Positions 1 to 64,000 of a DNA stretch of 64,000 nucleotides are shown in pieces; position 1 is the first letter of the stretch, and every line of letters begins with the position of its first letter. A program made the position numbers and the translations under genes. This stretch comes from Halochromatium roseum (GTDB taxonomy: Bacteria; Pseudomonadota; Gammaproteobacteria; Chromatiales; Chromatiaceae). The DNA is taken from contig NZ_NHSH01000061.1 of NCBI RefSeq assembly GCF_016653315.1, forward strand, positions 310,001 to 374,000, given 5' to 3'. A model generated the notes under the pieces. The model ran no database searches, was not told where the DNA came from, and was given only the letters and a program-made list of their open reading frames with translations.

Positions 1-66
1 CGATGGCCTGACACACGAGCATGCGATCAAAAGGATCTTGGTGCAGAGCAGGCAGCCGGCCAAGCT
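1..66 (-). pseudogene. C-terminal fragment of a PIN-domain (VapC-like) toxin
   Basis: In the same minus frame as the lipase gene and directly after its stop codon, translation gives ELGRLPALHQDPFDRMLVCQ and runs off the window start. The core LPALHQDPFDRML is a hallmark of the last third of small PIN-domain toxins, where the Asp of DPFDR is one of the conserved acidic residues. There is no room for the first two thirds of a PIN domain, because the lipase gene occupies that sequence. This is therefore a truncated remnant rather than a working toxin. The identification rests on a short motif only. Confidence 0.5.
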
Positions 67-1179
67 CTATCGACTCCAAGCCTCGAGCTGCTCGAGGATC
101 GGCGCGATCGCCGGTGGCGTTGGATCATCGGCAAAGAGGCGCCGCAGCATGGTGCGATGGGCGCCATTGACGATGACCGGCGCTGGCACGCCTTCGAGCC
201 GCAGCGACTCGACGCTAACAGCGCCGTCACCGAGCCCATCGCTGAGGCCCTCGCCAAGCCCTTCACTGAACCCGTTGCTCAGCTGATCGAACCAGGCATG
301 CAGTTGCTCACCCAACGCCTCGGAGCCGACCTCGGCCGCCGCCGCGTTGAGACTGGCGATGAGCTGTTTCGGCGGTTCGACCAGCCGTGCGCCGATGATG
401 GCGCGCGGCACCGATTCCGGCCAGGGTCGCGCGTTCAAGGCCTCGAGAAACGCGCTGCCTGGGCGCAGATCGATCTTCGCCTCGCCGAGCCCATCACGCA
501 GGCCGGCGAAGAGCGAGAAGCGACGGCGTTGGGCGTCTTCGAAATGCTCCCGCAGCTCCAGCCAGATGCGCAGCCGCGCCCAATCCGAGCCCTGATTCGG
601 GGTGCCGACCATGAGCACGCCGGCGATCGGCGCTCCACTGACCTTGACCGGTTCGCCAACCGGATGCCGCCAAAGGTTGACGAATTCGCGCGCCAGCAGC
701 CCGCCCATGCTATGGCCGATCAGGATCACCGGGCGGTCGGTGGGCAACGCGTCCCAGTGCTCGGCCAAGAAGGCCGCGCTGCGGTCGATGCCCTGATCAT
801 TCGGATAGCGTAGCTCCCAGACCTCGAAGCCGGCCGCGGCGGCGGCTGGCGCCAGGTCATCCCAAATGATGCCGGGCTCATCAAGGCCGTGGATCAGCAG
901 CAGGCGTGGGCGCTCGGAGAGGTGAGCGCCCAAGGCAGCCAGGGTCTGACCAGTGTCAGGCGCAGCCGGCAGGCGCAAGAAGAGGCCGTGCCCGTTACCG
1001 GTCGGGCTCATCAACTCCGGAAACCAATCATCGAGCTGATCATGGACCAGGGTGCGCAACGCCCGCTCCTCGCTCGGATGGAATTCGGCCCAGAGCGTCC
1101 AGACAGCGGCGATCGCAAGGATCAGCGCGGCGGCTCGGAGCAAGCCCGCGGAACGGGCTCGCCCCGGATCACCGCTCAC
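67..1179 (-). CDS. Membrane-anchored alpha/beta-hydrolase (lipase-like)
   Basis: Predicted serine hydrolase of the alpha/beta fold. From the proposed GTG start the protein is about 370 residues. A hydrophobic segment (GLLRAAALILAIAAVWTLW) near the N-terminus suggests a membrane anchor or uncleaved signal. The oxyanion strand LLLIHGLDEPG and the nucleophile elbow GHSMGG (Ser near residue 157) are plain. The terminal NGAHRTML supplies a plausible catalytic His. A Gly-rich stretch (GLGEGLSDGLGDG) lies near the C-terminus. The frame stays open upstream to an ATG at 1266, but that start would run 56 bases into the preceding gene, so the GTG at 1179 is preferred. The substrate cannot be told; ester or lipid hydrolysis is inferred from the fold. 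Confidence 0.8.
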   Translation of the reverse strand: MSGDPGRARSAGLLRAAALILAIAAVWTLWAEFHPSEERALRTLVHDQLDDWFPELMSPTGNGHGLFLRLPAAPDTGQTLAALGAHLSERPRLLLIHGLDEPGIIWDDLAPAAAAAGFEVWELRYPNDQGIDRSAAFLAEHWDALPTDRPVILIGHSMGGLLAREFVNLWRHPVGEPVKVSGAPIAGVLMVGTPNQGSDWARLRIWLELREHFEDAQRRRFSLFAGLRDGLGEAKIDLRPGSAFLEALNARPWPESVPRAIIGARLVEPPKQLIASLNAAAAEVGSEALGEQLHAWFDQLSNGFSEGLGEGLSDGLGDGAVSVESLRLEGVPAPVIVNGAHRTMLRRLFADDPTPPAIAPILEQLEAWSR

Positions 1180-1210
1180 GGACTGGACCTGAACGCATCC
1201 GTCCCCTGGC

Positions 1211-1813
1211 TCAGTCCTCAAGCGACTCGTAGGTATGCGTGGTGCGGAACAGCAGCCAGAGGCCAAAGACGGTCGCCAACACCTCGGCGGCGAGCGCCAT
1301 GACCAGCGCCATCAGGCTGGCGAAATCGACCGCCGAGACCCAAGAGCCGCCGAGCGAGGTCGGCGTGGTTTGGATCGTTGGCACGCCGCCCTGGGGCGCG
1401 GCGAGGAAGTAGAACAGCATCTGCGCAACCTCGATCAGCATCACCAGGATCGAGAAGATAATCCCCACGCTGCTGGCGATCAGGCCGATCCAGACCGTGC
1501 GCGTGACGCTGCCCTCACTCGGGCGCAGCGTCGGGTCAGCGATCTTGCGTCCCAAGGCCGGATAACGCGAGAACCAGAACATCACGAACACCAGCAGCAA
1601 CAGATTCATTGCGCTCAGATAGCTGACGATCGGCAACCCTTGGCGCGGCCCGGTGACGCTGCCGGAAAAGGTGAACACATAGAGCATCAGCAGCACCGGG
1701 AAGGCCCCCATCACGATCTGGGTCCAAAATCCGATACGCCCGGTGCGCTGGAAGGTCTTCGCAAGGCCATCAACCTTGGAGACATGAAGACCATTGACGA
1801 GATTCTTCAGCAT
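1211..1813 (-). CDS. DUF3611 family membrane protein
   Basis: A protein of 200 residues with four hydrophobic segments: WTQIVMGAFPVLLMLYVF, YLSAMNLLLLVFVMFWF, WIGLIASSVGIIFSILVML, and SLMALVMALAAEVLATVFGLWLL near the end. The layout and the opening KTFQRTGRIGFWTQIVMG match the DUF3611 family, known from cyanobacteria and chloroplasts (Tic21/PIC1-like permeases) and some proteobacteria. The transport substrate is unknown. The ATG at 1813 is chosen because a GAGG lies six bases upstream; another in-frame ATG at 1825 lacks one. The gene lies downstream of the RND efflux genes' intergenic gap and upstream of the lipase, with no clear functional link to either. Confidence 0.65.
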   Translation of the reverse strand: MLKNLVNGLHVSKVDGLAKTFQRTGRIGFWTQIVMGAFPVLLMLYVFTFSGSVTGPRQGLPIVSYLSAMNLLLLVFVMFWFSRYPALGRKIADPTLRPSEGSVTRTVWIGLIASSVGIIFSILVMLIEVAQMLFYFLAAPQGGVPTIQTTPTSLGGSWVSAVDFASLMALVMALAAEVLATVFGLWLLFRTTHTYESLED

Positions 1814-1906
1814 GATTGACCTCATTCGCCGGTGGCGACTGATTGGGAGTGATTAGGAAAGACAGCGAGACATCAGATCACGGCGACCAAGCGCCCCACA
1901 CACAGC

Positions 1907-4900
1907 TTAAGCCTTCCGTGCATCGCCTCCATGACCAGCTTCAGCGCCCCTCACCCGCTCGCGCAGGCTCTGCACCAACACATACAGCGGCGGGATCACG
2001 ATGATGCCGAACACGGTCGCCGCGATCATACCCCCAAGCACCACGACGCCGAGCGAAACCTGACTCGCCGCGCCGGCGCCGGTCGCCAGCACCAGTGGCA
2101 GCATGCCGAGGATGAAGCTGAACGCGGTCATCAGCACCGCGCGGAAACGGATGCGCGCGGCATCGGCCGCGGCCTGCTGGATCGGCAGGCCCTCCTCGCG
2201 CAGCTGCTTGGCGAACTCGACGATCAGGATCGCGTTCTTGCTCGCCAGGCCGATCAGCATCACCAGGCCGATCTGGGTGTAGACGTTGTTGTCGAGTCCC
2301 ACCGCCCAGGTCGCGCCCAAACCGCCGACGGCGGCAATGACCACCGAGAGGATGACCGAGGTCGGCACCGTCCAGCTCTCGTACTGGGCGACCAGGAACA
2401 GGTAGACGAACAACAGCGCCAGCGCCAGCACGATCGCCGCCTCGCCGCCGGCCTGGACCTCCTGGAAGGTGGTCCCGCTCCAGTCGATCGCGAAGCCGTC
2501 CGGCAGCTCATTGCGCTCGATCTGCCGCAGCGCCGCGATGCCCTCGCCGGTACTGCCGACCGGCGTCACGTTGACACTGGCGGCGCGGAACATATTGAAG
2601 CGCCGCGTGCTCTCCGGCCCCAACACCGGCTCCACCGTCACCAGCGAGGCCAAGGGCACCATCTGCCCGCGCGCGTTACGCACATGCAGCTTGGCGATGT
2701 TCTCGGGGCTCATCCGAAACGGCGCGTCAGCCTGCAGGAAGACGCGGAAGGTGCGGCCGAAGAGATTGAAGTCGTTGACATAGAGCGAGCCGAGATTGGC
2801 CTGCAGGGTCAGGAACAGATCCGAGACCCGCACCCCCATGGCCTCGGCGCGCTGGCGGTCGATGTCCAGGAACAGCTGCGGCGTGCGCGCGCTGAAGGTG
2901 GAGAAGGCGCGCTGGATCTCGGGGTTGCCGTTGGCGTTGATGATGAAGCCCTGTAGCGCCCCGGCCAGCTCGTCAGGTGAGCGTCCGGCCAGATCGAGCA
3001 GTTCCATCTCGATGCCGCCGGCGGTGCCGAGCCCCTGGATCGGCGGTGCCGCAAAGGCAAACACCGTTGCCTGCGGGATCGACAGCAATTGCGGCTGCAC
3101 CCGTGCCAGCACCGCGTCGGCACTATTCTCGGGCGCTGGGCGCTCGCCCCAGGGCTTGAGGATCACGATCGCCAGACCACCGCTGGAGCGCGCGCCGGCC
3201 AGGAGACTGAAGCCGGAGACGGTGAGGACATGGTCAATCTCCTCCACCGACTCCAGCATCTGCTGCACCTGCTCCAGCACCGCGCCAGTGCGCGCGACCG
3301 AGGAGGCATCGGGCAGCGAGACGTCGATGAAGAAGTAGCCGGTGTCCTCGCTCGGGATGAAGCCGCTCGGCACCTTGTTGAACAGCCAGCCGGTGCCGAC
3401 ACCGCTGGCGATGATCACCAAGAGCGCGATGATCGAGCGCTTACCGAGGCTTCGGACCAGTGCGGTGTAGCCGTTGCGAGTCCGGTCGAGCCCCTGGTTG
3501 AACCAGCGCAGCGGTCCGCGCGGCTTGCGCGAGGGACGCAGCAACAGGCCGCAGAGCGCCGGGCTCAGGGTCAAGGCAACCAGCGACGACAGGGTCACCG
3601 CCACCGAGATGGTCACCGCGAACTGCAGGTAGAGCTGACCGGTGATGCCAGGCAGGAAGGCGGTCGGCACGAACACCGCATAGAGCACCAGGGTGGTGGC
3701 GATGATCGGTCCGGTGACCTGCGCCATCGCGCGCTTGGCGGCCTCCTTGGCGCTGAGTCCTTCTTCATCGATCAGGCGCTGGGTGTTCTCGACCACGACG
3801 ATGGCGTCGTCGACGACGATGCCGATGGCGAGGATGATCGCGAACATCGACACCGTATTGATCGAGAGTCCAGCGGCGAGCAGGATGGCGAAGGCGCCGA
3901 TGATCGACACCGGGATTGCCAGCACCGGCACCAGGGTCGAGCGCCAGTCGCCGAGGAAGACATAGGTCACCAGGATGACCAGCGCCAGCGCCTGGAACAG
4001 CGTGATGACGACGTTGCGCATGCTGATGCGCACGAAGTCGGTGGTGTCATAGTAGATCGCGTACTCGAGGTCCTCGGGGAAGCGCTCGGCGAGCTGCGCG
4101 AGCGTCCGGTAGACCTGATCGGCGGTCTGCAGGGCGTTGGCCCCGGGTGACAGATAGATGCCGAGTGCCGCGGAGGCGGCGCCATCGGCCCAGGTATCGG
4201 CGTCGTAGGTCTGGGCGCCCAGCTCGATGCGAGCGACATCGCCGAGACGGATGCTGGAGCCGTCCGGGTTGGAGCGCACCAGGATGCCCTCAAACTCCGA
4301 GACCTCGGTCAGTCGCCCCCGCGCCTGCAGGCTGTAGGTGAAGGCGCGGCCCTCATTGCCCGGCGGCGCGCCGAGCCGGCCGACCGCGGCCTGCAGGTTT
4401 TGCCGGCGGATGGCATCGACCACCTCGGCCTCGCTGACGCCGAGCGCGGTCATCACCTGCGGGTTGAGCCAGATGCGCATGGCATAGTCGAGCTGGCCGA
4501 ACTGGCTCGCCTCGCCGACGCCGGGGATGCGCGCCAGGGCATCGCGGATGTTGATCTCCATGTAGTTGGAGAGGAACAGCCGGTCGAAGCTCCCGTTCGG
4601 CGAGATCAGGTTCAACATCAGCAGCATGTTGGTCGACTGCTTGCGCACCGAGACGCCCTGCTGGGTGACGTCGACCGGCAGCGTCGGCGTGGCGAGCGCG
4701 ACCCGATTTTGTACGTTGACCGCGGCGATGTCCGGGTCGGTGCCCAAGGCGAAGGTGATGTCGAGCCGATAGCTGCCATTGTTGTCGCTGGTCGAGTTCA
4801 TGTAGAGCATGTTGTCGACGCCGTTGACCTCGGCCTCGATCGGTGCCGCGACCGTCTCGACGACCACCTCGGCATTGGCGCCCGGATAACGCGCCTGCAC

Positions 4901-5035
4901 CGAGACCTGTGGCGGCACGATGTCCGGAAATTGCGCGACCGGCAGCACCTGAATGGCGATGGTGCCCGCGATGATGATCACCAGCGAGATCACCATCGCG
5001 AAGCGCGCGCGATTGATGAAGAAGGCGGAGAACAT
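1907..5035 (-). CDS. RND multidrug efflux permease (HAE1/AcrB type)
   Basis: Inner-membrane proton/drug antiporter of a tripartite efflux pump. At 1042 residues it has the normal family length. It starts MFSAFFINRARFAMVISLVIII, the usual first membrane helix, followed by the pore-domain motif VLPVAQFPDIVPPQV. The proton relay is intact: Asp-Asp near residues 409-410 (GIVVDDAIVVVEN) in TM4 and the Lys of LASKNAILIVEFAKQL in TM10. Two large periplasmic loops lie between TM1/TM2 and TM7/TM8 as expected. It is encoded six bases downstream of its membrane-fusion partner, so the two form one transcription unit. No outer-membrane TolC-type gene is present, so the pump probably borrows one from elsewhere. 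The substrate is unknown. Confidence 0.95.
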   Translation of the reverse strand: MFSAFFINRARFAMVISLVIIIAGTIAIQVLPVAQFPDIVPPQVSVQARYPGANAEVVVETVAAPIEAEVNGVDNMLYMNSTSDNNGSYRLDITFALGTDPDIAAVNVQNRVALATPTLPVDVTQQGVSVRKQSTNMLLMLNLISPNGSFDRLFLSNYMEINIRDALARIPGVGEASQFGQLDYAMRIWLNPQVMTALGVSEAEVVDAIRRQNLQAAVGRLGAPPGNEGRAFTYSLQARGRLTEVSEFEGILVRSNPDGSSIRLGDVARIELGAQTYDADTWADGAASAALGIYLSPGANALQTADQVYRTLAQLAERFPEDLEYAIYYDTTDFVRISMRNVVITLFQALALVILVTYVFLGDWRSTLVPVLAIPVSIIGAFAILLAAGLSINTVSMFAIILAIGIVVDDAIVVVENTQRLIDEEGLSAKEAAKRAMAQVTGPIIATTLVLYAVFVPTAFLPGITGQLYLQFAVTISVAVTLSSLVALTLSPALCGLLLRPSRKPRGPLRWFNQGLDRTRNGYTALVRSLGKRSIIALLVIIASGVGTGWLFNKVPSGFIPSEDTGYFFIDVSLPDASSVARTGAVLEQVQQMLESVEEIDHVLTVSGFSLLAGARSSGGLAIVILKPWGERPAPENSADAVLARVQPQLLSIPQATVFAFAAPPIQGLGTAGGIEMELLDLAGRSPDELAGALQGFIINANGNPEIQRAFSTFSARTPQLFLDIDRQRAEAMGVRVSDLFLTLQANLGSLYVNDFNLFGRTFRVFLQADAPFRMSPENIAKLHVRNARGQMVPLASLVTVEPVLGPESTRRFNMFRAASVNVTPVGSTGEGIAALRQIERNELPDGFAIDWSGTTFQEVQAGGEAAIVLALALLFVYLFLVAQYESWTVPTSVILSVVIAAVGGLGATWAVGLDNNVYTQIGLVMLIGLASKNAILIVEFAKQLREEGLPIQQAAADAARIRFRAVLMTAFSFILGMLPLVLATGAGAASQVSLGVVVLGGMIAATVFGIIVIPPLYVLVQSLRERVRGAEAGHGGDARKA

Positions 5036-5041
5036 GATCGA

Positions 5042-6190
5042 TCAGTCCTCGCTGTCCGACGACGACACTGGGGAGATCGGGGACGCCGGGGATACCGGGG
5101 TTGGCTGCACCAGCATGCCCGGACGCGCCTTTTGCACGCCTTCGACGATCACCTGCTGCCCGAGCTGCAGCCCAGAGGTGACCACCCAGTCGGTCTCGAC
5201 CCGCGCGCCCAGCTCGACGCGCGCCAGCTCGACCTGGTTCTCGGGGGTGACGACCAGCACCAGCCGCCCGGCCTGATCTTGCTGCACCGCGATCTGCGGC
5301 ACCACCATCGCCATCTCGGGCTGGGCGGCCTTGGCCACGACGGTCACGAACTGACCCGGCAGCAGCACCTCGCTGGCATTATCGAAGCTGGCGCGCACCC
5401 GCACCGTGTCGGTGGTCTGATCGACCTCGGGATCGAAGAATTCGAAGCGTCCAGGCGCTTCCAGCATCGAGTTATCGGCCAGGCGAATATAGGGCAAGAA
5501 CTCGGCGTTCTCGCGCATCCGCCGCACCGCGAGCATGGTGCGATCATTGACCGGGATGTTGACGAACACCGGGTCGATGCGCACCAACCGCGCCAGCGGC
5601 CCCGAGGTCGGGCCGACCACGGCACCTTTGGCGAAGGCGACGCGACCGATGCGGCCATCGAAGGGCGCGCGGATCTCGGTGTAACCGAGTTCGATCTCGG
5701 CGCGCTGCAGCGCGGCTTGCGCCGCGTCGCGCGCGGCCCTGGCCTCTTGCTCGGCGGCCACGGCGGCATCGAGCTGGGCCTGGGTGGCGCCACCGCGCTG
5801 GATCAGCGGCTCGAGGCGCTCACGCTGCAGCCGGGCGTTGGTCAGCGTCGCGGTGGTGCGCTCGACATCGGCGCGCCGCGCGACCACATTGGCCTCGAAC
5901 GGCTCGCGCTCGATGCGGAACAGCAGATCGCCGGCCTTGACCGTCGCGCCCTCCTCGAAGGTGCGCTGGGTCAAGAAGCCGTTGACGCGCGCCACCAGGT
6001 CGACGGCGTCGATCGCCTCGACACGGCCGACGAACTCCATCTGCGGCGTGATCTCACGCTCGACCACCGGCGCGACACCAACGGCCGGCGGAGGCGGAGG
6101 CGCCACCGGCCCCGCTGTTTGATCGCCGAACTCACAGGCGACCAGGCCGATCGCACTCGACAGAAAGAAGAGACCCAGGATTCGCCGCAT
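5042..6190 (-). CDS. RND efflux membrane-fusion lipoprotein (AcrA/MexA type)
   Basis: Periplasmic adaptor that links the RND permease to an outer-membrane channel. Start chosen at 6190, where GGAG lies five bases before ATG and the product begins MRRILGLFFLSSAIGLVAC. This is a lipoprotein signal with Cys20 as the lipid anchor (LVAC lipobox). Domain order is typical: beta-barrel/lipoyl half (EITPQMEFVGRVEAIDAVDLVARVNGFL), an alpha-helical hairpin rich in Ala and Glu, the second lipoyl half (ELGYTEIRAPFDGRIGRV), and the beta-barrel with GQFVTVV. The C-terminus ends in a repeated PxSP tail from a small tandem repeat. About 382 residues. Upstream of and co-transcribed with the permease. Confidence 0.93.
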   Translation of the reverse strand: MRRILGLFFLSSAIGLVACEFGDQTAGPVAPPPPPAVGVAPVVEREITPQMEFVGRVEAIDAVDLVARVNGFLTQRTFEEGATVKAGDLLFRIEREPFEANVVARRADVERTTATLTNARLQRERLEPLIQRGGATQAQLDAAVAAEQEARAARDAAQAALQRAEIELGYTEIRAPFDGRIGRVAFAKGAVVGPTSGPLARLVRIDPVFVNIPVNDRTMLAVRRMRENAEFLPYIRLADNSMLEAPGRFEFFDPEVDQTTDTVRVRASFDNASEVLLPGQFVTVVAKAAQPEMAMVVPQIAVQQDQAGRLVLVVTPENQVELARVELGARVETDWVVTSGLQLGQQVIVEGVQKARPGMLVQPTPVSPASPISPVSSSDSED

Positions 6191-6397
6191 GAGGACTCCG
6201 TGATGGTTTGGTGAAGAAGAGAATGAAGCAGCGCATGAATCAGCGGCAGGGTTCGCCTGACCGCGAGGCTGCCAGCAAGCTCTTGAAATTGGCATTTGCT
6301 TCATGAGGTCAGAATCCTGAAGCTTTTTTGTATCGAGCGCGATCTTGCCCCCGCTGAACAGTACTCGATCGCGCGGGAATCTGCTCGAAGAAATCCT

Positions 6398-8256
6398 TTA
6401 GCGCGCATTCAGCACCGCGCCCCAGAGCAGCAGGGAGATGACCAGCAAAGACAGGCCAGCCACTGGCCACTGGCGCAAGCCGCGATCCAGCGCCTCGACA
6501 GCGGCGCCAATCGCGCTCATCAGACGCCTGAACGGCGCGCCCCAGGCCAGGATGTCACCGGCTGGCAGCCGCGGCAGTCGCTCACCCCAGCGCCAGAGCG
6601 CCAGCATCGCGCCGCTCCCAAGCAATAAGGGCCAACTCGCCTTCCAGAGATCGACGGGGCTGATCGAGCGCGCCAGCCAGACCTGGCTGTTCCCAAGACC
6701 GAGCCAGGGCAGCAGCAGCCAGGGCAGCAACAGCGCGGCAAGCGCCATCAGCCACCAGGTCAGCAGGCGGCGGAACAGACCCCTGGGACGCGCATTCAGC
6801 GCCTCGCGGCTGATCTGACTCAGGCCCGCTTCACCTGGACCGATCTCACCCGGACTGATCTCACCCGGACTGCTCTCACCTGGGCCGATCTCATCGGGTC
6901 TGGTCACGGCGGTGCTTGCCGCGGGCAGGGTCGTGGTCGCGGTGCCGGAGTTCAGCGCCGTTTGATCACCGCTGACCCAGAGTCGGCGCAGGAAATGCAG
7001 CATCAGCAGCGTCGACCCCGCCGCCGAGAGCGCCGCCAGCAGACCGAGCAAGGGCGTCTCAAAGAGCGGCTTCAGCGCCAGCTTGGCCGCCGCGCCCCCG
7101 GTCAACGGTAGACCGGCGATGCCGAGCCCGACCAGCGCCGCCGGCGGCAGCACCAGCCAGCGCCGTCGGGTGACGCCATCAGCGATGACACCGAGACCGA
7201 GGAAAAGCGCGCCCTTGGCGAGCAGATGATGCGCCGCGTAGAGGGTCAGCAAGAGCACCGCGGTCGCTTCTCCAGCGCGCAAGGCAAGCCCAGTCGCCGC
7301 CGCGATCAGCCCCATCTGACTGATGCTCGAATAGGCCAGCACGGTCTTGGCGTTACGCTGAGTGATGCCGATCGCGACGCCATAGAAGGCGCTGATCAAC
7401 CCCAGCACGATCAAAAGCCCACTCCAAGCCGGCGCCCCCGCCTCGAACGGCAAGAAGCGGATCAGACCGATCACACCGGCCTTGACCGCGGCACCGCTGA
7501 GCACCGCCGCCGCCGGAACAGGCACCGCGGTGTAGGCCAGCGGCATCCAGACATGGCCAGGGACCAGGGCGATCTTGAGCGCGAAGCCCAACAGCAGCAG
7601 TGCCATGCTCAGCTCGGACCAGGCTGACGCTGGGAGCGAGGCAACAACGCTGCTGATCGCCAGACTCGGCTCCGGGCTCGCCGCCGAGAGCAGTGCAAAG
7701 GCCAGCAGCAAAGCAATCTCGCCGAGGATTGCGAGCAGCAGGTAGAGGCCGGTCGCGCGGCGCGCGAAGGCGGTGCCCTCGTGCGCGATCAGACCGAAGG
7801 CGGCCAGGCTGACCAGCCCATAGAACAGGTAGAAGCTGACCAGATCGGCGGCGATGAACACGCCGAGGCTACCGGTCAGGGTCAGCAGCCAGAACAGCGT
7901 GAAGCGACCTCGATGCGGTGAGGCCTGCAGCATTGGCGCGGCGTAGAGTCCGCCCGCGGCCCAGAGCAGCGCGGCAACCCCGAGCAGCACGGCGCCAGGG
8001 CGGTCGACGACCAGGCCGATCGCAAGGCCGTTGGGATCGAACAGCAGCGCAATCGCGGCAACCTCACCGTTGGCGATATCGCCCTGGCCAAGAACCAGCA
8101 TCGCGACGATCGCAGCCGCCAACGCCGGCAGCGGAATCAGCGCAAGCAGAACCCAAAGGCGCTCGCGAATCGGCTGCGCAAAACAGCCCAGCACAGCCAG
8201 GGCCGGCGTCGCCAGCCCGACGCCAACCAACAGCTCGGCCATCGGCAGCGAGGCGA

Positions 8257-8260
<4 letters not shown>
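6398..8260 (-). CDS. Second MrpD/NuoL-like antiporter subunit of the Mnh operon
   Basis: Polytopic membrane subunit (620 residues) of the proton-conducting NADH dehydrogenase/Mrp family. The core motif PGHVWMPLAYTAVPVPAAAVLSG followed by KAGVIGLIRFLP is diagnostic of this family's antiporter-like subunits, as is TVLAYSSISQMG further on. The start ATG overlaps the stop of the preceding mnhD (ATGA), and this is the last gene of the operon. In classic Mrp complexes the corresponding slot is filled by the N-terminal half of the long MrpA; here a separate MrpD-like protein takes its place. A hydrophilic insertion near residues 440-480, made of pentapeptide repeats (PGEIS and variants), separates the last helices and is probably a flexible cytoplasmic or periplasmic loop. 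Confidence 0.88.
6830..6904 (-). repeat. 15-nt tandem repeat inside the MrpD-like gene
   Basis: Five 15-base units of the form ctcacccggactgat with point differences. On the coding strand they read as a PGE(I/S)(S/G) pentapeptide repeat. The unit length keeps the reading frame. Confidence 0.85.
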
Positions 8261-10319
<2,059 letters not shown>

Positions 10320-10320
<1 letters not shown>

Positions 10321-10640
10321 CAGGACTCCCCCTCTGGCGCATCCTCGACATCATCAAGCGCTGCGCTCTCCCCCAAGCGCACCAGCAACCCAACCGCCAG
10401 CGCGGTCGCCGCAAAGGCGACGACCAAGCCAGTGATGACCAAGGCCTGAGGGACCGGATCACCACCAAAACCCGCCCCGGCACCACGCTGGGCGATGACA
10501 CCGAAGAGCAGAAAGACGCCACTGCCGAGCAGATTGAAGGCCAGGATCTTGCGCAGCGCGCCAAGGCCGACGATGACGCCATAGAGGCCGAGGCCGACCA
10601 GCAGCGAGCCCAAGAGTCCGTAGAAGGTCACTGAACTCAT
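10320..10640 (-). CDS. mnhC: Na+/H+ antiporter subunit MnhC (MrpC, NuoK-like)
   Basis: A protein of 106 residues with three membrane helices. SLLVGLGLYGVIVG, ILAFNLLGSGVFLLFGVIA and DPVPQALVITGLVVAFAATA match MrpC/NuoK, including the DPVPQALVLTAIVI-type third helix that is diagnostic for MrpC. The ATG at 10640 overlaps the stop of the MnhB gene, and its TGA overlaps the start of mnhD, so translation is coupled in both directions. An acidic tail (LDDVEDAPEGES) ends the protein. An open frame continues far upstream in this register, but only because it lies antisense or out of frame to neighbouring GC-rich genes. Confidence 0.93.
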
Positions 10641-11593
10641 GGTCGATCCTCCCGCGCGTCCGGCAGCCCGGCCAGGATCAAGCCCAGCACCACCGCCACC
10701 GAGACCAGCAACACCGCCTCGATCAGCAAGATCAGCGGCTTCTCGACACCGAGCGGATAGGCCAGGAAGTCCCCGGCTAGCCAGATCCCGGCCAGGCCAA
10801 TGGCGAAGAACACCAGCGGCCCGATCACCGCCAGCAGCCGGGGCAACCGTTGTGTCGCCGCTGGCGGTTGCATGACGCCCGCGACCATCGCCAAGGCCCA
10901 GACCCCGGCGAGCAAGGCGCCGGCCTGGAACTTGCCGCCCGGGAGACTGGCGCCGATCCAGAACAGATGCAGCGCCACCAGGATGACCAGCGGCAACAGG
11001 AGCCGCGCGAGCAGCACCAGTGGCGGCGACGGATGCGGCAGCGGCAGCCACGCCAAGGGTTGCCGCCAGCTCGCGTCGGGGATCAGCGACCAGAACGCGA
11101 TCAGGGCCAGCACCAGCACCACGGTCTCGAAGAGGGTATCGACCGCGCGGAAGGCCATCAGCACCGCCGTGACCGGGTTCTCGACCGCCGTCGCTGGCAG
11201 CTCCGCCGCCACCGTCGCGGCCAGCGAGGGCGCCGGGTCTGGCAGGCTCAGCACCACCGTGGCCAGCCCAAGCGCCACCGCCGCTGACAGCAGCGCCGCG
11301 AGCAGATGCAGCGGCCAGCGGCGCGCGCTCCGAGCGACGGGCGCTGGCGGCACCCGGGTGCTGGCGCCGAGCACCAGTAAGCCGATCAGGCCACCGCCGA
11401 TCGCCGCCTCGGTGAGCGCGATGTCGGGTGCATCCAGGCGAATCCAAACGATCGCCATCAGCAGGCCGTAGACGAGAAAGCCGATCGCCGCGCGCAGCGC
11501 ATCGGCGGTGAGGATGACCCAGAGGCCGAGCAGCAGCGCCGTGACCGCGAGCACGACGTCCGCCAGCGAGGCGAGATCGAGGATGGCGCTCAT
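10637..11593 (-). CDS. mnhB: Fused DUF4040 (MrpA C-terminal-like) + MnhB subunit
   Basis: A protein of 318 residues joining two antiporter modules. Residues about 5-75 (ADALRAAIGFLVYGLLMAIVW, DIALTEAAIGGGLIGLLVLGA) are the DUF4040/MbhD-like domain that ends long MrpA proteins. An intermediate helical region with MAFRAVDTLFETVVLVLALIAF resembles the MbhE part. Residues about 190-310 (LARLLLPLVILVALHLFWIGASLPGGKFQAG) are MnhB. The fusion is common in operons that lack a full-length MrpA, and it explains how the MrpA C-terminal functions are kept here. Start and stop overlap neighbouring genes by four bases. Confidence 0.9.
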   Translation of the reverse strand: MSAILDLASLADVVLAVTALLLGLWVILTADALRAAIGFLVYGLLMAIVWIRLDAPDIALTEAAIGGGLIGLLVLGASTRVPPAPVARSARRWPLHLLAALLSAAVALGLATVVLSLPDPAPSLAATVAAELPATAVENPVTAVLMAFRAVDTLFETVVLVLALIAFWSLIPDASWRQPLAWLPLPHPSPPLVLLARLLLPLVILVALHLFWIGASLPGGKFQAGALLAGVWALAMVAGVMQPPAATQRLPRLLAVIGPLVFFAIGLAGIWLAGDFLAYPLGVEKPLILLIEAVLLVSVAVVLGLILAGLPDAREDRP

Positions 11594-12087
11594 CGGCAGG
11601 CATCCTCGGGCTGATGCTCGCCGAGTTCGACCTCGGCGGCAGCTTTGGCCGAAGCCCTCGTAGCCGTGTCATCAGCATTCGCCGCATTGGATGCGTTGAC
11701 GATGGCAAGATCGCCCGCGGCGGCGCCATCGGTCGCCAAATCATCCGGCGCTGGAAGGAGATCGCCACCGTCGCCGAACTCAGCCATGTCGCCGTCACTC
11801 TCGGCTTCAGCGGCAAACTGGGTGGCCACGATCAACTGTCCGGCGATACTACCGCCAATCAGCATCAGCAGCCAGAGCGCGAGGAGCTTGAGCGCGGTGA
11901 ACGGCCAGGACACCTGTGGCAGCAGCCCAATGACGACCAGTCCTAGGCCGAGTGCGTCGGCCTTAGTCAGCGCATGCAGGCGCGAGAGCGGATCAGGGAA
12001 CCGCAACAGCCCGACCACGCCGGCGAGAAAGAACAGCAGTCCGAGCGAGACGACGACCAGGGTAAACAGACTCGCCAGATCGCTCAT
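11590..12087 (-). CDS. mnhG: Na+/H+ antiporter subunit MnhG (MrpG)
   Basis: A protein of 165 residues. The first 95 are a standard MnhG: SLGLLFFLAGVVGLLRFPDPLSRLHALTKADALGLGLVVIG and then three helices. The remaining 70 residues are an Ala/Asp-rich acidic tail not usual for the family. The ATG at 12087 is preceded by GAGGAG eight bases upstream, which fixes the start. The gene overlaps the MnhB fusion gene by four bases and follows mnhF after a 16-base gap. Confidence 0.92.
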   Translation of the reverse strand: MSDLASLFTLVVVSLGLLFFLAGVVGLLRFPDPLSRLHALTKADALGLGLVVIGLLPQVSWPFTALKLLALWLLMLIGGSIAGQLIVATQFAAEAESDGDMAEFGDGGDLLPAPDDLATDGAAAGDLAIVNASNAANADDTATRASAKAAAEVELGEHQPEDACR

Positions 12088-12103
12088 CGGCGGTGCTCCT
12101 CGA

Positions 12104-12406
12104 TCATCGGCGTTGCTCCGGCTGCCTTGCTTGCCGACGCGCCGCGAATCGCCGGCGCAGCGGCTCGGCAAAGGCGACGGTGACAAAGGTCGCGAGCAGC
12201 GTGAGCATGAGGGCCAGGTCAATCACGCCCGGTCTTCCGGTAGCAACACCGAACAAGAGTAAGGCGGCGATGCCAGCCGTGCCCAGCAGCTGCTCGGCCA
12301 TCACCCAGTCCACCGCCCGATGGCTCAACAGCAACCGCGCCAGCGCCACGATGATGATCACCAGGATGAACAGCGCCGCGCCCAGCAGAAACGCGGACAG
12401 GCTCAT
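12104..12406 (-). CDS. mnhF: Na+/H+ antiporter subunit MnhF (MrpF)
   Basis: A 100-residue, three-helix membrane protein. MSLSAFLLGAALFILVIIIV, then DWVMAEQLLGTAGIAALLLFG and VIDLALMLTLLATFVTVAFAE are the MrpF pattern, with the conserved D in helix 3. A basic Arg-rich tail follows. The start overlaps the DUF1576-MnhE stop as ATGA. Confidence 0.92.
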   Translation of the reverse strand: MSLSAFLLGAALFILVIIIVALARLLLSHRAVDWVMAEQLLGTAGIAALLLFGVATGRPGVIDLALMLTLLATFVTVAFAEPLRRRFAARRQARQPEQRR

Positions 12407-14460
12407 GACGCCCCCTCCTCGCGATACAGGCGCAACAGCAGACGCTCATCCCGCGCCAACCCCGCCGCGACCGGCGTGCGGGTATCGAGACAGTGGAAGA
12501 CCAGTCGGCCTTCGGCATCGGTGCCGGCCGCAATGGCGCCCGGCGATGCGCTGGCAAAGGTTTGCAGGATCGCCCGCTGATGCGCTCGACGGAGGCGGGT
12601 CGTAAAGACGATATAGCCAGGTCGCAGCGGCAGACGCGGATCGAAGGCGCGCCGGGCGACATCGATCCCACCGACCACCGACTGCACCAAAAATCGCCCA
12701 ATCAGCGACATCAGCGCGCGGAGATGCCATGGACGCGAGCTCGGCGGCAGCACCCACAGACTGATCCAGGTCGCCATGGCGGTGGCGATGAGGGCGATGG
12801 CCAGGTCAGCGGCGATTTGGGCGCTGCCCCCTATCCCGATCGCAGCGCCGGAGCCGGTGGTCAGTGCGCCGACGCTGCTCTCCAGGAGCCTCCGCAGCGC
12901 CCCCAGATCCGGCGCCGACAGCAGCAACCAGATGACCAGGAAGAAGAGCGCCCGCAGCAGTACGGCACCCAGCCAGCGTCCGCGTCCCAGCCTGTCGGCC
13001 TGCGTCGTTCGGCCACCGCCACCTCCAGAGACAGAAACAAGAAAATCATCAAGACCGCCCTCGACCGACGAGACTTGCTCTCGGCCTCCGAGGCCGGTTG
13101 GCGGCTCCCCGTCACTCGCGTCAGCCGAGGTCCGCGCCATCTCGCCACCGGCGGCTAGCACGGGCTTTCGCCCAGCCAACTCCCCACGAGCACGGATCGC
13201 GAGGATCACCGGCACCAGAATCGAGGCGACGATGCCCGCGGCAAAGCCATTGTTGTAGAGATTCAGCCCGCCGTGCACCACGCCCACGCTGAGCGCCGCC
13301 GAGGAATGCACGAAGCCGGCAACGATCCCCCAGTGCCAACCGAAGTAACCGGCAATCGGCGCCAGATTGGTGCCGAACAGCGCCGCGAGCTGCACCGATG
13401 GGTCCGCCACTCCCCAGGGCTTGACCAATGATCCGAGGAACACGCCGGCGATGATCGGCAGGATATTGCGCGGATGCTTGCCGAAGGCGGCAAAGCCGAC
13501 GATCGAGAACAGCGCGCCGATCGTCGGCCCGTTCAGGTCGCCACCGATGGCGAGGATATAGACTAGCCCAATGCCGCCGCTCAGCCCCATGTTGATCAGG
13601 GTCGCGCCCAGTCCGGCGCTGGCCAGAAAGTCGCTCGGCGCCTGCCCGGACGCACGCATCAACCGCCAGAAGCGCGCGACCCCATGCCGATCGATGATCA
13701 GACCGAGCAGCACCATCGACAGCAGCAGCCCGCCGACAAAGGAGCCCAACAGCAGGTTATTGCCGGTGGTCCAGATGAACACCGGATCGGCGACGAAGCC
13801 ATAGGAGGCATAGATCGCCACCACCAGGGTACCGACCAGGCCCGCGGTGAAGCCCATGTTATAGAGCGCGAAGCCATCGTGGGCACGAAACAGCTGCGCC
13901 GCGGCCGCCGGCAGGATGAAGCCGATCGACAGCCCAGTGACGATGGCCAACGGCAGGCTGACGCTGAACGGCAGCGTGGTGCTGAACAGGATCTCGCTGA
14001 CGATCGGTGATAACGCAATGCCGAAGAAGGCGGTATTGATATGGGTCGAAAACGGCTGGCCGCGCCAGCGCGCATGCAGCGCAACACCGGCGATGATGAA
14101 CCAGACGTTGAGCAGGTTCTTGCCGAACAGCCCGAAGCCGAGCACCAGGAACAGCGCGGCGATGGCCGTACCCGTCATCGATACGCGATTCAGTGCGTAG
14201 ATCAGGCAAGCCACCAGCGTCAACAGACCGGTGCTGACCAAGGCCGCGCCGATGCCGCCAACGCCCATGTAATCGGTCAGCAGCGTATCGCGTGAGATGA
14301 GGATCGCCCCTAGCCCGCTCAGGACGTCGCTCGGGGCATCGATCAGCAGCCCGAACAGCACGAAGGCCAAGGCGTAGCCGGCCACGACGAGCAAGACGAC
14401 CCGATCCGCGGACGCGACCGGCGCATCGGTTGCCGAAGGTAAGGCGTGGTCGGTTCCCAT
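12403..14460 (-). CDS. DUF1576 membrane protein fused to antiporter subunit MnhE
   Basis: First gene of the Mrp operon; 685 residues. Residues about 20-430 form a polytopic DUF1576 protein built as two related halves. GFGLFGKNLLNVWFIIAGV (109-126) recurs as GFAAFGKHPRNILPIIAGV (322-340), and ALYNMGFTAGLVGT (198-211) recurs as NLYNNGFAAGIVAS (400-413). Residues 431-495 are a polar, Gly-rich linker. Residues about 496-685 are MnhE: helices RALFFLVIWLLLS and WISLWVLPPSSRPW, then the family signature QSVVGGIDVARRAFDPRLPLRPG and a GTDAEGRLVFHCLDT segment. DUF1576 has no known function; fusion to an antiporter subunit suggests a role in cation or substrate transport linked to the complex. The ATG at 14460 begins a hydrophilic 20-residue leader. 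I see no stop between the two parts, so this is one protein. Confidence 0.85.
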   Translation of the reverse strand: MGTDHALPSATDAPVASADRVVLLVVAGYALAFVLFGLLIDAPSDVLSGLGAILISRDTLLTDYMGVGGIGAALVSTGLLTLVACLIYALNRVSMTGTAIAALFLVLGFGLFGKNLLNVWFIIAGVALHARWRGQPFSTHINTAFFGIALSPIVSEILFSTTLPFSVSLPLAIVTGLSIGFILPAAAAQLFRAHDGFALYNMGFTAGLVGTLVVAIYASYGFVADPVFIWTTGNNLLLGSFVGGLLLSMVLLGLIIDRHGVARFWRLMRASGQAPSDFLASAGLGATLINMGLSGGIGLVYILAIGGDLNGPTIGALFSIVGFAAFGKHPRNILPIIAGVFLGSLVKPWGVADPSVQLAALFGTNLAPIAGYFGWHWGIVAGFVHSSAALSVGVVHGGLNLYNNGFAAGIVASILVPVILAIRARGELAGRKPVLAAGGEMARTSADASDGEPPTGLGGREQVSSVEGGLDDFLVSVSGGGGGRTTQADRLGRGRWLGAVLLRALFFLVIWLLLSAPDLGALRRLLESSVGALTTGSGAAIGIGGSAQIAADLAIALIATAMATWISLWVLPPSSRPWHLRALMSLIGRFLVQSVVGGIDVARRAFDPRLPLRPGYIVFTTRLRRAHQRAILQTFASASPGAIAAGTDAEGRLVFHCLDTRTPVAAGLARDERLLLRLYREEGAS

Positions 14461-15088
14461 CGAATGGCTCGTGACGAAAACGCTCTAAAGAAAGATTGAT
14501 GATGATGAAAAGAGTGATGATGATGACGGACACAGCAGACTCGGCGTCAAACTGCGCTGGCAAACCGGATCGTTGGCAGCTTTGGCAATGATTAAAAGCG
14601 AAGCATGGATTGGAAAACTTGGACGCTGAGCACTGGAACTTGTGCGCTTTGCGAACATGGCAAGCATGTCGCGAATGGCCCTGTGCCCGTCGCCGTTGTG
14701 ATAGTAGGGTGATAGTAGGGCATCGGCGTGCCTTTGCAAAGCGCAGATCAAAGACTATTGGGGACGCTGGGTCCTAGGCGAGCGCTCATCATGTCGATGC
14801 CTCATGCCGATGCCCTGAGCCACAGCAGCTTGTATAACAACCACTTAAAAATCTTGCTGTGGCCTTGTTTGGCCTTGTCCTGGCTGTCAGGGAAATCAAT
14901 CAGGGTTCTCCTTAGCCGCCTTCCGGCTAAGAACCGCTTTCGATTAGCTCAGTTTTATGAAAGCTGAGTGAAAGCTGAGTTCTTGTTCTTCAATGCTCAT
15001 TTTGCACGGCTCGAAAAGCTTGTCGCCACAGCGATTGATGTCTAATCTACTTTCAGTCAGTGCCGTGCTCATTGAATGAGGAAACCTG
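14461..15088. other. Divergent intergenic region between Mrp operon and urease genes
   Basis: 628 bases with lower GC than the flanks. It should hold the promoters of both the leftward antiporter operon and the rightward urease operon, though I cannot fix -35/-10 boxes with confidence. It contains trinucleotide-like gatgat runs near 14500, a direct repeat gtgatagtaggg near 14700, a strong hairpin at 14904-14935, and a duplicated aaagctgagt near 14960. Short open frames here have no recognisable product. Confidence 0.6.
14904..14935 (+). other. Imperfect hairpin upstream of urease
   Basis: GGTTCT (14904-14909) pairs with AGAACC (14930-14935) and TAGCCG (14913-14918) with CGGCTA (14924-14929). 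They enclose a five-base loop, with a three-base CCT bulge on the left arm. No T-run follows, so it is not a standard terminator. It could be an operator, a leader RNA structure or a 3' end signal of a transcript from the left. Confidence 0.5.
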
Positions 15089-15391
15089 ATGCATCTCACG
15101 CCGAGAGAATTCGACAAATTGCTTGTTTATATGATGGCCGATGTCGCGCAAAAGCGCCGCGACAAGGGCCTCAAGCTCAATCACCCCGAGGCCGTCGCAC
15201 TGATCTCGTCGATTGCGCTCGACGGCGCGCGGGCTGGCAAGACCATCGAAGAGGTCACCCAAGAGGCCGGCGCCGTGCTCGGCAAGGACGACGTCATGGA
15301 GGGTGTCGCCGATCTGATCCCGTCGGTGCAGATCGAGGCCGTCTTCACCGACGGCAGCCGCTTGGTCACCGTGCACTCACCGATTCAGTAG
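15089..15391 (+). CDS. ureA: Urease gamma subunit UreA
   Basis: A 100-residue subunit of the nickel enzyme that hydrolyses urea to ammonia and carbamate. [58 protein letters not shown]-like text and the terminal LVTVHSPIQ are canonical. The ATG is preceded by GAGGAA at a suitable distance. First gene of the ureABCEFGD cluster; ureB follows 35 bases later. Confidence 0.98.
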
Positions 15392-15426
15392 CGATCTTAC
15401 TTTCGTAGAGACCTTCTTAGGAGGCG

Positions 15427-15867
15427 ATGATGGCAGGAGTGAAAGCAGGACCTCAGATCGCGGCCGACGTTGATCCGATGACCGCCGAGGTTGAACTGGG
15501 CGGCTATGTCTGCGCCAGTGAGCCGGTAACGTTCAACGAGGGCCGACCGGTCACCAAGCTGAAGGTCCGCAATACCGGCGACCGACCGATCCAGATCGGC
15601 TCGCATTTCCATTTCTTCGAGGTCAACCGGGCGATGGACTTCGAGCGCGCGGCGGCCTTCGGTCAGCACCTGAACATCCCCGCCTCCACCGCGCTGCGCT
15701 TCGAGCCCGGCGACGAGCGCGAGGTCGAGCTGGTGCCCTACGCCGGTCGGCGCGAGGTCTACGGCTTCAACAATCTGGTCGACGGCGCGACCTCGGGCGA
15801 ATTCGCCGAGCCACAGAAGACCAAGGCGCTCGCCGCCATCGCACAGCGCGGCTTCCGCTCGAGCTAA
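15427..15867 (+). CDS. ureB: Urease beta subunit UreB
   Basis: Structural subunit that packs around UreC. 146 residues, longer than the usual 100-110 because of an N-terminal extension of about 20 residues ([12 protein letters not shown]) and a longer tail. Core motifs are clear: [23 protein letters not shown]-type strand order, RALDFERA-like [30 protein letters not shown], and [20 protein letters not shown] lies just upstream of two consecutive ATG codons (15427 and 15430); the second has the better spacing. A 278-base gap separates it from ureC, unusual for this operon. Confidence 0.96.
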
Positions 15868-16084
15868 TCGAGCCAAGGCGATTGCTGTCCAGGCGTATAC
15901 CGACTTGCTGCTCTGTTCGCTCGCTTTCTTCGTCGCACCGCTGGTCGCACCGCTGGTCACAGCGCCTGGCCATGCTCCCGGCGACGATCCTCGAAGGCAA
16001 GCGAATACCCTGCGCAATGCGATACGCACTGTTCTGGCAATCGCCTAAATCGTCGCGCCGACTTCGGCCCAATTGCTTCTGCCA

Positions 16085-16119
<35 letters not shown>

Positions 16120-16145
16120 TCCAGAGACCAGAGGACACCTCATCC

Positions 16146-17867
16146 ATGGCAACGCTCTCACGCAACGAACACGCCGGCCTCTTCGGCCCCACCACCGGCG
16201 ACCGTATCCGCCTCGGCGATACCAATCTCTTCGTCGAGATCGAGCGCGATCTGCGCGGCCCCTCCGGCGACGAGATCGTCTTCGGCGGCGGCAAGAGCCT
16301 GCGCGAAGGCATGGGCATGGACAACCAGCTCACGCGCGCCGGCGGCGCCCCGGACCTGGTGATCACCAATGTCACCATCATCGACGGCGTGCTCGGCGTG
16401 GTGAAGGCCGACGTCGGCATCAAGGACGGGCGCATCTGCGGTATCGGCAAGGCCGGCAATCCGCGGGTGATGGATGGCATCACACCGGGGCTCGAGTGCG
16501 GCCTGGCCACCGATGCGATCTCCGGCGCGCACCTGATCCTGACCGCCGCCGGCGTCGATTCGCACATCCACTTCATCTCGCCGCAGCAGGCCTGGGCGGC
16601 GCTCTCCAACGGCACCACGACGCTGATCGGCGGCGGCACCGGTCCGTCGGACGGCTCCAACGCGACGACCGTGACCCCCGGCCCCGGCAACATCCACAAC
16701 ATGCTGCGCGCCTTCGAGGGCTGGCCCATGAACATCGGCATCCTCGCCAAGGGCCACGGCCATGGCAAGGCGGCGCTGGTCGAGCAGGTCGAGGCCGGCG
16801 CGGTCGGCTTCAAATGCCACGAGGACTGGGGCACCACCCCGGCGGTGCTGCGCTCGGCGCTGACCGTCGCCGACGAGATGGACGTGCAGGTCTGCATGCA
16901 CACCGACACCTTGAACGAGTCCGGCTTCGTCGAGGACTCGATCGCCGCCTTCGAGGGGCGCACCATCCACTCGTTCCACACCGAGGGCTCGGGCGGCGGT
17001 CACGCACCGGACATCATCAAGGTCTCCGGGCTGCCCAACGTCCTGCCCGGCTCGACCAATCCGACCCTGCCGTACGGCATCAACTCGCAGGCCGAGCTGT
17101 ACGACATGATCATGGTCTGCCATCACCTGAACCCGGACATCCCCTCGGACGTCGCCTTCACCGAGAGCCGCATCCGCGCCGAGACCATCGCCGCCGAGAA
17201 CGTGCTGCACGACCTCGGCGTGATCTCGATCTTCTCCAGCGACTCGCAGGCGATGGGCCGCATCGGTGAATGCTGGCTGCGCTGCATCCAGACCGCCGAC
17301 GCGATGAAGACCGGTCGCGGCAAGCTGCCCGAGGACGCGCCTGGCAACGACAACTTCCGCGTGCTGCGCTATGTCTCGAAGATCACCATCAACCCGGCCA
17401 TCGCGCACGGGATCTCGCATCTGCTCGGCTCGGTCGAGGTCGGCAAGATCGCCGATCTGGTGCTCTGGGAGCCCGGCTTCTTCGGCGCCAAGCCGAAGCT
17501 TGTGCTCAAGAACGGCATGATCAGCTGGTCGCTGATGGGCGACCCGAACGCCTCGCTGCCGACGCCACAGCCGGTCTACTACCGGCCGATGTTTGGCGCC
17601 ATGGGCCTGTCACAGACCGACAACGGCCTGACCTTCGTCTCCGCGGCGGCCCATGATGCCGGCATTAAGGAACGCTTGGGTCTGCGGCGCCAGGTCGAGC
17701 CGATCCGCAACACGCGCAAGATCGGCAAGGCCGACATGGTGCGCAACAGCGGCACGCCGACCATTGAGGTCGATTCGGAGACCTTCGCGGTGACGGTCGA
17801 TGGCGTGCATGCGACCGTCGAGCCGCTGCGTACCGTGTCGTTGAATCAGAAGTACTTCTTTAGTTGA
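16146..17867 (+). CDS. ureC: Urease alpha subunit UreC (catalytic)
   Basis: Catalytic subunit, 573 residues (family about 567-570). All dinickel-site elements are present: His140 and His142 in [13 protein letters not shown], the Lys223 to be carbamylated in GFKCHEDWG, His252 in CMHTDTLNE, the His-rich [16 protein letters not shown], the mobile flap Cys325-His326 in [10 protein letters not shown], and Asp366 in SSDSQAMGR. Start ATG follows [38 protein letters not shown] is a standard N-terminus. The enzyme is predicted active once nickel is inserted by UreE/F/G/D encoded downstream. Confidence 0.99.
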
Positions 17868-17890
17868 GTCCGAACAGGAATAGAGCCTGC

Positions 17891-18619
17891 ATGATCCTCA
17901 TTGAGACCATCCTCGGTAACGCCGCCGCGCCGGAATGGGCCGACCGGCTGACATCGGCGAGTGTCGATACGCTCGAGCTCGACCATTGGGAGGCGCAGAA
18001 GAGCCGTTTTCGGAAACGCTCGGCGGGCGGCGCGGAGCTGGCGATCTCGCTTGACCGAGGCAGTTTCATCCGCGACGGTGACGTACTGCGCTGGGATGCC
18101 GAGCAACAGACGGCGTTGTTGGCGCGCATCCGGCTGCGCGATGTGATGATGATCGAGTTGGGCGGACTACTCGGGGATGGCGCAAACGGCGCTCGCGGGA
18201 ACGGCGCGATTCCCGATACACAGACGGAGATGACAGATGCAGATGCTGCGATTCATGGCGTGAACACCGCGGATCAAAGCACGCCAGCCGCCGCTGAGCT
18301 GTTTGCGCTGCGCACCTGCGTCGAGCTTGGGCATGCGCTCGGTAACCAACATTGGCCAGCGCTGGTCAAGGGCACCTGCGTCTACGTGCCGCTGACCGTC
18401 GACCGCAAGGTGATGAACTCGGTGATGAAGACGCATGGCTTCGAGGGCATTGAATACTGCTTCGTGCCCGGCTCCGAGATCGTGCCCTATCTGGCGCCGC
18501 ATGAATCGCGGCGACTGTTTGGTGCCGCCGAGGGGGCTGTGCATAGCCATAGCCATAGCCATAGCCATAGCCATAGTCATAGCCATAGCCATAGCGCCGG
18601 CTCCGGCCAGTATGAATGA
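17891..18619 (+). CDS. ureE: Urease nickel metallochaperone UreE with His-Ser tail
   Basis: Delivers nickel to the UreG/UreF/UreD complex. 242 residues versus about 150-160 usually. The N-terminal domain (KSRFRKRSAGGAELAISLDRG, GDVLRWD) and the C-terminal metal-binding domain (CVELGHALGNQHWPA, GFEGIEYCFVPGSEIVPYL) are normal. The extra length is an insertion of about 45 polar residues between the two domains and a tail of nine His-Ser dipeptides, which should bind extra Ni2+. ATG at 17891 is preferred over an in-frame TTG at 17864 that overlaps the ureC stop. Its 3' end overlaps the ureF start by eight bases. Confidence 0.95.
   Translation: MILIETILGNAAAPEWADRLTSASVDTLELDHWEAQKSRFRKRSAGGAELAISLDRGSFIRDGDVLRWDAEQQTALLARIRLRDVMMIELGGLLGDGANGARGNGAIPDTQTEMTDADAAIHGVNTADQSTPAAAELFALRTCVELGHALGNQHWPALVKGTCVYVPLTVDRKVMNSVMKTHGFEGIEYCFVPGSEIVPYLAPHESRRLFGAAEGAVHSHSHSHSHSHSHSHSHSAGSGQYE
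18542..18595 (+). repeat. (catagc)9 repeat encoding the UreE His-Ser tail
   Basis: Nine hexamers, eight of them identical and one catagt, encode nine His-Ser dipeptides. Copy-number change would alter the number of nickel ligands without shifting frame. Confidence 0.95.
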
Positions 18620-19301
18620 GGCAGCCCGGCTGCTGCGCGCGCTGCAGTTCGGCGACTCGGTGTTTCCGGTCGGCGGCTTTGCCTTCTCGGCGGGTCTGGA
18701 GACCGCGATCGCCGAGCGGGTGGTGACCGATGTCGAGAGTCTGAGCGCCTACACCCGCACCGCACTCGAACAGGCGACGCGCGGCGACAGCGTCGGCCTG
18801 ATCTGGGCGCATCGCGCGGCGCTGGCCGAGGATCTGACCCAGCTGGGGCAGATTGATGCCCAGGTCTATGCGCGCAAGCTCTCCGGCGAGACCCGCACCA
18901 TGAGCGTGCGGATGGGCAAGAAGTTCACCGAGCTGAGCGCCGAGATCCTCGAGGCGCCCCTGCTCCAGAGCTGGCGTGAGCAGATCGCCAACGGCGCGAC
19001 GCCCGGCTGTTATCCGGTCGCGCTCGGGATCAATTTCGCGGTGCAGGGGCTCTCGGCGCGAGACGCCTTCGCGGTGCATCACTACGGCGTCGCGGCGATG
19101 ATCCTGAGCGCGGCGCTGCGACTGATGCGCATCGACCATGTCGAGACCCAGCAGAGGCTGTTCGCGCTCTGTACCGGGACCGATGCCGATTATGAAGCCG
19201 CCGCGGTCATGCCATTGTCCGACATGGCCGGCTTCGCACCCGTGACCGAGATCCTCGCCGCCGCTCACGTCAAAGCGAGGGTGCGGCTCTTTATGAGCTG
19301 A
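18612..19301 (+). CDS. ureF: Urease accessory protein UreF
   Basis: 229-residue helical accessory protein that acts with UreD and UreG in nickel insertion. Characteristic [20 protein letters not shown] (FPxGxFxxSxGLE motif) and [12 protein letters not shown] are clear. The ATG at 18612 sits inside the last codons of ureE, so translation is coupled. The frame is open further upstream only because the His-Ser repeat reads as Ala-Ile in this register. Confidence 0.96.
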
Positions 19302-19349
19302 TCCCGAACTGATCCCGAGCTGCACACCAGCCGAGCCCGCGGGCGCGGA

Positions 19350-19388
19350 CAGCTTCCACTGCCAGCTTCTACTGCCAGCTTCTACTGC
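19350..19388. repeat. 13-nt tandem repeat in the ureF-ureG gap
   Basis: Three copies of cagcttctactgc (the first has cca for cta) in the 100-base gap before ureG. A shorter duplication tgatcccga(a/g) lies just upstream. Confidence 0.85.
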
Positions 19389-19401
19389 CAAAGGTAAACC
19401 C

Positions 19402-20046
19402 ATGCCCAAAAAGATCACCCGCATCGGCGTCGGCGGCCCGGTCGGCTCTGGCAAGACCGCCATCGTCGAGGCCATCACGCCGCAGTTGCTTGATCTTGGC
19501 ATCAAGGTGCTGATCATCACCAACGATGTGGTGACCACCGAGGATGCCAAGCAGGTGCAGCGCACGCTGAAAGGCGTGATGCTCGAGCAACACATCCTCG
19601 GCGTCGAGACCGGCGCCTGCCCGCATACCGCGGTACGCGAAGACCCGAGCATGAATCTGGCCGCGGTCGAGGACATGGAGGCGCGCTTTCCGGACACCGA
19701 TGTGGTGCTGATCGAAAGCGGTGGCGATAACCTCACCCTGACCTTCTCGCCAGCGCTGGTCGATTTCTTCATCTATGTGATCGATGTCGCCGCCGGTGAC
19801 AAGATCCCGCGCAAGAACGGCCCCGGCATCACCCAGTCCGACATCCTGGTCATCAACAAAACCGATCTCGCCCCGCATGTCGGTGCCGATCTCGGCGTGA
19901 TGGAGCGCGATTCGCGGCTGATGCGCGGCGACAAGCCCTTTCTATTCACCAACTGCAAGACGGGCGAAGGCATCCCCGAGCTGGTCGCGCGGATCCGTTC
20001 CGATCTGCTGTTCGACCTGAGGCTCGACGAGCCCGCGTCGGCCTGA
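19402..20046 (+). CDS. ureG: Urease accessory GTPase UreG
   Basis: SIMIBI-class GTPase of 214 residues that powers nickel insertion. P-loop [10 protein letters not shown] at residues 11-20; the switch/metal motif CPHTAVRED includes the Cys-Pro-His that binds nickel at the dimer interface; base-recognition [13 protein letters not shown] is intact. [13 protein letters not shown] is the usual start. The TGA overlaps the ureD start (TGATG). Confidence 0.98.
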
Positions 20047-21038
20047 TGGACGGTCGCGCGCAGACCCAGTCGACGGCCCTTGCCTTTCCAGCGCTTGGCT
20101 TCGTCGGCGATCGCAATGCCGCCATCCGGCTCGGACGCGAGGCCAGCGAACTGGCCGCCTTTCAGGACGAGCCGGCCCAGATGGCGAGCGCCGCAATCGG
20201 CAAGAACGGCTTCCTGCGCCTCGGCTTCGAGCGCCGCGGCCCGCGCACCATCCTCGCCGAGTTGGATCGGCGCATCCCGGCGCTGGCGCAGCGCACCCTC
20301 TATCCCGAGCAGGCCCTGCCCGATCTGGCCTGGCTGTTCATGATCACCACCACCGGCTGCCTGCTGCAGGGCGATCGGATGGCACTCGAGATCGGCCTCG
20401 GCCCGCAAGCGCGCGCCCACATCACCACCCAGTCGGCGACCAAGGTCCACTCGATGGACGCCAACTATGCCGCCCAAACCCAGCAGATCGCGCTCGCCGA
20501 GGACGCCTATCTCGAGCTGTTGCCAGAGCCGCTCATCCCGCATCGACGGGCGCGCTTCATCAGCGAGACCCGCATCCAACTCGCCGACAGCGCCACCCTG
20601 CTCTACGCCGAGATCCTGCAGCCCGGCCGCAAGCACCATCATCCGGACGAGTGCTTTGGCGCCACGCTCTTGTCATTGGCGACGACGGCAACCCGTCCCG
20701 ACGGCCGCCTGCTGTTCAGCGAGAAGCTGGTGATCGAGCCCGAGCGTCAGGCACTGCGCCAGACCGGCGTGATGGACGGCTTCGACGTCTTCGGCAACCT
20801 GATGCTGCTGACGCCGCCGGCGGTGGCCGACCGCGTCGACGCGCGCATTGGCGCCGCGGTCGATCAGGTCGGCGGGCTGGCCTTCGGCGCCTGCCGGCTA
20901 CCCAACGACGCCGGCCTCATCATCAAGGTCTTGGCGCGCGAGACCGAGCAGGTCAAGGCAAAGCTACACGAGTATTGGGCGATCGTGCGCGAAGAGGCCA
21001 CCGGCACCGCGCTCTCGCCGCCCTTCTTCTGGCGTTGA
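20046..21038 (+). CDS. ureD: Urease accessory protein UreD (UreH)
   Basis: Scaffold protein (330 residues) that binds apo-urease with UreF and UreG. Recognisable segments: GFLRLGFERRGPRTILAEL, FMITTTGCLLQGDRM, QARAHITTQSATKVHSMD, YLELLPEPLIPHRRARF and FGACRLPNDAGLIIKVLA. Placed last in the accessory set here, whereas ureD often comes first in proteobacterial urease operons. Directly follows ureG with a one-base overlap. Confidence 0.95.
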   Translation: MDGRAQTQSTALAFPALGFVGDRNAAIRLGREASELAAFQDEPAQMASAAIGKNGFLRLGFERRGPRTILAELDRRIPALAQRTLYPEQALPDLAWLFMITTTGCLLQGDRMALEIGLGPQARAHITTQSATKVHSMDANYAAQTQQIALAEDAYLELLPEPLIPHRRARFISETRIQLADSATLLYAEILQPGRKHHHPDECFGATLLSLATTATRPDGRLLFSEKLVIEPERQALRQTGVMDGFDVFGNLMLLTPPAVADRVDARIGAAVDQVGGLAFGACRLPNDAGLIIKVLARETEQVKAKLHEYWAIVREEATGTALSPPFFWR

Positions 21039-21084
21039 GTGAATACAATCCTAGCAGCTGGTCTGCCTAACGCACCGGGAGGTC

Positions 21085-22071
21085 ATGATGAATGAGCCTG
21101 ATACCGCGCAACCAGCCAACGGTTGGGAAAGGGCTTGCCGCTCGGCCTCCCCGCTGCGCTTCATCGACTTCAATCTGCGGAGTATCGGGCAGGTGATGTT
21201 TCAGGACAACCCGCTCTCGGGGTTGTTCTTCTTTGCCGCCATCGGCTGGGGCGCGTTCATCGCCGGGGCGCTTGAGATCGCGATCGCCGGTCTGCTCGCG
21301 CTGCTCGTCGCCTCGCTGACGGCACTTTGGCTGCGGGTCGAGACCGCGCCATTACACGCCGGTCTCTATGGCTTCAATGCCTATCTGCTCGGCATCGCCT
21401 TGGCCACCTTTCTCGACCCCTCGCCGCTGCTTTGGGTCTATGTCGTGCTTGGCGGCGCGGTCTCGGTGATCGCCACCCGAGCGGCGACCCGGGTCATGCT
21501 GACCTGGGGAATCTCGGCGCTGACCGCGCCCTTCATCCTCATCAGCTGGCTCCTACTGCTGTCCTCGAACGGATTCTCCAGCGTGCCGGCCGGGGCCTTG
21601 CCGACCAGTGGCCTGATTCAGCCGATCCCGGCCGAGGCCGCCGATCCGCTGCGCATCCTCGACTTCCTCCAGGGCATCCTGATCAGCGTTTCGCAGGTGT
21701 TCGTGAAGGGTGACGGCATCGCCGCGCTGCTGATCCTGATCGGGCTCGCCATTGGCTCCATCGCCGCCGCTGGCTATGCGCTGGCCGCGGCCTTGATCTC
21801 GGTGGTCGTCGCGCATCTGCTGGGCGCGGAAAGCCAGCTCATCACCGGCGGCCTGTTCGGCTTCAACCCGATCCTCACCGCGATCGCGGTCGGCACCGTC
21901 TTCGCGCGTCCCGGTCTGCGCTCTGGCCTCTATGCGCTGCTCGCGACCATCGTCACCGTCCTCGTGCAAGGCGCGATGGTCGCCGTCGCCACGCCCTTTG
22001 CCATCCCCACGCTCACCGCCTCATTCGTGCTGGTCACTTGGCTGTTTTTGCTGGCCAAGCCAGCGCCCTGA
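21085..22071 (+). CDS. Urea transporter (UT/SLC14 family channel)
   Basis: Membrane channel for passive urea uptake, 328 residues with about ten helices in two related halves. Family features: MFQDNPLSGLFFFAAI near the start, AGLYGFNAYLLGIALATFL in the first half and GGLFGFNPILTAIAVGTVF in the second, the repeat that lines the urea pore. GGGAGG precedes the double ATG at 21085/21088. Forty-six bases after ureD, so it is almost certainly part of the urease operon and supplies the substrate. Confidence 0.93.
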   Translation: MMNEPDTAQPANGWERACRSASPLRFIDFNLRSIGQVMFQDNPLSGLFFFAAIGWGAFIAGALEIAIAGLLALLVASLTALWLRVETAPLHAGLYGFNAYLLGIALATFLDPSPLLWVYVVLGGAVSVIATRAATRVMLTWGISALTAPFILISWLLLLSSNGFSSVPAGALPTSGLIQPIPAEAADPLRILDFLQGILISVSQVFVKGDGIAALLILIGLAIGSIAAAGYALAAALISVVVAHLLGAESQLITGGLFGFNPILTAIAVGTVFARPGLRSGLYALLATIVTVLVQGAMVAVATPFAIPTLTASFVLVTWLFLLAKPAP

Positions 22072-22260
22072 AATACCGCCTTCCAGCGTGAGATAGACGT
22101 CACTGATCGCGTTCAGAGCCTACGCGATCACAACGACCTTCAGTTGGACTACTCTATCCGTTGGACTACTCTAAGCGTTCATAATGACGCGCCAAGTCCG
22201 CAAGAAACGACGGTTTGCGGGCGGGCTTCGAGTCGGCTTAACGATCCCCACACAGGCTCT

Positions 22261-22584
22261 ATGCTCAACCAAGATCAAATCCAGGCTGCCGTCCAGCGGC
22301 TGGTCGTCCAGCTCTCGCAGCCGGCGCGCGTGATCCTCTTCGGCTCTTACGCACGCGATCAGGCGCATGCCGACTCCGACCTCGACCTGCTCGTTATCGA
22401 GCGCAGGCTGCCGGATAAGCCGGCCGAATACTTGAGGCTCAAGCAGGCCATCGGACGCGTTGGCGTTGGGATCGATCTACTGCTGATGTCGGCGAGAGAG
22501 TTTGAGCGCCGCCGGCAGGTACCAGGCACCTTGGCCTATTGGGCCAGCAAGGAAGGGCGCGTGATTCATGAATCCCTTCATTGA
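22261..22584 (+). CDS. MNT-type nucleotidyltransferase antitoxin
   Basis: Minimal nucleotidyltransferase of 107 residues. The Pol-beta-type catalytic motif VILFGSYARDQAHADSDLDLLV (GSx10-SDxDL) is complete, and a third acidic residue is available in GIDLLLMS. Such MntA-like enzymes AMPylate and silence a HEPN RNase encoded next to them. The HEPN gene indeed overlaps its end by 17 bases. ATG at 22261 is chosen because the domain begins directly after it. Confidence 0.88.
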   Translation: MLNQDQIQAAVQRLVVQLSQPARVILFGSYARDQAHADSDLDLLVIERRLPDKPAEYLRLKQAIGRVGVGIDLLLMSAREFERRRQVPGTLAYWASKEGRVIHESLH

Positions 22585-22969
22585 GGAGGCAGAACGCCTG
22601 CTGCGGCTTGCTCGCAAAGATCGCCTCGCCTGCAAGCTGCTACTGCCCGTCGAGGAGCTCGCATCCAGTGTGGCAAGCTTCCATGCCCAGCAGGCCGCGG
22701 AGAAGGCCCTCAAGGCGGTGATGGCGCTGCATGGCATCGGCTTCCGCCGCGTGCACGATCTTGAAGAGCTGGCATCCCGCCTGTCAGCGTCAGGTCATCC
22801 AGCGCCGGTTCCAGAGGCCCAGCTCAGCTGCCTGACGCCTTATGCCGTCGAGTTTCGCTACAACGACGATCCAACCCCCATGATCGAGCCCAGTGAGGCC
22901 CTCGCGTTGGCGGATCAACTGCTTGATTGGGCGCAAGACCAGCTGGCTAACGCGCGCAAGTCACTGTAA
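22568..22969 (+). CDS. HEPN-domain toxin partner
   Basis: 133-residue all-helical HEPN protein. FHAQQAAEKALKAVMALHGIGFRRVHDLEELASRL is the standard core of the PF05168 group. The strict RxxxxH nuclease motif of HepT toxins is not obvious here (FRRVHDL has a shorter spacing), so RNase activity is uncertain. It forms a pair with the overlapping upstream nucleotidyltransferase and is predicted to act as the toxin of a MNT/HEPN module. Confidence 0.85.
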   Translation: MNPFIEEAERLLRLARKDRLACKLLLPVEELASSVASFHAQQAAEKALKAVMALHGIGFRRVHDLEELASRLSASGHPAPVPEAQLSCLTPYAVEFRYNDDPTPMIEPSEALALADQLLDWAQDQLANARKSL

Positions 22970-23008
22970 TGAATTGATGATCGCAGCAGATGGAGCGAAC
23001 ACCAAACG

Positions 23009-23935
23009 ATGCAGATCGAACGCGTCATGCGCCTACGCAGCGAGCTGGAGGCCCGGCTACTCCGGCTCTCGGTGGCCGCAACTCTGGTCATCGCCGGGCT
23101 TGGGGTGCTGCTCGGGCTCTGGGCGCGCTCACCGGCGATCCTCTTCGATGGCCTGTTTGCGCTGATCGACGCGGCGATCACCTGGCTGACGCTGCTGGTG
23201 GCGCGCCTGGTCGCTAGCCAAGGCGATGATCGGCGGTTCCAGTATGGCTTCTGGCACCTAGAGCCCTTGGTCATCGCGCTCAAGGCCTCGACCCTGATCG
23301 TGCTGGTGGCCTATGCCTTTCTCAGCGCGGTCAATAGCCTGCTCAAGGGCGGCTACGAGCCGGAGTTCGGCATCGCGCTGAGCTATGCGGCGCTGGTCAC
23401 GCTGATCTCGTTCGGGATCTGGTGGTGGCTGCGCGGCCAGGCCAATCGCATCGATTCCGGTCTGGTGCGCCTCGATGTCAAGGCCTGGCTGCTGTCGGCC
23501 TTGATGGGCTGTGCGCTGCTGCTCGCCTTCGCCGTGGCGCTAGCGATTCAGGGCACCGCTGCCGAGGGTCTGATCCGCTTCATCGATCCGCTGGCGCTGG
23601 CGCTGATCACGCTGCTGCTGTTGCCGATGCCATTTCGTGAGGCGCGCGAGTCGTTCGCTGAGATCCTGCAGATCAGCCCGGCCGATCTCGACGCCCATCT
23701 CAGCGCGCTGATGACCGACTTCATCAAGCGCCACGGCTTTCTCGACTATCGCAGCTATCTCGCCAAGGCCGGACGCGCGCGCTTCATCGAGATCTCGATC
23801 TTGGTGCCAGCGGAGCGAGCGCTGACGCTGACCGAGATCGACGCACTGCGCGATGAGATTGGCGCTGCGATCGGCGGCGCCGGTCCGGACCGCTGGCTGA
23901 CCATCACCTTCACCGCTGATCCGGCACAATTGTGA
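23009..23935 (+). CDS. Cation diffusion facilitator (CDF) family transporter
   Basis: 308-residue membrane protein with six helices and a cytoplasmic C-terminal domain. ILFDGLFALIDAAITWLTLLVARL corresponds to CDF helix 2 with its metal-site Asp residues, RFQYGFWHLEPLVIALKA to the loop after it, and RLDVKAWLLSALMG to helix 5. The helix-5 site reads DxxxW rather than the common HxxxD, so the transported ion may differ from Zn2+/Fe2+. It lies between two toxin-antitoxin pairs with no operon partner evident. Confidence 0.82.
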   Translation: MQIERVMRLRSELEARLLRLSVAATLVIAGLGVLLGLWARSPAILFDGLFALIDAAITWLTLLVARLVASQGDDRRFQYGFWHLEPLVIALKASTLIVLVAYAFLSAVNSLLKGGYEPEFGIALSYAALVTLISFGIWWWLRGQANRIDSGLVRLDVKAWLLSALMGCALLLAFAVALAIQGTAAEGLIRFIDPLALALITLLLLPMPFREARESFAEILQISPADLDAHLSALMTDFIKRHGFLDYRSYLAKAGRARFIEISILVPAERALTLTEIDALRDEIGAAIGGAGPDRWLTITFTADPAQL

Positions 23936-23968
23936 TGACGAACAAGATGTGCAGCTGACGTTTCCGCC

Positions 23969-24310
23969 TCAGGCCGCAGCGTCTGACAGCTCATGTCGCA
24001 CGGCGCGCTCCATCAGCGCATTGAGACTGATCCCCTCGGCCTGCGCCATGGTAGCGGCCGCTTGATGGAGGTCGGGCGGTAGGCGCACCACGAATTTACC
24101 GCTGGCTGGTTTGCGCACGGCACGGCCGTGCTTCTCGCACAGCTCGATGAAAAAATCCAAAGACGCCTTGAACTCACGGCGCAGCTCCTCGGGATTCTTG
24201 CCGTAGAAATCCGCACCGCCATTGAGTCCCTGAATCTCGCCTCGGAACTCATCGGTCTCTGGGTTGTACCGGATGACGGCTGTATAGCCGTCCAACGTCA
24301 TGGTGTTCAT
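23969..24310 (-). CDS. hicB: HicB-family antitoxin
   Basis: 113 residues. MTLDGYTAVIRYNPETDEFRGEIQGLNG is the partly degenerate RNase-H fold of HicB, followed by PEELRREFKASLDFFIELCEKHGR and a ribbon-helix-helix DNA-binding end (GKFVVRLPPDLHQAAATMAQAEGISLNALMERAV). The ATG at 24310 overlaps the hicA stop (ATGA), the usual toxin-first order. It should bind HicA and repress the operon through the palindrome at 24575-24601. Confidence 0.9.
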   Translation of the reverse strand: MNTMTLDGYTAVIRYNPETDEFRGEIQGLNGGADFYGKNPEELRREFKASLDFFIELCEKHGRAVRKPASGKFVVRLPPDLHQAAATMAQAEGISLNALMERAVRHELSDAAA

Positions 24311-24570
24311 CATGATGGTGTCACTCCATGGTCCGCTAGCCAATCGCGCACTGCCGCGACCGCGCCCTTGTCCATCACCGGCGCCGGGTGCGACTTGTGC
24401 AGCACGCGTGTTTCGTCAAACAGCAGCACGCCGATGCGCGAGCCTTCGCGGTTGTACTCGACCGTGGCACCGAGCGCTTCCAGCAGCATAAGCACGTCCT
24501 GGAATTTCACGCTGCCCGAGACCGGGCGCTTGAACAGCAGCTCGAGCGTTTTGGTATGCTTGCGTTTCAC
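24310..24570 (-). CDS. hicA: HicA-family toxin
   Basis: 86 residues, a little longer than typical HicA (about 60-80). KTLELLFKRPVSGSVKFQDVLMLLEALGATVEYNREGSR and LHKSHPAPVMDKGAVAAVRDWL show the double-stranded-RNA-binding-like fold; the His of KSHPAP is the catalytic His of mRNA-cleaving HicA proteins. First gene of the pair; a perfect palindrome sits five bases before its ATG. Confidence 0.88.
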   Translation of the reverse strand: MKRKHTKTLELLFKRPVSGSVKFQDVLMLLEALGATVEYNREGSRIGVLLFDETRVLHKSHPAPVMDKGAVAAVRDWLADHGVTPS

Positions 24571-24574
24571 CGCT

Positions 24575-24601
24575 TCATAGTATCATTTTTTGATACTATG
24601 A
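24575..24601 (-). promoter_or_regulatory. Palindromic operator/promoter of hicAB
   Basis: TCATAGTATCA and TGATACTATGA form perfect 11-base arms around a TTTTT spacer directly upstream of hicA. The arm contains a GATACT that could serve as a -10 box. The position and AT-richness in a GC-rich region fit an autoregulatory operator bound by the HicB ribbon-helix-helix domain. Confidence 0.75.
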
Positions 24602-24848
24602 CAACATCCCCTAATCCTCGCGCGAACGGCTGAACCGCATCGGTGTGCTGGAAGCCGGGGCGCGGGGATTTCGTCGCCTTCCACTTCGATGGGCGGCGAT
24701 TTGAAGCTTGGGGCACAAAGACGGCCTGAGGTCGCGGTCAGTGCGTCGGCATCGAGTTGCTGCAGACCAACCTTCCCGACGCGAGCTTGGCAGGGCCGCC
24801 GCAAGGTCATAAACTGCATTTGTCGCAACTCGCCACAGGAGCCGCACC

Positions 24849-25061
24849 ATGAGCGTATCCATTCGCATCGACGAACGGCTGTATGCCGCTGCCAAATCAC
24901 AGGCCAGCGCCGAAATGCGCTCGATCCCGCAGCAGATTGCTTACTGGGCCAAGGTAGGCCGGGCAGCGCTCGATAACCCCGATCTGCCCATCGAGCTGGT
25001 GCGTGATACGCTGCAAGCGCTCGAAGAACCCTCGGAACCCTTCGACTTGCCAGCACCATGA
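24849..25061 (+). CDS. ParD-like antitoxin
   Basis: 70 residues. MSVSIRIDERLYAAAKSQASAEMRSIPQQIAYWAKVGRAALDNPDLP matches the ParD-like antitoxin family (a ribbon-helix-helix with RSIPQQIAYWAKVGRA). Its stop overlaps the toxin start (ATGA), so the two are translationally coupled. Presumed to bind and neutralise the downstream RelE-like protein and to repress its own promoter. Confidence 0.88.
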   Translation: MSVSIRIDERLYAAAKSQASAEMRSIPQQIAYWAKVGRAALDNPDLPIELVRDTLQALEEPSEPFDLPAP

Positions 25062-25330
25062 CGCCAACGCTCGCGCAGCGTCCTGCCTTCAAGCGAGCCT
25101 ACAAGAAGCTCCATCCCAATCAGCGCGAGGCGGTACATAGCGCCATTCGCGCCATCCTCAGCGACCCCGAATGCGGTGAGGAGAAAAAGGGTGACTTGGC
25201 CGGTGTTCGGGTATTCAAGTTCGACTGCATCCATCAAACATTTCTACTCGCCTATACCTGGGGCGACAGCCTCTGCACGCTGCTGAGCCTGGGTCCGCAT
25301 GAAAATTTCTACCGCGACCTCAAGCGCTGA
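25058..25330 (+). CDS. RelE/ParE-superfamily toxin
   Basis: 90 residues. FKRAYKKLHPNQREAVHSAIRAILSDPECGEEKKGDLAGVRVFKFDCIHQTFLLAYTW is the RelE/ParE fold, with the typical GDL-VRVFKF strand and a final SLGPHENFYRDLKR. Encoded as the second gene of a ParD-like/RelE-like pair. Confidence 0.88.
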   Translation: MTPTLAQRPAFKRAYKKLHPNQREAVHSAIRAILSDPECGEEKKGDLAGVRVFKFDCIHQTFLLAYTWGDSLCTLLSLGPHENFYRDLKR

Positions 25331-25351
25331 GCTTCAGCCGGTACCGCTGTC

Positions 25352-26299
25352 ATGACTAAAACACGGATGCTAGCGCCTATTCGACGCCCGCTTCGACAAT
25401 TGCTCACCATCACCGTCAGCGGCGTCAATCTCTGGCTCGAGCACAACGCCTTCATTCTGGCCGGTGCGCTGGCCTTCTTCACCATCTTCTCGCTGGCGCC
25501 GACCTTGATCGTCGCGGTGACGGTGATCGGCGTCGTGCTCGGCCAAGGCGCGGCGCAGGGCGAGATCGTCGCCCAGTTGCAGGATGCGATGGGCGCCGAG
25601 GCCGCCGGCGCCATCGAGCAGGCGATCCTGATGTCGCGGCCGGAGGAGACCGGGCCGCTGCCAACGCTAGTCGGCATCGGCGCGATCCTGATCGGCGCGA
25701 CCGTGGTGTTCGGTCAACTGCGCTATTCGATGAACCTGCTCTGGGAGGTGCGTCCAAGGCCGAGTCGTGATCGCCTAGCGCCCTTCTGGCAGCTGGTGCG
25801 CACCCGACTGCTGGCGCTATTGGTCGTCTTGTTGGTCGCCCTGGTGCTGTTGCTCTACTTCGTGGTCGCGATTGCGATTCAGACCTTGGTCGGCGCCGTT
25901 GATCTGCCTGGACCACTGCAGGCGCTGCTCTTGGACTGGTTCCCAGGTGCCGCCCGCAGTCTCGCCGCGGTCCTGATCACGGCGCTGTTCATCGCCGCCT
26001 TATTCAAGATGCTCCCGGATGTGCTCTTGACCTGGCGAGATGTCCTCCCCGGCGCCCTGGTCACGGCATTGCTGCTCACTCTCGGCCGTTATGGCATCGC
26101 CCTCTATCTCGCCGAGACCGCGATTACCTCGACCTATGGCGCCGCCGCCTCGCTGTTGGTGATCCTGTTCTGGGTCTACTTCTCCGCCCTGCTGCTGTTG
26201 CTCGGCGTGGCGCTAACCCGCGCCGAGCTGAGCGCCCGCAATCGGCCCATCGTGCCACGTGCATCGGCGGTGAGGGTGATTCAACAGCAGGTCGTCTGA
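25352..26299 (+). CDS. YihY/BrkB family inner-membrane protein
   Basis: 315 residues with six helices. HNAFILAGALAFFTIFSLAPTLIVAVTVIG, the LPDVLLTWRDVLPGALVTALLLTLGRYGIALYL segment and STYGAAASLLVILFWVYFSALLLLLG are diagnostic of the family once mislabelled ribonuclease BN. The function is not known; roles in transport or envelope have been proposed for relatives. The last codons overlap a 13-nt tandem repeat that fills the gap to the next gene. Confidence 0.92.
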   Translation: MTKTRMLAPIRRPLRQLLTITVSGVNLWLEHNAFILAGALAFFTIFSLAPTLIVAVTVIGVVLGQGAAQGEIVAQLQDAMGAEAAGAIEQAILMSRPEETGPLPTLVGIGAILIGATVVFGQLRYSMNLLWEVRPRPSRDRLAPFWQLVRTRLLALLVVLLVALVLLLYFVVAIAIQTLVGAVDLPGPLQALLLDWFPGAARSLAAVLITALFIAALFKMLPDVLLTWRDVLPGALVTALLLTLGRYGIALYLAETAITSTYGAAASLLVILFWVYFSALLLLLGVALTRAELSARNRPIVPRASAVRVIQQQVV

Positions 26300-26336
26300 G
26301 CAGGTCGTCTGAGCAGGCCGTTTGAGCAGGTTGTCT
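26286..26336. repeat. 13-nt tandem repeat between brkB-like gene and histidine kinase
   Basis: Four copies of gagcaggtcgtct with substitutions. The first copy forms the last codons of the upstream gene and the rest fill the gap up to the kinase start. Confidence 0.85.
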
Positions 26337-26340
26337 TAAG

Positions 26341-29300
26341 GTGCCCCAAGCTGAAGCCCCCGCATCGGTGATCTGCACGCCTCCCGATCGACGAGCGCTG
26401 TTCAAGTTTCCGCTGCCCTGGCTTACGCTGCCCTGGCTTACGCTGTCCTGGCGTCTGCTGCTGTGCTCGGTGGCGATCATGACCGCGAGCACGGCGGCAA
26501 CCGCGACCTCGACGGCAACCCTGAGCGCGGATTCCGTCATGGTCCTCTCCGTCTCAAGCGCTGTCGCGACGCTTGAGACTCTCGATCTCACCGACACGAC
26601 AGCCCCCAGGTCGCTCTCAGAGCAACTGCTGATCCACAAGGAAACGCCGGCTCAAGCGCCAGAGCAGCAACAGGACCAGCAACAGGACCAGCAACAGGAC
26701 CAGCAACAGGACCAGCAACAGGATCAGCAGCAGGACCGGCAGCAGGATCAGCAACGGGCCCAGCACTCAGATCAGCGGCAGGCTCATCCGCCTGATCAGT
26801 CGCTCGTCGACAACGACCTGCAGCGAGTGCTGTCGTTGCCGCTTGAGGCCTGGACGTCCGGCGCAAGCCCAGAGGCGCGCAGCTCGGACTTCATTCCGGT
26901 CACCATGTGGATGCTCGCCGCGGTACGGAACAGCTCCGAGGCACCCATCGAGCGCTGGCTCGTGGTGGAGCCTTGGCGACTGCGCGACGTGCGGCTGTTC
27001 GTCATCGATGCCGAGACCGGAGCGATCCTGGCTCAGGCCGCGGGCGGCCAGCGCATTCCGCTCGAAGCACGCGTCATCCCGGCGCAGGAGGCGAGCTTCC
27101 CGCTCCGGCTCGCTCCCGGGCAGCACCTCCTGCTGGTGCTGCGTGTCCAGGACAAGACCTTCAGCCCGGTCTCCCTGACCTTGCACGATCCCGGGATGCG
27201 CGCACGGCAAGTCGCGCGTCTGCGCGATACCCAGGTCGCGCTGCTCGGCTTCGTCCTGGCGATCGTGCTGGTGCTGCTGGTCCAGGCTAACTGGCGCTAT
27301 ACGCTGGTGGCCTTTTGGCTGACGGCGGCGACCCTGTTCGAGCTCATCTACCTGGTGCCCCTGCTGCCCAGCCTGATACCGGCGATCAGGCCCTATATCG
27401 TGCCCATCCTGACCGCGAGCGGAGCCCTGGCGATGGCCGCGTTCGCGTTGATGACGCTGTCCTTTCTGCGGCTCTATCGCCAGCGCCTCTGGCTGGTCAT
27501 CTATGGGACTTGCATCGCCATCTTCATCGGTGTTGCGCTGATCATCCCCTGGACCGATCAGCACCATCTGGTCCGTCGCACCAGCGCCCTGACCTCGCTG
27601 GTGGTGCTCGTCCTCTGGCCAGTTGCAGCCTGGTCCGCGCGCGCCATTCGGCATCGACCCTACGGCCGTGGTCTGTTGCTCCTGTTCTGTCTTTACTGGA
27701 TCGTCGCGCTGATCCGCGTGCTGCTCGCCAACGGACTGCCGAGTCTGGATCTCACCAATGATCCGCTCATCTTGCTCTACCTGTTCGGGCTGGTGTCGTT
27801 TGCGCTCGGGGTGTTCGGCATCGACAGCCGCGGTCGACGTGACCTGGCGGCTCACCTTGAGCGGCAGTTGCATGCGCGCGAGGAGTCCGAGCGCCAGCGC
27901 AGCCTTGAGACACAGCAACAGGAAAACGCCAGGCTCGCCGCGGCGGTCGAGCAGCAAACCCGGGCCTTGCGCGAAGCCAATGCACGCGCCATCGCCGACA
28001 GCGAGGCCAAGTCCAATTTCCTCTCGACGGCCAGTCATGAGCTGCGCGCCCCGCTGCACGACCTGCTCGGCTATGCCGAGCTGCTCTCGCGCTCGATCAC
28101 GCCTGAGCAGCAGGCACAGCTCGCGGTGATCCAGAAGAGCGGCCAGCAACTGCTGCATCTGATCGACGACATCCTGGAATTCAGCCGTGGTGATGCCAAG
28201 CCGATCCTGCTGGAACCGGCACCGCTATCCCTGTCGGCCTTGGCCAGGCATCTCAAGCAGCTCTACCGGCCGCTGGCCGAGCGCGGTGGCAATCAACTCG
28301 AGATCCAGGTCGCGGTCGGCGACGGCGATTGGGTGATCGCCGATGAGCGCCGCTTGACGCAGATCCTGAGAAACCTGCTCGGCAATGCCTGCAAGTTCAC
28401 CCAGCAGGGCCGCATTGAGCTGCGCATCAGTCAGTTCGAGCCAGCAGGTCATGCCACCACCGAGCCTGACGTCAGCGCCAACGATGATGATCCTCCAGCC
28501 CATGCGGAAGCTGACGCTTTCGCCAATGCGACCGCTGATCTAGCAGCCAAACCAGTGGACGAGCAGCCCGAGAGCGGCCTGGTTCGGCTCCGGTTTGAGG
28601 TTAGTGACACCGGCATCGGTATCCCCAGCGAGCAGCAGGCGGCGATCTTCGAGCCCTTCAAACGCCTCGACCGCTACGATCGCGCGCCCGGCCTCGGTCT
28701 CGGGCTCGCGATCAGCCAGCAATTGGCGCTGGCCATGGGCGGGCGCATCCAGGTGCATAGCCAACCGGATCAGCAACCGGGGAGTCTGTTCAGCATCGAG
28801 CTAAAAATCCCCAAGGCACGCATTCTGGACGCCAGCCCTGCGCGCATCAAAACGGGCGTCATTCGCGGCTATCGGGGACCACGACGCACCCTGCTGATCG
28901 CCGATGACATGCCGAGTAGCCGTCAGTTCCTGGCTGAAAGCGTTCGCGCCTGGGGCTTTGATGTCCGACTGGCGGTGAATGGGGCGGACGCGCTCGAGCA
29001 GCTGCAAGCCGCTGATCCAATCCCCGATGCGGCCCTGATCGACCAGTTCATGCCGCAGCTCGATGGCTGGGGCTTTCTGCGTCAGGTGCGCGAATCCGCC
29101 ATGCATGCAAGGCTGCCGGTGATTCTGATCTCGGCGGCACCGCTGGAACGACCCGAGGGTCTATCGAGTGAGATCGCCTTTGATGCCGTCGCGCTCAAGC
29201 CGCTCTCGGCGCGGGCCCTGGCCGAGCTCCTCGAGCAGCAGCTCGAGCTCGATTGGGACTATGACCGCGACGAGGAGCGCAGCACCGAAGACCCCGAGCG

Positions 29301-29559
29301 CATGCCCGCCGCGGAGCAGGACGACGAATCAACCGCTCGCGCCCTGGCCGCGGCACTCGACGACGCCCAGCTCGCCGAGCTGCGCACGCTGATCTCGCTC
29401 GGCGCGGTCATCGCGATCGCCGACTGGGCCCGCGAGCGGTGTCAGTCCGATCCTGAATCCGCCCCGCTCTGGCGGGCGATCGAGCGCTACGCGGTCCAGA
29501 TCGATCTCGCCGGCCTGCGCAGCCTCGCGCGACAACATCCGCCTTCCGAGATCCGCTGA
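26341..29559 (+). CDS. Hybrid sensor histidine kinase with 7TMR-DISM sensor
   Basis: 1072-residue membrane sensor. Order: a signal-like segment (about 25-50), a Gln-rich QQQD repeat (109-140), an extracytoplasmic DISMED2-type beta domain (about 160-285), seven helices (about 297-495), a coiled coil (500-555), HisKA with phospho-accepting His566 (STASHELRAPLHDLLGYAE), HATPase_c with N682 (RNLLGNACKF) and DTGIG/GLGLGLAISQQL, a receiver with Asp855/Asp856 and phospho-Asp901 (ALIDQFMPQLDGW), and a helical C-terminal extension. The start is a GTG at 26341, with another in-frame GTG at 26368; neither has a good ribosome site. An acidic, Ala-rich insertion (about 702-745) interrupts the ATPase domain. 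A second kinase at 61979-64000 has the same C-terminal plan. Confidence 0.9.
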   Translation: MPQAEAPASVICTPPDRRALFKFPLPWLTLPWLTLSWRLLLCSVAIMTASTAATATSTATLSADSVMVLSVSSAVATLETLDLTDTTAPRSLSEQLLIHKETPAQAPEQQQDQQQDQQQDQQQDQQQDQQQDRQQDQQRAQHSDQRQAHPPDQSLVDNDLQRVLSLPLEAWTSGASPEARSSDFIPVTMWMLAAVRNSSEAPIERWLVVEPWRLRDVRLFVIDAETGAILAQAAGGQRIPLEARVIPAQEASFPLRLAPGQHLLLVLRVQDKTFSPVSLTLHDPGMRARQVARLRDTQVALLGFVLAIVLVLLVQANWRYTLVAFWLTAATLFELIYLVPLLPSLIPAIRPYIVPILTASGALAMAAFALMTLSFLRLYRQRLWLVIYGTCIAIFIGVALIIPWTDQHHLVRRTSALTSLVVLVLWPVAAWSARAIRHRPYGRGLLLLFCLYWIVALIRVLLANGLPSLDLTNDPLILLYLFGLVSFALGVFGIDSRGRRDLAAHLERQLHAREESERQRSLETQQQENARLAAAVEQQTRALREANARAIADSEAKSNFLSTASHELRAPLHDLLGYAELLSRSITPEQQAQLAVIQKSGQQLLHLIDDILEFSRGDAKPILLEPAPLSLSALARHLKQLYRPLAERGGNQLEIQVAVGDGDWVIADERRLTQILRNLLGNACKFTQQGRIELRISQFEPAGHATTEPDVSANDDDPPAHAEADAFANATADLAAKPVDEQPESGLVRLRFEVSDTGIGIPSEQQAAIFEPFKRLDRYDRAPGLGLGLAISQQLALAMGGRIQVHSQPDQQPGSLFSIELKIPKARILDASPARIKTGVIRGYRGPRRTLLIADDMPSSRQFLAESVRAWGFDVRLAVNGADALEQLQAADPIPDAALIDQFMPQLDGWGFLRQVRESAMHARLPVILISAAPLERPEGLSSEIAFDAVALKPLSARALAELLEQQLELDWDYDRDEERSTEDPERMPAAEQDDESTARALAAALDDAQLAELRTLISLGAVIAIADWARERCQSDPESAPLWRAIERYAVQIDLAGLRSLARQHPPSEIR
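26665..26760 (+). repeat. 12-nt tandem repeat encoding a QQQD linker
   Basis: Eight units of cagcaacaggac, five nearly perfect and three diverged at the 3' side. They encode QQQD repeats in the extracytoplasmic part of the histidine kinase, before the DISMED2-like domain. Confidence 0.92.
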
Positions 29560-29669
29560 AATCAGCAATCTCAGCGCAAAACTACGCTGATCGCGTCAAA
29601 AGACCGCTCGCGGCCTTGGAGGCAACGCGAGCGTGATACCGTAAACCAATCATCAAGAGGACCCTGACC

Positions 29670-30935
29670 ATGCGCCTGTTCGACATCCTCGCCCTGCTGA
29701 TCGGCCTCTCCGCCGTCTTCAGTTGGTTGAACGATCGCTACTTGAAATTGCCAAGCGCGATCGGACTGATGCTGTTCGCAATCCTGTTTTCACTGGCCCT
29801 GCAGTTGCCGCTGCCGTTCCTGCCCGACCTGCAGCAACAGGTCGCGCTGATGCTCGACAGCATCGATCTGACCGAGGCCTTCCTGCACGGCATGCTCGGC
29901 TTCCTGCTCTTCGCCGGCGCCCTGCACGTCGACCTCAAGGAGCTTGCGCGGCAGAAATGGGTCATCGCCACGCTCGCCACGGCGGGCACCGTCGGCGCCG
30001 CCTTGCTAATCAGCGGCGGCAGCTATCTGCTGTTCCAGGCGATCGGGTTACCGGTCCCGTTCATCTACTGCCTGCTCTTCGGCGCCCTGATCTCGCCCAC
30101 CGACCCGGTCGCCGTGCTCGGCATCCTCAAGCGCGCGAAGGCACCGAAGGCCTTGGAGATGAAGATCACCGGCGAGTCGTTGTTCAACGACGGCGTCGCG
30201 GTGGTGTTGTTCATAGTCCTGCTCACGCTGGCCGTCGGCGACACCAGCCCAAGCATCCTCGACACCCTGATCCTGTTGCTCCAGGAGATCGTCGGCGGCC
30301 TGCTGTTTGGGTGGCTGATGGGATGGCTCGCGCTGCAGATGATCCGGCGCACCGAGAATTACCAGGTCGAGATCATGCTGACCCTGGCGTTGGCGATGAG
30401 CGGCTATGCGATCGCCGCCCACGCGCATGTCTCCGCCCCCATCGCCATCGTCATCGCCGGCCTGCTGATCGGCAGCCATCGCCGGACCGCTGCCCTGCAC
30501 GAGGCCACCCTGCACCGGCTGGACGACTTCTGGGAACTGGTCGACGAGGTGCTGAACGCGGTGCTGTTCGTGCTGATCGGCCTCGAGGTCTTGGTGATTC
30601 AGGTCAGCGGCGAGCTGATCCTGGCGGGCCTGATCGCGATCCCACTAACGCTCGCCGGCCGTTGGATCAGCATCGCCGTCCCGGTTCGCCTGATGCGTCG
30701 CTCGCGCACCTTCGAGCCGGGCGTGGTCCCGATCCTGACCTGGGGCGGACTGCGCGGCGGCATCTCGGTGGCCCTGGTGCTGTCGCTACCCGAGGGCGAG
30801 ACCGGCGACATCCTGCTGACCGTCACCTACTTCGTGGTCGTGTTCTCGGTGCTGGTGCAAGGACTCACCATTGGGCCGCTGGTGCGGGCCGTCGCCGCTC
30901 GCGGCCAACGCGCGTCCGATAGCGCTGACGGCTGA
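29670..30935 (+). CDS. CPA1-family Na+/H+ antiporter (NhaP type)
   Basis: 421-residue polytopic exchanger. The ion-binding signatures of CPA1 proteins are intact: Asp145 in ALISPTDPVAVLGI and the Asn173-Asp174 pair in TGESLFNDGVAVVLF. Twelve to thirteen helices are evident and there is no long cytoplasmic tail. GAGGA precedes the ATG. The 110-base leader contains a small hairpin (CGCTCGC at 29605, GCGAGCG at 29627). With the Mrp complex it gives this region two independent Na+/H+ exchange systems. Confidence 0.93.
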   Translation: MRLFDILALLIGLSAVFSWLNDRYLKLPSAIGLMLFAILFSLALQLPLPFLPDLQQQVALMLDSIDLTEAFLHGMLGFLLFAGALHVDLKELARQKWVIATLATAGTVGAALLISGGSYLLFQAIGLPVPFIYCLLFGALISPTDPVAVLGILKRAKAPKALEMKITGESLFNDGVAVVLFIVLLTLAVGDTSPSILDTLILLLQEIVGGLLFGWLMGWLALQMIRRTENYQVEIMLTLALAMSGYAIAAHAHVSAPIAIVIAGLLIGSHRRTAALHEATLHRLDDFWELVDEVLNAVLFVLIGLEVLVIQVSGELILAGLIAIPLTLAGRWISIAVPVRLMRRSRTFEPGVVPILTWGGLRGGISVALVLSLPEGETGDILLTVTYFVVVFSVLVQGLTIGPLVRAVAARGQRASDSADG

Positions 30936-31305
30936 GACCCCAGCCTGACGACCGTCCTAGAGCCTGGCGCGGACAGCACCGCGCCAGCCAGCGATCCCGA
31001 CACTTCTTCAACGCCTGGCTGATCAACGCCCGTGGCAGCGGCTTGCTCGATCAGGGCTACCGCTACTGGATGCTCGGTGCGATCGGCAGTGTGCGCCCGC
31101 CGTGCTGGTCGATCGCGCGCGATTCATCTGCCCGGGTGGCTCTGGCGCAGTGCGATGCTCGTGAGGGCACGAGTCGAGCGATCAGCAAATGAGTCCGTGC
31201 TGGTTTCTTCACAGGCGCCTAATCGGGCACGTGCCGCAACGCTCAGGGCTCGGCGATCCAGATCAGGAATTCACGAAACACCTCATCGACGAGTCTTTGA
31301 TAGGA
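30936..31305. other. Gap with a coding-like remnant
   Basis: 370 bases without an intact gene. Between about 30973 and 31150 the plus strand reads RHFFNAWLINARGSGLLDQG followed by YRYWMLGAIGSVRPP without a start. The composition is protein-like, but I do not recognise a family. The rest shows nothing. Probably the residue of a deleted gene. Confidence 0.4.
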
Positions 31306-31869
31306 CTAAAGCCGCGCCTCGCGCGTCTGCACTGGGAGCTCGCTCTCCATGCTCTTCAATAGGCGAATCTGTAGCTGCAGCATGCGCGCATTCTCTTGTT
31401 CGATCCGTCGCAGTGCGACCACGAATGGCTCGAGTGCATCGGCCGTCTCCGGGATGATCGGCGTCAGCCGGATACGGGCCAATTGCGCATGACCCAACGC
31501 CATTCCACGGAAAGCGGCATCGCGATTCAGCAATGGCCCGAGTGGCGCGAGCATGATATGGCTCCAGGCCGTCACCAATGGCGCGACGATCTGCTGAGCG
31601 CGCAAGAACAGCGCAGGGTCCGTCGACCAGCGCGCAGTCCGCGACAACAGGGAGATCGCCTCAAGCTCGCGGGTGTACTGCGACAATACCTGTTGCTGCG
31701 CGACATTCAGACCGGCCATCCACTGCACCCCAGAATGGTAGGCGACATTGCCGCCCTTGGCCGCATTGATGAAGACAGTGATCTTGGTCTGTATCGCCGC
31801 GGTGAAGCCGGCTTTGGCGACTCGATCGCGGGTTTGATCATACAGTGCTGAATCGATCATCGCATTCAC
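31306..31869 (-). CDS. Uncharacterised helical protein
   Basis: 187 residues, not recognised. No signal peptide or membrane segment; predicted mostly helical (AKAGFTAAIQTKITVFINAA, VLSQYTRELEAISLLSRTAR, ALRRIEQENARMLQLQIRLLKSME) with heptad-like spacing at the end. Codon use looks like the neighbours. It is divergent from the downstream hydrolase genes with about 115 bases between. Nothing in it identifies an enzyme; a structural or phasin-like role is possible but unsupported. Confidence 0.6.
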   Translation of the reverse strand: MNAMIDSALYDQTRDRVAKAGFTAAIQTKITVFINAAKGGNVAYHSGVQWMAGLNVAQQQVLSQYTRELEAISLLSRTARWSTDPALFLRAQQIVAPLVTAWSHIMLAPLGPLLNRDAAFRGMALGHAQLARIRLTPIIPETADALEPFVVALRRIEQENARMLQLQIRLLKSMESELPVQTREARL

Positions 31870-31983
31870 CCATTAAGGTCGCTGAATTGAACGGCGCGCA
31901 TCCAATCGCCGACGCAAGGCAGCCATTCTGCTGCCGCGACTGCTGCAGCCGTCACGCCTACGGCCATCACCGAGCGCTCCGCC

Positions 31984-34398
31984 GTGGCGGATCTCGACGC
32001 GCTGAAGCAGACCTACGAGGTGCCGAACTTCCGCATCGGCGGCCATTACGACCTCAACAACCCCGAGCTCTGGGTAGACGGCGGCAGCGGCGGCACCACG
32101 CTCGAGTCGCTCGGTGCCGCACCGGCGCGTACCGCCTATATCGCCGTCGGCACGCCCAAGCGCAACGCCGCGGGCGAGATCATCAATGCCATCGTCATCA
32201 ACAGCTTCTTCTCCGGCGACGCGACCTCGATGTACTCGAACTGGTTCGCCGGCGGCGCCGGCAACGCCTTCTCGGGCGGCGCCCTGGTCGGTCCTGGGCT
32301 GCTGTTCGACACCGATCGCTTCTATGTGATCTTCGTCGATGCCCTCGGGCTTTGGGGCGCATCCAAGCCGTCCGACGGGCTCGGGCGCCAATTCCCGCTG
32401 TACAACTACTACGACATGGTGCATCTGAACTACCGCCTGCTGCGCGATCACCTCAAGGTCGGCCAGGTGCTGCTCTCCACCGGGGTCTCGATGGGCGGCA
32501 CCCAAGCCTACTATTGGGGCCTGATGTACCCGGACTTCGTCAGGGCGGTGATGCCGATCGGCGGCGCCTCGGCCACCGATGGCGAGGGTGGCGCGGTCGC
32601 GGCCTGGACCTTCCAGCTGGCCAAGGCGGCGCTGGAGTCCGATCCGGTGTGGATCGATACCAACGCCGATTACTACGAGCTGCCGAAGGCGCTGCATCCC
32701 AACCAAGGGGTCGCGTTCCATTGGTCGAACCTGGCGCTGACTGGCTTCGACTTGGCGCACAGCCAATCCCTGGGCTGGGATCAGGTATCAAAAGAGGTCT
32801 TCACCTGGAGCCCGGACCCGCGTCTGGGCGCCAATGCCGGCAGTCGTTTGCAGCAGCTCGCCGCCCAGTTCGACGCGGTCGATCTCTGGTATCGGGATAC
32901 GGTCGGCGAGCGCCACAATCTCGACGCCCTGTTGCCACGGATGCAGCCGCGCACCCTGGTGGTGCACGTGGAGAACGACCAATGGCTGCTCGCCGGCGAA
33001 GCACGGGCGGCCGCTGAGCAGATCCCGGGCGGGCTCTACACCGACTTCGCCAGCCCGATCGCGCACTATGCGGTGTTCAAGGCGCCGAATGTGCTCACGC
33101 AAGACCAGACCTTCAACGCCTTCCTGCGCTCGGCCGGGATCATTACCGATCAGGATGTCGTCTGCGAGGCCATCAACTACCGCCGGCCGCGCGTCAATCG
33201 GAGCCCGGACCCAGCGCAGTCGTTCTGGCTCGACGAGATGCTGATGCCCTTCCCGGTCAAGTTCACGCGGGTCAAGGATCAGCGCGGCGTCGACTGGGAG
33301 ATCGGCTACATGGATGAATACTGCGGCGACGACAAGAACCCGCCAACACTGGTCATCGTCCACGGCAAGGGCGCCTTCGGCGGCCATTACGGTCATCTGA
33401 TGCGCTATGCGGTCGAGCGCGGCTTCCGCGTCATCGTGCCAGACATGCCGCTGGCCGGCGTCTCCGGTCCGGGCAATCTCGACCAGCTCCAGGCGCGCAC
33501 GCTCGATGATGTGCGCGATGCCTTCCATGCCCTGATCGTCGGCGAGCTCGGGGTCGAGGACGCCTGGTATTACGGCCACTCGCTCGGCGGTCAAACCGTG
33601 CTCGGCTACGCGCTGCGCTATCCCGAGGCGGTGCAAGGATTGATCCTGGAGGGGCCGGCCGGTCTCGAAGAATACCCAACGCATTTCCAGCTCGGCGAGC
33701 AGTCTCTGCCGATCTGCGACATCAACATCGCCTACGATCTCGATCAATGGCATGCCGCCTATGATCCACTCGGGCTGGTCCAGATCGAGCTCGATCGCAC
33801 GCCCGAGGACATCCGCGACTTCTTCTATTTCCAGACGCGCGATGCGGCCGGCAATGCGGTACCGAGTCCGCTCGGCTACTTCGTCAACGACACCGAATAC
33901 GCCCGCCTGCATACCGATCAGCGCATCGCGATGATCAGTGGCAACCAACGCGAATTCGAGCAATGGGCCTTCCTGTTCATCTATGATCTCTTCACCATCT
34001 GCGCAGAGAACGCCATCGAGGATGAGCAGTCGCTGTACAAGCGCCTGCCACAGATCAAGGTACCGATCTTCCTCGCCTTCGGCGCCCGCGAGCCGTTCAT
34101 CCCGAGCACCTCGCTGAACGGGCTCACCGACCTGGCCGGGGACATCATCATCCCCTTCCGCGAGCGCATGGCCGCGGCCGGCAACCCGCCAACCATCAAG
34201 CTCTATCCGGATGTCGGTCACTTCATCCATACCGATGTGCCCGATGAATTCGCTCGCGATCTGGTTTCGTTCATCCAGACGGGTCAGGTGGATACGGTGA
34301 CGCCGGAGGTGATCGACGCGCTGATCAATGGCACCGCGCCGAGCGCGGCCCCCTCGAACGCGGGGGTCTCCGATCAACCCGCCGGCCTTTCCAAGTGA
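31984..34398 (+). CDS. Two-domain alpha/beta-hydrolase (MetX-like + second hydrolase)
   Basis: 804 residues containing two complete alpha/beta-hydrolase folds. The N-terminal domain (about 1-400) resembles homoserine O-acetyltransferase-like proteins, with nucleophile elbow GVSMGG and HVENDQWLL before a His in SPIAHYAVFK. The C-terminal domain (about 425-770) has VIVHGKGAFGGHYGHLM, nucleophile GHSLGGQT and His in DVGHFIHTD. The N-terminal domain is a clear paralogue of the next gene. The GTG start at 31984 lacks a strong ribosome site. The frame stays open back to a stop at 31888-31890 and reads an Ala/Thr-rich stretch without a signal peptide, unlike the paralogue, so the 5' end may be truncated. 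The substrate is unknown. Confidence 0.8.
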   Translation: MADLDALKQTYEVPNFRIGGHYDLNNPELWVDGGSGGTTLESLGAAPARTAYIAVGTPKRNAAGEIINAIVINSFFSGDATSMYSNWFAGGAGNAFSGGALVGPGLLFDTDRFYVIFVDALGLWGASKPSDGLGRQFPLYNYYDMVHLNYRLLRDHLKVGQVLLSTGVSMGGTQAYYWGLMYPDFVRAVMPIGGASATDGEGGAVAAWTFQLAKAALESDPVWIDTNADYYELPKALHPNQGVAFHWSNLALTGFDLAHSQSLGWDQVSKEVFTWSPDPRLGANAGSRLQQLAAQFDAVDLWYRDTVGERHNLDALLPRMQPRTLVVHVENDQWLLAGEARAAAEQIPGGLYTDFASPIAHYAVFKAPNVLTQDQTFNAFLRSAGIITDQDVVCEAINYRRPRVNRSPDPAQSFWLDEMLMPFPVKFTRVKDQRGVDWEIGYMDEYCGDDKNPPTLVIVHGKGAFGGHYGHLMRYAVERGFRVIVPDMPLAGVSGPGNLDQLQARTLDDVRDAFHALIVGELGVEDAWYYGHSLGGQTVLGYALRYPEAVQGLILEGPAGLEEYPTHFQLGEQSLPICDINIAYDLDQWHAAYDPLGLVQIELDRTPEDIRDFFYFQTRDAAGNAVPSPLGYFVNDTEYARLHTDQRIAMISGNQREFEQWAFLFIYDLFTICAENAIEDEQSLYKRLPQIKVPIFLAFGAREPFIPSTSLNGLTDLAGDIIIPFRERMAAAGNPPTIKLYPDVGHFIHTDVPDEFARDLVSFIQTGQVDTVTPEVIDALINGTAPSAAPSNAGVSDQPAGLSK

Positions 34399-34406
34399 GG
34401 TGTGTG

Positions 34407-35969
34407 ATGTACAGAAACCAAGCGACTACCCATCGAGGCATGCTGGCGCCACTGACGACAGCGGTGAGGGGCCAGGCGTTGAGCACAGGCTCAGCCATGA
34501 CCGCGGCCAAAGCTGTGACCTCAGCCGCGGCGACCACTCCGGTCGCATCCTCGGTCGCAACCGCGATCGCACCCGTCGCTCGATCATTGCTCGCCGCGAT
34601 TGTTCTCGGTCTCACGCTGCCCGGCATGGCAGCGACCGCTGATGCGAACCAGACGCCCAGCTCGGCTCAGACCGCCGCTAGCGAGCCACCCCATCAGCGG
34701 CTCAGACCCCCAGCCGATGCGCTCACGCCCAGCTCTGGCATCATGGCCCTCGACCACGTCAAGCACTACTACACAATCCCCAACTTCCGCCTCGGCGGAA
34801 CCTATGATCTGGATGCCGACCCGGCGAGCTGGCACGATGGCGGCGCCGGCGGCACGACGCTCGAATCCTTGGGGTCAGAGCCATTGCGGGTTGCCTATAT
34901 CGCTGTCGGCACGCCCAAGCGCAACGACGCCGGTGAGATCACCAATGCCATCGTGATCAATACCTTCTACTCCGGCGACGCGACCAACATGTACAACTTC
35001 TGGTACGAGGGCCAGGCCGGCAACGCCTTCTCCGGCGGCCCCATCGTCGGGCCGGGCCGGGTCATCGACACCGATCGCTACTATGTGGTCTTCCTCGATG
35101 CGATCGGCCTCTGGGGCGCCTCCAAGCCCTCGGATGGACTCGGGCGCCAGTTCCCGGCCTATAGCTACTTCGACATGGTGCAGGCCAACTACCGGTTGCT
35201 GCGCGAGCATCTCAAGATCGCCCAGGTCGAGGTGGTCACCGGTGTCTCGATGGGCGCCACCCAGGCCTGGGTCTGGGGGCTGATGCATTCGCCGAGCGGC
35301 TATGTCAAGGCGATCCTGCCGATCGGCGGCACCACGGCCTCCGACGGCGATGATCCGGTTGGGGCCTGGACCTTCCTGCTCGCGCAGGCCGCGCTGGAGA
35401 GCGATCCGGTGTGGCGCAAGACCAAGGGCGACTACTACCATCTGCCGATCGAGCAGCATCCGCGCCAGGGCCTGCAGTTCATGTGGTCACGGCTGCAACT
35501 GACCGGCTTCAGCTTCCCGCTGCGCTCGGCGGCGCCTTGGTCCGAGATCGAGCGCGAGGTCTTCCACTGGCAGCCCGAGGGTAACCAGACCGCCGCCTTC
35601 ATCGCCCGCACCAAGCACGAAGACGCGGTGGACTTCTGGTACCGGAACGACGCCGGCTTCCGCTACAACATCAACGCCGAGCCGGGGCGGATACAGGCGC
35701 GCACGCTGGTGGTCCATGTCGAGACCGACAAATGGCTGCTGGTGGACAACGCGCGTCAGGCGGCCGCCGCCGTGGATGGCGCGGTCTTCGCCAGCTTCCC
35801 GGACCCAACCGCCCACTACGGCGTGTTTCGCGCGCCCAATGTGCTGGCGGAGACGATTGGCGCCTTTATCGACGATCGCTTCACCACCCATCTGCCGGGC
35901 ATTGCCGGTACCGCCTACACTGGCCAGCAGGCGAGCGCGGAGGAGCGGCCGGCGGGACTGGCCAAGTAG
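34407..35969 (+). CDS. Secreted MetX-like alpha/beta-hydrolase
   Basis: About 520 residues from ATG 34407 (an in-frame start at 34395 is also possible). After a long basic and Thr/Ala-rich leader, the segment SLLAAIVLGLTLPGMAATA looks like an export signal with AxA cleavage. The body from HYYTIPNFRLGGTYDLDAD is a paralogue of the N-terminal half of the preceding protein, with long identical stretches such as AYIAVGTPKRN, LGLWGASKPSDGLGRQFP-type text and nucleophile elbow GVSMGATQA. VVHVETDKWLLVDNA carries the acid residue region. Nine bases after the upstream gene, hence one operon. Both proteins end in a similar RPAGL(A/S)K tail. Confidence 0.82.
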   Translation: MYRNQATTHRGMLAPLTTAVRGQALSTGSAMTAAKAVTSAAATTPVASSVATAIAPVARSLLAAIVLGLTLPGMAATADANQTPSSAQTAASEPPHQRLRPPADALTPSSGIMALDHVKHYYTIPNFRLGGTYDLDADPASWHDGGAGGTTLESLGSEPLRVAYIAVGTPKRNDAGEITNAIVINTFYSGDATNMYNFWYEGQAGNAFSGGPIVGPGRVIDTDRYYVVFLDAIGLWGASKPSDGLGRQFPAYSYFDMVQANYRLLREHLKIAQVEVVTGVSMGATQAWVWGLMHSPSGYVKAILPIGGTTASDGDDPVGAWTFLLAQAALESDPVWRKTKGDYYHLPIEQHPRQGLQFMWSRLQLTGFSFPLRSAAPWSEIEREVFHWQPEGNQTAAFIARTKHEDAVDFWYRNDAGFRYNINAEPGRIQARTLVVHVETDKWLLVDNARQAAAAVDGAVFASFPDPTAHYGVFRAPNVLAETIGAFIDDRFTTHLPGIAGTAYTGQQASAEERPAGLAK

Positions 35970-36147
35970 TCGCCGGCATCATCGCCATCACGGCATCACA
36001 GGCCGCCAATGGGCGGCCTTGGGCACCGATGCAAGGCCGCAGTGTCCTCGCTATCCACGGCATGCGCGCAGATTCAAGCCAAGCGTGCCAGAATCGGAGT
36101 TTGGAGAAACCGCGGATGTTCTCGCCCAGCTCAAACAAGATGACAAC

Positions 36148-36384
36148 ATGACTTATCCAGAGCTTAATCGCATCACCATCGACCCGGCCAAGATGGGCGG
36201 AAAGCCCTGTATCCGCGGTATTCGGATCACGGTCGGGACCATTACCGGCTTGCTCGCCGCTGGCGAGAGTATCGAGGGCATTCTCTCCTACTACCCAGAT
36301 CTGGAGCGGGAGGACATTTTTGCCGCGCTGGCCTATGCAGCCTGGCGGGCAGAGGAGTACGATCTGCCGCTCAAAGCTGGATGA
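36148..36384 (+). CDS. DUF433 antitoxin (VapB45-like)
   Basis: 78 residues. ITIDPAKMGGKPCIRGIRITVGTITGLLAAGESIEGILSYYPDLEREDIFAALAYAAW is the complete DUF433 domain, a winged-helix-type antitoxin usually paired with a DUF5615 PIN-like toxin encoded immediately after it. Its stop overlaps an ATG (ATGA), as expected for the toxin start, but only the tail of the toxin remains (see next entry). It may survive as an orphan regulator or antitoxin. Confidence 0.88.
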   Translation: MTYPELNRITIDPAKMGGKPCIRGIRITVGTITGLLAAGESIEGILSYYPDLEREDIFAALAYAAWRAEEYDLPLKAG

Positions 36385-36470
36385 AACCCGCCGAGCCCTT
36401 AGCTGAAGGGGCGTTGGTAGTCATCGACCCCAGACGCCATCGGATACGTCTGTTGCCGCTCAGACGATGA
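36381..36470 (+). pseudogene. DUF5615 (VapC45-like) toxin remnant
   Basis: Starting at the ATG that overlaps the DUF433 stop, a 29-codon frame reads MKPAEPLAEGALVVIDPRRH then RIRLLPLRR. DUF5615 toxins start MK and end with a segment like EAGALLTVDPRRTRLRLLPL, so the start and the last 25 or so residues appear to be preserved while about 80-90 residues containing the PIN active site are missing. This is best read as an in-frame internal deletion that removed toxicity but left the antitoxin. Confidence 0.6.
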
Positions 36471-36824
36471 TTGCAGTATCTGAATATCTACCTGATCGGG
36501 GACTTTGAATTGTATGGCAGTCATCGATTCGCTTTCCTCGATTGGGCGGTTTTGAGACTACAACGCGTAGGGGCGAATGCGCTTTGCCACGGCACGCACC
36601 CGTGCGCGCGCCTGGTCGACCTCGCCATGACGGTTCGCGACCGCCGCGTCGCGCCGGACGAGGTCGGCATCGTAGGCCGCCACCAATCGGTCGACTGCGC
36701 GGTTACGCGACTGACTGTCACTTTTCTGATGCCTGACCCAGGTCCAGATGTGGTTGCCATTGACACTTGACGGTGGTTTGCGGATCAGGGAGGGGAATAA
36801 CACCCCAGGCGCTCGAGCGCGCCT
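36471..36824. other. Gap without a supported gene
   Basis: 354 bases. A minus-strand frame (36558-36803) gives a charged, helical-looking stretch (RNRAVDRLVAAYDADLVRR) and a plus-strand frame is open too, but neither has a start signal or a family I recognise. GC is somewhat lower than the flanks. Confidence 0.4.
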
Positions 36825-37511
36825 TCAAACCCAGCGCTGCGGCTCGAAGTTGACACGATTCTTCAGCTCCATGACCTCCTCGCCAACGGCCGCGACCAGG
36901 AAGCCACTGCGTTCGGCGTAACGCAGCGCGCTGTCATCGACGCTGAGGGTCGCGAGCAGGCCGACCACGGGTAGCGAGGCGTACTCGGGGAAAAATTCAC
37001 GGAAGCGTGTGATCTGCTCGATAAAGCCATCCACGTCGGCACTACGCAGCGTCGCCTTGGTGCTGTTCAGCAGGATCAATTCGTCGGTGACAGCCAAGGC
37101 GTCAATCTCCTCGCGGCGGCCGTCCGAAAGACGGCGCTTGAAGCGGACGACGAGGTCCCGCGGCTCTTGGCCGAAGCGTTCCTTGACGATGCGGGCGAGA
37201 CTCGGATAGACCAGATCCTCGACCATGGTGCCAAGCTTATTGGCTAGATCGCCCCACTTGCGATTCATTTCGATGCGCTCGCGGCGGCTCGCCTCTTGGT
37301 CGGCGCGGACCTCGTCCTTGAAGGTGTGCATCTCGTCCTTGAACGCGTGCATCTCTTGTTTGAATTCACGCATCTCGTCCTGCAATCGCTGCAGGCCCTT
37401 TTGCGTCTGAATCTGGACGTTGTAGAGCTTGTTGAATTCGATGCCGACGCTGGTCGTGAAGTCGGCCAGCGCGGCCTCCAAGCGGTCAACGCGTTCTGCG
37501 ACGACGGCCAT
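36825..37511 (-). CDS. Coiled-coil protein with PD-(D/E)XK-like C-terminal domain
   Basis: 228 residues from ATG 37511 (GAGGAG six bases upstream; another ATG three bases earlier is too close to it). The N-terminal half is a long coiled coil with repeated MREFKQEMHAFKDEMHTFKDE. The C-terminal half (KLGTMVEDLVYPSLARIVKERFGQE, RLSDGRREEIDALAV, ITRFREFFPEYASLPVVGLLAT) matches uncharacterised PD-(D/E)XK-like proteins common in cyanobacteria and purple bacteria. The expected ExK core is replaced: the strand reads ELILLNSTKATL, so the catalytic Glu appears lost. Function unknown; it may bind DNA without cutting it. Confidence 0.75.
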   Translation of the reverse strand: MAVVAERVDRLEAALADFTTSVGIEFNKLYNVQIQTQKGLQRLQDEMREFKQEMHAFKDEMHTFKDEVRADQEASRRERIEMNRKWGDLANKLGTMVEDLVYPSLARIVKERFGQEPRDLVVRFKRRLSDGRREEIDALAVTDELILLNSTKATLRSADVDGFIEQITRFREFFPEYASLPVVGLLATLSVDDSALRYAERSGFLVAAVGEEVMELKNRVNFEPQRWV

Positions 37512-37744
37512 CATATTCTCCTCGGTTCTGTGATCTCTGGTTGAGTCTATCCCGTCAACGGCATGGGGGTCGATCCGCAAGGACGATGCTCGCGTCCACG
37601 AGCACTGAAGGCGAGCAGCGCGATCCTCTTCCGCAACCGTCTTGAAGCGCTGCGCGCCGCGGCAGCCGACTGTCTGAGCCAACAGGCCAGGGACTGAGCG
37701 GATCGATCACGCTCGCCCAGTGATCAGGGTGAACAGCAGTCGCA

Positions 37745-38647
37745 TCAAATCGCACCGAAATAGTCCGCGAAGATCCGCGCGAAGCGCTCGGGCTGCTCCA
37801 GGTTCATCGAGTGACCAACCTCGGCGAAGCGCTCCAGTCGGGCATTCGGCAGACGCTCGACCATGCGCTCAAGATGCTCCGAGGGAATCCACAGATCCTG
37901 CTCACCATAGAGGATCAGATGCTCGTGGCGCATCGCTGGCATGCGCTCGGCCAGCGCGCCCTCGGACCATTCCCGTCCCAGGTCGCGCGGCGTGCCGAAC
38001 CAGATGCCATCGGAGAGGATACGCGTCTTGTCGACGAGGAGCGCGAACAGCTCGCGCTGGGCGTGCGTCGCCGAGGCGGCAAATTGCGGCTGCTGGCCTG
38101 CGGCCAGACTCGATGGCTCGAACAGGGTCGGCGCGGCGGTCGCCAAGCCGGCGTAAGCAAGATCCCGCTCCGCCTGCATCGCCCGCAGCACCTCGAGCTG
38201 GGCCGGATGCAGCTCGAGGCCAAATGGACTCACCGGATCGAGCATCAACACCTTGGCGAAGCGCTCCGGCGCCAGCGTCAGCAGATGCGAGATGATGATG
38301 CCGCCAGTGGAATGGCCATACAGATGACAACGCTCGATGCCGAGCGCATCGAGTAGTCGAAGATGATCGGCGGCATGGATGGCCATCCGGTAGTTGGCGA
38401 AGTCCGGAAAGGGCTCGGGCTTGTCGGAATCACCGCAGCCGCGCCACTCGCTGGCGATGACCCGCAACGGGCTCGGCAGCAGCGGCACGGCGAGATCCAG
38501 CCAATGGGCGCAGCCAAGGTTGCCATGGATGGCGAGCACCGGTAACGTCCGATTGCCCGATCCGTCACCCGCTCCAACATCGGCGCCGGCCCTGCCTCCG
38601 TGGTCAAGGACATTGATTGCGATCTCGCCGATCTGAATACGTGGCAT
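37745..38647 (-). CDS. Alpha/beta-fold hydrolase
   Basis: 300 residues from the ATG at 38647, which has AAGG upstream and begins the domain MPRIQIGEIAINVLDHGG. Motifs: VLAIHGNLGCAHWLDLAVPLL (oxyanion strand), SEWRGCGDSDKP, nucleophile elbow YGHSTGGIIISHLL, acid-residue region ILYGEQDLWIPSEH, and terminal AEVGHSMNLEQPERF with the catalytic His. A cap domain lies between the elbow and the Asp. A short Gly/Ala insertion (GGRAGADVGAGDGSGN) interrupts the first strands. Substrate unknown; epoxide hydrolase, haloperoxidase or esterase relatives share this plan. Confidence 0.85.
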   Translation of the reverse strand: MPRIQIGEIAINVLDHGGRAGADVGAGDGSGNRTLPVLAIHGNLGCAHWLDLAVPLLPSPLRVIASEWRGCGDSDKPEPFPDFANYRMAIHAADHLRLLDALGIERCHLYGHSTGGIIISHLLTLAPERFAKVLMLDPVSPFGLELHPAQLEVLRAMQAERDLAYAGLATAAPTLFEPSSLAAGQQPQFAASATHAQRELFALLVDKTRILSDGIWFGTPRDLGREWSEGALAERMPAMRHEHLILYGEQDLWIPSEHLERMVERLPNARLERFAEVGHSMNLEQPERFARIFADYFGAI

Positions 38648-39036
38648 TGCCTTGGGCTCCAGACGCTGGTCGTTGAGCGAGCCATGGTACTCGCTCGGAG
38701 CCCGAGCCAAACTGAGCCGTGACGATCGGAAACCGAGCCGCAAGCAAGAGACTGGGGAGAGACCGCATGATGGTCATGAACAGCCGCCACACTCGGGGCA
38801 TTCTGCACACTTGATCCCGCTTGATCACACCGATCACACCGATCACACCGATCACCACGTATCATCAAGACCTGCTGACCAAGATGCGTGACCCATTCGA
38901 ACTGTCCAACTGGATCGACAGGCATCGATCGGTCTGACCGATCTCTGCCCAGCCAAGATGGCCGGCTCGCATCCCAGCCGGATCAACACGCCCGCTAATG
39001 CAACATCCAACATCCAATGAGCACCGATGAGCACCA
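38648..39036. other. Divergent intergenic region with short tandem repeats
   Basis: 389 bases between the hydrolase (leftward) and patatin (rightward) genes. It contains the 9-nt repeat at 38823-38849, a duplicated caacatc, and the 10-nt start-codon repeat at 39017-39046. No supported gene. Promoters for both flanking genes should lie here. Confidence 0.5.
38823..38849. repeat. 9-nt tandem repeat (gatcacacc)3
   Basis: Three perfect gatcacacc units with partial units on both sides (cttgatccc, gatcacca), in non-coding sequence upstream of the patatin gene. Confidence 0.85.
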
Positions 39037-39046
39037 ATGAGCACCG
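39017..39046 (+). repeat. 10-nt tandem repeat carrying three ATG codons at the patatin start
   Basis: Three units of atgagcacc plus one base. Because the unit is ten bases long, the ATGs at 39017, 39027 and 39037 lie in three different frames. The first opens a seven-codon frame whose TGA overlaps the ATG at 39037, the proposed patatin start; the second ends after seven codons at 39048-39050. Confidence 0.85.
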
Positions 39047-40095
39047 CTAAACCCGTCTCCAACGCGCATTCGCGGAGGGACCGCGAGCCACTCGCGGTCG
39101 ACCTCGCCCTGCAAGGCGGCGGCGCCCACGGCGCCTTTGCCTGGGGTGTGCTCGACCGACTGCTGCGGGAGCCCTGGCTGCGCATCGAGGCCATCTCCGG
39201 CACCTCGGCCGGGGCAATGAACGCGGCGGTGATGAGCGACGGCTACGCGGCGGACGGTGCCGCGGGTGCCCAGGCCGCGCTCGAAGGCTTCTGGCGCCGC
39301 GTCTCCGAGGCCGCCCGGCTGAGCCCACTGCAGCGCAGCCCGGTCGACATCCTGATGGGCCAGTGGACGATGGACCATTCGCCGTTCTTCCTCGGCATGG
39401 ACATGGCCTCGCGGCTATTCTCGCCCTACGACCTGAACCCACTCGACATCAACCCGCTGCGCGACATCCTCGCGGACTGCATCGACTTCAGCCGTCTGGC
39501 CGCATCGCCGATCAAGGTCTTCGCCACCGCGACCAACGTGCGCACCGGTCGCCCGCGCATCTTCCGCAATGCCGAGCTGACCCCGGATGCCCTGCTCGCC
39601 TCGGCCTGTCTGCCGATGATGTTCCGCGCCATCGAAATCGACGGCGAGGCCTACTGGGACGGCGGCTTCTCCGGTAACCCGACCATCTCGCCGCTGGTGC
39701 GCGAGTCCGATGCCCACGACACCATCCTGGTGCAGATCAACCCGGTGGAGCGCCCCGGCACGCCGAAGACCGCGCGCGACATCCTCAACCGCGAAAACGA
39801 GATCGCCTTCAACGCGCCGCTGCTTAAGGAACTGCGCATGATCGCGCTGTTGCGCCGGGTCGCTAATGCCGGCGACTGCGAGGGCGCGCGCTGGGCGGCG
39901 ATGCGCCTGCATCGCATCTCAAGCCCGGCGATGCTCGAGCTGGGCTACTCCTCCAAGCTCAATGCGGAATGGGCCTTTCTGCTGACGCTGCGCGACGAGG
40001 GCCGCCGTCGCGCCCAGGCCTTCTTGAGCGAGCATGGCGACGACCTGGGACAGCGCGCCAGCATCGATCTCGACACCCTGCTCGAGGAGGTCTAA
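39037..40095 (+). CDS. Patatin-like phospholipase
   Basis: 352-residue cytoplasmic-type patatin with a Ser-Asp dyad. LALQGGGAHGAFAWGVLDRLL carries the oxyanion-hole glycines, ISGTSAGAMNA the nucleophile Ser, and YWDGGFSGNPTISPLV the catalytic Asp (DGG). PRIFRNAELTPDALLASACLP is the usual middle block. Predicted to hydrolyse acyl esters; relatives often occur beside 3-hydroxybutyrate metabolism genes, and here bdhA lies 16 kb away. The start lies in a three-copy ATG repeat without a clear ribosome site. Confidence 0.92.
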   Translation: MSTAKPVSNAHSRRDREPLAVDLALQGGGAHGAFAWGVLDRLLREPWLRIEAISGTSAGAMNAAVMSDGYAADGAAGAQAALEGFWRRVSEAARLSPLQRSPVDILMGQWTMDHSPFFLGMDMASRLFSPYDLNPLDINPLRDILADCIDFSRLAASPIKVFATATNVRTGRPRIFRNAELTPDALLASACLPMMFRAIEIDGEAYWDGGFSGNPTISPLVRESDAHDTILVQINPVERPGTPKTARDILNRENEIAFNAPLLKELRMIALLRRVANAGDCEGARWAAMRLHRISSPAMLELGYSSKLNAEWAFLLTLRDEGRRRAQAFLSEHGDDLGQRASIDLDTLLEEV

Positions 40096-40182
40096 GCTCG
40101 CCTTCGACGTAGCGGCTCACTGATCGGTCGAGTCGATCATCCTTCCCTACCCTAACGCCGCGCGCGGCCGTCTCACCGGCCC

Positions 40183-40670
40183 TGCCCGGCAAGATCGACA
40201 CCATCATCGGCATGCGCCGCAGATGAGATCCAGAACGTGCCGGGCTGGGAGGCCTTCGTGCGCCACCTGCTCGATAACGAGGCGTTGCAGCTGCTGGAGG
40301 CCTATCTGATCCAGACGCTGACCCTGGATACGGGATCTGCACTCTTAGGAGGCTGTCCGACTTGTAGGCTAAGGGCCGCTGATCGTACAGAAACTCGCCG
40401 ATTTCGGAGCGCCTGCCTGAAATATAGCGGCCTGAGAGATTCTGCGAGCGATCTGGATTTCGCGTAGCAGCGTGTTCTGAGCGCAAGTCGGGCAGCCTGC
40501 TAGTGGCCGCGATCGGCGGCGGCATCGGCCTGCAGGCGATCATGGCCAACTTGGCCGCGCTTGACGACCGCATGCCCACCATCACCGCGCTGCACGAGGC
40601 GATCAACAATCGGCATCGATGGCATGGCGCTGCGAAGAGGAGGTCGCGCCCAAGCTGACCGACAGGCGTC
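40183..40670 (+). pseudogene. Unidentified membrane-protein remnant interrupted by a MITE
   Basis: Plus-strand fragments read KIDTIIGMRR (to 40220), then after a frameshift DEIQNVPGWEAFVRHLLDNE and ALQLLEAYLIQTLTLDTGSALL (to 40347), and beyond the inserted element VAAIGGGIGLQAIMANLAAL then DDRMPTITALHEAINNRH (40503-40610), followed by another shift. Removing the 153-bp element with one TA joins the two central frames exactly (GSALL-VAAIGGGIG), giving an amphipathic segment and one hydrophobic helix. I do not recognise the family. It follows the patatin gene by about 90 bases and may once have been its operon partner. Confidence 0.6.
40348..40500. mobile_element. 153-bp MITE with 17-bp terminal inverted repeats and TA duplication
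   Basis: Left end GGAGGCTGTCCGACTTG (40348-40364) and right end CAAGTCGGGCAGCCTGC (40484-40500) are inverted copies matching at 15 of 17 positions. The element is flanked by TA on both sides (40346-40347 and 40501-40502). A subterminal inverted pair (gggccgct / agcggcct) lies inside. It has no coding capacity, so it is a non-autonomous element. TA target sites are used by IS630/Tc1-type elements and by the IS427 group of IS5; I cannot decide between them. Confidence 0.8.
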
Positions 40671-40704
40671 GCTGTAGCCGCCGGTCCTCATTGTCGAGGC
40701 TCCC

Positions 40705-41196
40705 TCAGACGGTCAGCACACAGCCGCATTCAAGCCGGATCTCGTGCGGGGCAACCTGTCGGCTGACATGACCCTGTCGCACGTGCAGCACCAGCAGGGT
40801 GCGCGGGTCGAAGACGATGATGTCCTTGACGCCCTGCGAGAGATAAAAGGTTGGACCAATCTCCAGATCCTTCGCCTCGTAGCCAGGGCTCACCACCTCG
40901 ATCACCGCCTCTGGGATCAGCGTCAGGGCGCGATCCTGCTCCTCCTCGCTGGGCTCGCGGCAGAATACGGAGATATCGGGGCGCTTAAGGCCGTTCGGGA
41001 ACTGGATGTAGACGTCCATCGCATGGACACAGGCGCAGTCGACCGCATCCTCGGCGGGGCGAATGCTGCCGCTGATCCGCTCGACGTGCTTCTGGTGTCG
41101 ATAGAGGGGTTGCGCTTCCCAAATCGCCAGCCCGTTGACGATCTCCAAGCGGATGCCGAGCTCGTTAGCCCGAAGCAGTTGAGGGTCGATGCTCAT
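40705..41196 (-). CDS. Uma2-family (DUF820) PD-(D/E)XK protein
   Basis: 163 residues. LRRANELGIRLEIVNGLAIWE-type opening, NGLKRPDISVFCREPS and PEAVIEVVSPGYEAKDLE contain the conserved PD and ExxSP/K positions of Uma2 putative endonucleases, and DIIVFDPRTLLVLHV follows. These genes are abundant in cyanobacteria and purple bacteria and are thought to be mobile; their biological role is not established. Complete length for the family is about 180-190, so this one is slightly short at the N-terminus. Confidence 0.8.
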   Translation of the reverse strand: MSIDPQLLRANELGIRLEIVNGLAIWEAQPLYRHQKHVERISGSIRPAEDAVDCACVHAMDVYIQFPNGLKRPDISVFCREPSEEEQDRALTLIPEAVIEVVSPGYEAKDLEIGPTFYLSQGVKDIIVFDPRTLLVLHVRQGHVSRQVAPHEIRLECGCVLTV

Positions 41197-41440
41197 GAGG
41201 TCAGTGGCGGAAATCCGATCGTTCCTGCGCGCCCCGGCAGGGTCATTACGAGAGGCTAGCGAGGGCCAGAAGGCGGGTCAAGGCCTGCCGAGAAGGCCAA
41301 GCCGCGCCTCCGCATTAGGCATTGGCGACAGCGGCGATACCAACCTGACCCCTGCGTTGACACACTGGAGGCGCCGAGGCGCCGGCCCGCCAGGAAGCTT
41401 AACGCCTCGCTCCCAGTCCGAGACGAGGTTTTTGCAGAGC

Positions 41441-42018
41441 TCAATCAGGCTTGAACAGCAGGATCAGCTCGTCCTCGGCGCCAAGCTCGAGCGTCTGATC
41501 GCGGCCAGGATTGATCAGCACACCGCCATGTTTGTCGCGTCGACACCGCTGCCGACGAATGCCGATAGCGATGTTGTCGCGCGCATCCACGGCCTTCTGC
41601 AGCTCATCGAACACGCAACGCAGCTCGCGGCGCAATGCAACCCGAGCCAGCATATGACTGACGATGCGTGAGGTGACGACGATCTCCGTGTGCTCGTTCT
41701 CCAAGCGGTTCTCGAACAGTCGGCTGTTATCGGCGTCGGTCAGCTCCATCAGCACGTTGGGCCCCGCCGTATGGGCGGTCACCTCGCGCAGCAGCAGATA
41801 GGCGAGAATGGTGCGCGAATCGGATTCGGTGCTTTTTCGCAGCCGCTCACTGCGCAGCAGCAGCACGTTGTCGTAACTGCTTGGGTCGATGCCCGCCAGA
41901 TAGGCCGGTACGGTGTCGTCGAATGCGTGATGGCTGATGTTGACGGCGCTGCCAGGACCAATCGCCAACGCTGCTGGGTGAGGCAGGATTGTCGGTCCGT
42001 GGCTGATCGAGGATCACA
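41441..42018 (-). pseudogene. Truncated CASTOR/POLLUX-type ion channel (C-terminal part)
   Basis: The minus-strand frame SYDNVLLLRSERLRKSTESD, then SRTILAYLLLREV, PNVLMELTDADNSRLFENR, EIVVTSRIVSHMLARVALRR and ELRCVFDEL matches the RCK-like cytosolic domain of CASTOR/POLLUX-related channels, ending with IAIGIRRQRCRRDKHGGVLI and LGAEDELILLF. The pore region and first RCK half are absent. About 35 residues expected after VFDEL also seem missing, where the text jumps to QKAVDARDNIAIGI. The frame is open from a stop near 42019, and a TTG at 41968 could start a 175-residue product. Most likely a decaying gene. Confidence 0.6.
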
Positions 42019-42111
42019 GGCATTGGATGCGTCACGCACGGCTCCTTGAGGTTGATCGTGATGATGCGCCGCGGTTGCGCTCGAGCAACGGCGGCAGCAC
42101 CGCCCGCGTGA

Positions 42112-43536
42112 TCAGGACGACTGGCGAAGCGGCGCCACCTCGGTCACCGGCCCCGGATTCTTGGCCTCGACCTCGGCATAGAGCTGACTGAACGCGGTCT
42201 TGAGCGCGCCCTCGATCACCGGATGATAGAAGGGCATGCGCAGCACCTCGCCGACGGTCATGCGCTGCTCGATGGCCCAGGCCAGCAGATGCCCCAGATG
42301 CTCGCCGCGCGGCGCGATCATCTCGCTGCCGAGCAGCCGCCCACTGGCCTTGTCGGCGTAGACCCGCAGCACGCCGCGTGCCGCGCCCATCGCCCGCGCC
42401 CGGCCAACAGTCGAGAAGCTGACCTCGGCCACCGCGCTGCGGTCGGCGTCGATCTGATCGAAACGCGCGCCGACGGCGATGATGTTCGGATCACAGAAGT
42501 TGACATAGAACGGCGTCTTGCGCTGGAAGCGTTCGGCGGGTTGATCGATGTGCGCGGCGTTGTAGCCGGCAATCTTGCCCTCGTCGGTCGACTCATGCAG
42601 CACCTGACGCTCGCCGGTCACATCGCCGGCCAGGAACACCGGCAGGTCGCCGACCTGCATGGTCTGATCATCAAACGGCGGCACGCCACGGGCGTCCAGC
42701 GGCAGCCCGAGCACCTCCAGCCCCAGCCCCTCGACCGCCGGCACCCGACCGATGCTAGCCAGCACCTTGTCGACCAGCACCTTCTGATCGCCGGCCGTCA
42801 CTTGGATCTGCTCGCCCACCGACTCCAGCGTCGCCGTCGCCCCGAGATGGATCGCGAAGTCGTTGCGCATTAGCTCAATCGCGGTGCGATTGACCTCGGG
42901 GTCAGCGATACCCGCCACACGCTCGATCTGATCGAAGCCAGTGATGGTCACGCCCATGCGCGCCAGGCTCTGGCCCAACTCCAGGCCGATGGTGCCCATG
43001 CCGATGATCGCCATGCTCGCCGGCAGATCCTCAAGCTCAAAGACCTCATCGGTGGTGATCACGCGGTCGCCGAACTGGCGCCAGGGTGCCGGCAGGATCG
43101 GCGTCGAGCCGGTCGCGATCACCACCGCCTTGGCGCGGAAGCACTGACCGCCCGCCTCCACCAGCGTCGGCTCGAGCAGCCGCGCATAGTCCTGGATGAA
43201 GACGTCAGCGGGCAGCTTGTCAGTGCTACGACTGACCACGCCCTGGACGAAGCCATCGCGCAGCTCCTGCACATGCTTCATCGCCTCGCTGTGATCGATG
43301 CTGAGTCCGTCGTGGCCGTCGATGCCGAACTGGCCGAAATGGGTGCGACGGTAATACTCCTCGGCAATCTGGATCATCACCTTCGAGGGCATGCAGCCGA
43401 TGCGGGCGCAGGTGGTTCCAGGCTCACCGCCGTTGATGAGGACAAAGGTGCGCCCGGCGGCGCGCGCCTGGGCCATCACATTGAGCCCGGCACTGCCGGA
43501 GCCGATGATGACGATATCGATGTCACGTTCTTGCAT
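42112..43536 (-). CDS. Dihydrolipoyl dehydrogenase family flavoprotein
   Basis: 474 residues, pyridine nucleotide-disulfide oxidoreductase. FAD-binding IIGSGSAGLNVMAQARAAG at the N-terminus; redox-active pair in TTCARIGCMPSK (CxxxxC); NAD(P)-binding AIIGMGTIGLELGQSLARMG in the middle; second FAD motif VFLAGDVTG; dimerisation domain with the His-Glu site YHPVIEGALKTAF near the end. The fold and disulfide are those of E3 enzymes, but no 2-oxo acid dehydrogenase genes lie nearby, so the electron acceptor is uncertain. Its 3' neighbour is the channel pseudogene; upstream lies the GntP-type permease. Confidence 0.88.
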   Translation of the reverse strand: MQERDIDIVIIGSGSAGLNVMAQARAAGRTFVLINGGEPGTTCARIGCMPSKVMIQIAEEYYRRTHFGQFGIDGHDGLSIDHSEAMKHVQELRDGFVQGVVSRSTDKLPADVFIQDYARLLEPTLVEAGGQCFRAKAVVIATGSTPILPAPWRQFGDRVITTDEVFELEDLPASMAIIGMGTIGLELGQSLARMGVTITGFDQIERVAGIADPEVNRTAIELMRNDFAIHLGATATLESVGEQIQVTAGDQKVLVDKVLASIGRVPAVEGLGLEVLGLPLDARGVPPFDDQTMQVGDLPVFLAGDVTGERQVLHESTDEGKIAGYNAAHIDQPAERFQRKTPFYVNFCDPNIIAVGARFDQIDADRSAVAEVSFSTVGRARAMGAARGVLRVYADKASGRLLGSEMIAPRGEHLGHLLAWAIEQRMTVGEVLRMPFYHPVIEGALKTAFSQLYAEVEAKNPGPVTEVAPLRQSS

Positions 43537-43700
43537 GGTTCAACCCCAGCCCGATCTCAGCGGGCGATGATCAGTATGGAAGAGGAGTAATAAGGTGATT
43601 GCCGGAAAGACTCGCACTGCAGAATGCAGACCCCAAAGGCCCATGAGACGACGACAGCGCTAACCGAAAAAACTGCGGATTCGAACAGATCATCACCGCC

Positions 43701-45287
43701 TCAGAACGAGCCAAACAACAACCCAAGGACGATGATCGTGATCAGCGCAACCAGGGTGCCGCCGATCATCACCACCGCGATGTCGCGATAGCTGCCCTTG
43801 TGGCTGACGCCCGCGATGGCGAGCAGCGTCACCACGGCACCGTTGTGCGGTAGGCTCGAAAGACCGCCCGAGGCGATCGAGGCGACCCGGTGCATCAGCT
43901 CCGGATCGATGCCGGCGGCCACTGCCAGCTCTGCATAGGTGTCGCCGAGTGCCTGCAGCGTGATCATCAGCCCGCCCGAGGCCGAGCCGGTGATGCCGGC
44001 GACGACGTTGGTCGCCACCGCCAGCGAGACCAGCGGCCCACCGTCGAGCGAGAGGAAGGCGGCGCTGATCAGCTCGAACGCCGGCAGCGCGGCGATCACG
44101 GCGCCGAAGCCAACCATGCTCGCGGTATTCAAGACCGGCAGCACTGAGGCATTGGCGCCCGCATCCAGGGTTGCGCGCAGTGCTTTCAGGCGCTGGAGAT
44201 TACCGGCGATCAGCGCCAGGATGCCGGCCAGCAATGCCGTCGCCACCGACCAGATACCGCCGACCGCCGCCAACGAGGTCGCACCCCAAGCTGGCTCAGC
44301 AAGGAAGTCGGTATCCAACCAGGGCAGCACCACCAGACTCATCAGCAGGTTGGTGGCGACCACCACCAAAATCGGCAGCACCGCCAACACGAAGACCGGC
44401 TCCTGTGCGCTGCGCTGGCCATGGTCGCACTCGGCTGGATCGAAGACATCGGTCGTGCTCGCACGCTCGCGCAGCAGCCCATCCGCGGCCAGATCCGCCG
44501 CCGAGCGAGACTCAAGCGCGGTCGCTGCTGGCGCTGGCCCGGCAGGGTTTATCGCCGGATCAGTCCGGCTTGTGCCAGCCGGTTGCGTGTCGGCCAGCAT
44601 CGCATCATCCTTGCTCGGATCAGCTTGCACTGCCGGCTGATAGCCCTCTCCCCGGCGCCGCGCCTGCGCGGCGACCAGCCCCAGCCACCAGAGCCCGAAC
44701 AGCAGCATGATCGCCGCGGCAATCATGCCGAGCCCTGGCGCGGCAAAGGGCGTGGTGCCAAACCAGGGCATCGGGATCGCGTTCTGGATCGCCGGTGTGC
44801 CCGGCATCGCGGTCATGGTGAAGGTAAAGGCCCCAAGCGCGACCGTTGCCGGGATCAGCCGGTGCGGGATCTCGGCACGCTGGAACAGCGCCGCGGCGAC
44901 CGGCACGATGACGAAGGCGACGACGAATAGGCTGATGCCGCCGTAGGTCAGCAGCGCACAGGCGATGACCACCGCGAGGATGGCATGCTGGGTGCCCAGC
45001 GCCCGCGTCAGCCCATGCGCAATCGCCAGCGCCGAGCCACTATCGTCCATCAGCTTGCCGAACAGCGCACCGAGCAGAAACAACGGGAAGAACTGCGCGA
45101 TGAAGCCGGTGGCGCCGGTCATAAAGGTCTGGGTCCAGCTCGCCAGTAGCGGCTCGCCGGCAATCGCGGCAGCCACCAGTGCCGCAGCGGGCCCGACCAG
45201 CAGCACGCTCCAACCGCGGTAGGCAAAGGCGATCAACACGCCGAGGCCAGCCAAGATACCCAACAAACCCATCCAGTCAGCCGCCAT
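43701..45287 (-). CDS. GntP-family permease
   Basis: 528-residue carboxylate/proton symporter with about twelve helices. TFMTGATGFIAQFFPLFLLGALFGKLMDDSGSA, CALLTYGGISLFVVAFVIVPVA, ALGAFTFTMTAMPGTPAIQN and SASGGLMITLQALGD-type segments define the gluconate/organic acid family. A central polar insertion of about 90 residues (about 215-305) is longer than in GntP itself. Relatives move gluconate, hydroxybutyrate or other hydroxy acids; bdhA at 55.2 kb makes 3-hydroxybutyrate a reasonable but unproven substrate. Confidence 0.88.
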   Translation of the reverse strand: MAADWMGLLGILAGLGVLIAFAYRGWSVLLVGPAAALVAAAIAGEPLLASWTQTFMTGATGFIAQFFPLFLLGALFGKLMDDSGSALAIAHGLTRALGTQHAILAVVIACALLTYGGISLFVVAFVIVPVAAALFQRAEIPHRLIPATVALGAFTFTMTAMPGTPAIQNAIPMPWFGTTPFAAPGLGMIAAAIMLLFGLWWLGLVAAQARRRGEGYQPAVQADPSKDDAMLADTQPAGTSRTDPAINPAGPAPAATALESRSAADLAADGLLRERASTTDVFDPAECDHGQRSAQEPVFVLAVLPILVVVATNLLMSLVVLPWLDTDFLAEPAWGATSLAAVGGIWSVATALLAGILALIAGNLQRLKALRATLDAGANASVLPVLNTASMVGFGAVIAALPAFELISAAFLSLDGGPLVSLAVATNVVAGITGSASGGLMITLQALGDTYAELAVAAGIDPELMHRVASIASGGLSSLPHNGAVVTLLAIAGVSHKGSYRDIAVVMIGGTLVALITIIVLGLLFGSF

Positions 45288-45602
45288 CAGAGCCCCCTCG
45301 CACTACGCTGAAGATCCCGTCTTATTCACTGGCGACAAACAGGCTCATGGTCTGTCTGCCGCTGCCATGGCACGATAGCGAGCGGACTGAGGAGAAAGAA
45401 GAGCTAGGAGCGCGATAGTTGCTGAGAGCGCAGTTTTTGGCACCGCACTGCATACTATCGATTGCCCGAGGTCCAGTACCAGTTGCCTGGGACCCAGAAC
45501 CCGAGCAACGAAGTAGCGTCTGCCGCGGTCTTGTTATCCCGCAAGCGCAACCGGAGCTAAAAAGTGCGTCGCCAGTGAGGCGCAGTTCGCGATCAATCCA
45601 AG
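45288..45602. other. Intergenic region with a motif shared with 56.2 kb
   Basis: 315 bases with no supported gene. It holds the upstream region of the leftward permease and the 15-base motif at 45410-45424 that recurs exactly upstream of the SLC13 gene. Confidence 0.45.
45410..45424. repeat. Copy 1 of shared intergenic 15-mer
   Basis: GCGCGATAGTTGCTG, followed ten bases later by a T-run. Identical to 56230-56244. Confidence 0.7.
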
Positions 45603-46112
45603 ATGCGTGAGACCGAGCCCTCCAGCGGCGGCAAAATGCCAAAGCCGCGCTGTATCAGCGGAGTCGAACGCCTGTCACCTTCACTCTCAGAGCCGGCTTT
45701 GTTTGAACGCTTCATGCGCGAGTTTGGTGATGAAGAGTCTGCGGTCGTGACCGATATGGTCGGCCATGAACTCATCATCGACGCTTCGCTATTCCTCGAT
45801 CTGAAGGGGCGTTGGAAGATCCAAAAAGGCGAGCGGGCGAAATGGCTGCTCTTTACCGCCATCAACATCCAGCGCCCGGACGAGATTTGGCTGGAGCCAG
45901 GTCGCCGCGGCGGACCAGACAAGCGTTACTATCTGAGCTGATGTGGGTATGCGGGGTTGGCTAGCCTGTCTCGCGGTCTTTGAGCGTGCTCAAGACGCCA
46001 GCGGCGCTTGGTCTGGACGCACAAACTTCGCGACTACACAGTACGGCTAGCCGAACGGAAGCGTGACAAGGAGATCGTCGAGGGAAAATTGATCTATCGG
46101 AGGTGGGATTAG
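45603..46112 (+). pseudogene. Decayed MuF C-terminal PBECR2-type nuclease domain
   Basis: Frame one (45603-45941) ends INIQRPDEIWLEPGRRGGPD then KRYYLS and a stop. A second frame continues GWLACLAVFERAQDASGAWS, then GRTNFATTQYG (to about 46020). The first frame resumes with LRDYTVRLAERKRDKEIVEG, then KLIYRRWD and a stop at 46110-46112. Joined, they follow the order of the phage Barnase-EndoU-ColicinE5/RelE-like (PBECR2) domain found at the C-terminus of Mu-like head protein F: PDEIWL, RRYY, vFE-W-G-TxF, YLxxxRxGxLIYRR. Two compensating frameshifts and the missing head-protein portion mark it as a remnant. Confidence 0.55.
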
Positions 46113-46283
46113 GGGCAGGGCGTTGCCCCCATCCGGGATGATCACTGGTGAGCCACGTCCCGACCTCGCAATCAACCGTTACGCCTTTAACCTAGCGCTT
46201 TCTCCGTCTGTTTTCAACCAGAGAGATGGTCGTGTTCTAGTCGCAAGCGGTATCTCAGCACCAATCATGAGGAAAGCACATCA

Positions 46284-49200
46284 ATGGACGCAGACCAGTT
46301 TGTCAGAAAATGGACCGGGGTCACCCTCAAGGAACGCTCCTCCGCCCAGGAGCACTTTCTCGACCTATGCCATCTGCTCGAAGAACCAACGCCCGCCGAG
46401 GCCGACCCGACTGGTGAGCGGTTCTGCTTCGAGAAGGGCGCCGACAAGGCCGGCGGCGGCGATGGTTGGGCGGATGTCTGGCGCCGAGGCTGCTTTGCTT
46501 GGGAGTACAAGAGTCCCGGCAAGGATCTGAAACAGGCTTTCAAACAGCTCCAGCTCTACACGCCCGCGCTCGAGTACCCACCGCTGCTGATCGTCTCCGA
46601 TGTGCAGACGATCGAGCTGCATACCGCCTTCACCGGCCTGGTGCCAGTCGTGCATCGCCTGCAGCTCGAGGACTTGCGCGACCAGGCCAAGCGGCGACTA
46701 CTCAAATGGGCATTCGCTGATCCGGGCAAGCTCAAGCCGGCGCAGACCACCGCGAACCTCACCGAAGAGGCCGCTTGGCGTTTCGCTGAGCTGGCGCAGG
46801 CCTTGCGCTCGCGCGGACAGTCGGCCGATGCCGTCGCGCACTTCAGCCAGCAATTGCTGTTCTGCCTATTCGCCGAAGACATCGACCTGCTGCCGAATCA
46901 GCTCTTCTCACGGCTGCTCAAGGCGGGCAAACAGTCACCCGCGCAACTCGAGGGCATGCTCGGCAGCCTGTTTGGCGCCATGGCCAAGGGCGGTCTGATG
47001 GGCGTCGATGTGATCGACTGGTTCAACGGCGGCTTGTTCAGCTCGGATGCCACCTTGCCGCTGACGTCCGAGGATGTCGATCTGCTGATCGAGGTCGCCC
47101 GACTCGACTGGTCCGCCATCAATCCGATCATCTTCGGCGTCCTGTTCGAGCGCGGGCTCGATCCCGACAAGCGTAGCCAGCTCGGCGCCCACTTTACCGA
47201 TCCTGTCTCGATCATGCGCCTGGTCGACCCGGTCGTTCTGCAGCCGCTGCGGGAGGCTTGGAGCGCCGTCAAGCTCGACATCCAGGCACAGTTGGACAAG
47301 GCCGCCAGCGCCAAGAGCCCAGCCGCCCGCACCAAGGCGACCCACGCTGGGATCGCGCTCTTTCAGGGCTTTCTCGAACGTCTGCGGCGCTATCGCGTCC
47401 TCGATCCCGCCTGCGGGTCCGGCAACTTCCTGCTGTTGGCGCTGCTCGGGCTCAAAGACCTGGAGCACCAGATCATCCTCGAAGCCGAAGCGATGGGGCT
47501 GCCGCGTGCCTTCCCGATGATCGGCCCGGAGAACGTGCTCGGCATCGAGCTGAGCCCCTTTGCCGCTGAGCTGGCCAGGGTCGTGGTCTGGATCGGTGAG
47601 ATTCAGTGGATGCTGTCGCACGGCTTCAGCCTCAACCGCAACCCGATCCTCAAGCCGCTCGACACCATCGAGAACCGGGATGCCGTGCTGAATGCGGATG
47701 GCAGCGAGCCGGAGTGGCCGGAGGCGGATGCGATTGTCGGCAATCCGCCGTTTGTCGGTGGGAGCAAGAAGCGCCGAACGCTCGGTGACGCCTATTTCGA
47801 TGCACTCGCTAAACGCTATGCCGGTCGTGTTCCTGCAGGCGCCGATCTAGTGACCTACTGGTTTGAGAAGGCACGGGCGCAGCTCGCGTCGGCAAAGACG
47901 CAACGCGCAGGTTTGGTCGCCACCCAATCGATCCGCCGTGGCTCCAACCAAAAGGTGCTGACGCGGATCACCGAGACTGGCGTCATTTTCGAGGCATGGT
48001 CCGATGAGCCCTGGATCAACGAGGGCGCTGATGTGCGGGTCTCGCTGATCGCCTTTGCGCCTCCGAGCGCAAGCCAAAGCATCCGCCTCAACGGCCAGCC
48101 TGTTGCAGCGATCTATGCAGACCTCACGGGCAACGCGGAAGGTGGTCTTGATCTTGATCTCGGCCAAGCGCAACCGCTACCGAGCAATGCCGTCGCCTTT
48201 GAGGGCACCAAGAAGTACGGTGACTTCGACATCCTTGGAGACGTGGCGCGGGAATGGCTGCTGGCTCCGAACCCTGATGGTCGCTCGAACCGAGAGGTGC
48301 TGAAGCCGTGGCGGAATGGGCAGGATCTGGCACGCCGACCAGCTGATCACTGGATCATCGACTTCGGCGTGGATCGCGTTGAAGCGGATGCAGCGCTCTT
48401 CGAGCGGCCTTATCAGCATGTGCTGACGCGCGTGAAGCCAAGTCGCAGTCAGGTGAATAACGAACACACACGGACATACTGGTGGATTCACGAAAGGCCC
48501 AGGGCCGCGCTCCGGCAATCACTCGCTGGGCTGACGCGATTCATCGCCACACCAAGGGTCGCCAAGCACCGCTTCTTCGTCTGGCTGCCTGCATCGGTCC
48601 TGCCCGATACCCGGCTCTGTGTGATCTGCCGCGATGACGACATCACCTTCGGCATCCTCTCCTCTCGGCTGCATCTGGTTTGGGCGCTGGCGAAGGGCTC
48701 ACGGCACGGTGACGGTGACGAGGGCGGCCGTCCGACCTACAACGCAGGAACCTGCTTCGAGACCTTCGCCTTTCCCGAGGGCTACACCCCAGCCGACACC
48801 CGCCCGGCTGAACAAGACGAAGCCGACCCCTTGGTCTCGATGCCCATGGCGACCAGGAACCCGGAACAACCAGCGCTGCTCAGTGACCAGCCCGGCGACA
48901 GCCTGCCCCCGCTGCCTGATCCCGATACCACCGTCGTCAGGCACTGGATCGCCATCGCCAAGGCTGCGAGCCAACTCAACCGCTTGCGCGAGCGCTGGCT
49001 CAACCCGCCCGACTGGATCGACCTCGTACCTGAGGTGGTGCCCGGCTACCCGGATCGCATCATCCCGAAGCCAGAACATGAGAAAGAGCTAAAGAAGCGC
49101 ACCCTGACCAACCTCTACAACCAGCGTCCAGCGTGGCTCGACAATGCCCACAAAGCGCTTGATGCAGCGGTCGCCGCAGCCTATGGCTGGGATGACTACA

Positions 49201-49295
49201 GGCCAGAGATGTCAGACGAGGAGATCCTGAGTCGACTGCTGGCGCTGAATCTACAGCGCACTAGCCAACCGTCCAGTCACGCCAGACGCCCGTGA
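46284..49295 (+). CDS. MmeI-like type IIL restriction-modification enzyme
   Basis: 1003 residues with both activities in one chain. Asp64, Glu74 and Lys76 (WADVWRRGCFAWEYKSPGKDL) reproduce the D-x9-ExK endonuclease centre of MmeI. A helical spacer follows (about 155-300), then motif X (GAHFTDP, 301-307), SAM-binding motif I DPACGSGNF (374-382) and catalytic NPPF (487-490), which indicates N6-adenine methylation. The target-recognition and C-terminal domains extend to about 960, including TYWWIHERPRAAL and ICRDDDITFGILSSRLHLVW. GAGGAA lies eight bases before ATG 46284. It appears intact. It overlaps a small convergent open frame by 35 bases and is flanked by MuF-type remnants. The recognition sequence cannot be read from the protein. 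Confidence 0.9.
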   Translation: MDADQFVRKWTGVTLKERSSAQEHFLDLCHLLEEPTPAEADPTGERFCFEKGADKAGGGDGWADVWRRGCFAWEYKSPGKDLKQAFKQLQLYTPALEYPPLLIVSDVQTIELHTAFTGLVPVVHRLQLEDLRDQAKRRLLKWAFADPGKLKPAQTTANLTEEAAWRFAELAQALRSRGQSADAVAHFSQQLLFCLFAEDIDLLPNQLFSRLLKAGKQSPAQLEGMLGSLFGAMAKGGLMGVDVIDWFNGGLFSSDATLPLTSEDVDLLIEVARLDWSAINPIIFGVLFERGLDPDKRSQLGAHFTDPVSIMRLVDPVVLQPLREAWSAVKLDIQAQLDKAASAKSPAARTKATHAGIALFQGFLERLRRYRVLDPACGSGNFLLLALLGLKDLEHQIILEAEAMGLPRAFPMIGPENVLGIELSPFAAELARVVVWIGEIQWMLSHGFSLNRNPILKPLDTIENRDAVLNADGSEPEWPEADAIVGNPPFVGGSKKRRTLGDAYFDALAKRYAGRVPAGADLVTYWFEKARAQLASAKTQRAGLVATQSIRRGSNQKVLTRITETGVIFEAWSDEPWINEGADVRVSLIAFAPPSASQSIRLNGQPVAAIYADLTGNAEGGLDLDLGQAQPLPSNAVAFEGTKKYGDFDILGDVAREWLLAPNPDGRSNREVLKPWRNGQDLARRPADHWIIDFGVDRVEADAALFERPYQHVLTRVKPSRSQVNNEHTRTYWWIHERPRAALRQSLAGLTRFIATPRVAKHRFFVWLPASVLPDTRLCVICRDDDITFGILSSRLHLVWALAKGSRHGDGDEGGRPTYNAGTCFETFAFPEGYTPADTRPAEQDEADPLVSMPMATRNPEQPALLSDQPGDSLPPLPDPDTTVVRHWIAIAKAASQLNRLRERWLNPPDWIDLVPEVVPGYPDRIIPKPEHEKELKKRTLTNLYNQRPAWLDNAHKALDAAVAAAYGWDDYRPEMSDEEILSRLLALNLQRTSQPSSHARRP

Positions 49296-49512
49296 AGCAA
49301 CACCCCGACTGGTCCCAGGCGTCGAGGCCATAGGGATCGCGTTCGATCGCCTGCGTCATCAGTCCCCCTGCCGCCAGCGCCATCTGAGGTGGGCCAGGAC
49401 CGGCAGCGCTCTCGCAAACATCCTGCAGACCAAAGTCCATCATCGCCTTTTCGCGACGTTTCCGCTGTCGTTCCCGCTTTCTCAGCAGATCCCGATACGC
49501 TTGGCGCTTCAT
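49261..49512 (-). CDS. Small uncharacterised protein (possible)
   Basis: 83 residues from ATG 49512: MKRQAYRDLLRKRERQRKRR, then KAMMDFGLQDVCE and ALAAGGLMTQAIERDPYGLD. A strongly basic start and a GGLMTQAIERDPYGLDAWDQS segment look like a real protein, and I have a weak impression of similar short proteins elsewhere, but I cannot name a family. It overlaps the end of the restriction gene (35 bases) and the TTG start of the next plus-strand gene, which weakens the case. It may be a 5'-intact, 3'-truncated gene. Confidence 0.4.
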   Translation of the reverse strand: MKRQAYRDLLRKRERQRKRREKAMMDFGLQDVCESAAGPGPPQMALAAGGLMTQAIERDPYGLDAWDQSGCCFTGVWRDWTVG

Positions 49513-50490
49513 CGGATAGACCAGGATCTGCAAGCCACCGTGCTCAGCCTGACCGGTGAGCTGCTCCTCGGCACTGTCGCCGGCCCCAAGCGGCATCGCA
49601 ACGAACTGCCGGATCAGCCGGACAAGGGTTGGGACTATGACCCCTACGCCGAGCCGACCGGGGGGCTTAGGCGGACGATTGAGGGCAAGCGCCAAAAGGT
49701 CGACAATCGGCTGATGGCCGCTTTTGAAACCAACGCTGACGACGCGCTTGCCGCCTGGCCGATCCGCGGCCTTGCGCGCCGCTTCCCCGCAAAAGACCTA
49801 GCCACGCTCGAGGTATTGCTGCGCGAGTATGCCTATCGCCTACCCGGCGACCTGCCGCATGGTGTCAAGTTTGTGCGCGAAGGTGGCCCGAATGACGATT
49901 TCTACATGGCCACGGACGGGAAAGGCGGCTTCTGGTTCCGCGAGATCGACTATCAAGGCTTCAACTCGCGGCGTGATCTATTTGGTGGGCTAGCGGCCTG
50001 TGCCGCACAGCAAGCCATGACGCGCGAGGAGGAGTACGCGCTGGAGTCCTTATGGCATGAAATCTGGCACAACCGACAGAGAGGGATGGATCAGGCGGCG
50101 AAGCTGCCGAAGGAGCACCTGGCGCGCCTGTTCGCGGAGACACTGAATCAAGTCGTCGCTCGGCTGACCTATCCGCGTTTTATTGAGCGGCTAGGCGGAA
50201 AAGCCCAACACCAAGCGTGGGTCATGGGAAACGGCTATGGCTATGCGCCGTTGGTGCGGCGGTTTTTGCGGGTAACGATCGCGCTTGGCTTGACGACAGA
50301 AGCGCTAGCAGGCGACTTGGCGACCATCAACGCGCAGGCCGACCTATTGTTCGGAACGGCGATCGTCAGCCGCCTTCTAGCGAAGAAAAGCGGAGCGGCG
50401 CCAGCGCGGATTCAAGCCGCCTTAGACCTGCTCGACGCGCGAGAAGCGTTGTTTTCAGCGGCGGTTGGAGCGATCAAATCGCCGTTGTAA
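49501..50490 (+). CDS. MuF-like C-terminal fragment with zincin metallopeptidase domain
   Basis: 329 residues from a TTG. The first 60 residues (LSLTGELLLGTVAGPKRHRN, then ELPDQPDKGWDYDPYAEPTG) resemble the end of Mu-like minor head protein MuF, where a DKGFDYNPG-type motif precedes a fused effector. The remainder carries ESLWHEIWHNRQRGM, a HExxH zinc site (HEIWH), and an Asn/Glu-containing helix FAETLNQVVARLTYPRF that could give the third ligand. Such MuF-linked metallopeptidases are thought to be injected or acting effectors of phages. The head-protein body is missing, so this may be a captured effector. A small gene on the other strand overlaps its 3' end. Confidence 0.65.
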   Translation: MALHRIDQDLQATVLSLTGELLLGTVAGPKRHRNELPDQPDKGWDYDPYAEPTGGLRRTIEGKRQKVDNRLMAAFETNADDALAAWPIRGLARRFPAKDLATLEVLLREYAYRLPGDLPHGVKFVREGGPNDDFYMATDGKGGFWFREIDYQGFNSRRDLFGGLAACAAQQAMTREEEYALESLWHEIWHNRQRGMDQAAKLPKEHLARLFAETLNQVVARLTYPRFIERLGGKAQHQAWVMGNGYGYAPLVRRFLRVTIALGLTTEALAGDLATINAQADLLFGTAIVSRLLAKKSGAAPARIQAALDLLDAREALFSAAVGAIKSPL

Positions 50491-50714
50491 AGGGTAAAGC
50501 GAACATAATCACGGTCGGCGATTTGCTCGGCATACGCGAGCGCGCGCTCTACCTCGCCGCGCATTCCAAACAGCCGACACAAGTCCTTGACCGCCTCCTC
50601 TTCGCTCAAACCGTTCAGATAGTCAGCCTGGCTAAACGGCCCGGCGAAATACCGCAACTCTTCAGCCGTCGGCTCATGGTCAAAAATCGTCTCCATGCTG
50701 ACACCCTCTGACAT
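50412..50714 (-). CDS. Small conserved-looking acidic protein convergent with the metallopeptidase
   Basis: 100 residues starting MSEGVSMETIFDHEPTAEEL, then RYFAGPFSQADYLNGLSEEE and AVKDLCRLFGMRGEVERALA. GAGG lies eight bases before ATG 50714. Acidic and helical, with no membrane segment. I do not recognise a named family, although the FDHEPTAEEL opening seems to recur in short bacterial proteins. Its gene overlaps the metallopeptidase 3' end tail-to-tail by 79 bases. An immunity or regulatory role is a guess based only on position. Confidence 0.6.
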   Translation of the reverse strand: MSEGVSMETIFDHEPTAEELRYFAGPFSQADYLNGLSEEEAVKDLCRLFGMRGEVERALAYAEQIADRDYVRFTLYNGDLIAPTAAENNASRASSRSKAA

Positions 50715-50879
50715 GTTGATACCTCAAAGCCTAGCCTACGCACCCTAGATCAGCAACCATGCCCCCACCATCCTCCCCATCGCCGCCATCCGCGCCCTGC
50801 GCCTCACCTGCACCCACTGCGGCGCGGCCGCGGTGATCCCGCTCAGCGCCAAGCACGGCCCCGAGAAGTGCTTCAACGG
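50715..50879 (+). other. Zinc-ribbon-like coding remnant
   Basis: Plus-strand sequence from about 50769 reads IAAIRALRLTCTHCGAAAVI then PLSAKHGPEKCFNGYREL, continuing into the antisense of the channel gene. The CxxC followed by C is suggestive of half a zinc ribbon, but there is no start codon and the second CxxC is incomplete. Probably the end of a displaced gene. Confidence 0.4.
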
Positions 50880-53800
50880 CTACCGCGAGCTGCTTGACCG
50901 CAGCTCATCGCGCAGTCGCACATCCCGCTGCGGCAGCCCAATCGCAATGCCCGCGGCACGCAGTTGCCGATCGATGGCAACGATCAGCTCGCCGCGGATC
51001 TGGATGCGGTTGGCCAGCGTCGGCAGGAAATAGAGGAAGAGCAGCTCGATCCCCCGCTCACCGAACTCGGCCGCGGTGATTACGGGTGCCGGGTCGGTCA
51101 GCAGGCGCGCATCGGCAGCGGCGATCTCGGCGAGGATGCGCAGCGCGGCCTCGATGTCGCTGCCGTACTCGATGCTCAAACGGATCTCGCCGCGGATGAC
51201 CTGATCGGTCAGTGACCAGTTGATGACCTCCTGCGTGATCAATTGGTTATTGGGCACCAGCAGCTCGCGCTGGTCCCTGATCCGAACCGTGGTCGCGCGC
51301 GCCTCGATGTGGGTGACGATGCCCTCGTTGAGGCCAACGGTGACGGTGTCGCCGACTCGCACCGGGCGCTCGAAGAGCAGGATCAGCCCGGCGATGAAAT
51401 TGGCCGCGATCTCGCGCAGGCCGAAGCCGATGCCGACACCCAGGGCCGCGACCAGCCATTGCACCTGCTCCCAGTGCAGCCCCAGCCGCCCGGCCCCATT
51501 GATCACGGCCAGCGCGATGATGCCGTAGCTGGTCAAGGTGATGAGGGTGTAGCGCGCGCCGGCGCTGACGCCGGTGTGCTTGAGCATCAGGATCTCGAGC
51601 AGCGCCGGCAGATAGCGCACGGCGACGATGGCGCCGGTAGCGATGATCAGCACGATGCCCAAATCGGCCAGGGTCACCGGCCACGGGCGGCTCTCGCCCT
51701 CGACCAAGCGGGTGCTGTACCAGAGCGGGATACGCTCCAGGACACCCAGCGCCGGCAGCACATCGGACCACAGCATCCAGAGCGCGAGGCCCGTGCCGAG
51801 CGTCAACAGGGCACTGATCAAGCTGCGGGTTTGACCGTCGAGCGCCATCAGGTCCAACGCCGCCTCGGTCTTCGCGGCGGCCGCGCCACCCTGGCCCCCA
51901 GCACTACCCTCGCCCTCGCCCATCCCCTCATCGCCAACCTCGGTGCCGAACTCGCTGAGCGCCGCGAGCCGGGCGCGGCGCGCGAGCGCTGTGCGCAGGG
52001 TCAACGCCCGTCGGGTCACCAGCAGCCAGCGCAGGATCGCCTGTTGCAACACCACCAGCCCCAGGACCAGCCAGAGCTGGCTGATCCAGAGCTGAAACAG
52101 GGTCGTCGCGGTGTATTGAAAACCGGCCAAGGTCAGCCCGGCCAGGGCCAGCGGCACCACCACCGCGAGCGGATACCAGAGCCAGCGCGTGCGACTGGCC
52201 AGGCCGCCGGGTCGCGATCGCAAGAGCTCCCTGAGCACCCCGCGGGTGGGGTGCAGGGCAGCGGCGAGCAGCAGCGCGAAACCGAGGGTCACGGCGGTCA
52301 GCAACAGCCGCCCCAGAGTCGCGGCCTGGATCTCCCCGAGCCCGTTGACGGTCGCGGCAAGAAAGCCAATCGGCAACAGTGTCCAGATGGCCAGATTGAG
52401 GCTGCGCCGTAACCGGACCAGGGTATCGGCACGCCAGCGGAAGTGCCGCTCGGCCACCCCGCCCGGCATGCACAGCAACCGGAACGCGCGTAGACAATAG
52501 AGCCCCGAGGCGACCTGCAGCAGACCGTATCCGACCGCGTCGGCAAAGCCGTCGGCCCCTGGAGCGCCGGTCAGCATCAAGCCGGCGAGGGCCAGCAACA
52601 GCGACACTGGCGCCGCCAGCAACAAGGTCAGCGCGATCGCCGACAAGGTATAGCCGAAGCGGTCGGTACGGATACGACGCAAGGGCTCGGCCGTGGCACG
52701 GATGCGCCGGCGCAAGGGCCGCTCGAGCGCCAGCAACAGCGCCACCAACGCCAGCCCGCCCCACCAAGACCAGGCGTCGGCGAGCCTGGCGCCCAAGGTC
52801 CGCATCACCCCCAGCCAATGGGCCGGCCGCAGCAGTTCGGCGAGCACCGCCGGCAGGGCGGCAAAGCTCTGCTGGGCCAGCGGCACGTGGCTGCGCAGCC
52901 AGAGCAGATGCTCGGCCAGAAAGTTGTCGTAATCGAGGCTCAGCGCGCGCAGATCGGCCGCGGCCAGGTCCAGCTCCGCGAGCACCTTCAGGTGCCGATC
53001 CGCGGCCGCGATGGCACGCTCGAGCAGCTCGAAGCGACGCGCTTGCAGCTCACTGAGCTGGGCCTCAATGCCGGCGGCGTCGGCCGGCTCCAGGCCGGCC
53101 AGGGTCGCGGGGGACAGCGGCTCGGACCCGGTGCGCCGCATCAGCAGCTCCTCGCGCCAGCGCAATTGGGCCAGCCGGGCCTCGGCCTCGGCATCGGCGC
53201 GCTCGGCCGCCTCTCGACGCAGCTCGCGCGGATCGGGCAGACGCTCGCGCTGGTCGACCAAGACTTGGCCCAGGGCACGGCTCATGCCCGCGGCGGCGAC
53301 CCGTTGGCGGTCGTTGGCGAAGTCTTGCGCCAGCGTGGCGGTGGTCGCGGTGGTCACGGCGAGCCGGTCGGTCACGGCCGCGGTGCGCTGATCGACCGCC
53401 TGGATGGCTTCGGCCAACTCGGCATTGGCACGCGCCAGCTCCCGCACCGGCGGATGGGCGTCGGCCACCGCCAGCCGCGCCGCCTCGGTCTCGGCGCGGA
53501 GCTGGGCGGCCTCCTCGCGGCGCCGCTCGTCGACCGCCAGCGTGAGCCAGGTCTGGCGGCCGCGGGCCTGATCCAGGGCGAGCCGCGCCTCATCGCGCCG
53601 GGCCTGGGTCAGCGCCCGGCGCACATCGGCTCCAGCCACCTTCAGTTCCAGCACCAGCGCCTCGGCGCGTAAACGATCGCGCTGGCTCTCCAGCAGCCAG
53701 TGTCGGATCAGCGTCTCGATGTTGGGATCGGCAGTATTGGCGGCATCAGCACCATCGGTGGCCTGGATGCCCGTGAAGCGATTAATCCCGTCCGAACGAC

Positions 53801-54647
53801 TGCTGCCATCCGAACGATTGCTACCATCGAAACGATTTGCGCCATCGGCAACGGCGGCCAGGACGCCGGCAAGCTCATCATCAACATCCAGGGCCTGCTG
53901 GCGCAGCTCCTCACGCTGACGGCGCCAACCGGGCAGTGACTCAGCGTCCTCGGTCAGCTCTTGCTCGAGTGCCGCCAGCCGGTCTTGCTGGGCAGCAACG
54001 GCTGCGGTCTCCTGCGCCAGTTGTTGTTGCACCAGGTCCAGATCGGCGTCGGCCGGCAGGTCCACCGGCGGATCAGGCCGGGGCTCGGCCGCCGCCAAGC
54101 GGGCGCGGATGGTCGCGGTCCGCCCAGGCGCGGTGGCCTGGGTCTCGCGCAGCTCGAGCGCCGTCTCATTGGCCTGGGCCAGGGCATCCAGATTGGCCAG
54201 CACCCGATCCAGATCCGCATTGAGTCGGGCGCGCTCCTCGGTGGTCAGGCTTGGATCATCGGCCAGTCTGTCGCGGGCAGCGGCCACTTCGGTCGGCGTC
54301 GGCGCGGAGCCGAACAGCCCGCTGCTGTTGGCAGCCGGCGACGAGTCCGCCAGGACCGACGCGGCGCCAGCGGTGACGAGCAACAGGAGGAAGCCGGCCA
54401 GGCTTGCCGACCAGCGGCGGCCCCAGCCGCCATGGCTGGCAGTGCGGCCGAAGCGGGGCAGCAGGGCTCCCGATGGGGTAGCCCCTCCTGCCGGATCAGC
54501 TTGCGCCCAGCAACGGTTATCCCTGCCAGCGTTCAAGCCTATTCGAGCGCAAGATGCGCATGCCCTAGCGATCAAGCCGACCTGCGCGATGCTGAGATCA
54601 GTTGCTCGACAACGACATCCGGACTCGGTCTGGTTGCTCGGTTCCAT
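50880..54647 (-). CDS. Large mechanosensitive channel (MscK/MscS superfamily)
   Basis: Up to 1255 residues. Order: signal-like hydrophobic segment (SASLAGFLLLLVTAGAASVLA, about 80-100), a long periplasmic coiled-coil region (about 110-560), about eight helices (from 630), and the MscS core with pore helix GVGIGFGLREIAANFIAGLILLFERPVRVGDTV, beta domain IVTHIEARATTVRIRDQRELLVPNNQLI and alpha-beta end. It should open under hypo-osmotic tension. The start is uncertain: ATG 54647 overlaps the rhodanese gene by 76 bases, while a good AGGAGG near 54495 has no in-frame ATG/GTG behind it. TTG codons near 54530 are alternatives. Two low-complexity inserts occur, an (N/S)RxDG repeat (about 268-292) and an Ala/Gly-rich acidic loop before the last helices. 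Confidence 0.88.
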   Translation of the reverse strand: MEPSNQTESGCRCRATDLSIAQVGLIARACASCARIGLNAGRDNRCWAQADPAGGATPSGALLPRFGRTASHGGWGRRWSASLAGFLLLLVTAGAASVLADSSPAANSSGLFGSAPTPTEVAAARDRLADDPSLTTEERARLNADLDRVLANLDALAQANETALELRETQATAPGRTATIRARLAAAEPRPDPPVDLPADADLDLVQQQLAQETAAVAAQQDRLAALEQELTEDAESLPGWRRQREELRQQALDVDDELAGVLAAVADGANRFDGSNRSDGSSRSDGINRFTGIQATDGADAANTADPNIETLIRHWLLESQRDRLRAEALVLELKVAGADVRRALTQARRDEARLALDQARGRQTWLTLAVDERRREEAAQLRAETEAARLAVADAHPPVRELARANAELAEAIQAVDQRTAAVTDRLAVTTATTATLAQDFANDRQRVAAAGMSRALGQVLVDQRERLPDPRELRREAAERADAEAEARLAQLRWREELLMRRTGSEPLSPATLAGLEPADAAGIEAQLSELQARRFELLERAIAAADRHLKVLAELDLAAADLRALSLDYDNFLAEHLLWLRSHVPLAQQSFAALPAVLAELLRPAHWLGVMRTLGARLADAWSWWGGLALVALLLALERPLRRRIRATAEPLRRIRTDRFGYTLSAIALTLLLAAPVSLLLALAGLMLTGAPGADGFADAVGYGLLQVASGLYCLRAFRLLCMPGGVAERHFRWRADTLVRLRRSLNLAIWTLLPIGFLAATVNGLGEIQAATLGRLLLTAVTLGFALLLAAALHPTRGVLRELLRSRPGGLASRTRWLWYPLAVVVPLALAGLTLAGFQYTATTLFQLWISQLWLVLGLVVLQQAILRWLLVTRRALTLRTALARRARLAALSEFGTEVGDEGMGEGEGSAGGQGGAAAAKTEAALDLMALDGQTRSLISALLTLGTGLALWMLWSDVLPALGVLERIPLWYSTRLVEGESRPWPVTLADLGIVLIIATGAIVAVRYLPALLEILMLKHTGVSAGARYTLITLTSYGIIALAVINGAGRLGLHWEQVQWLVAALGVGIGFGLREIAANFIAGLILLFERPVRVGDTVTVGLNEGIVTHIEARATTVRIRDQRELLVPNNQLITQEVINWSLTDQVIRGEIRLSIEYGSDIEAALRILAEIAAADARLLTDPAPVITAAEFGERGIELLFLYFLPTLANRIQIRGELIVAIDRQLRAAGIAIGLPQRDVRLRDELRSSSSR
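53775..53846 (-). repeat. 18-nt tandem repeat in the MscK-like gene
   Basis: Four 18-base units of the form cgaacgattgctaccatc, all diverged slightly. On the coding strand they give a six-residue repeat DGSNRS / DGINRF in the periplasmic region. Confidence 0.85.
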
Positions 54648-55183
54648 GGCAGCCGCGCCAAGAGCTGCTCAAGGCCGCAAAAGTTGGTCCAGGCCGCAAC
54701 GATCAGCCCAACGCCGATGAACAGCGCAATCCACTTCAGCGCCGGCACGAACCCGCTCAGCAGGATCGAGATCACCACGATTGACCCTGTAATGAAGCGC
54801 ACCTGCCGCTCGGCGCTCCACACACGCCGTCCGCGTTTCAGCTCGCCACCGGCCTGCTCCCAGGCACGCAGGCCGCCCGCGAGCACATGGATATGCCCGA
54901 GACCGCCGTCGGCGAGTGCATCGGCGTCACGCTCGGCGCCTGCCATCTGCTGTGCCTTCTGCGCACGCCCGCCCATCTGGCAGACAAAGACGATCGGGTC
55001 GCTGACCACCTCCAATATGCCCCCGACGTGCTCTTCCAGCGTGCCCATCGGAATATTCAACGAGCCGGGGATATGTTCCGACTCGAACTCCGCTGCGGAA
55101 CGGACATCGATCACGCGAATCGCAGGATTCGCCGCCATGGCGCTGCGCAGCCGTTGCGCGTCCCAATACAGTGTCTCTTGCAT
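54572..55183 (-). CDS. Rhodanese-domain protein with two-helix membrane tail
   Basis: 203 residues from ATG 55183 (GGAGG nine bases upstream). Residues 1-115 are a rhodanese: RVIDVRSAAEFESEHIPGSLNIP and the active-site loop VFVCQMGGRAQKA, where the Cys would carry a persulfide. The C-terminal part (ERQVRFITGSIVVISILLSGFV and KWIALFIGVGLIVAAWTNFCGLEQLLARLPWN) is a DUF2892-type two-helix anchor. Proteins of this shape are thought to handle sulfane sulfur or thiol chemistry at the inner membrane. A polar insert GAERDADALADG follows the active site. Confidence 0.9.
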   Translation of the reverse strand: MQETLYWDAQRLRSAMAANPAIRVIDVRSAAEFESEHIPGSLNIPMGTLEEHVGGILEVVSDPIVFVCQMGGRAQKAQQMAGAERDADALADGGLGHIHVLAGGLRAWEQAGGELKRGRRVWSAERQVRFITGSIVVISILLSGFVPALKWIALFIGVGLIVAAWTNFCGLEQLLARLPWNRATRPSPDVVVEQLISASRRSA

Positions 55184-55223
55184 CACTCTAGCCTCCAAGG
55201 GTCTTCGGCTGATCGCCGCACCA

Positions 55224-56006
55224 CTACTGTGCCAGCCAGCCGCCGTCGACCGGCAGGCCGACGCCACGCACATTGCAGGCGGCATCCGAGCACAAATAGA
55301 CCGCCAGCGCCCCGAGCTGCTCTGGTGAGGTGAAGGACTGCGAGGGCTGTTTCTCGCCGAGCAGCTTGACGCTGGCATCTTCGTTAGAGAGCCCCTCACG
55401 CTCGGCCAGGGCATCGATCTGCTTCTGCACCAGCGGGGTCAGCACCCAGCCGGGGCAGATCGCATTGCAGGTGACGCCGGTGGTGGCGGTCTCCAGCGCC
55501 ACGGCCTTGGTGAAGCCCATGATGCCGTGCTTGGAGGCAACATAGGCGGACTTGTCCGCCGAGGCCACCTGGCCATGCACCGAGGCGATGTTGATGATGC
55601 GGCCCCAGTCGCGCTCGAGCATCTGGCCCAGGACCGCGCGCGTGATCAGGAACGGGGCGGTCAGATTGATGGCGATCACCGCGTCCCAGCGATCGACCGG
55701 GAACGCCTGCACCGGCGCGGTATGCTGGATGCCGGCATTGTTGACGACGATGTCGATCCTGCCAAGCTCCCGATTGGCGGTCTCGATCATGCGCTCGATG
55801 TCGGCGGCCTTGGTCATGTCAGCAGCGCAGTAGGCGACCTTGCTGCCGAACTCGCTCGACAGCTGTCGGCGCAGCGCTTCGATCTCAGCAGCATCGCCAA
55901 AGCCATTCAGCAGGATGTCCGCGCCATCGGCGGCCAGCGCCCGCGCGATGCCTAGGCCGATGCCGCTGGTCGAGCCGGTGACGATGGCGGTTTTACCGTT
56001 CAACAT
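55224..56006 (-). CDS. bdhA: 3-hydroxybutyrate dehydrogenase
   Basis: 260-residue short-chain dehydrogenase that interconverts 3-hydroxybutyrate and acetoacetate with NAD. TGSTSGIGLGIARALAADGA binds the nucleotide; NNAGIQHTAPVQAFPVDRWD and the Ser/Tyr/Lys triad (IASVHGQVASADKSAYVASKHG) are typical, and GWVLTPLVQKQIDALAEREG, GEKQPSQSFTSPEQLGALAVYLC and the C-terminal VDGGWLAQ are specific to BdhA. It implies a polyhydroxybutyrate or ketone-body economy. It lies 40 bases from the rhodanese gene on the same strand. Confidence 0.93.
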   Translation of the reverse strand: MLNGKTAIVTGSTSGIGLGIARALAADGADILLNGFGDAAEIEALRRQLSSEFGSKVAYCAADMTKAADIERMIETANRELGRIDIVVNNAGIQHTAPVQAFPVDRWDAVIAINLTAPFLITRAVLGQMLERDWGRIINIASVHGQVASADKSAYVASKHGIMGFTKAVALETATTGVTCNAICPGWVLTPLVQKQIDALAEREGLSNEDASVKLLGEKQPSQSFTSPEQLGALAVYLCSDAACNVRGVGLPVDGGWLAQ

Positions 56007-56070
56007 GGTTGCTTCCTCTTCAGTTGGGATTGGAGACAGGGGTTTGATCGATGTCGTTCACCTCGGCACG

Positions 56071-56113
56071 GATCTGAACCAGATCTGGTCCAGATCTGAT
56101 CCCGATCTGATCC
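56071..56113. promoter_or_regulatory. Repeated AGATCTG motif with a 12-bp palindrome
   Basis: ACCAGATCTGGT (56078-56089) is a perfect palindrome. Neighbouring gatctga/cagatctgat copies give four GATCTG cores within 43 bases, 65-107 bases upstream of bdhA. This could be an operator array or simply another local repeat expansion. Confidence 0.45.
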
Positions 56114-56229
56114 ATGTGCTTGGCGACGCCGCCAAACCTGGTCGCGCGGATCATCAACGGCCGGCTCATTGATCGGGGCGATGGGTCAAGACCATAGTCA
56201 TGCGACTCAGTGCGAGGAAAGCCGCAAAG

Positions 56230-56244
56230 GCGCGATAGTTGCTG
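56230..56244. repeat. Copy 2 of shared intergenic 15-mer
   Basis: GCGCGATAGTTGCTG, followed nine bases later by a T-run; identical to 45410-45424. Confidence 0.7.
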
Positions 56245-56359
56245 CCAGCTCATTTTTTACGTCTCACGGCATAGAAACGTGAAGGCTGGACCGGCCTCGT
56301 CCGCTTTGCCAATTGCTATAGTCGTCGACTCTGGGCCAGCGGCTGAACGAGGAGTGTAC

Positions 56360-58288
56360 GTGACCTTCGAATTGACCCTGGTGCTCGCCCTGCTGGCCGG
56401 CGCCATCCTGATGTTCATGCTCGGCCGTCCGCGCGCCGATGCCGTTGGCCTGTTGATGATGGTGGCCCTGCCACTGACCGGCGTGATCAGCGCCCGGGAG
56501 GCCATCTCCGGTTTCGCAAATCCGAACATCATCCTGATCGCGGCCATGTTCGTGATCGGCGAGGGCCTGGCGCGCACTGGCGTCGCCCAGCGCCTCGGCG
56601 ATTGGCTGGTGACCCGCGGCGGCAACCGGCCAGCACGGTTGGTGGCGCTGCTGATGCTGATCGTCGGCTCGCTAGGCTCGGTGATGTACTCGACGGGCGT
56701 GGTCGCCATCTTCATCCCGGTGGCCTTGCGCATTGCCCGCAACACCGGCATGAGCCCGGCGCAGGTGCTGATGCCGGTCTCCTACGCGGCGCTGATCAGC
56801 GGCATGCTGACCCTGGTCGCCGCCGCGCCGAACCTGATCGTCAACTATGAGCTGACCCGCACCGGTGCCGAGGGGCTGGATTTTCTCGCCCTGACGCCGA
56901 TCGGCATCCCCGTGCTGCTGCTCGGCATGCTCTATATGATGATCGCCAGTCGCTGGCTCGGCGCGGAGGCGAAGGCCGGCGCGCAGAACGATGAGAACCC
57001 CAAGCCACGGCTCGGCCGCTGGGTCGAGCAGTATCAGCTTGCCGAGCGCGAGCTGCGCGCCCGGGTTCTGCCTGACTCGCCGGCCATCGGCCAGTCGCTC
57101 GCCGCGCTTGGGCTGACGCCGGATCGCGGTCTGCGTGTCATCGCCCTCGAGCGCAGACGTGCGTACAGCGGCTGCGCCATCGGTCCGGATGATGAAACGC
57201 TCCTGGCCGCCGGCGACATCCTCCTGCTCGATCGCGCGACCTCGACCGCCACTGATGACGCGCAGATGCAAACCCGACCCCTGTCAGGGCTCGCCCTTGA
57301 GCCAGCGGCCCAGCAGGAGGCACCGCGGCTGTCCCAGTCGCCACCCCTACCCCAATGCGCCGAGCTTGGACTCGAGCCGTTGCCGCTCTCCGGCCTTTAC
57401 TTCGCCGACCGCGCCCAATCGATCGGCATGGCGGAGGTGATCCTACCCGCCGACTCCAGGCTGCTCGGCAAGACCCTGGATGAGGCCGGGGTGCAGCTGG
57501 AGCGCGGGCTGCATGCCGTCGGTCTGCGCAGGGGCCGCAGCGTGCTCAATGCCGAGGCGCGGGCTGAGACCAGGCTGCAAGCCGGCGACACCCTACTCTT
57601 GATCGGCGCCTGGCCCGCGATCGAGCAACTGCGCGGTCAGGACCATGATCTGGTGACGACCAACCTGCCGAAAGAGTTGGATGAGCGCCTACCCGCCGCC
57701 AAGCACGCGCCCTATGCGGTGCTCGCGCTGGCGGTCACGGTCGGGCTGATGGTCTCGGAGCTGCTGCCGGCGATGCATGCCGCATTGGTCGGTGTGTTGC
57801 TGATGCTGCTGTTCCGCTGCATCGATCTGGACAATGCCTACCGCGCGATCAGCTTGCGCACCCTGGTGCTGATCGCTGGCATGCTGCCGTTCGGCATGGC
57901 GCTGGAGCGCACCGGCGGCATCGAGCTAGCCGCCGACGCGCTGGTCGGCGTGCTCGGCGCCGCCAGTCCCTACCTGGTGCTGGCGACGGTCTTTCTGATG
58001 ACGCTGGCCTTGGGCATGTTCGTGGTACCGGCCGCCACCGCGGTGCTGATGGCGCCCTTGGCGATGGCACTCGCCGCTGAGATCGGTGCCTCGCCCTACC
58101 CGTTCGCGATGGCCGTTGCGCTCGCCGCCTCGAGCGCCTTCATGACGCCGGTGGTGCCGGCCAATGCCATGGTCGGCACCCTCGGCGGCTATCGCTTCGG
58201 CGATTATGCCAAGCTGGGCCTGCCGTTGGTGCTGCTGGTGTTCACCCTGACCTTGACCCTGCTGCCCTGGTTGTATCCGTTCTATTGA
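56360..58288 (+). CDS. SLC13/DASS-type transporter with two RCK_C domains
   Basis: 642 residues from a GTG at 56360, supported by GAGGAG five bases upstream. Five or six helices (VTFELTLVLALLAGAILMFML onward, with GFANPNIILIAAMFVIGEGLARTG) are followed by two cytoplasmic TrkA/RCK_C domains (about 215-290, ending LAAGDILLLD; about 375-445, ending LQAGDTLLLIG). A second set of helices follows with RTLVLIAGMLPFGMALERTG and SSAFMTPVVPANAMV. The layout is that of bacterial SLC13-like proteins, often annotated as Na+/sulfate or anion symporters. The substrate is not determined by sequence alone. A polar insertion (about 292-340) separates the two RCK_C domains. Confidence 0.88.
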   Translation: MTFELTLVLALLAGAILMFMLGRPRADAVGLLMMVALPLTGVISAREAISGFANPNIILIAAMFVIGEGLARTGVAQRLGDWLVTRGGNRPARLVALLMLIVGSLGSVMYSTGVVAIFIPVALRIARNTGMSPAQVLMPVSYAALISGMLTLVAAAPNLIVNYELTRTGAEGLDFLALTPIGIPVLLLGMLYMMIASRWLGAEAKAGAQNDENPKPRLGRWVEQYQLAERELRARVLPDSPAIGQSLAALGLTPDRGLRVIALERRRAYSGCAIGPDDETLLAAGDILLLDRATSTATDDAQMQTRPLSGLALEPAAQQEAPRLSQSPPLPQCAELGLEPLPLSGLYFADRAQSIGMAEVILPADSRLLGKTLDEAGVQLERGLHAVGLRRGRSVLNAEARAETRLQAGDTLLLIGAWPAIEQLRGQDHDLVTTNLPKELDERLPAAKHAPYAVLALAVTVGLMVSELLPAMHAALVGVLLMLLFRCIDLDNAYRAISLRTLVLIAGMLPFGMALERTGGIELAADALVGVLGAASPYLVLATVFLMTLALGMFVVPAATAVLMAPLAMALAAEIGASPYPFAMAVALAASSAFMTPVVPANAMVGTLGGYRFGDYAKLGLPLVLLVFTLTLTLLPWLYPFY

Positions 58289-58512
58289 TCGCACCTGATC
58301 GAACCGAGATCGCACCGATGCTGCTCGAAGCCTGAGCGAGCCGGCGTGAGCTGTGCACTGTGACATGCGGACACTTCAGATCATCGACACCCTGAGCGAT
58401 CTCAGTGTCGATCTCGCAACCGGCATGCTGCTCCGGCTGCGCTGACGACCCCGATCGCGACGCTATCGCGCTGAAACGCGCCTCTCTAACAACCGAACCC
58501 CGGAAGGCCTCA

Positions 58513-59637
58513 ATGCTCTACCTTGATATCCCCACCGCTGATGACTACGCCGACCTGGCCGCCTTCCGCGGCGACATGGCCGTCTCCATCGCGCTACCGA
58601 CCACCCCGGTCACCGATGACACCGAGGCCGACCGCATCCAGCTGAAGAATCTGGTCAAGGAGGCCGTCGATCAGCTCGAGGCCGCGGGCGCCGACAAGCG
58701 CCGCCTACGCGACTTGATCGAAGAGCTCGACGACCTGCTCGAAGACGATGTGTTCTGGGCCTATCAGGCGCGCGGGCTGATGATCTATGCCACCCCGGAT
58801 AACCTGCGCAGCTTCCGCGTACCGAATGCGCTGCAACCGCTGGTCAAGGTCTCGGATCGGTTTCATTTGAAGTCGCTGCTGCGCTCGACCACCTTCTGCG
58901 ATGCTGGCTATGTGCTCGCGTTGGCCGATGGCGGCGTGCGTCTGATCGAGGTCAGCAAGGATGCGCCGGCGGTCGAGGTGGCGGTGCCGGACCTGCCCAC
59001 CGATGCCGCCTCGGCGGTCGGCAAGCGCACCATCTCAACCCGCTCCTACAGCGGCCGCATCGGTGGCAGCGAGGGCAAGAAGGTGCGGCTGCGTCAATAC
59101 GCGCGGCAGGTCGACACCGCGGTGCGGGCGATCCTCGCTGGTCGGCAAGAGCCGCTGATCTTGGCCTCGGTGGATGCCTTGGATGCCATCTACCGCTCGG
59201 TCAACAGCTATCCGCACCTGCTCGCGGAAGGCCTACGCGGCAACCCGGAGCGCCAGAGCCCGGCCGAGCTGGCCAACGCCGCTCGCGCCCTACTCGATGA
59301 GGTCTATCGGGCCAAGATCGCCGATTGGCAGGGGCGTTACCGCCAGCGCATCAACGAAGACCGCGCCACCAGCGATCTGGTGCGCGCTGCCCGTGCCGCG
59401 AGCGCCGGCGCTGTCGCCAGCCTGCTGGTCGATATGGATCAGGTGGTCAATGGCACCGTCGACGACGCCGATGGCCGCGTCACCTTCGCCGACGAGGCCA
59501 GCGCGGAGACCTATGGCGTGGCCGATGAGGTCGCACGGCGGGTGCTCGCCACCGGCGGTGAGGTGCTCAGCGTGCGCGCCGAGGATCTGCCGGAATCCGG
59601 CAAGGCGGTCGCGGCCATCCTGCGGTATCCCGTCTGA
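58513..59637 (+). CDS. baeRF-family (bacterial eRF1-like) protein
   Basis: 374 residues from ATG 58513 (GGAAGG five bases upstream). SVSIALPTTPVTDDTEADRIQLKNLVKEAV-type opening, FWAYQARGLMIYATPDNLRSFRVPNAL, FHLKSLLRSTTFCDAGYVLALADGGVRL and the late ASAGAVASLLVDMDQVVNGTVDDADGRV plus YGVADEVARRVLATGGEVLSVRAEDLP match the bacterial archaeo-eukaryotic release factor family (subgroup with a C-terminal eRF1 domain-3-like part). These proteins are predicted to act on ribosomes, but their role is untested in most bacteria. Single gene, with no evident operon. Confidence 0.8.
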   Translation: MLYLDIPTADDYADLAAFRGDMAVSIALPTTPVTDDTEADRIQLKNLVKEAVDQLEAAGADKRRLRDLIEELDDLLEDDVFWAYQARGLMIYATPDNLRSFRVPNALQPLVKVSDRFHLKSLLRSTTFCDAGYVLALADGGVRLIEVSKDAPAVEVAVPDLPTDAASAVGKRTISTRSYSGRIGGSEGKKVRLRQYARQVDTAVRAILAGRQEPLILASVDALDAIYRSVNSYPHLLAEGLRGNPERQSPAELANAARALLDEVYRAKIADWQGRYRQRINEDRATSDLVRAARAASAGAVASLLVDMDQVVNGTVDDADGRVTFADEASAETYGVADEVARRVLATGGEVLSVRAEDLPESGKAVAAILRYPV

Positions 59638-59747
59638 GCCAGAGGAGTGACAGGTCGTCGGCAACCTGCTGCTCGCCATAGCGGCAGCCCTTGTTGCCGA
59701 TGGCGTGGATGAATGAACCCTGGATCTTGCTGCGGCCTGCAGCAGGA

Positions 59748-60038
59748 TCAGATTCGATGCTTCCAGTAGTCTGGTGCTCGGTGAAGGTTCATGATCGCGA
59801 GGATCAAGATGCCATCGGACGCTTCGCTGTACAACACGCCGTACGGGAAGCGCTTGACGAGCGAACGGCGCACCTCGTCATCAAGGGCGGCCCACGCCTT
59901 CGGGAAGTCTAGAATACGATGGATGGCCGCGTAGACCTCGAGCGCGAAGTCATAGCCCAGGCCAGGTTCAATGGCCTCATAGTCGTCGATCGACAGGTTG
60001 AGCTCGGCCTCTGCCTCGGGATGGAACCGATAGCTCAT
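59748..60038 (-). CDS. RelE/ParE-family toxin
   Basis: 96 residues. MSYRFHPEAEAELNLSIDDYEAIEPGLGYDFALEVYAAIHRILDFPKAWAALDDEVRRSLVKRFPYGVLYSEASDGILILAIMNLHRAPDYW is a standard ParE fold, here abbreviated by its start RFHPEAEAEL and end NLHRAPDYW. Its ATG overlaps the antitoxin stop by four bases. Inhibits gyrase or translation in relatives; the target here is unknown. Confidence 0.9.
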   Translation of the reverse strand: MSYRFHPEAEAELNLSIDDYEAIEPGLGYDFALEVYAAIHRILDFPKAWAALDDEVRRSLVKRFPYGVLYSEASDGILILAIMNLHRAPDYWKHRI

Positions 60039-60259
60039 CGCTTGAAGCGGTCCCAGACCCGCTGAAACACGACCTCGCCGGAGACGGCCTCGACCTGACC
60101 GGACCGTAGCTCAGTCAACCGGCGCCTTGATTCCTTGGTCCACTGTGCGTCGATCTCGGACTCTGGTGGGTTCAGGCTTCGCAGCAAGGAGTCCACGACC
60201 AAGGCGCGCTCCTCGACCGGCAACGCAATCGCTTGATCAATCAGTTCTTTCGTGTTCAT
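60035..60259 (-). CDS. Addiction-module antitoxin (PF09720-type)
   Basis: 74 residues. LIDQAIALPVEERALVVDSLLRSLNPPESEIDAQWTKESRRRLTELRSGQVEAVSGEVVFQ contains the defining LPVEERALLVDSLLxSL and the RLxExRSGxVxxxxxxEV motifs of this antitoxin family. Encoded upstream of and coupled to the ParE-type toxin. Confidence 0.9.
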   Translation of the reverse strand: MNTKELIDQAIALPVEERALVVDSLLRSLNPPESEIDAQWTKESRRRLTELRSGQVEAVSGEVVFQRVWDRFKR

Positions 60260-60395
60260 CGGGCATCACCTTGGGTTGGGCGCTTGACGGAACATCAGTG
60301 TGACAGGATGCATCAGACCGAGCATGTTGGGTCGACCAGAGGCTCTCGGGCAAGTTGAGGTGCGACGGTGAAGCCCAGCCTACCAACCGCCCCAC

Positions 60396-60935
60396 TCAAC
60401 CCTGAACCTTGATCCGCGCCGCGGCCAGGCGCCTAAACAGGTTGGCATCGCGACGCATTGGGCGCCATTCGTAGAGGAAGATCTCCAACGGCCGCCAGTT
60501 CACCACCCAGCCGAGGATGATCAGGCTCTCGGCGATCAGCGAAAGTGATGGACTCTCGCCGAACTTGAGCACTAGGATCTCCGCGCCAAAGAGGGCGAGC
60601 ACCAGGATCAGCAATCCGATCGCAAGGTAGATCCGGCCAAAGCGGAACAGCTCGCGCAGCTCACGCTCGGCGACCTCGGCACGGTGCTCGAAGTAGCAAC
60701 GCACAGCGGCGCTGACATCTTCAGGCGCATCCCGCTCGGGTCCTGAATCCTTCACATTGAGATGGATCTCAATCGGCACCCGGCGGTTCAGTTCACGCGC
60801 CCAGTCGACGATGAAGGCGGTCGCATCCGGGTCCAAATCGCGCTCGCGAAAGGGCGAGGGATCGAAGGTCTGGAAGAGTTGATCGACCCGTCCAATGCGG
60901 ATGTCGATCTGGGCGGGACGGGGTGCTGTAGCCAT
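60396..60935 (-). CDS. Uncharacterised two-helix membrane protein
   Basis: 179 residues. A soluble N-terminal half with an acidic stretch (FRERDLDPDATAFIVDWARE, IEIHLNVKDSG) is followed by two hydrophobic segments (IYLAIGLLILVLALFGAEILVL and SLIAESLIILGWVVNWRPLEIFLY) and a basic end. The motif GWVVNWRPLEIFLYEWRP looks conserved-like and I believe similar hypothetical proteins occur in other proteobacteria, but no function is known. Stands alone between the toxin-antitoxin pair and the response regulator. Confidence 0.7.
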   Translation of the reverse strand: MATAPRPAQIDIRIGRVDQLFQTFDPSPFRERDLDPDATAFIVDWARELNRRVPIEIHLNVKDSGPERDAPEDVSAAVRCYFEHRAEVAERELRELFRFGRIYLAIGLLILVLALFGAEILVLKFGESPSLSLIAESLIILGWVVNWRPLEIFLYEWRPMRRDANLFRRLAAARIKVQG

Positions 60936-61005
60936 GGTCAGTGCGCGAGCCTAGCGGTTGAGCCTAGCGGTTGAGTCCATACAGTTGAGTCCACAAAACT
61001 GGTCA

Positions 61006-61806
61006 TCAGTCTTCATCACTGTCATCCGGCTGCAGTCGACCCTGCCGGTACTGCCGTGGCGTCACCCCAAAATGGCGCCGAAAGGCGCGGGTGAAATCTC
61101 CGGCATTGCGGTAGCCAACCCGATCCGCAATCAACTGGACCTGGAGATCGGTATCCAGCAACAGACTCCGCCCCCGCTCCAGGCGCATCTCCTGCAGGTA
61201 TTCGTAGGCGCTCATCCCGACCTGCTCGCGAAAGATGCGGGTGAGCCGTTGTTGGTTGGTACCGACCTGGTGGGCCAATTCGACCGCGCTCGGCGGATCG
61301 ACCAACCGCTTGGTCAGCACCGCGACCGCGTCCGTGAACAGACGCTGGTCGAGCCGATTCGACGAGGCCGACAGCGGGATGTCCTCAAGCTCTTCGAGCG
61401 CTTGACTGCTCAACGCACTCAGCTGCTCAGGCCCACCGATCTGCAGATAGACCCGCGCCAGCACCTCCTGCTCGGAGAAGGGCTTGGTGATGTAGTCGGC
61501 GCCGCCAGCGGCGAATCCGCGCAGCTTATCCTCGGTTTCGATCGCCGAGGAGAGGAAGATCACCGGGATCGCGCGGGTGCTCGGCGAGGCCTTGAGGTGT
61601 CGGCACACGCTAAAGCCATCCAGCCCCTGCATGCGCACGTCGAGCAGGATCAGATCGGGCTGACCCTCAGCGGCGATCCGCAGACCATCTTCGCCAGTCT
61701 GCGCGACTAAGAGATCGATATCACGCCCTTGGAGATAGGCGATCAGCAGGCCGATCGATGCCGGCTGATCATCGACGATCAAGATACGCGCCAGGTTGTC
61801 GGCCAT
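61006..61806 (-). CDS. Response regulator with AraC-type DNA-binding domain
   Basis: 266 residues from ATG 61806. Receiver domain (1-125): ILIVDDQPASIGLLIAYLQG, phospho-Asp in DLILLDVRMQGLDGFSVCRHL, and the switch Lys in DYITKPFSEQEVLARV. AraC/XylS domain (about 165-255): two helix-turn-helix units, LAHQVGTNQQRLTRIFREQVG and LIADRVGYRNAGDFTRAFRRHFGVTPRQYR. It lies downstream of the sensor kinase at 61979-64000 on the same strand and is its likely partner, giving a phosphorelay that ends in transcription control. Confidence 0.93.
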   Translation of the reverse strand: MADNLARILIVDDQPASIGLLIAYLQGRDIDLLVAQTGEDGLRIAAEGQPDLILLDVRMQGLDGFSVCRHLKASPSTRAIPVIFLSSAIETEDKLRGFAAGGADYITKPFSEQEVLARVYLQIGGPEQLSALSSQALEELEDIPLSASSNRLDQRLFTDAVAVLTKRLVDPPSAVELAHQVGTNQQRLTRIFREQVGMSAYEYLQEMRLERGRSLLLDTDLQVQLIADRVGYRNAGDFTRAFRRHFGVTPRQYRQGRLQPDDSDED

Positions 61807-61978
61807 GCTGATAGAGACTCTGCTGTCATCGATACTGGCGCCGATAGTAACTGAGCAAGGCCATTGATCGCAGCAGGCACAGGGCTCGCTGCACAGTCTT
61901 ATGCTGAGGCTGCAAAGTCCATCAGACTGCAAAAGCCCCTTAACCCTTCAGAGACATCAGCCAGCGGGTGAAGCGAGC

Positions 61979-64000
61979 TCAATCTCGCGCGTCCAGGGCA
62001 GCCAGCTGTTTCAACGCCTGCAGATCCAGCAGGCGACAGCGCTGTTCGATGCCCAGCCACAGGGCCTTGCGCTCCGGGTCCTTGTCGGCCATCGCCTGCG
62101 CCCACCCCTGCAGACCGACGACCTGGCCCATGGCGACCATGGCTAGCAAACGCTCGCGCTCATCGGCGCTCAGCGCGGCCGACAGGAGCGCGACATCGGG
62201 CGACGCTGCCTCGATGACTGGGGCGGTGGTCTCATACTCCCAATCCAGCGCCAGCGCTTCGCCCAAGAGGGTCGCCAAGATCGACTCGTTGAGCGGTTTC
62301 ATCACGCATCCATCAAAGTCCAGGTTTTCGGGATGACCGTCTGGTCGCTGCGCGGGCACGGCCGAGATCAGGATCACCGGCAACTGACGACCGCGCTCCG
62401 AAGCACGCAGTGCCTGCAGGCATCCCCAACCGTCGAGCCGGGGCATGAACTGATCGACCAAGACCGCATCCACCGTCGCCTCCTGCGCCCGGAAACGCTC
62501 GATGGCCTCGGCACCATCGGCGGCCTCGATGATCTCGAAGCCCCAGCCGCGACAGCATTCCGACAAGAAGCCGCGACTGGTCGATTGATCATCGGCGATC
62601 AGCAGGGTGCGACGCGGACCCGCGTAGCCCGTGATGATCCGGTCCTCATCGGCGCGCTGCTCGAGCGCCGAGCCGATCGGCAACCGCAGCTCGAAACGGA
62701 AGCAGCTGCCGGACTCTGGCCCAACGCTGCTGCGCAGCTGGATGCGTCCGCCCATGGCCATGGTCAATTGCTGTGCGATGGCCAGCCCGAGACCGACGCC
62801 GGGCAGACCTCGATGCCGCTCCAAGCGCTGGAAGGGCTGAAAGATCGCCTGCCGCTTCGCCGCCGGGATGCCGACGCCGGTATCGCTGACGCTGAAGCGC
62901 AGCAGGCAGTCGGCGGGCTGTTGAGCGGCCACGACAGCGCTCTCCGGCTCAGCAATGGGAGCTGCCTCCGCGGCGCTCTCGCTTCGCTCGATCGCCAGCT
63001 CGATGCGTCCATTGCGCGTGAACTTGCAGGCATTATCCAAGAGATTGCGCAGGATCTGGGTCAGCCTCAGCTCATCGGCGACGACCCAGTCGTGGCTGCC
63101 GATCTCGAGCTTGACGACCAACTGATTCTCGCCGCGGGCAGCGACTGGCTGGTAAGTCGCGGTCAGGTTTTGCGTCAAGCGGACCAGCGACAGCGGCCCC
63201 GGCTCAAGCACGATGGAGCTGACCTCGCCGCGGCTGTAGTCGAGGATGTCGTTGATCAGCCTGAGGAGCTGATGGCCGCTGTCTAAGATGATGTTGAGCT
63301 GATCACGGGCCGGTGGCCTGATCCGCCGGGCGAGCAGCTGTGCGTAGCCAAGGATGTCGTGCAGCGGCGAGCGCAGCTCGTGGCTGACCGCGGACAGAAA
63401 GGCCGACTTGGCCTGGTCGCTCTCTTGCGCCCGGGCCGCCGCTTCGCTGAGCGCGCGGGTGCGATCCTTCACCGCCGCGGTCAAACGCGCTTCCAAGGAG
63501 GCGTTGAGATCCTGCAACGCCTCCTTCTTCTGCTGCAGCTCGGTCTTGGTCTGCTGGAGCGCGCGCTTTTCCGCCTGCAGTCGAAGCTCGGAGCCGCGCA
63601 ACTCGGACTCGACACGCTCCCTCACCAGGATCTCTCGCGCCAGTTGTCGGTTCCAGAAAAAGACCGCGCTCAGGACCAGCAGCGCCGCGGCCAGGATGCC
63701 GAACGCCAGGGTATAGTCCTGCTGCGGGCGCATCTCGAGATGAATCCACTTGCCGAGAATGGCATTGCGATCCTCAAACGTCATCGAGGCAATGCCCTTG
63801 CTGATCAGGCTGGCCAACGCCGGCCAGTCGGCGCGCACCGCCATCGCCTGGGTGTTGATGCCGTATTGCGTCGGCGCGGCCACCATCAGATTCGTGAGCC
63901 GATGCTCCTTGACCAGATAGCTGCCCACGGCCAGATTGCCGACATAGGCGTCGGCTTGCCCGGTCGCCAAGGCGGTCAAGGCATCCAGAGCGGTTGGCAC
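61979..64000 (-). CDS. Hybrid histidine kinase with periplasmic solute-binding sensor (5' end outside window)
   Basis: 673 codons visible; the true start lies beyond 64000. Order: end of a SBP_bac_3-type sensor domain (ALATGQADAYVGNLAVGSYL, typical of BvgS/EvgS-like kinases), a membrane helix (LAFGILAAALLVLSAVFFW), a coiled coil (RLQAEKRALQQTKTELQQKK), HisKA (FLSAVSHELRSPLHDILGYAQLL), HATPase_c (RNLLDNACKF, DTGVGIP, GVGLGLAIAQQL) and a receiver with DDQ and phospho-Asp in AVLVDQFMPRLDGW. The C-terminal helical extension (LLAMVAMGQVVGLQGWAQAM) mirrors that of the kinase at 26341-29559. An AraC-type regulator gene follows after 172 bases. Confidence 0.9.
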   Translation of the reverse strand: MPTALDALTALATGQADAYVGNLAVGSYLVKEHRLTNLMVAAPTQYGINTQAMAVRADWPALASLISKGIASMTFEDRNAILGKWIHLEMRPQQDYTLAFGILAAALLVLSAVFFWNRQLAREILVRERVESELRGSELRLQAEKRALQQTKTELQQKKEALQDLNASLEARLTAAVKDRTRALSEAAARAQESDQAKSAFLSAVSHELRSPLHDILGYAQLLARRIRPPARDQLNIILDSGHQLLRLINDILDYSRGEVSSIVLEPGPLSLVRLTQNLTATYQPVAARGENQLVVKLEIGSHDWVVADELRLTQILRNLLDNACKFTRNGRIELAIERSESAAEAAPIAEPESAVVAAQQPADCLLRFSVSDTGVGIPAAKRQAIFQPFQRLERHRGLPGVGLGLAIAQQLTMAMGGRIQLRSSVGPESGSCFRFELRLPIGSALEQRADEDRIITGYAGPRRTLLIADDQSTSRGFLSECCRGWGFEIIEAADGAEAIERFRAQEATVDAVLVDQFMPRLDGWGCLQALRASERGRQLPVILISAVPAQRPDGHPENLDFDGCVMKPLNESILATLLGEALALDWEYETTAPVIEAASPDVALLSAALSADERERLLAMVAMGQVVGLQGWAQAMADKDPERKALWLGIEQRCRLLDLQALKQLAALDARD

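Follow-up and report, generated by a model that had tools for sequence, protein, structure and literature searches.

A DUF1576-MnhE fusion gene in an Mrp-type operon of Halochromatium roseum and the predicted channel-like fold of its DUF1576 half

A stretch of 64,000 nucleotides from Halochromatium roseum (the window) carries one gene (12403..14460, minus strand, 685 aa) that joins a DUF1576 protein to MnhE at the head of an Mrp-type operon, and the same fusion is found in four other genomes. Comparison of these sequences shows that the fusion is real at the gene level and that selection has maintained it; the gene thus encodes a true membrane protein of two parts. New in this analysis are the internal duplication of DUF1576, its predicted fold and its urea-linked gene context. 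Taken together, the data point, with a probability of roughly 0.55, to a small-solute channel of urea-nitrogen metabolism that is tethered to the tip of an Mrp antiporter; we infer translation as one chain, co-assembly, the substrate and the coupling.

The fusion gene and its Mrp operon

The fusion frame begins with ATG and contains no internal stop codon. Its product matched PF07613 (DUF1576) with 340.5 bits (cut-off 25) in two stretches, which scored 180 and 175.3 bits and of which residues 44-217 matched best, and PF01899 (MNHE) with 55.3 bits (cut-off 27) at residues 550-666. These were the only two Pfam families matched at E <= 0.001; neither PF03253 (UT) nor PF00909 (Amt) was among them, nor was any signalling domain found among the Pfam matches. 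The stop codon of the fusion gene overlaps the start codon of mnhF in an ATGA at 12406-12403. Thus, the single open frame with a complete DUF1576 and a complete MnhE followed by ATGA-coupled mnhF, described in the earlier note, was confirmed, and the domain limits given there (residues 20-430 and 496-685) are correct to within a few residues.

The fusion genes of the five genomes, all Chromatiaceae, were compared pairwise. The dN/dS values of 0.08-0.19 for the DUF1576 half and 0.14-0.43 for the MnhE half indicate purifying selection on both halves. The Gly/Ser/charged linker between them (residues about 431-491; 12988..13170, minus strand) evolves fast, with dN/dS up to about 1; it is mostly coil, and the model pLDDT is about 26-37 across most of it (first 60 residues). 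The five linkers are unlike in sequence and all are open and in frame despite many indels. Beyond the last DUF1576 helix, the four linkers examined (that of locus L048 was left out) do not all share any start codon: from residue 419 to 500 the sequence of H. glycolicum (L046) lacks one, and an ATG at residue 441 is common to the window and T. marina. The fusion is more than a chance event: homology extends over both halves within a single frame, and the fusion recurs with other linkers in four further genomes. A sequencing error or a hidden stop in the linker, set beforehand as a refutation of the fusion, was not found in the window, and an assembly or sequencing artefact has a negligible probability, as the five assemblies differ in their linkers, contain no stops and show low dN/dS in both halves; no point in favour of an artefact was found.

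The MnhE half (12403..12987, minus strand) has two TM helices, a third helix and a cytoplasmic domain with SPG/HCLD motifs. It is alignable over its length with stand-alone MnhE and matches the solved MrpE-type chains 7qru_E, 7d3u_E and 6u8y_A (E 1.7e-5 to 6.3e-5). In an alignment of 17 rows, P150, G151 and H166 are invariant, and the residue before PG is S in the window and T in 12 rows. The best NCBIfam MrpE model gave 38.5 bits and did not reach its curated cut-off of 212. The MnhE half is thus assigned from its sequence as a divergent MrpE. Four other mnhE loci are present in the genome of the window.

Six further genes follow on the minus strand. They are mnhF (12104..12406; PF04066), mnhG (11590..12087; PF03334, with an internal ATG of a 210-aa frame as the start), a gene for a joined MbhD and MnhB subunit that corresponds to the C-terminal part of MrpA plus MrpB (10637..11593; PF13244 and PF04039, with NF009161 best in NCBIfam), mnhC (10320..10640; PF00420 within the frame), and the genes for the proton-antiporter subunit MnhD1 (8257..10320; PF00361) and a second subunit of this type, MnhD2 (6398..8260). 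The NCBIfam matches of MnhD2 are of the MrpD/NuoM/hydrogenase-4B/MrpA type, all under curated cut-offs. The genes of subunits E, F, G, B and C thus lie together with those of D-type subunits, at least one of which belongs to the CPA3 gene set. A full-length MrpA is absent from the operon; MrpA is read as split rather than absent, because the MbhD+MnhB protein and two proton-antiporter-type subunits are present. The proposal that DUF1576 compensates for a missing MrpA is therefore not supported and was rejected. The operon is assigned by its gene content as that of a putative seven-gene, split-MrpA cation/proton antiporter.

Mrp clusters of groups 2 and 3 likewise hold homologues of MnhB, C, D, E, F and G in one operon. 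An irregular gene order in group 3 and an MrpA-MrpB fusion in group 2 are known (PMC5703873, available text). The H. roseum operon differs from these clusters in its split MrpA, with MbhD joined to MnhB and two MnhD-like subunits, in an MrpE with an N-terminal DUF1576 channel-like domain of 430 aa, and in the divergent urease cluster beside it.

DUF1576 loci in other genomes and their urea gene context

The survey found 80 + 87 DUF1576 loci, of which 80 were kept in addition to the window; two weak matches (G373 and G388) were left aside. DUF1576 is usually a stand-alone protein, as had been stated earlier, and is fused in only 5 of the 81 loci. Within the order, the fusions account for 5 of the 13 DUF1576-bearing genomes among 210. 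The earlier note also asked for DUF1576 fused to or adjoining mrp genes elsewhere, and this is the case in other genomes: an mnhE gene lies nearby in 16 of the 32 loci of an aerobe/phototroph branch and is missing in 64 of all 80, and the mnhE genes near DUF1576 come from two distant Mrp (MnhE) lineages. In three MAG loci DUF1576 and mnhE adjoin in the same order as separate genes, which overlap by 4 bases in L051 and are separated by about 130 bases in L050. T. marina has kept the fusion, but its mnhF breaks off after about 25 codons, and the 4.8 kb from there to the contig end contain no other mrp gene. Halochromatium A10 has kept an unfused DUF1576, with a deletion scar where mrp would be.

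These loci bear on an alternative to which we assign a real chance, clearly below even, namely that the fusion arose from adjacency and entails little coupling. Two co-expressed neighbouring membrane genes would have been joined via stop loss and a frame change, the halves would work independently, and the join would fix only expression or membrane targeting. The separate genes in the MAG loci, the fast evolution and low model confidence of the linker, the survival of DUF1576 after loss of the adjacent mrp genes and the confinement of the fusions to one family are consistent with this explanation. However, all five linkers have stayed open through their indels, and random fusion does not explain why DUF1576 lies near mrp genes of at least two unrelated Mrp lineages.

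With the window-seeded models, urease, UT and mnhE genes were found near DUF1576 in none of the 48 more distant loci, which are mostly those of anaerobes. In 41 of them a small protein is encoded immediately downstream of DUF1576 (gap -56 to +30 bases); of four such proteins scanned, one matches HATPase_c_3, whereas the remaining ones appear degenerate. This signalling-like pairing would suit a DUF1576 that serves as a regulator or sensor, in the manner of Amt-type sensors, and gates the antiporter without being a conduit. We regard such a role as very doubtful for the fusion protein, which has no signalling domain in Pfam; moreover, clustering found the small partner in 0 of the 32 aerobe/phototroph-branch loci. 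The window copy resembles the rest of the DUF1576 family in being full-length with two repeats, and differs in being fused to MrpE, whereas most members stand alone and the distant ones have the small partner. An apparent N-terminal extension of DUF1576 in L109 was judged by eye to be a non-coding stop-free stretch.

Divergent from the fusion operon is a second urease cluster (15089..21038, plus strand), homologues of which lie beside DUF1576 in other genomes. The ureC gene (16146-17867, plus strand) was identified by a PF00449 match (G000:C61:326152-326520); the genes that we take to be ureA (15089), ureG (19402-20046) and the other ure genes were named by position. A urea transporter (UT) gene follows (21085..22071, plus strand), with 252.6 bits to PF03253 and 274.2 bits to TIGR03441 (cut-off 274.6). 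Urease or UT genes are near DUF1576 in 21 of the 32 aerobe/phototroph-branch loci. In Variovorax the order is UT-DUF1576-ureA..ureC, with UT and HupE/UreJ identified by Pfam, and the Kaistia locus has NikR and CbiM/CbiQ/ABC genes. Several relatives have kept DUF1576 with the local urease gone or broken, and in T. marina a urease alpha match is lacking altogether. The urease/UT context, the superfamily fold described below and the relatives that retain DUF1576 with most or all adjacent mrp genes gone go beyond the earlier note.

No riboswitch or leader was found just upstream of DUF1576 on the same strand in 28 of the 80 loci and in positions 1-26000 of the window. TPP and 6S matches lie upstream on the opposite strand in L103, and 5S rRNA and tRNA genes upstream of DUF1576 in L090. 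The RF02514 matches lie within ureC in antisense orientation and probably stem from similarity of the coding sequence.

Predicted fold of the DUF1576 half

The AlphaFold2 model of DUF1576 is confident (pLDDT 92.2, pTM 0.91), and with hhalign it delimits repeat 1 at residues about 20-219 (13804..14403, minus strand); repeat 2, at residues about 235-429 (13174..13758, minus strand), includes an FGKH loop and the H.G.NLYNNGF motif. On our reading of the model, repeat 1 would comprise five TM helices and a re-entrant FGKN loop. The repeats align with each other at E 3.8e-34 and 30% identity (hhalign), which indicates an internal duplication. The full-length fusion model has a pLDDT of 70.0 and a pTM of 0.63, and its MnhE half, modelled from five rows, has a low pLDDT. 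Among 60 aligned sequences, window copy included, the motifs FGKN/FGKH, TDY/SDF and H.G..LYN.GF are conserved, and the Asp, Lys and His residues in pseudo-symmetric positions show little or no variation.

In a structural comparison with candidates from Foldseek's 1000 highest, all 50 of the matches listed were Amt/Rh/Mep2, UT, NqrB or RnfD (VIA Z 8.9-13.4). Of the 67 chains at Z>=5, 61 were also at Z>=8. The top match had a Z of 13.4 (rmsd 4.7, 248 aligned), a value near 13 being no proof of homology alone, as Z 13-14 is attainable by helical folds without proven kinship. Foldseek itself, with a limit of E 10, gave 216 matches, of which not one reached E <= 0.001; its top ranks were MFS-type transporters (TM 0.13-0.17), and its best useful match was UT1 6qd5 (probability 0.80, TM 0.35/0.41). 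The DUF1576 profile gave nothing up to E 1 against PDB sequences. With hhalign, DUF1576 reached a probability of <=4.5% against Amt (8 rows), UT (17) and NqrB (5), a comparison that is powerless, since the known families are not matched to one another either (UT vs Amt, UT vs NqrB, Amt vs NqrB; <=0.8%). The 8 and 5 profile rows are what remained after the frame rule dropped 7 of 15 Amt and 7 of 12 NqrB loci, including all on the other strand.

The DUF1576 half is thus predicted from the model to be a channel-like protein of the Amt/Rh/UT/NqrB fold with two related 5-TM repeats, and the "new ion or solute path" proposed earlier is plausible on this fold. DUF1576 shares the predicted fold and the duplicated repeats with Amt/Rh and UT channels, and differs in having conserved motifs of its own; no sequence homology to them was detected in the powerless profile comparison.

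In a further alternative, the DUF1576 half would be an NqrB/RnfD-like Na+ (or NH4+) path of Mrp, an extra coupled ion route that overlaps the main proposal. The predicted fold is common to NqrB (Z 9.0) and RnfD (Z 8.9), channel-like subunits that are reported as ion-translocating modules of other complexes (PMC10643135, PMC9588780; both in part); the near-invariant Asp, Lys and His and the location of MrpE at the proposed cation entry would fit such a path as well. Nevertheless, we hold it to be improbable: Amt/Rh and UT outscore NqrB, the complexes of NqrB and RnfD are redox-driven whereas here a complex-I-type antiporter is encoded and its operon has no redox partner, and most DUF1576 loci lack a nearby mnhE.

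Proposed role of the fusion protein

A tethered small-solute channel remains the preferred reading. The N-terminal half would be an Amt/Rh/UT-fold channel-like protein of a DUF1576 branch that now appears to be part of urea metabolism (urease, UT and, in some genomes, nickel supply). It would most likely pass or sense a small species of urea-nitrogen turnover, for which ammonium/ammonia is the first candidate, followed by urea or by a cation of the kind that NqrB handles. The C-terminal half, as an intact MrpE, would dock at the tip of the seven-gene split-MrpA antiporter, and the unstructured cytoplasmic linker of variable length would hold the channel beside the antiporter's cytoplasmic cation-entry end, so that channel and antiporter would be produced in equal numbers and stay together. 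While urea hydrolysis uses up protons and sets ammonium free, the antiporter could then provide H+ and take away a cation close to the channel.

Two published descriptions favour the proposal: MrpE caps the Mrp complex where cations are proposed to enter from the cytoplasm (PMC7419157, in part), and NqrB is described as close in resemblance to urea and ammonium transporters (PMC10643135). The Na+ path of Mrp is debated, and some models make no use of MrpE (PMC9568556, in part); in B. subtilis MrpE is reported to be dispensable (PMC5703873, in part). Both points were counted against the proposal, as were the retention of DUF1576 without an adjacent mrp operon in T. marina and Halochromatium A10, the lost or broken local urease in relatives, the 48 distant loci with none of the three gene types nearby, the negative profile comparison with UT, Amt and NqrB, the weak Foldseek result and the four other mnhE loci of the genome.

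An unlikely extension is that the joined machine is an ion-coupled ammonium (or urea) transporter, which would be the first Amt/UT-fold module in a complex-I-type (Mrp) antiporter. DUF1576 would feed or drain ammonium at the MrpE cation entry, and Mrp would swap ammonium or Na+ for H+. If true, such a machine would be a counterpart of NqrB/RnfD in Na+ pumps, and it would keep pH and ammonium in balance while urea is hydrolysed.

The fusion is a naturally occurring covalent hint that a channel-like protein may sit on the MrpE end of the Mrp antiporter, and thus bears on the role of MrpE and on a possible connection of urea/ammonium handling with Na+/H+ exchange. In some purple sulfur bacteria it lies beside a second urease set, which suggests that urea use is linked to ion balance. 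Ion pumps contain the Amt/UT fold repeatedly (NqrB, RnfD), and its association with a relative of complex I would be a further case of interest for evolution. DUF1576, a family with no assigned function, is not mentioned by name in the literature searched; with a predicted fold and a gene context, its function is therefore testable. DUF1576 is also present in three plasmid records, at 36-41% identity.

DUF1576-MnhE fusion gene

The minus-strand frame at 12403–14460 is open over 685 codons and encodes a complete DUF1576 domain (Pfam 340.5 bits, in two stretches) joined to MnhE (55.3 bits), and separate MnhE proteins align along the full MnhE half. Its stop codon overlaps the mnhF start in the sequence ATGA. 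The fusion observed in the earlier note was thus correct, and the linker contains neither a stop codon nor a sequencing error, linkers being in frame in all five genomes where the fusion occurs. The remaining operon genes are mnhG, a joined MbhD-MnhB gene, mnhC and genes for two proton-antiporter-type subunits. Given MbhD-MnhB and these two subunits, the proposal in the same note that DUF1576 compensates for an incomplete MrpA is unsupported. In its C-terminal third, MnhD1 (8257–10320) has a Gly/Ser repeat of low complexity (GSGSGSG...) and a long extension beyond the antiporter domain.

On the plus strand, the genes of a urease cluster and of a urea transporter point away from the operon. Towards the end of the presumed ureE, a repeat in 17864–18619 and 18435–19301 encodes (His-Ser)n, and in another frame it reads Ala-Ile. 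Matches to Rfam RF02514 (5' ureB sRNA) lie antisense within ureC in the window (16299–16599, minus strand) and at L062, L063, L051 and L052, and are probably due to coding similarity.

DUF1576 was found in 13 of 210 genomes covering the whole order, and in a phylum sample of 398 genomes none but the window's own carried it above the cut-off. Five of the 13 have the fusion, namely the window's genome, Lamprobacter modestohalophilus, Halochromatium glycolicum, Thiohalocapsa marina and one Thiohalocapsa MAG. Their linkers span roughly 30–80 residues, and likeness was seen only between those of the window and T. marina, which also have in common an ATG at residue 441. The four linkers compared (window, L. 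modestohalophilus, H. glycolicum and T. marina) have no start codon beyond the last DUF1576 helix common to all, and that of H. glycolicum contains no ATG, GTG or TTG from residue 419 to residue 500. Pairwise dN/dS values were 0.08–0.19 for the DUF1576 half and 0.14–0.43 for the MnhE half (six pairs each), and 0.43–1.01 for the linker (20–58 codons, computable for four of the six pairs). Hence, both halves are under selection and the linker drifts in frame. The in-frame linkers, selection on both halves and full-length MnhE alignment suggest that the fusion would be made as one chain in the cell.

Predicted fold of DUF1576

The structure of DUF1576, modelled from 60 aligned sequences (the window copy plus 59 from the 80 loci of the survey below), had a pLDDT of 92.2 and a pTM of 0.91. 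The protein consists of two duplicate halves of ~200 residues (hhalign E 3.8e-34, 30% identity), in which the motifs TDY and FGKN pair with SDF and FGKH, respectively, and H.G..LYN.GF is present in both. In the model, FGKN and FGKH each lie in a coil flanked by two short helices, which suggests that these are re-entrant loops with one invariant lysine each.

Foldseek alone gave nothing at E <= 0.001, its top rows being MFS-type transporters with TM 0.13–0.17. On structural alignment of the 999 chains selected by Foldseek, 61 reached Z 8 and just six more Z 5. All 50 matches listed were ammonium channels (Amt/Rh/Mep2), urea transporters (UT), NqrB or RnfD, with Z 8.9–13.4 over ~230–270 residues and rmsd 4.2–6.4. 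Sequence profiles of DUF1576 revealed no match to UT, Amt or NqrB, and pairs among these three were equally silent. NqrB and RnfD structures have been described as similar to urea and ammonium transporters (PMC10643135, PMC9588780). DUF1576 likely has an Amt/Rh/UT/NqrB-type fold (probability roughly 0.85).

Urea and mrp genes near DUF1576

The gene context was surveyed at 80 kept loci of 167 found. Thirty-two, proteobacteria and cyanobacteria among them, share at least 56% identity with the window copy; the other 48 share no more than 51%, and their hosts belong mostly to lineages known to be anaerobic. Genes for a urea transporter or urease, in part fragmentary, are near DUF1576 in 21 of the 32 closer loci, mnhE in 16, and either in 23; with models seeded from the window's genes, neither kind was found near any of the 48 more distant loci. 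These counts are neither complete nor independent, given the window-seeded models, unequal flank lengths and related loci. With 3–6 mnhE loci per genome (17 relatives) and genomes of ~3–7 Mb, mnhE is expected within 10 kb by chance in roughly 2% of cases. Three further loci outside the counts have mnhE (L023), a urea transporter (L027) or neither (L024).

In Variovorax, the urea transporter, DUF1576 and ureA genes are consecutive, and Pfam names the transporter and a HupE/UreJ gene. In four Kaistia strains and a related MAG, NikR adjoins DUF1576 with a different mrp operon just past it, and Kaistia terrae has a CbiM/CbiQ/ABC set upstream. Since long, fully supported branches separate Kaistia/Camelimonas from Chromatiaceae/Burkholderiales MnhE (17-row tree), the DUF1576-mrp association probably arose at least twice. 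At the spirochaete loci L097 (genes named by Pfam) and L101 (by likeness to L097), DUF1576 is followed by a small protein, a patatin and MbhE/MnhC-type genes.

Of the 48 more distant loci, 41 encode a protein of 113–128 aa directly 3' of DUF1576 (gap -56 to +30 bases; L073:11281–11622, L096:3571–3915 and 39 further loci). Among four scanned, that of L096 matches HATPase_c_3, one matches PDDEXK_4 below the cut-off and two have no match. Their alignment suggests degenerate forms of one family, and DUF1576 with this protein would be a putative DUF1576-ATPase-like pair. At L053, L054, L061 and L066 (Cyanobium, Lamprocystis), DUF1576 has a nearby gene that belongs to one cluster, and both cluster members scanned match Na/Pi symporter models; a search for urease and urea transporter genes at these loci gave nothing. 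The plasmid-collection records CP141730.1, NZ_CP084075.1 and NZ_CP116511.1 contain DUF1576 at 36–41% identity.

Two genes for urease alpha are present in the window's genome. One is of a common type that 16 of the 17 genomes searched carry; the window type was found only in this genome, G587 and G588. As some relatives retain ureA or urea-transporter fragments beside DUF1576, the second urease seems often to have been lost and DUF1576 kept.

Origin and possible role of the fusion, and apparent loss of mrp genes

A search for fused or adjacent genes elsewhere, as the earlier note proposed, gave, besides the four further fusions, three MAG loci with the window's gene order and separate DUF1576 and mnhE genes: L050 and L099 (Burkholderiales), and L051. 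The two genes overlap by 4 bases in L051 and are ~130 bases apart in L050; the DUF1576 gene of L099 is frameshifted. In all three, urease and urea transporter genes are divergent, as in the window. In the DUF1576 tree (66 rows), four fused copies and the unfused copy of Halochromatium A10 form one supported clade and the fused H. glycolicum copy is placed nearby without resolution, so one or two fusion origins are possible.

In Halochromatium A10, the intact DUF1576 gene is followed at L045:2037–2168 by fragments of MnhE (E 5e-4) and MbhD (E 0.002) joined to each other, an apparent deletion scar of a lost mrp operon. T. marina has kept the fusion; its mnhF is cut after ~25 codons and continues into an ion-channel domain (PF07885, Ion_trans_2; L044:11947–12708), and the 4.8 kb from there to the contig end contain no other mrp gene. 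This chimera is apparently a remnant of an mrp deletion. Both cases speak against the view that DUF1576 depends strictly on this Mrp complex.

MrpE is described as capping the Mrp complex where cations are proposed to enter on the cytoplasmic side, and as making most of the dimer interface, with its P114 influencing Na+ handling (PMC7419157); alternative models of the Na+ path have also been proposed (PMC9568556). MrpE of B. subtilis was reported to be dispensable for transport, and the T113A substitution in that of B. pseudofirmus to abolish antiport (PMC5703873). As MrpE comprises two TM helices and its C-domain is cytoplasmic, the C-terminal end of the fused DUF1576 should be cytoplasmic too, which is what a UT-like topology with 10 TM helices would predict. 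From the MrpE position and this orientation, we infer that DUF1576 may co-assemble with the antiporter as a tethered channel at its MrpE end. During urea hydrolysis, the channel would handle ammonium, urea or a cation, and the antiporter, coupled to it, would balance H+. The finding is of more interest than the earlier note stated, for reasons other than MrpA replacement: a family with a predicted channel fold and a link to urea genes recurs beside Mrp operons and is joined to MrpE in five genomes.

Ammonium transporter matches in the window's genome (G000, contig C42, 48547–49725) and their counterparts in G098, G119, G137, G546 and G547 lie in open frames of 1144–1185 aa; hence, these six genomes probably encode Amt joined to another, large domain.
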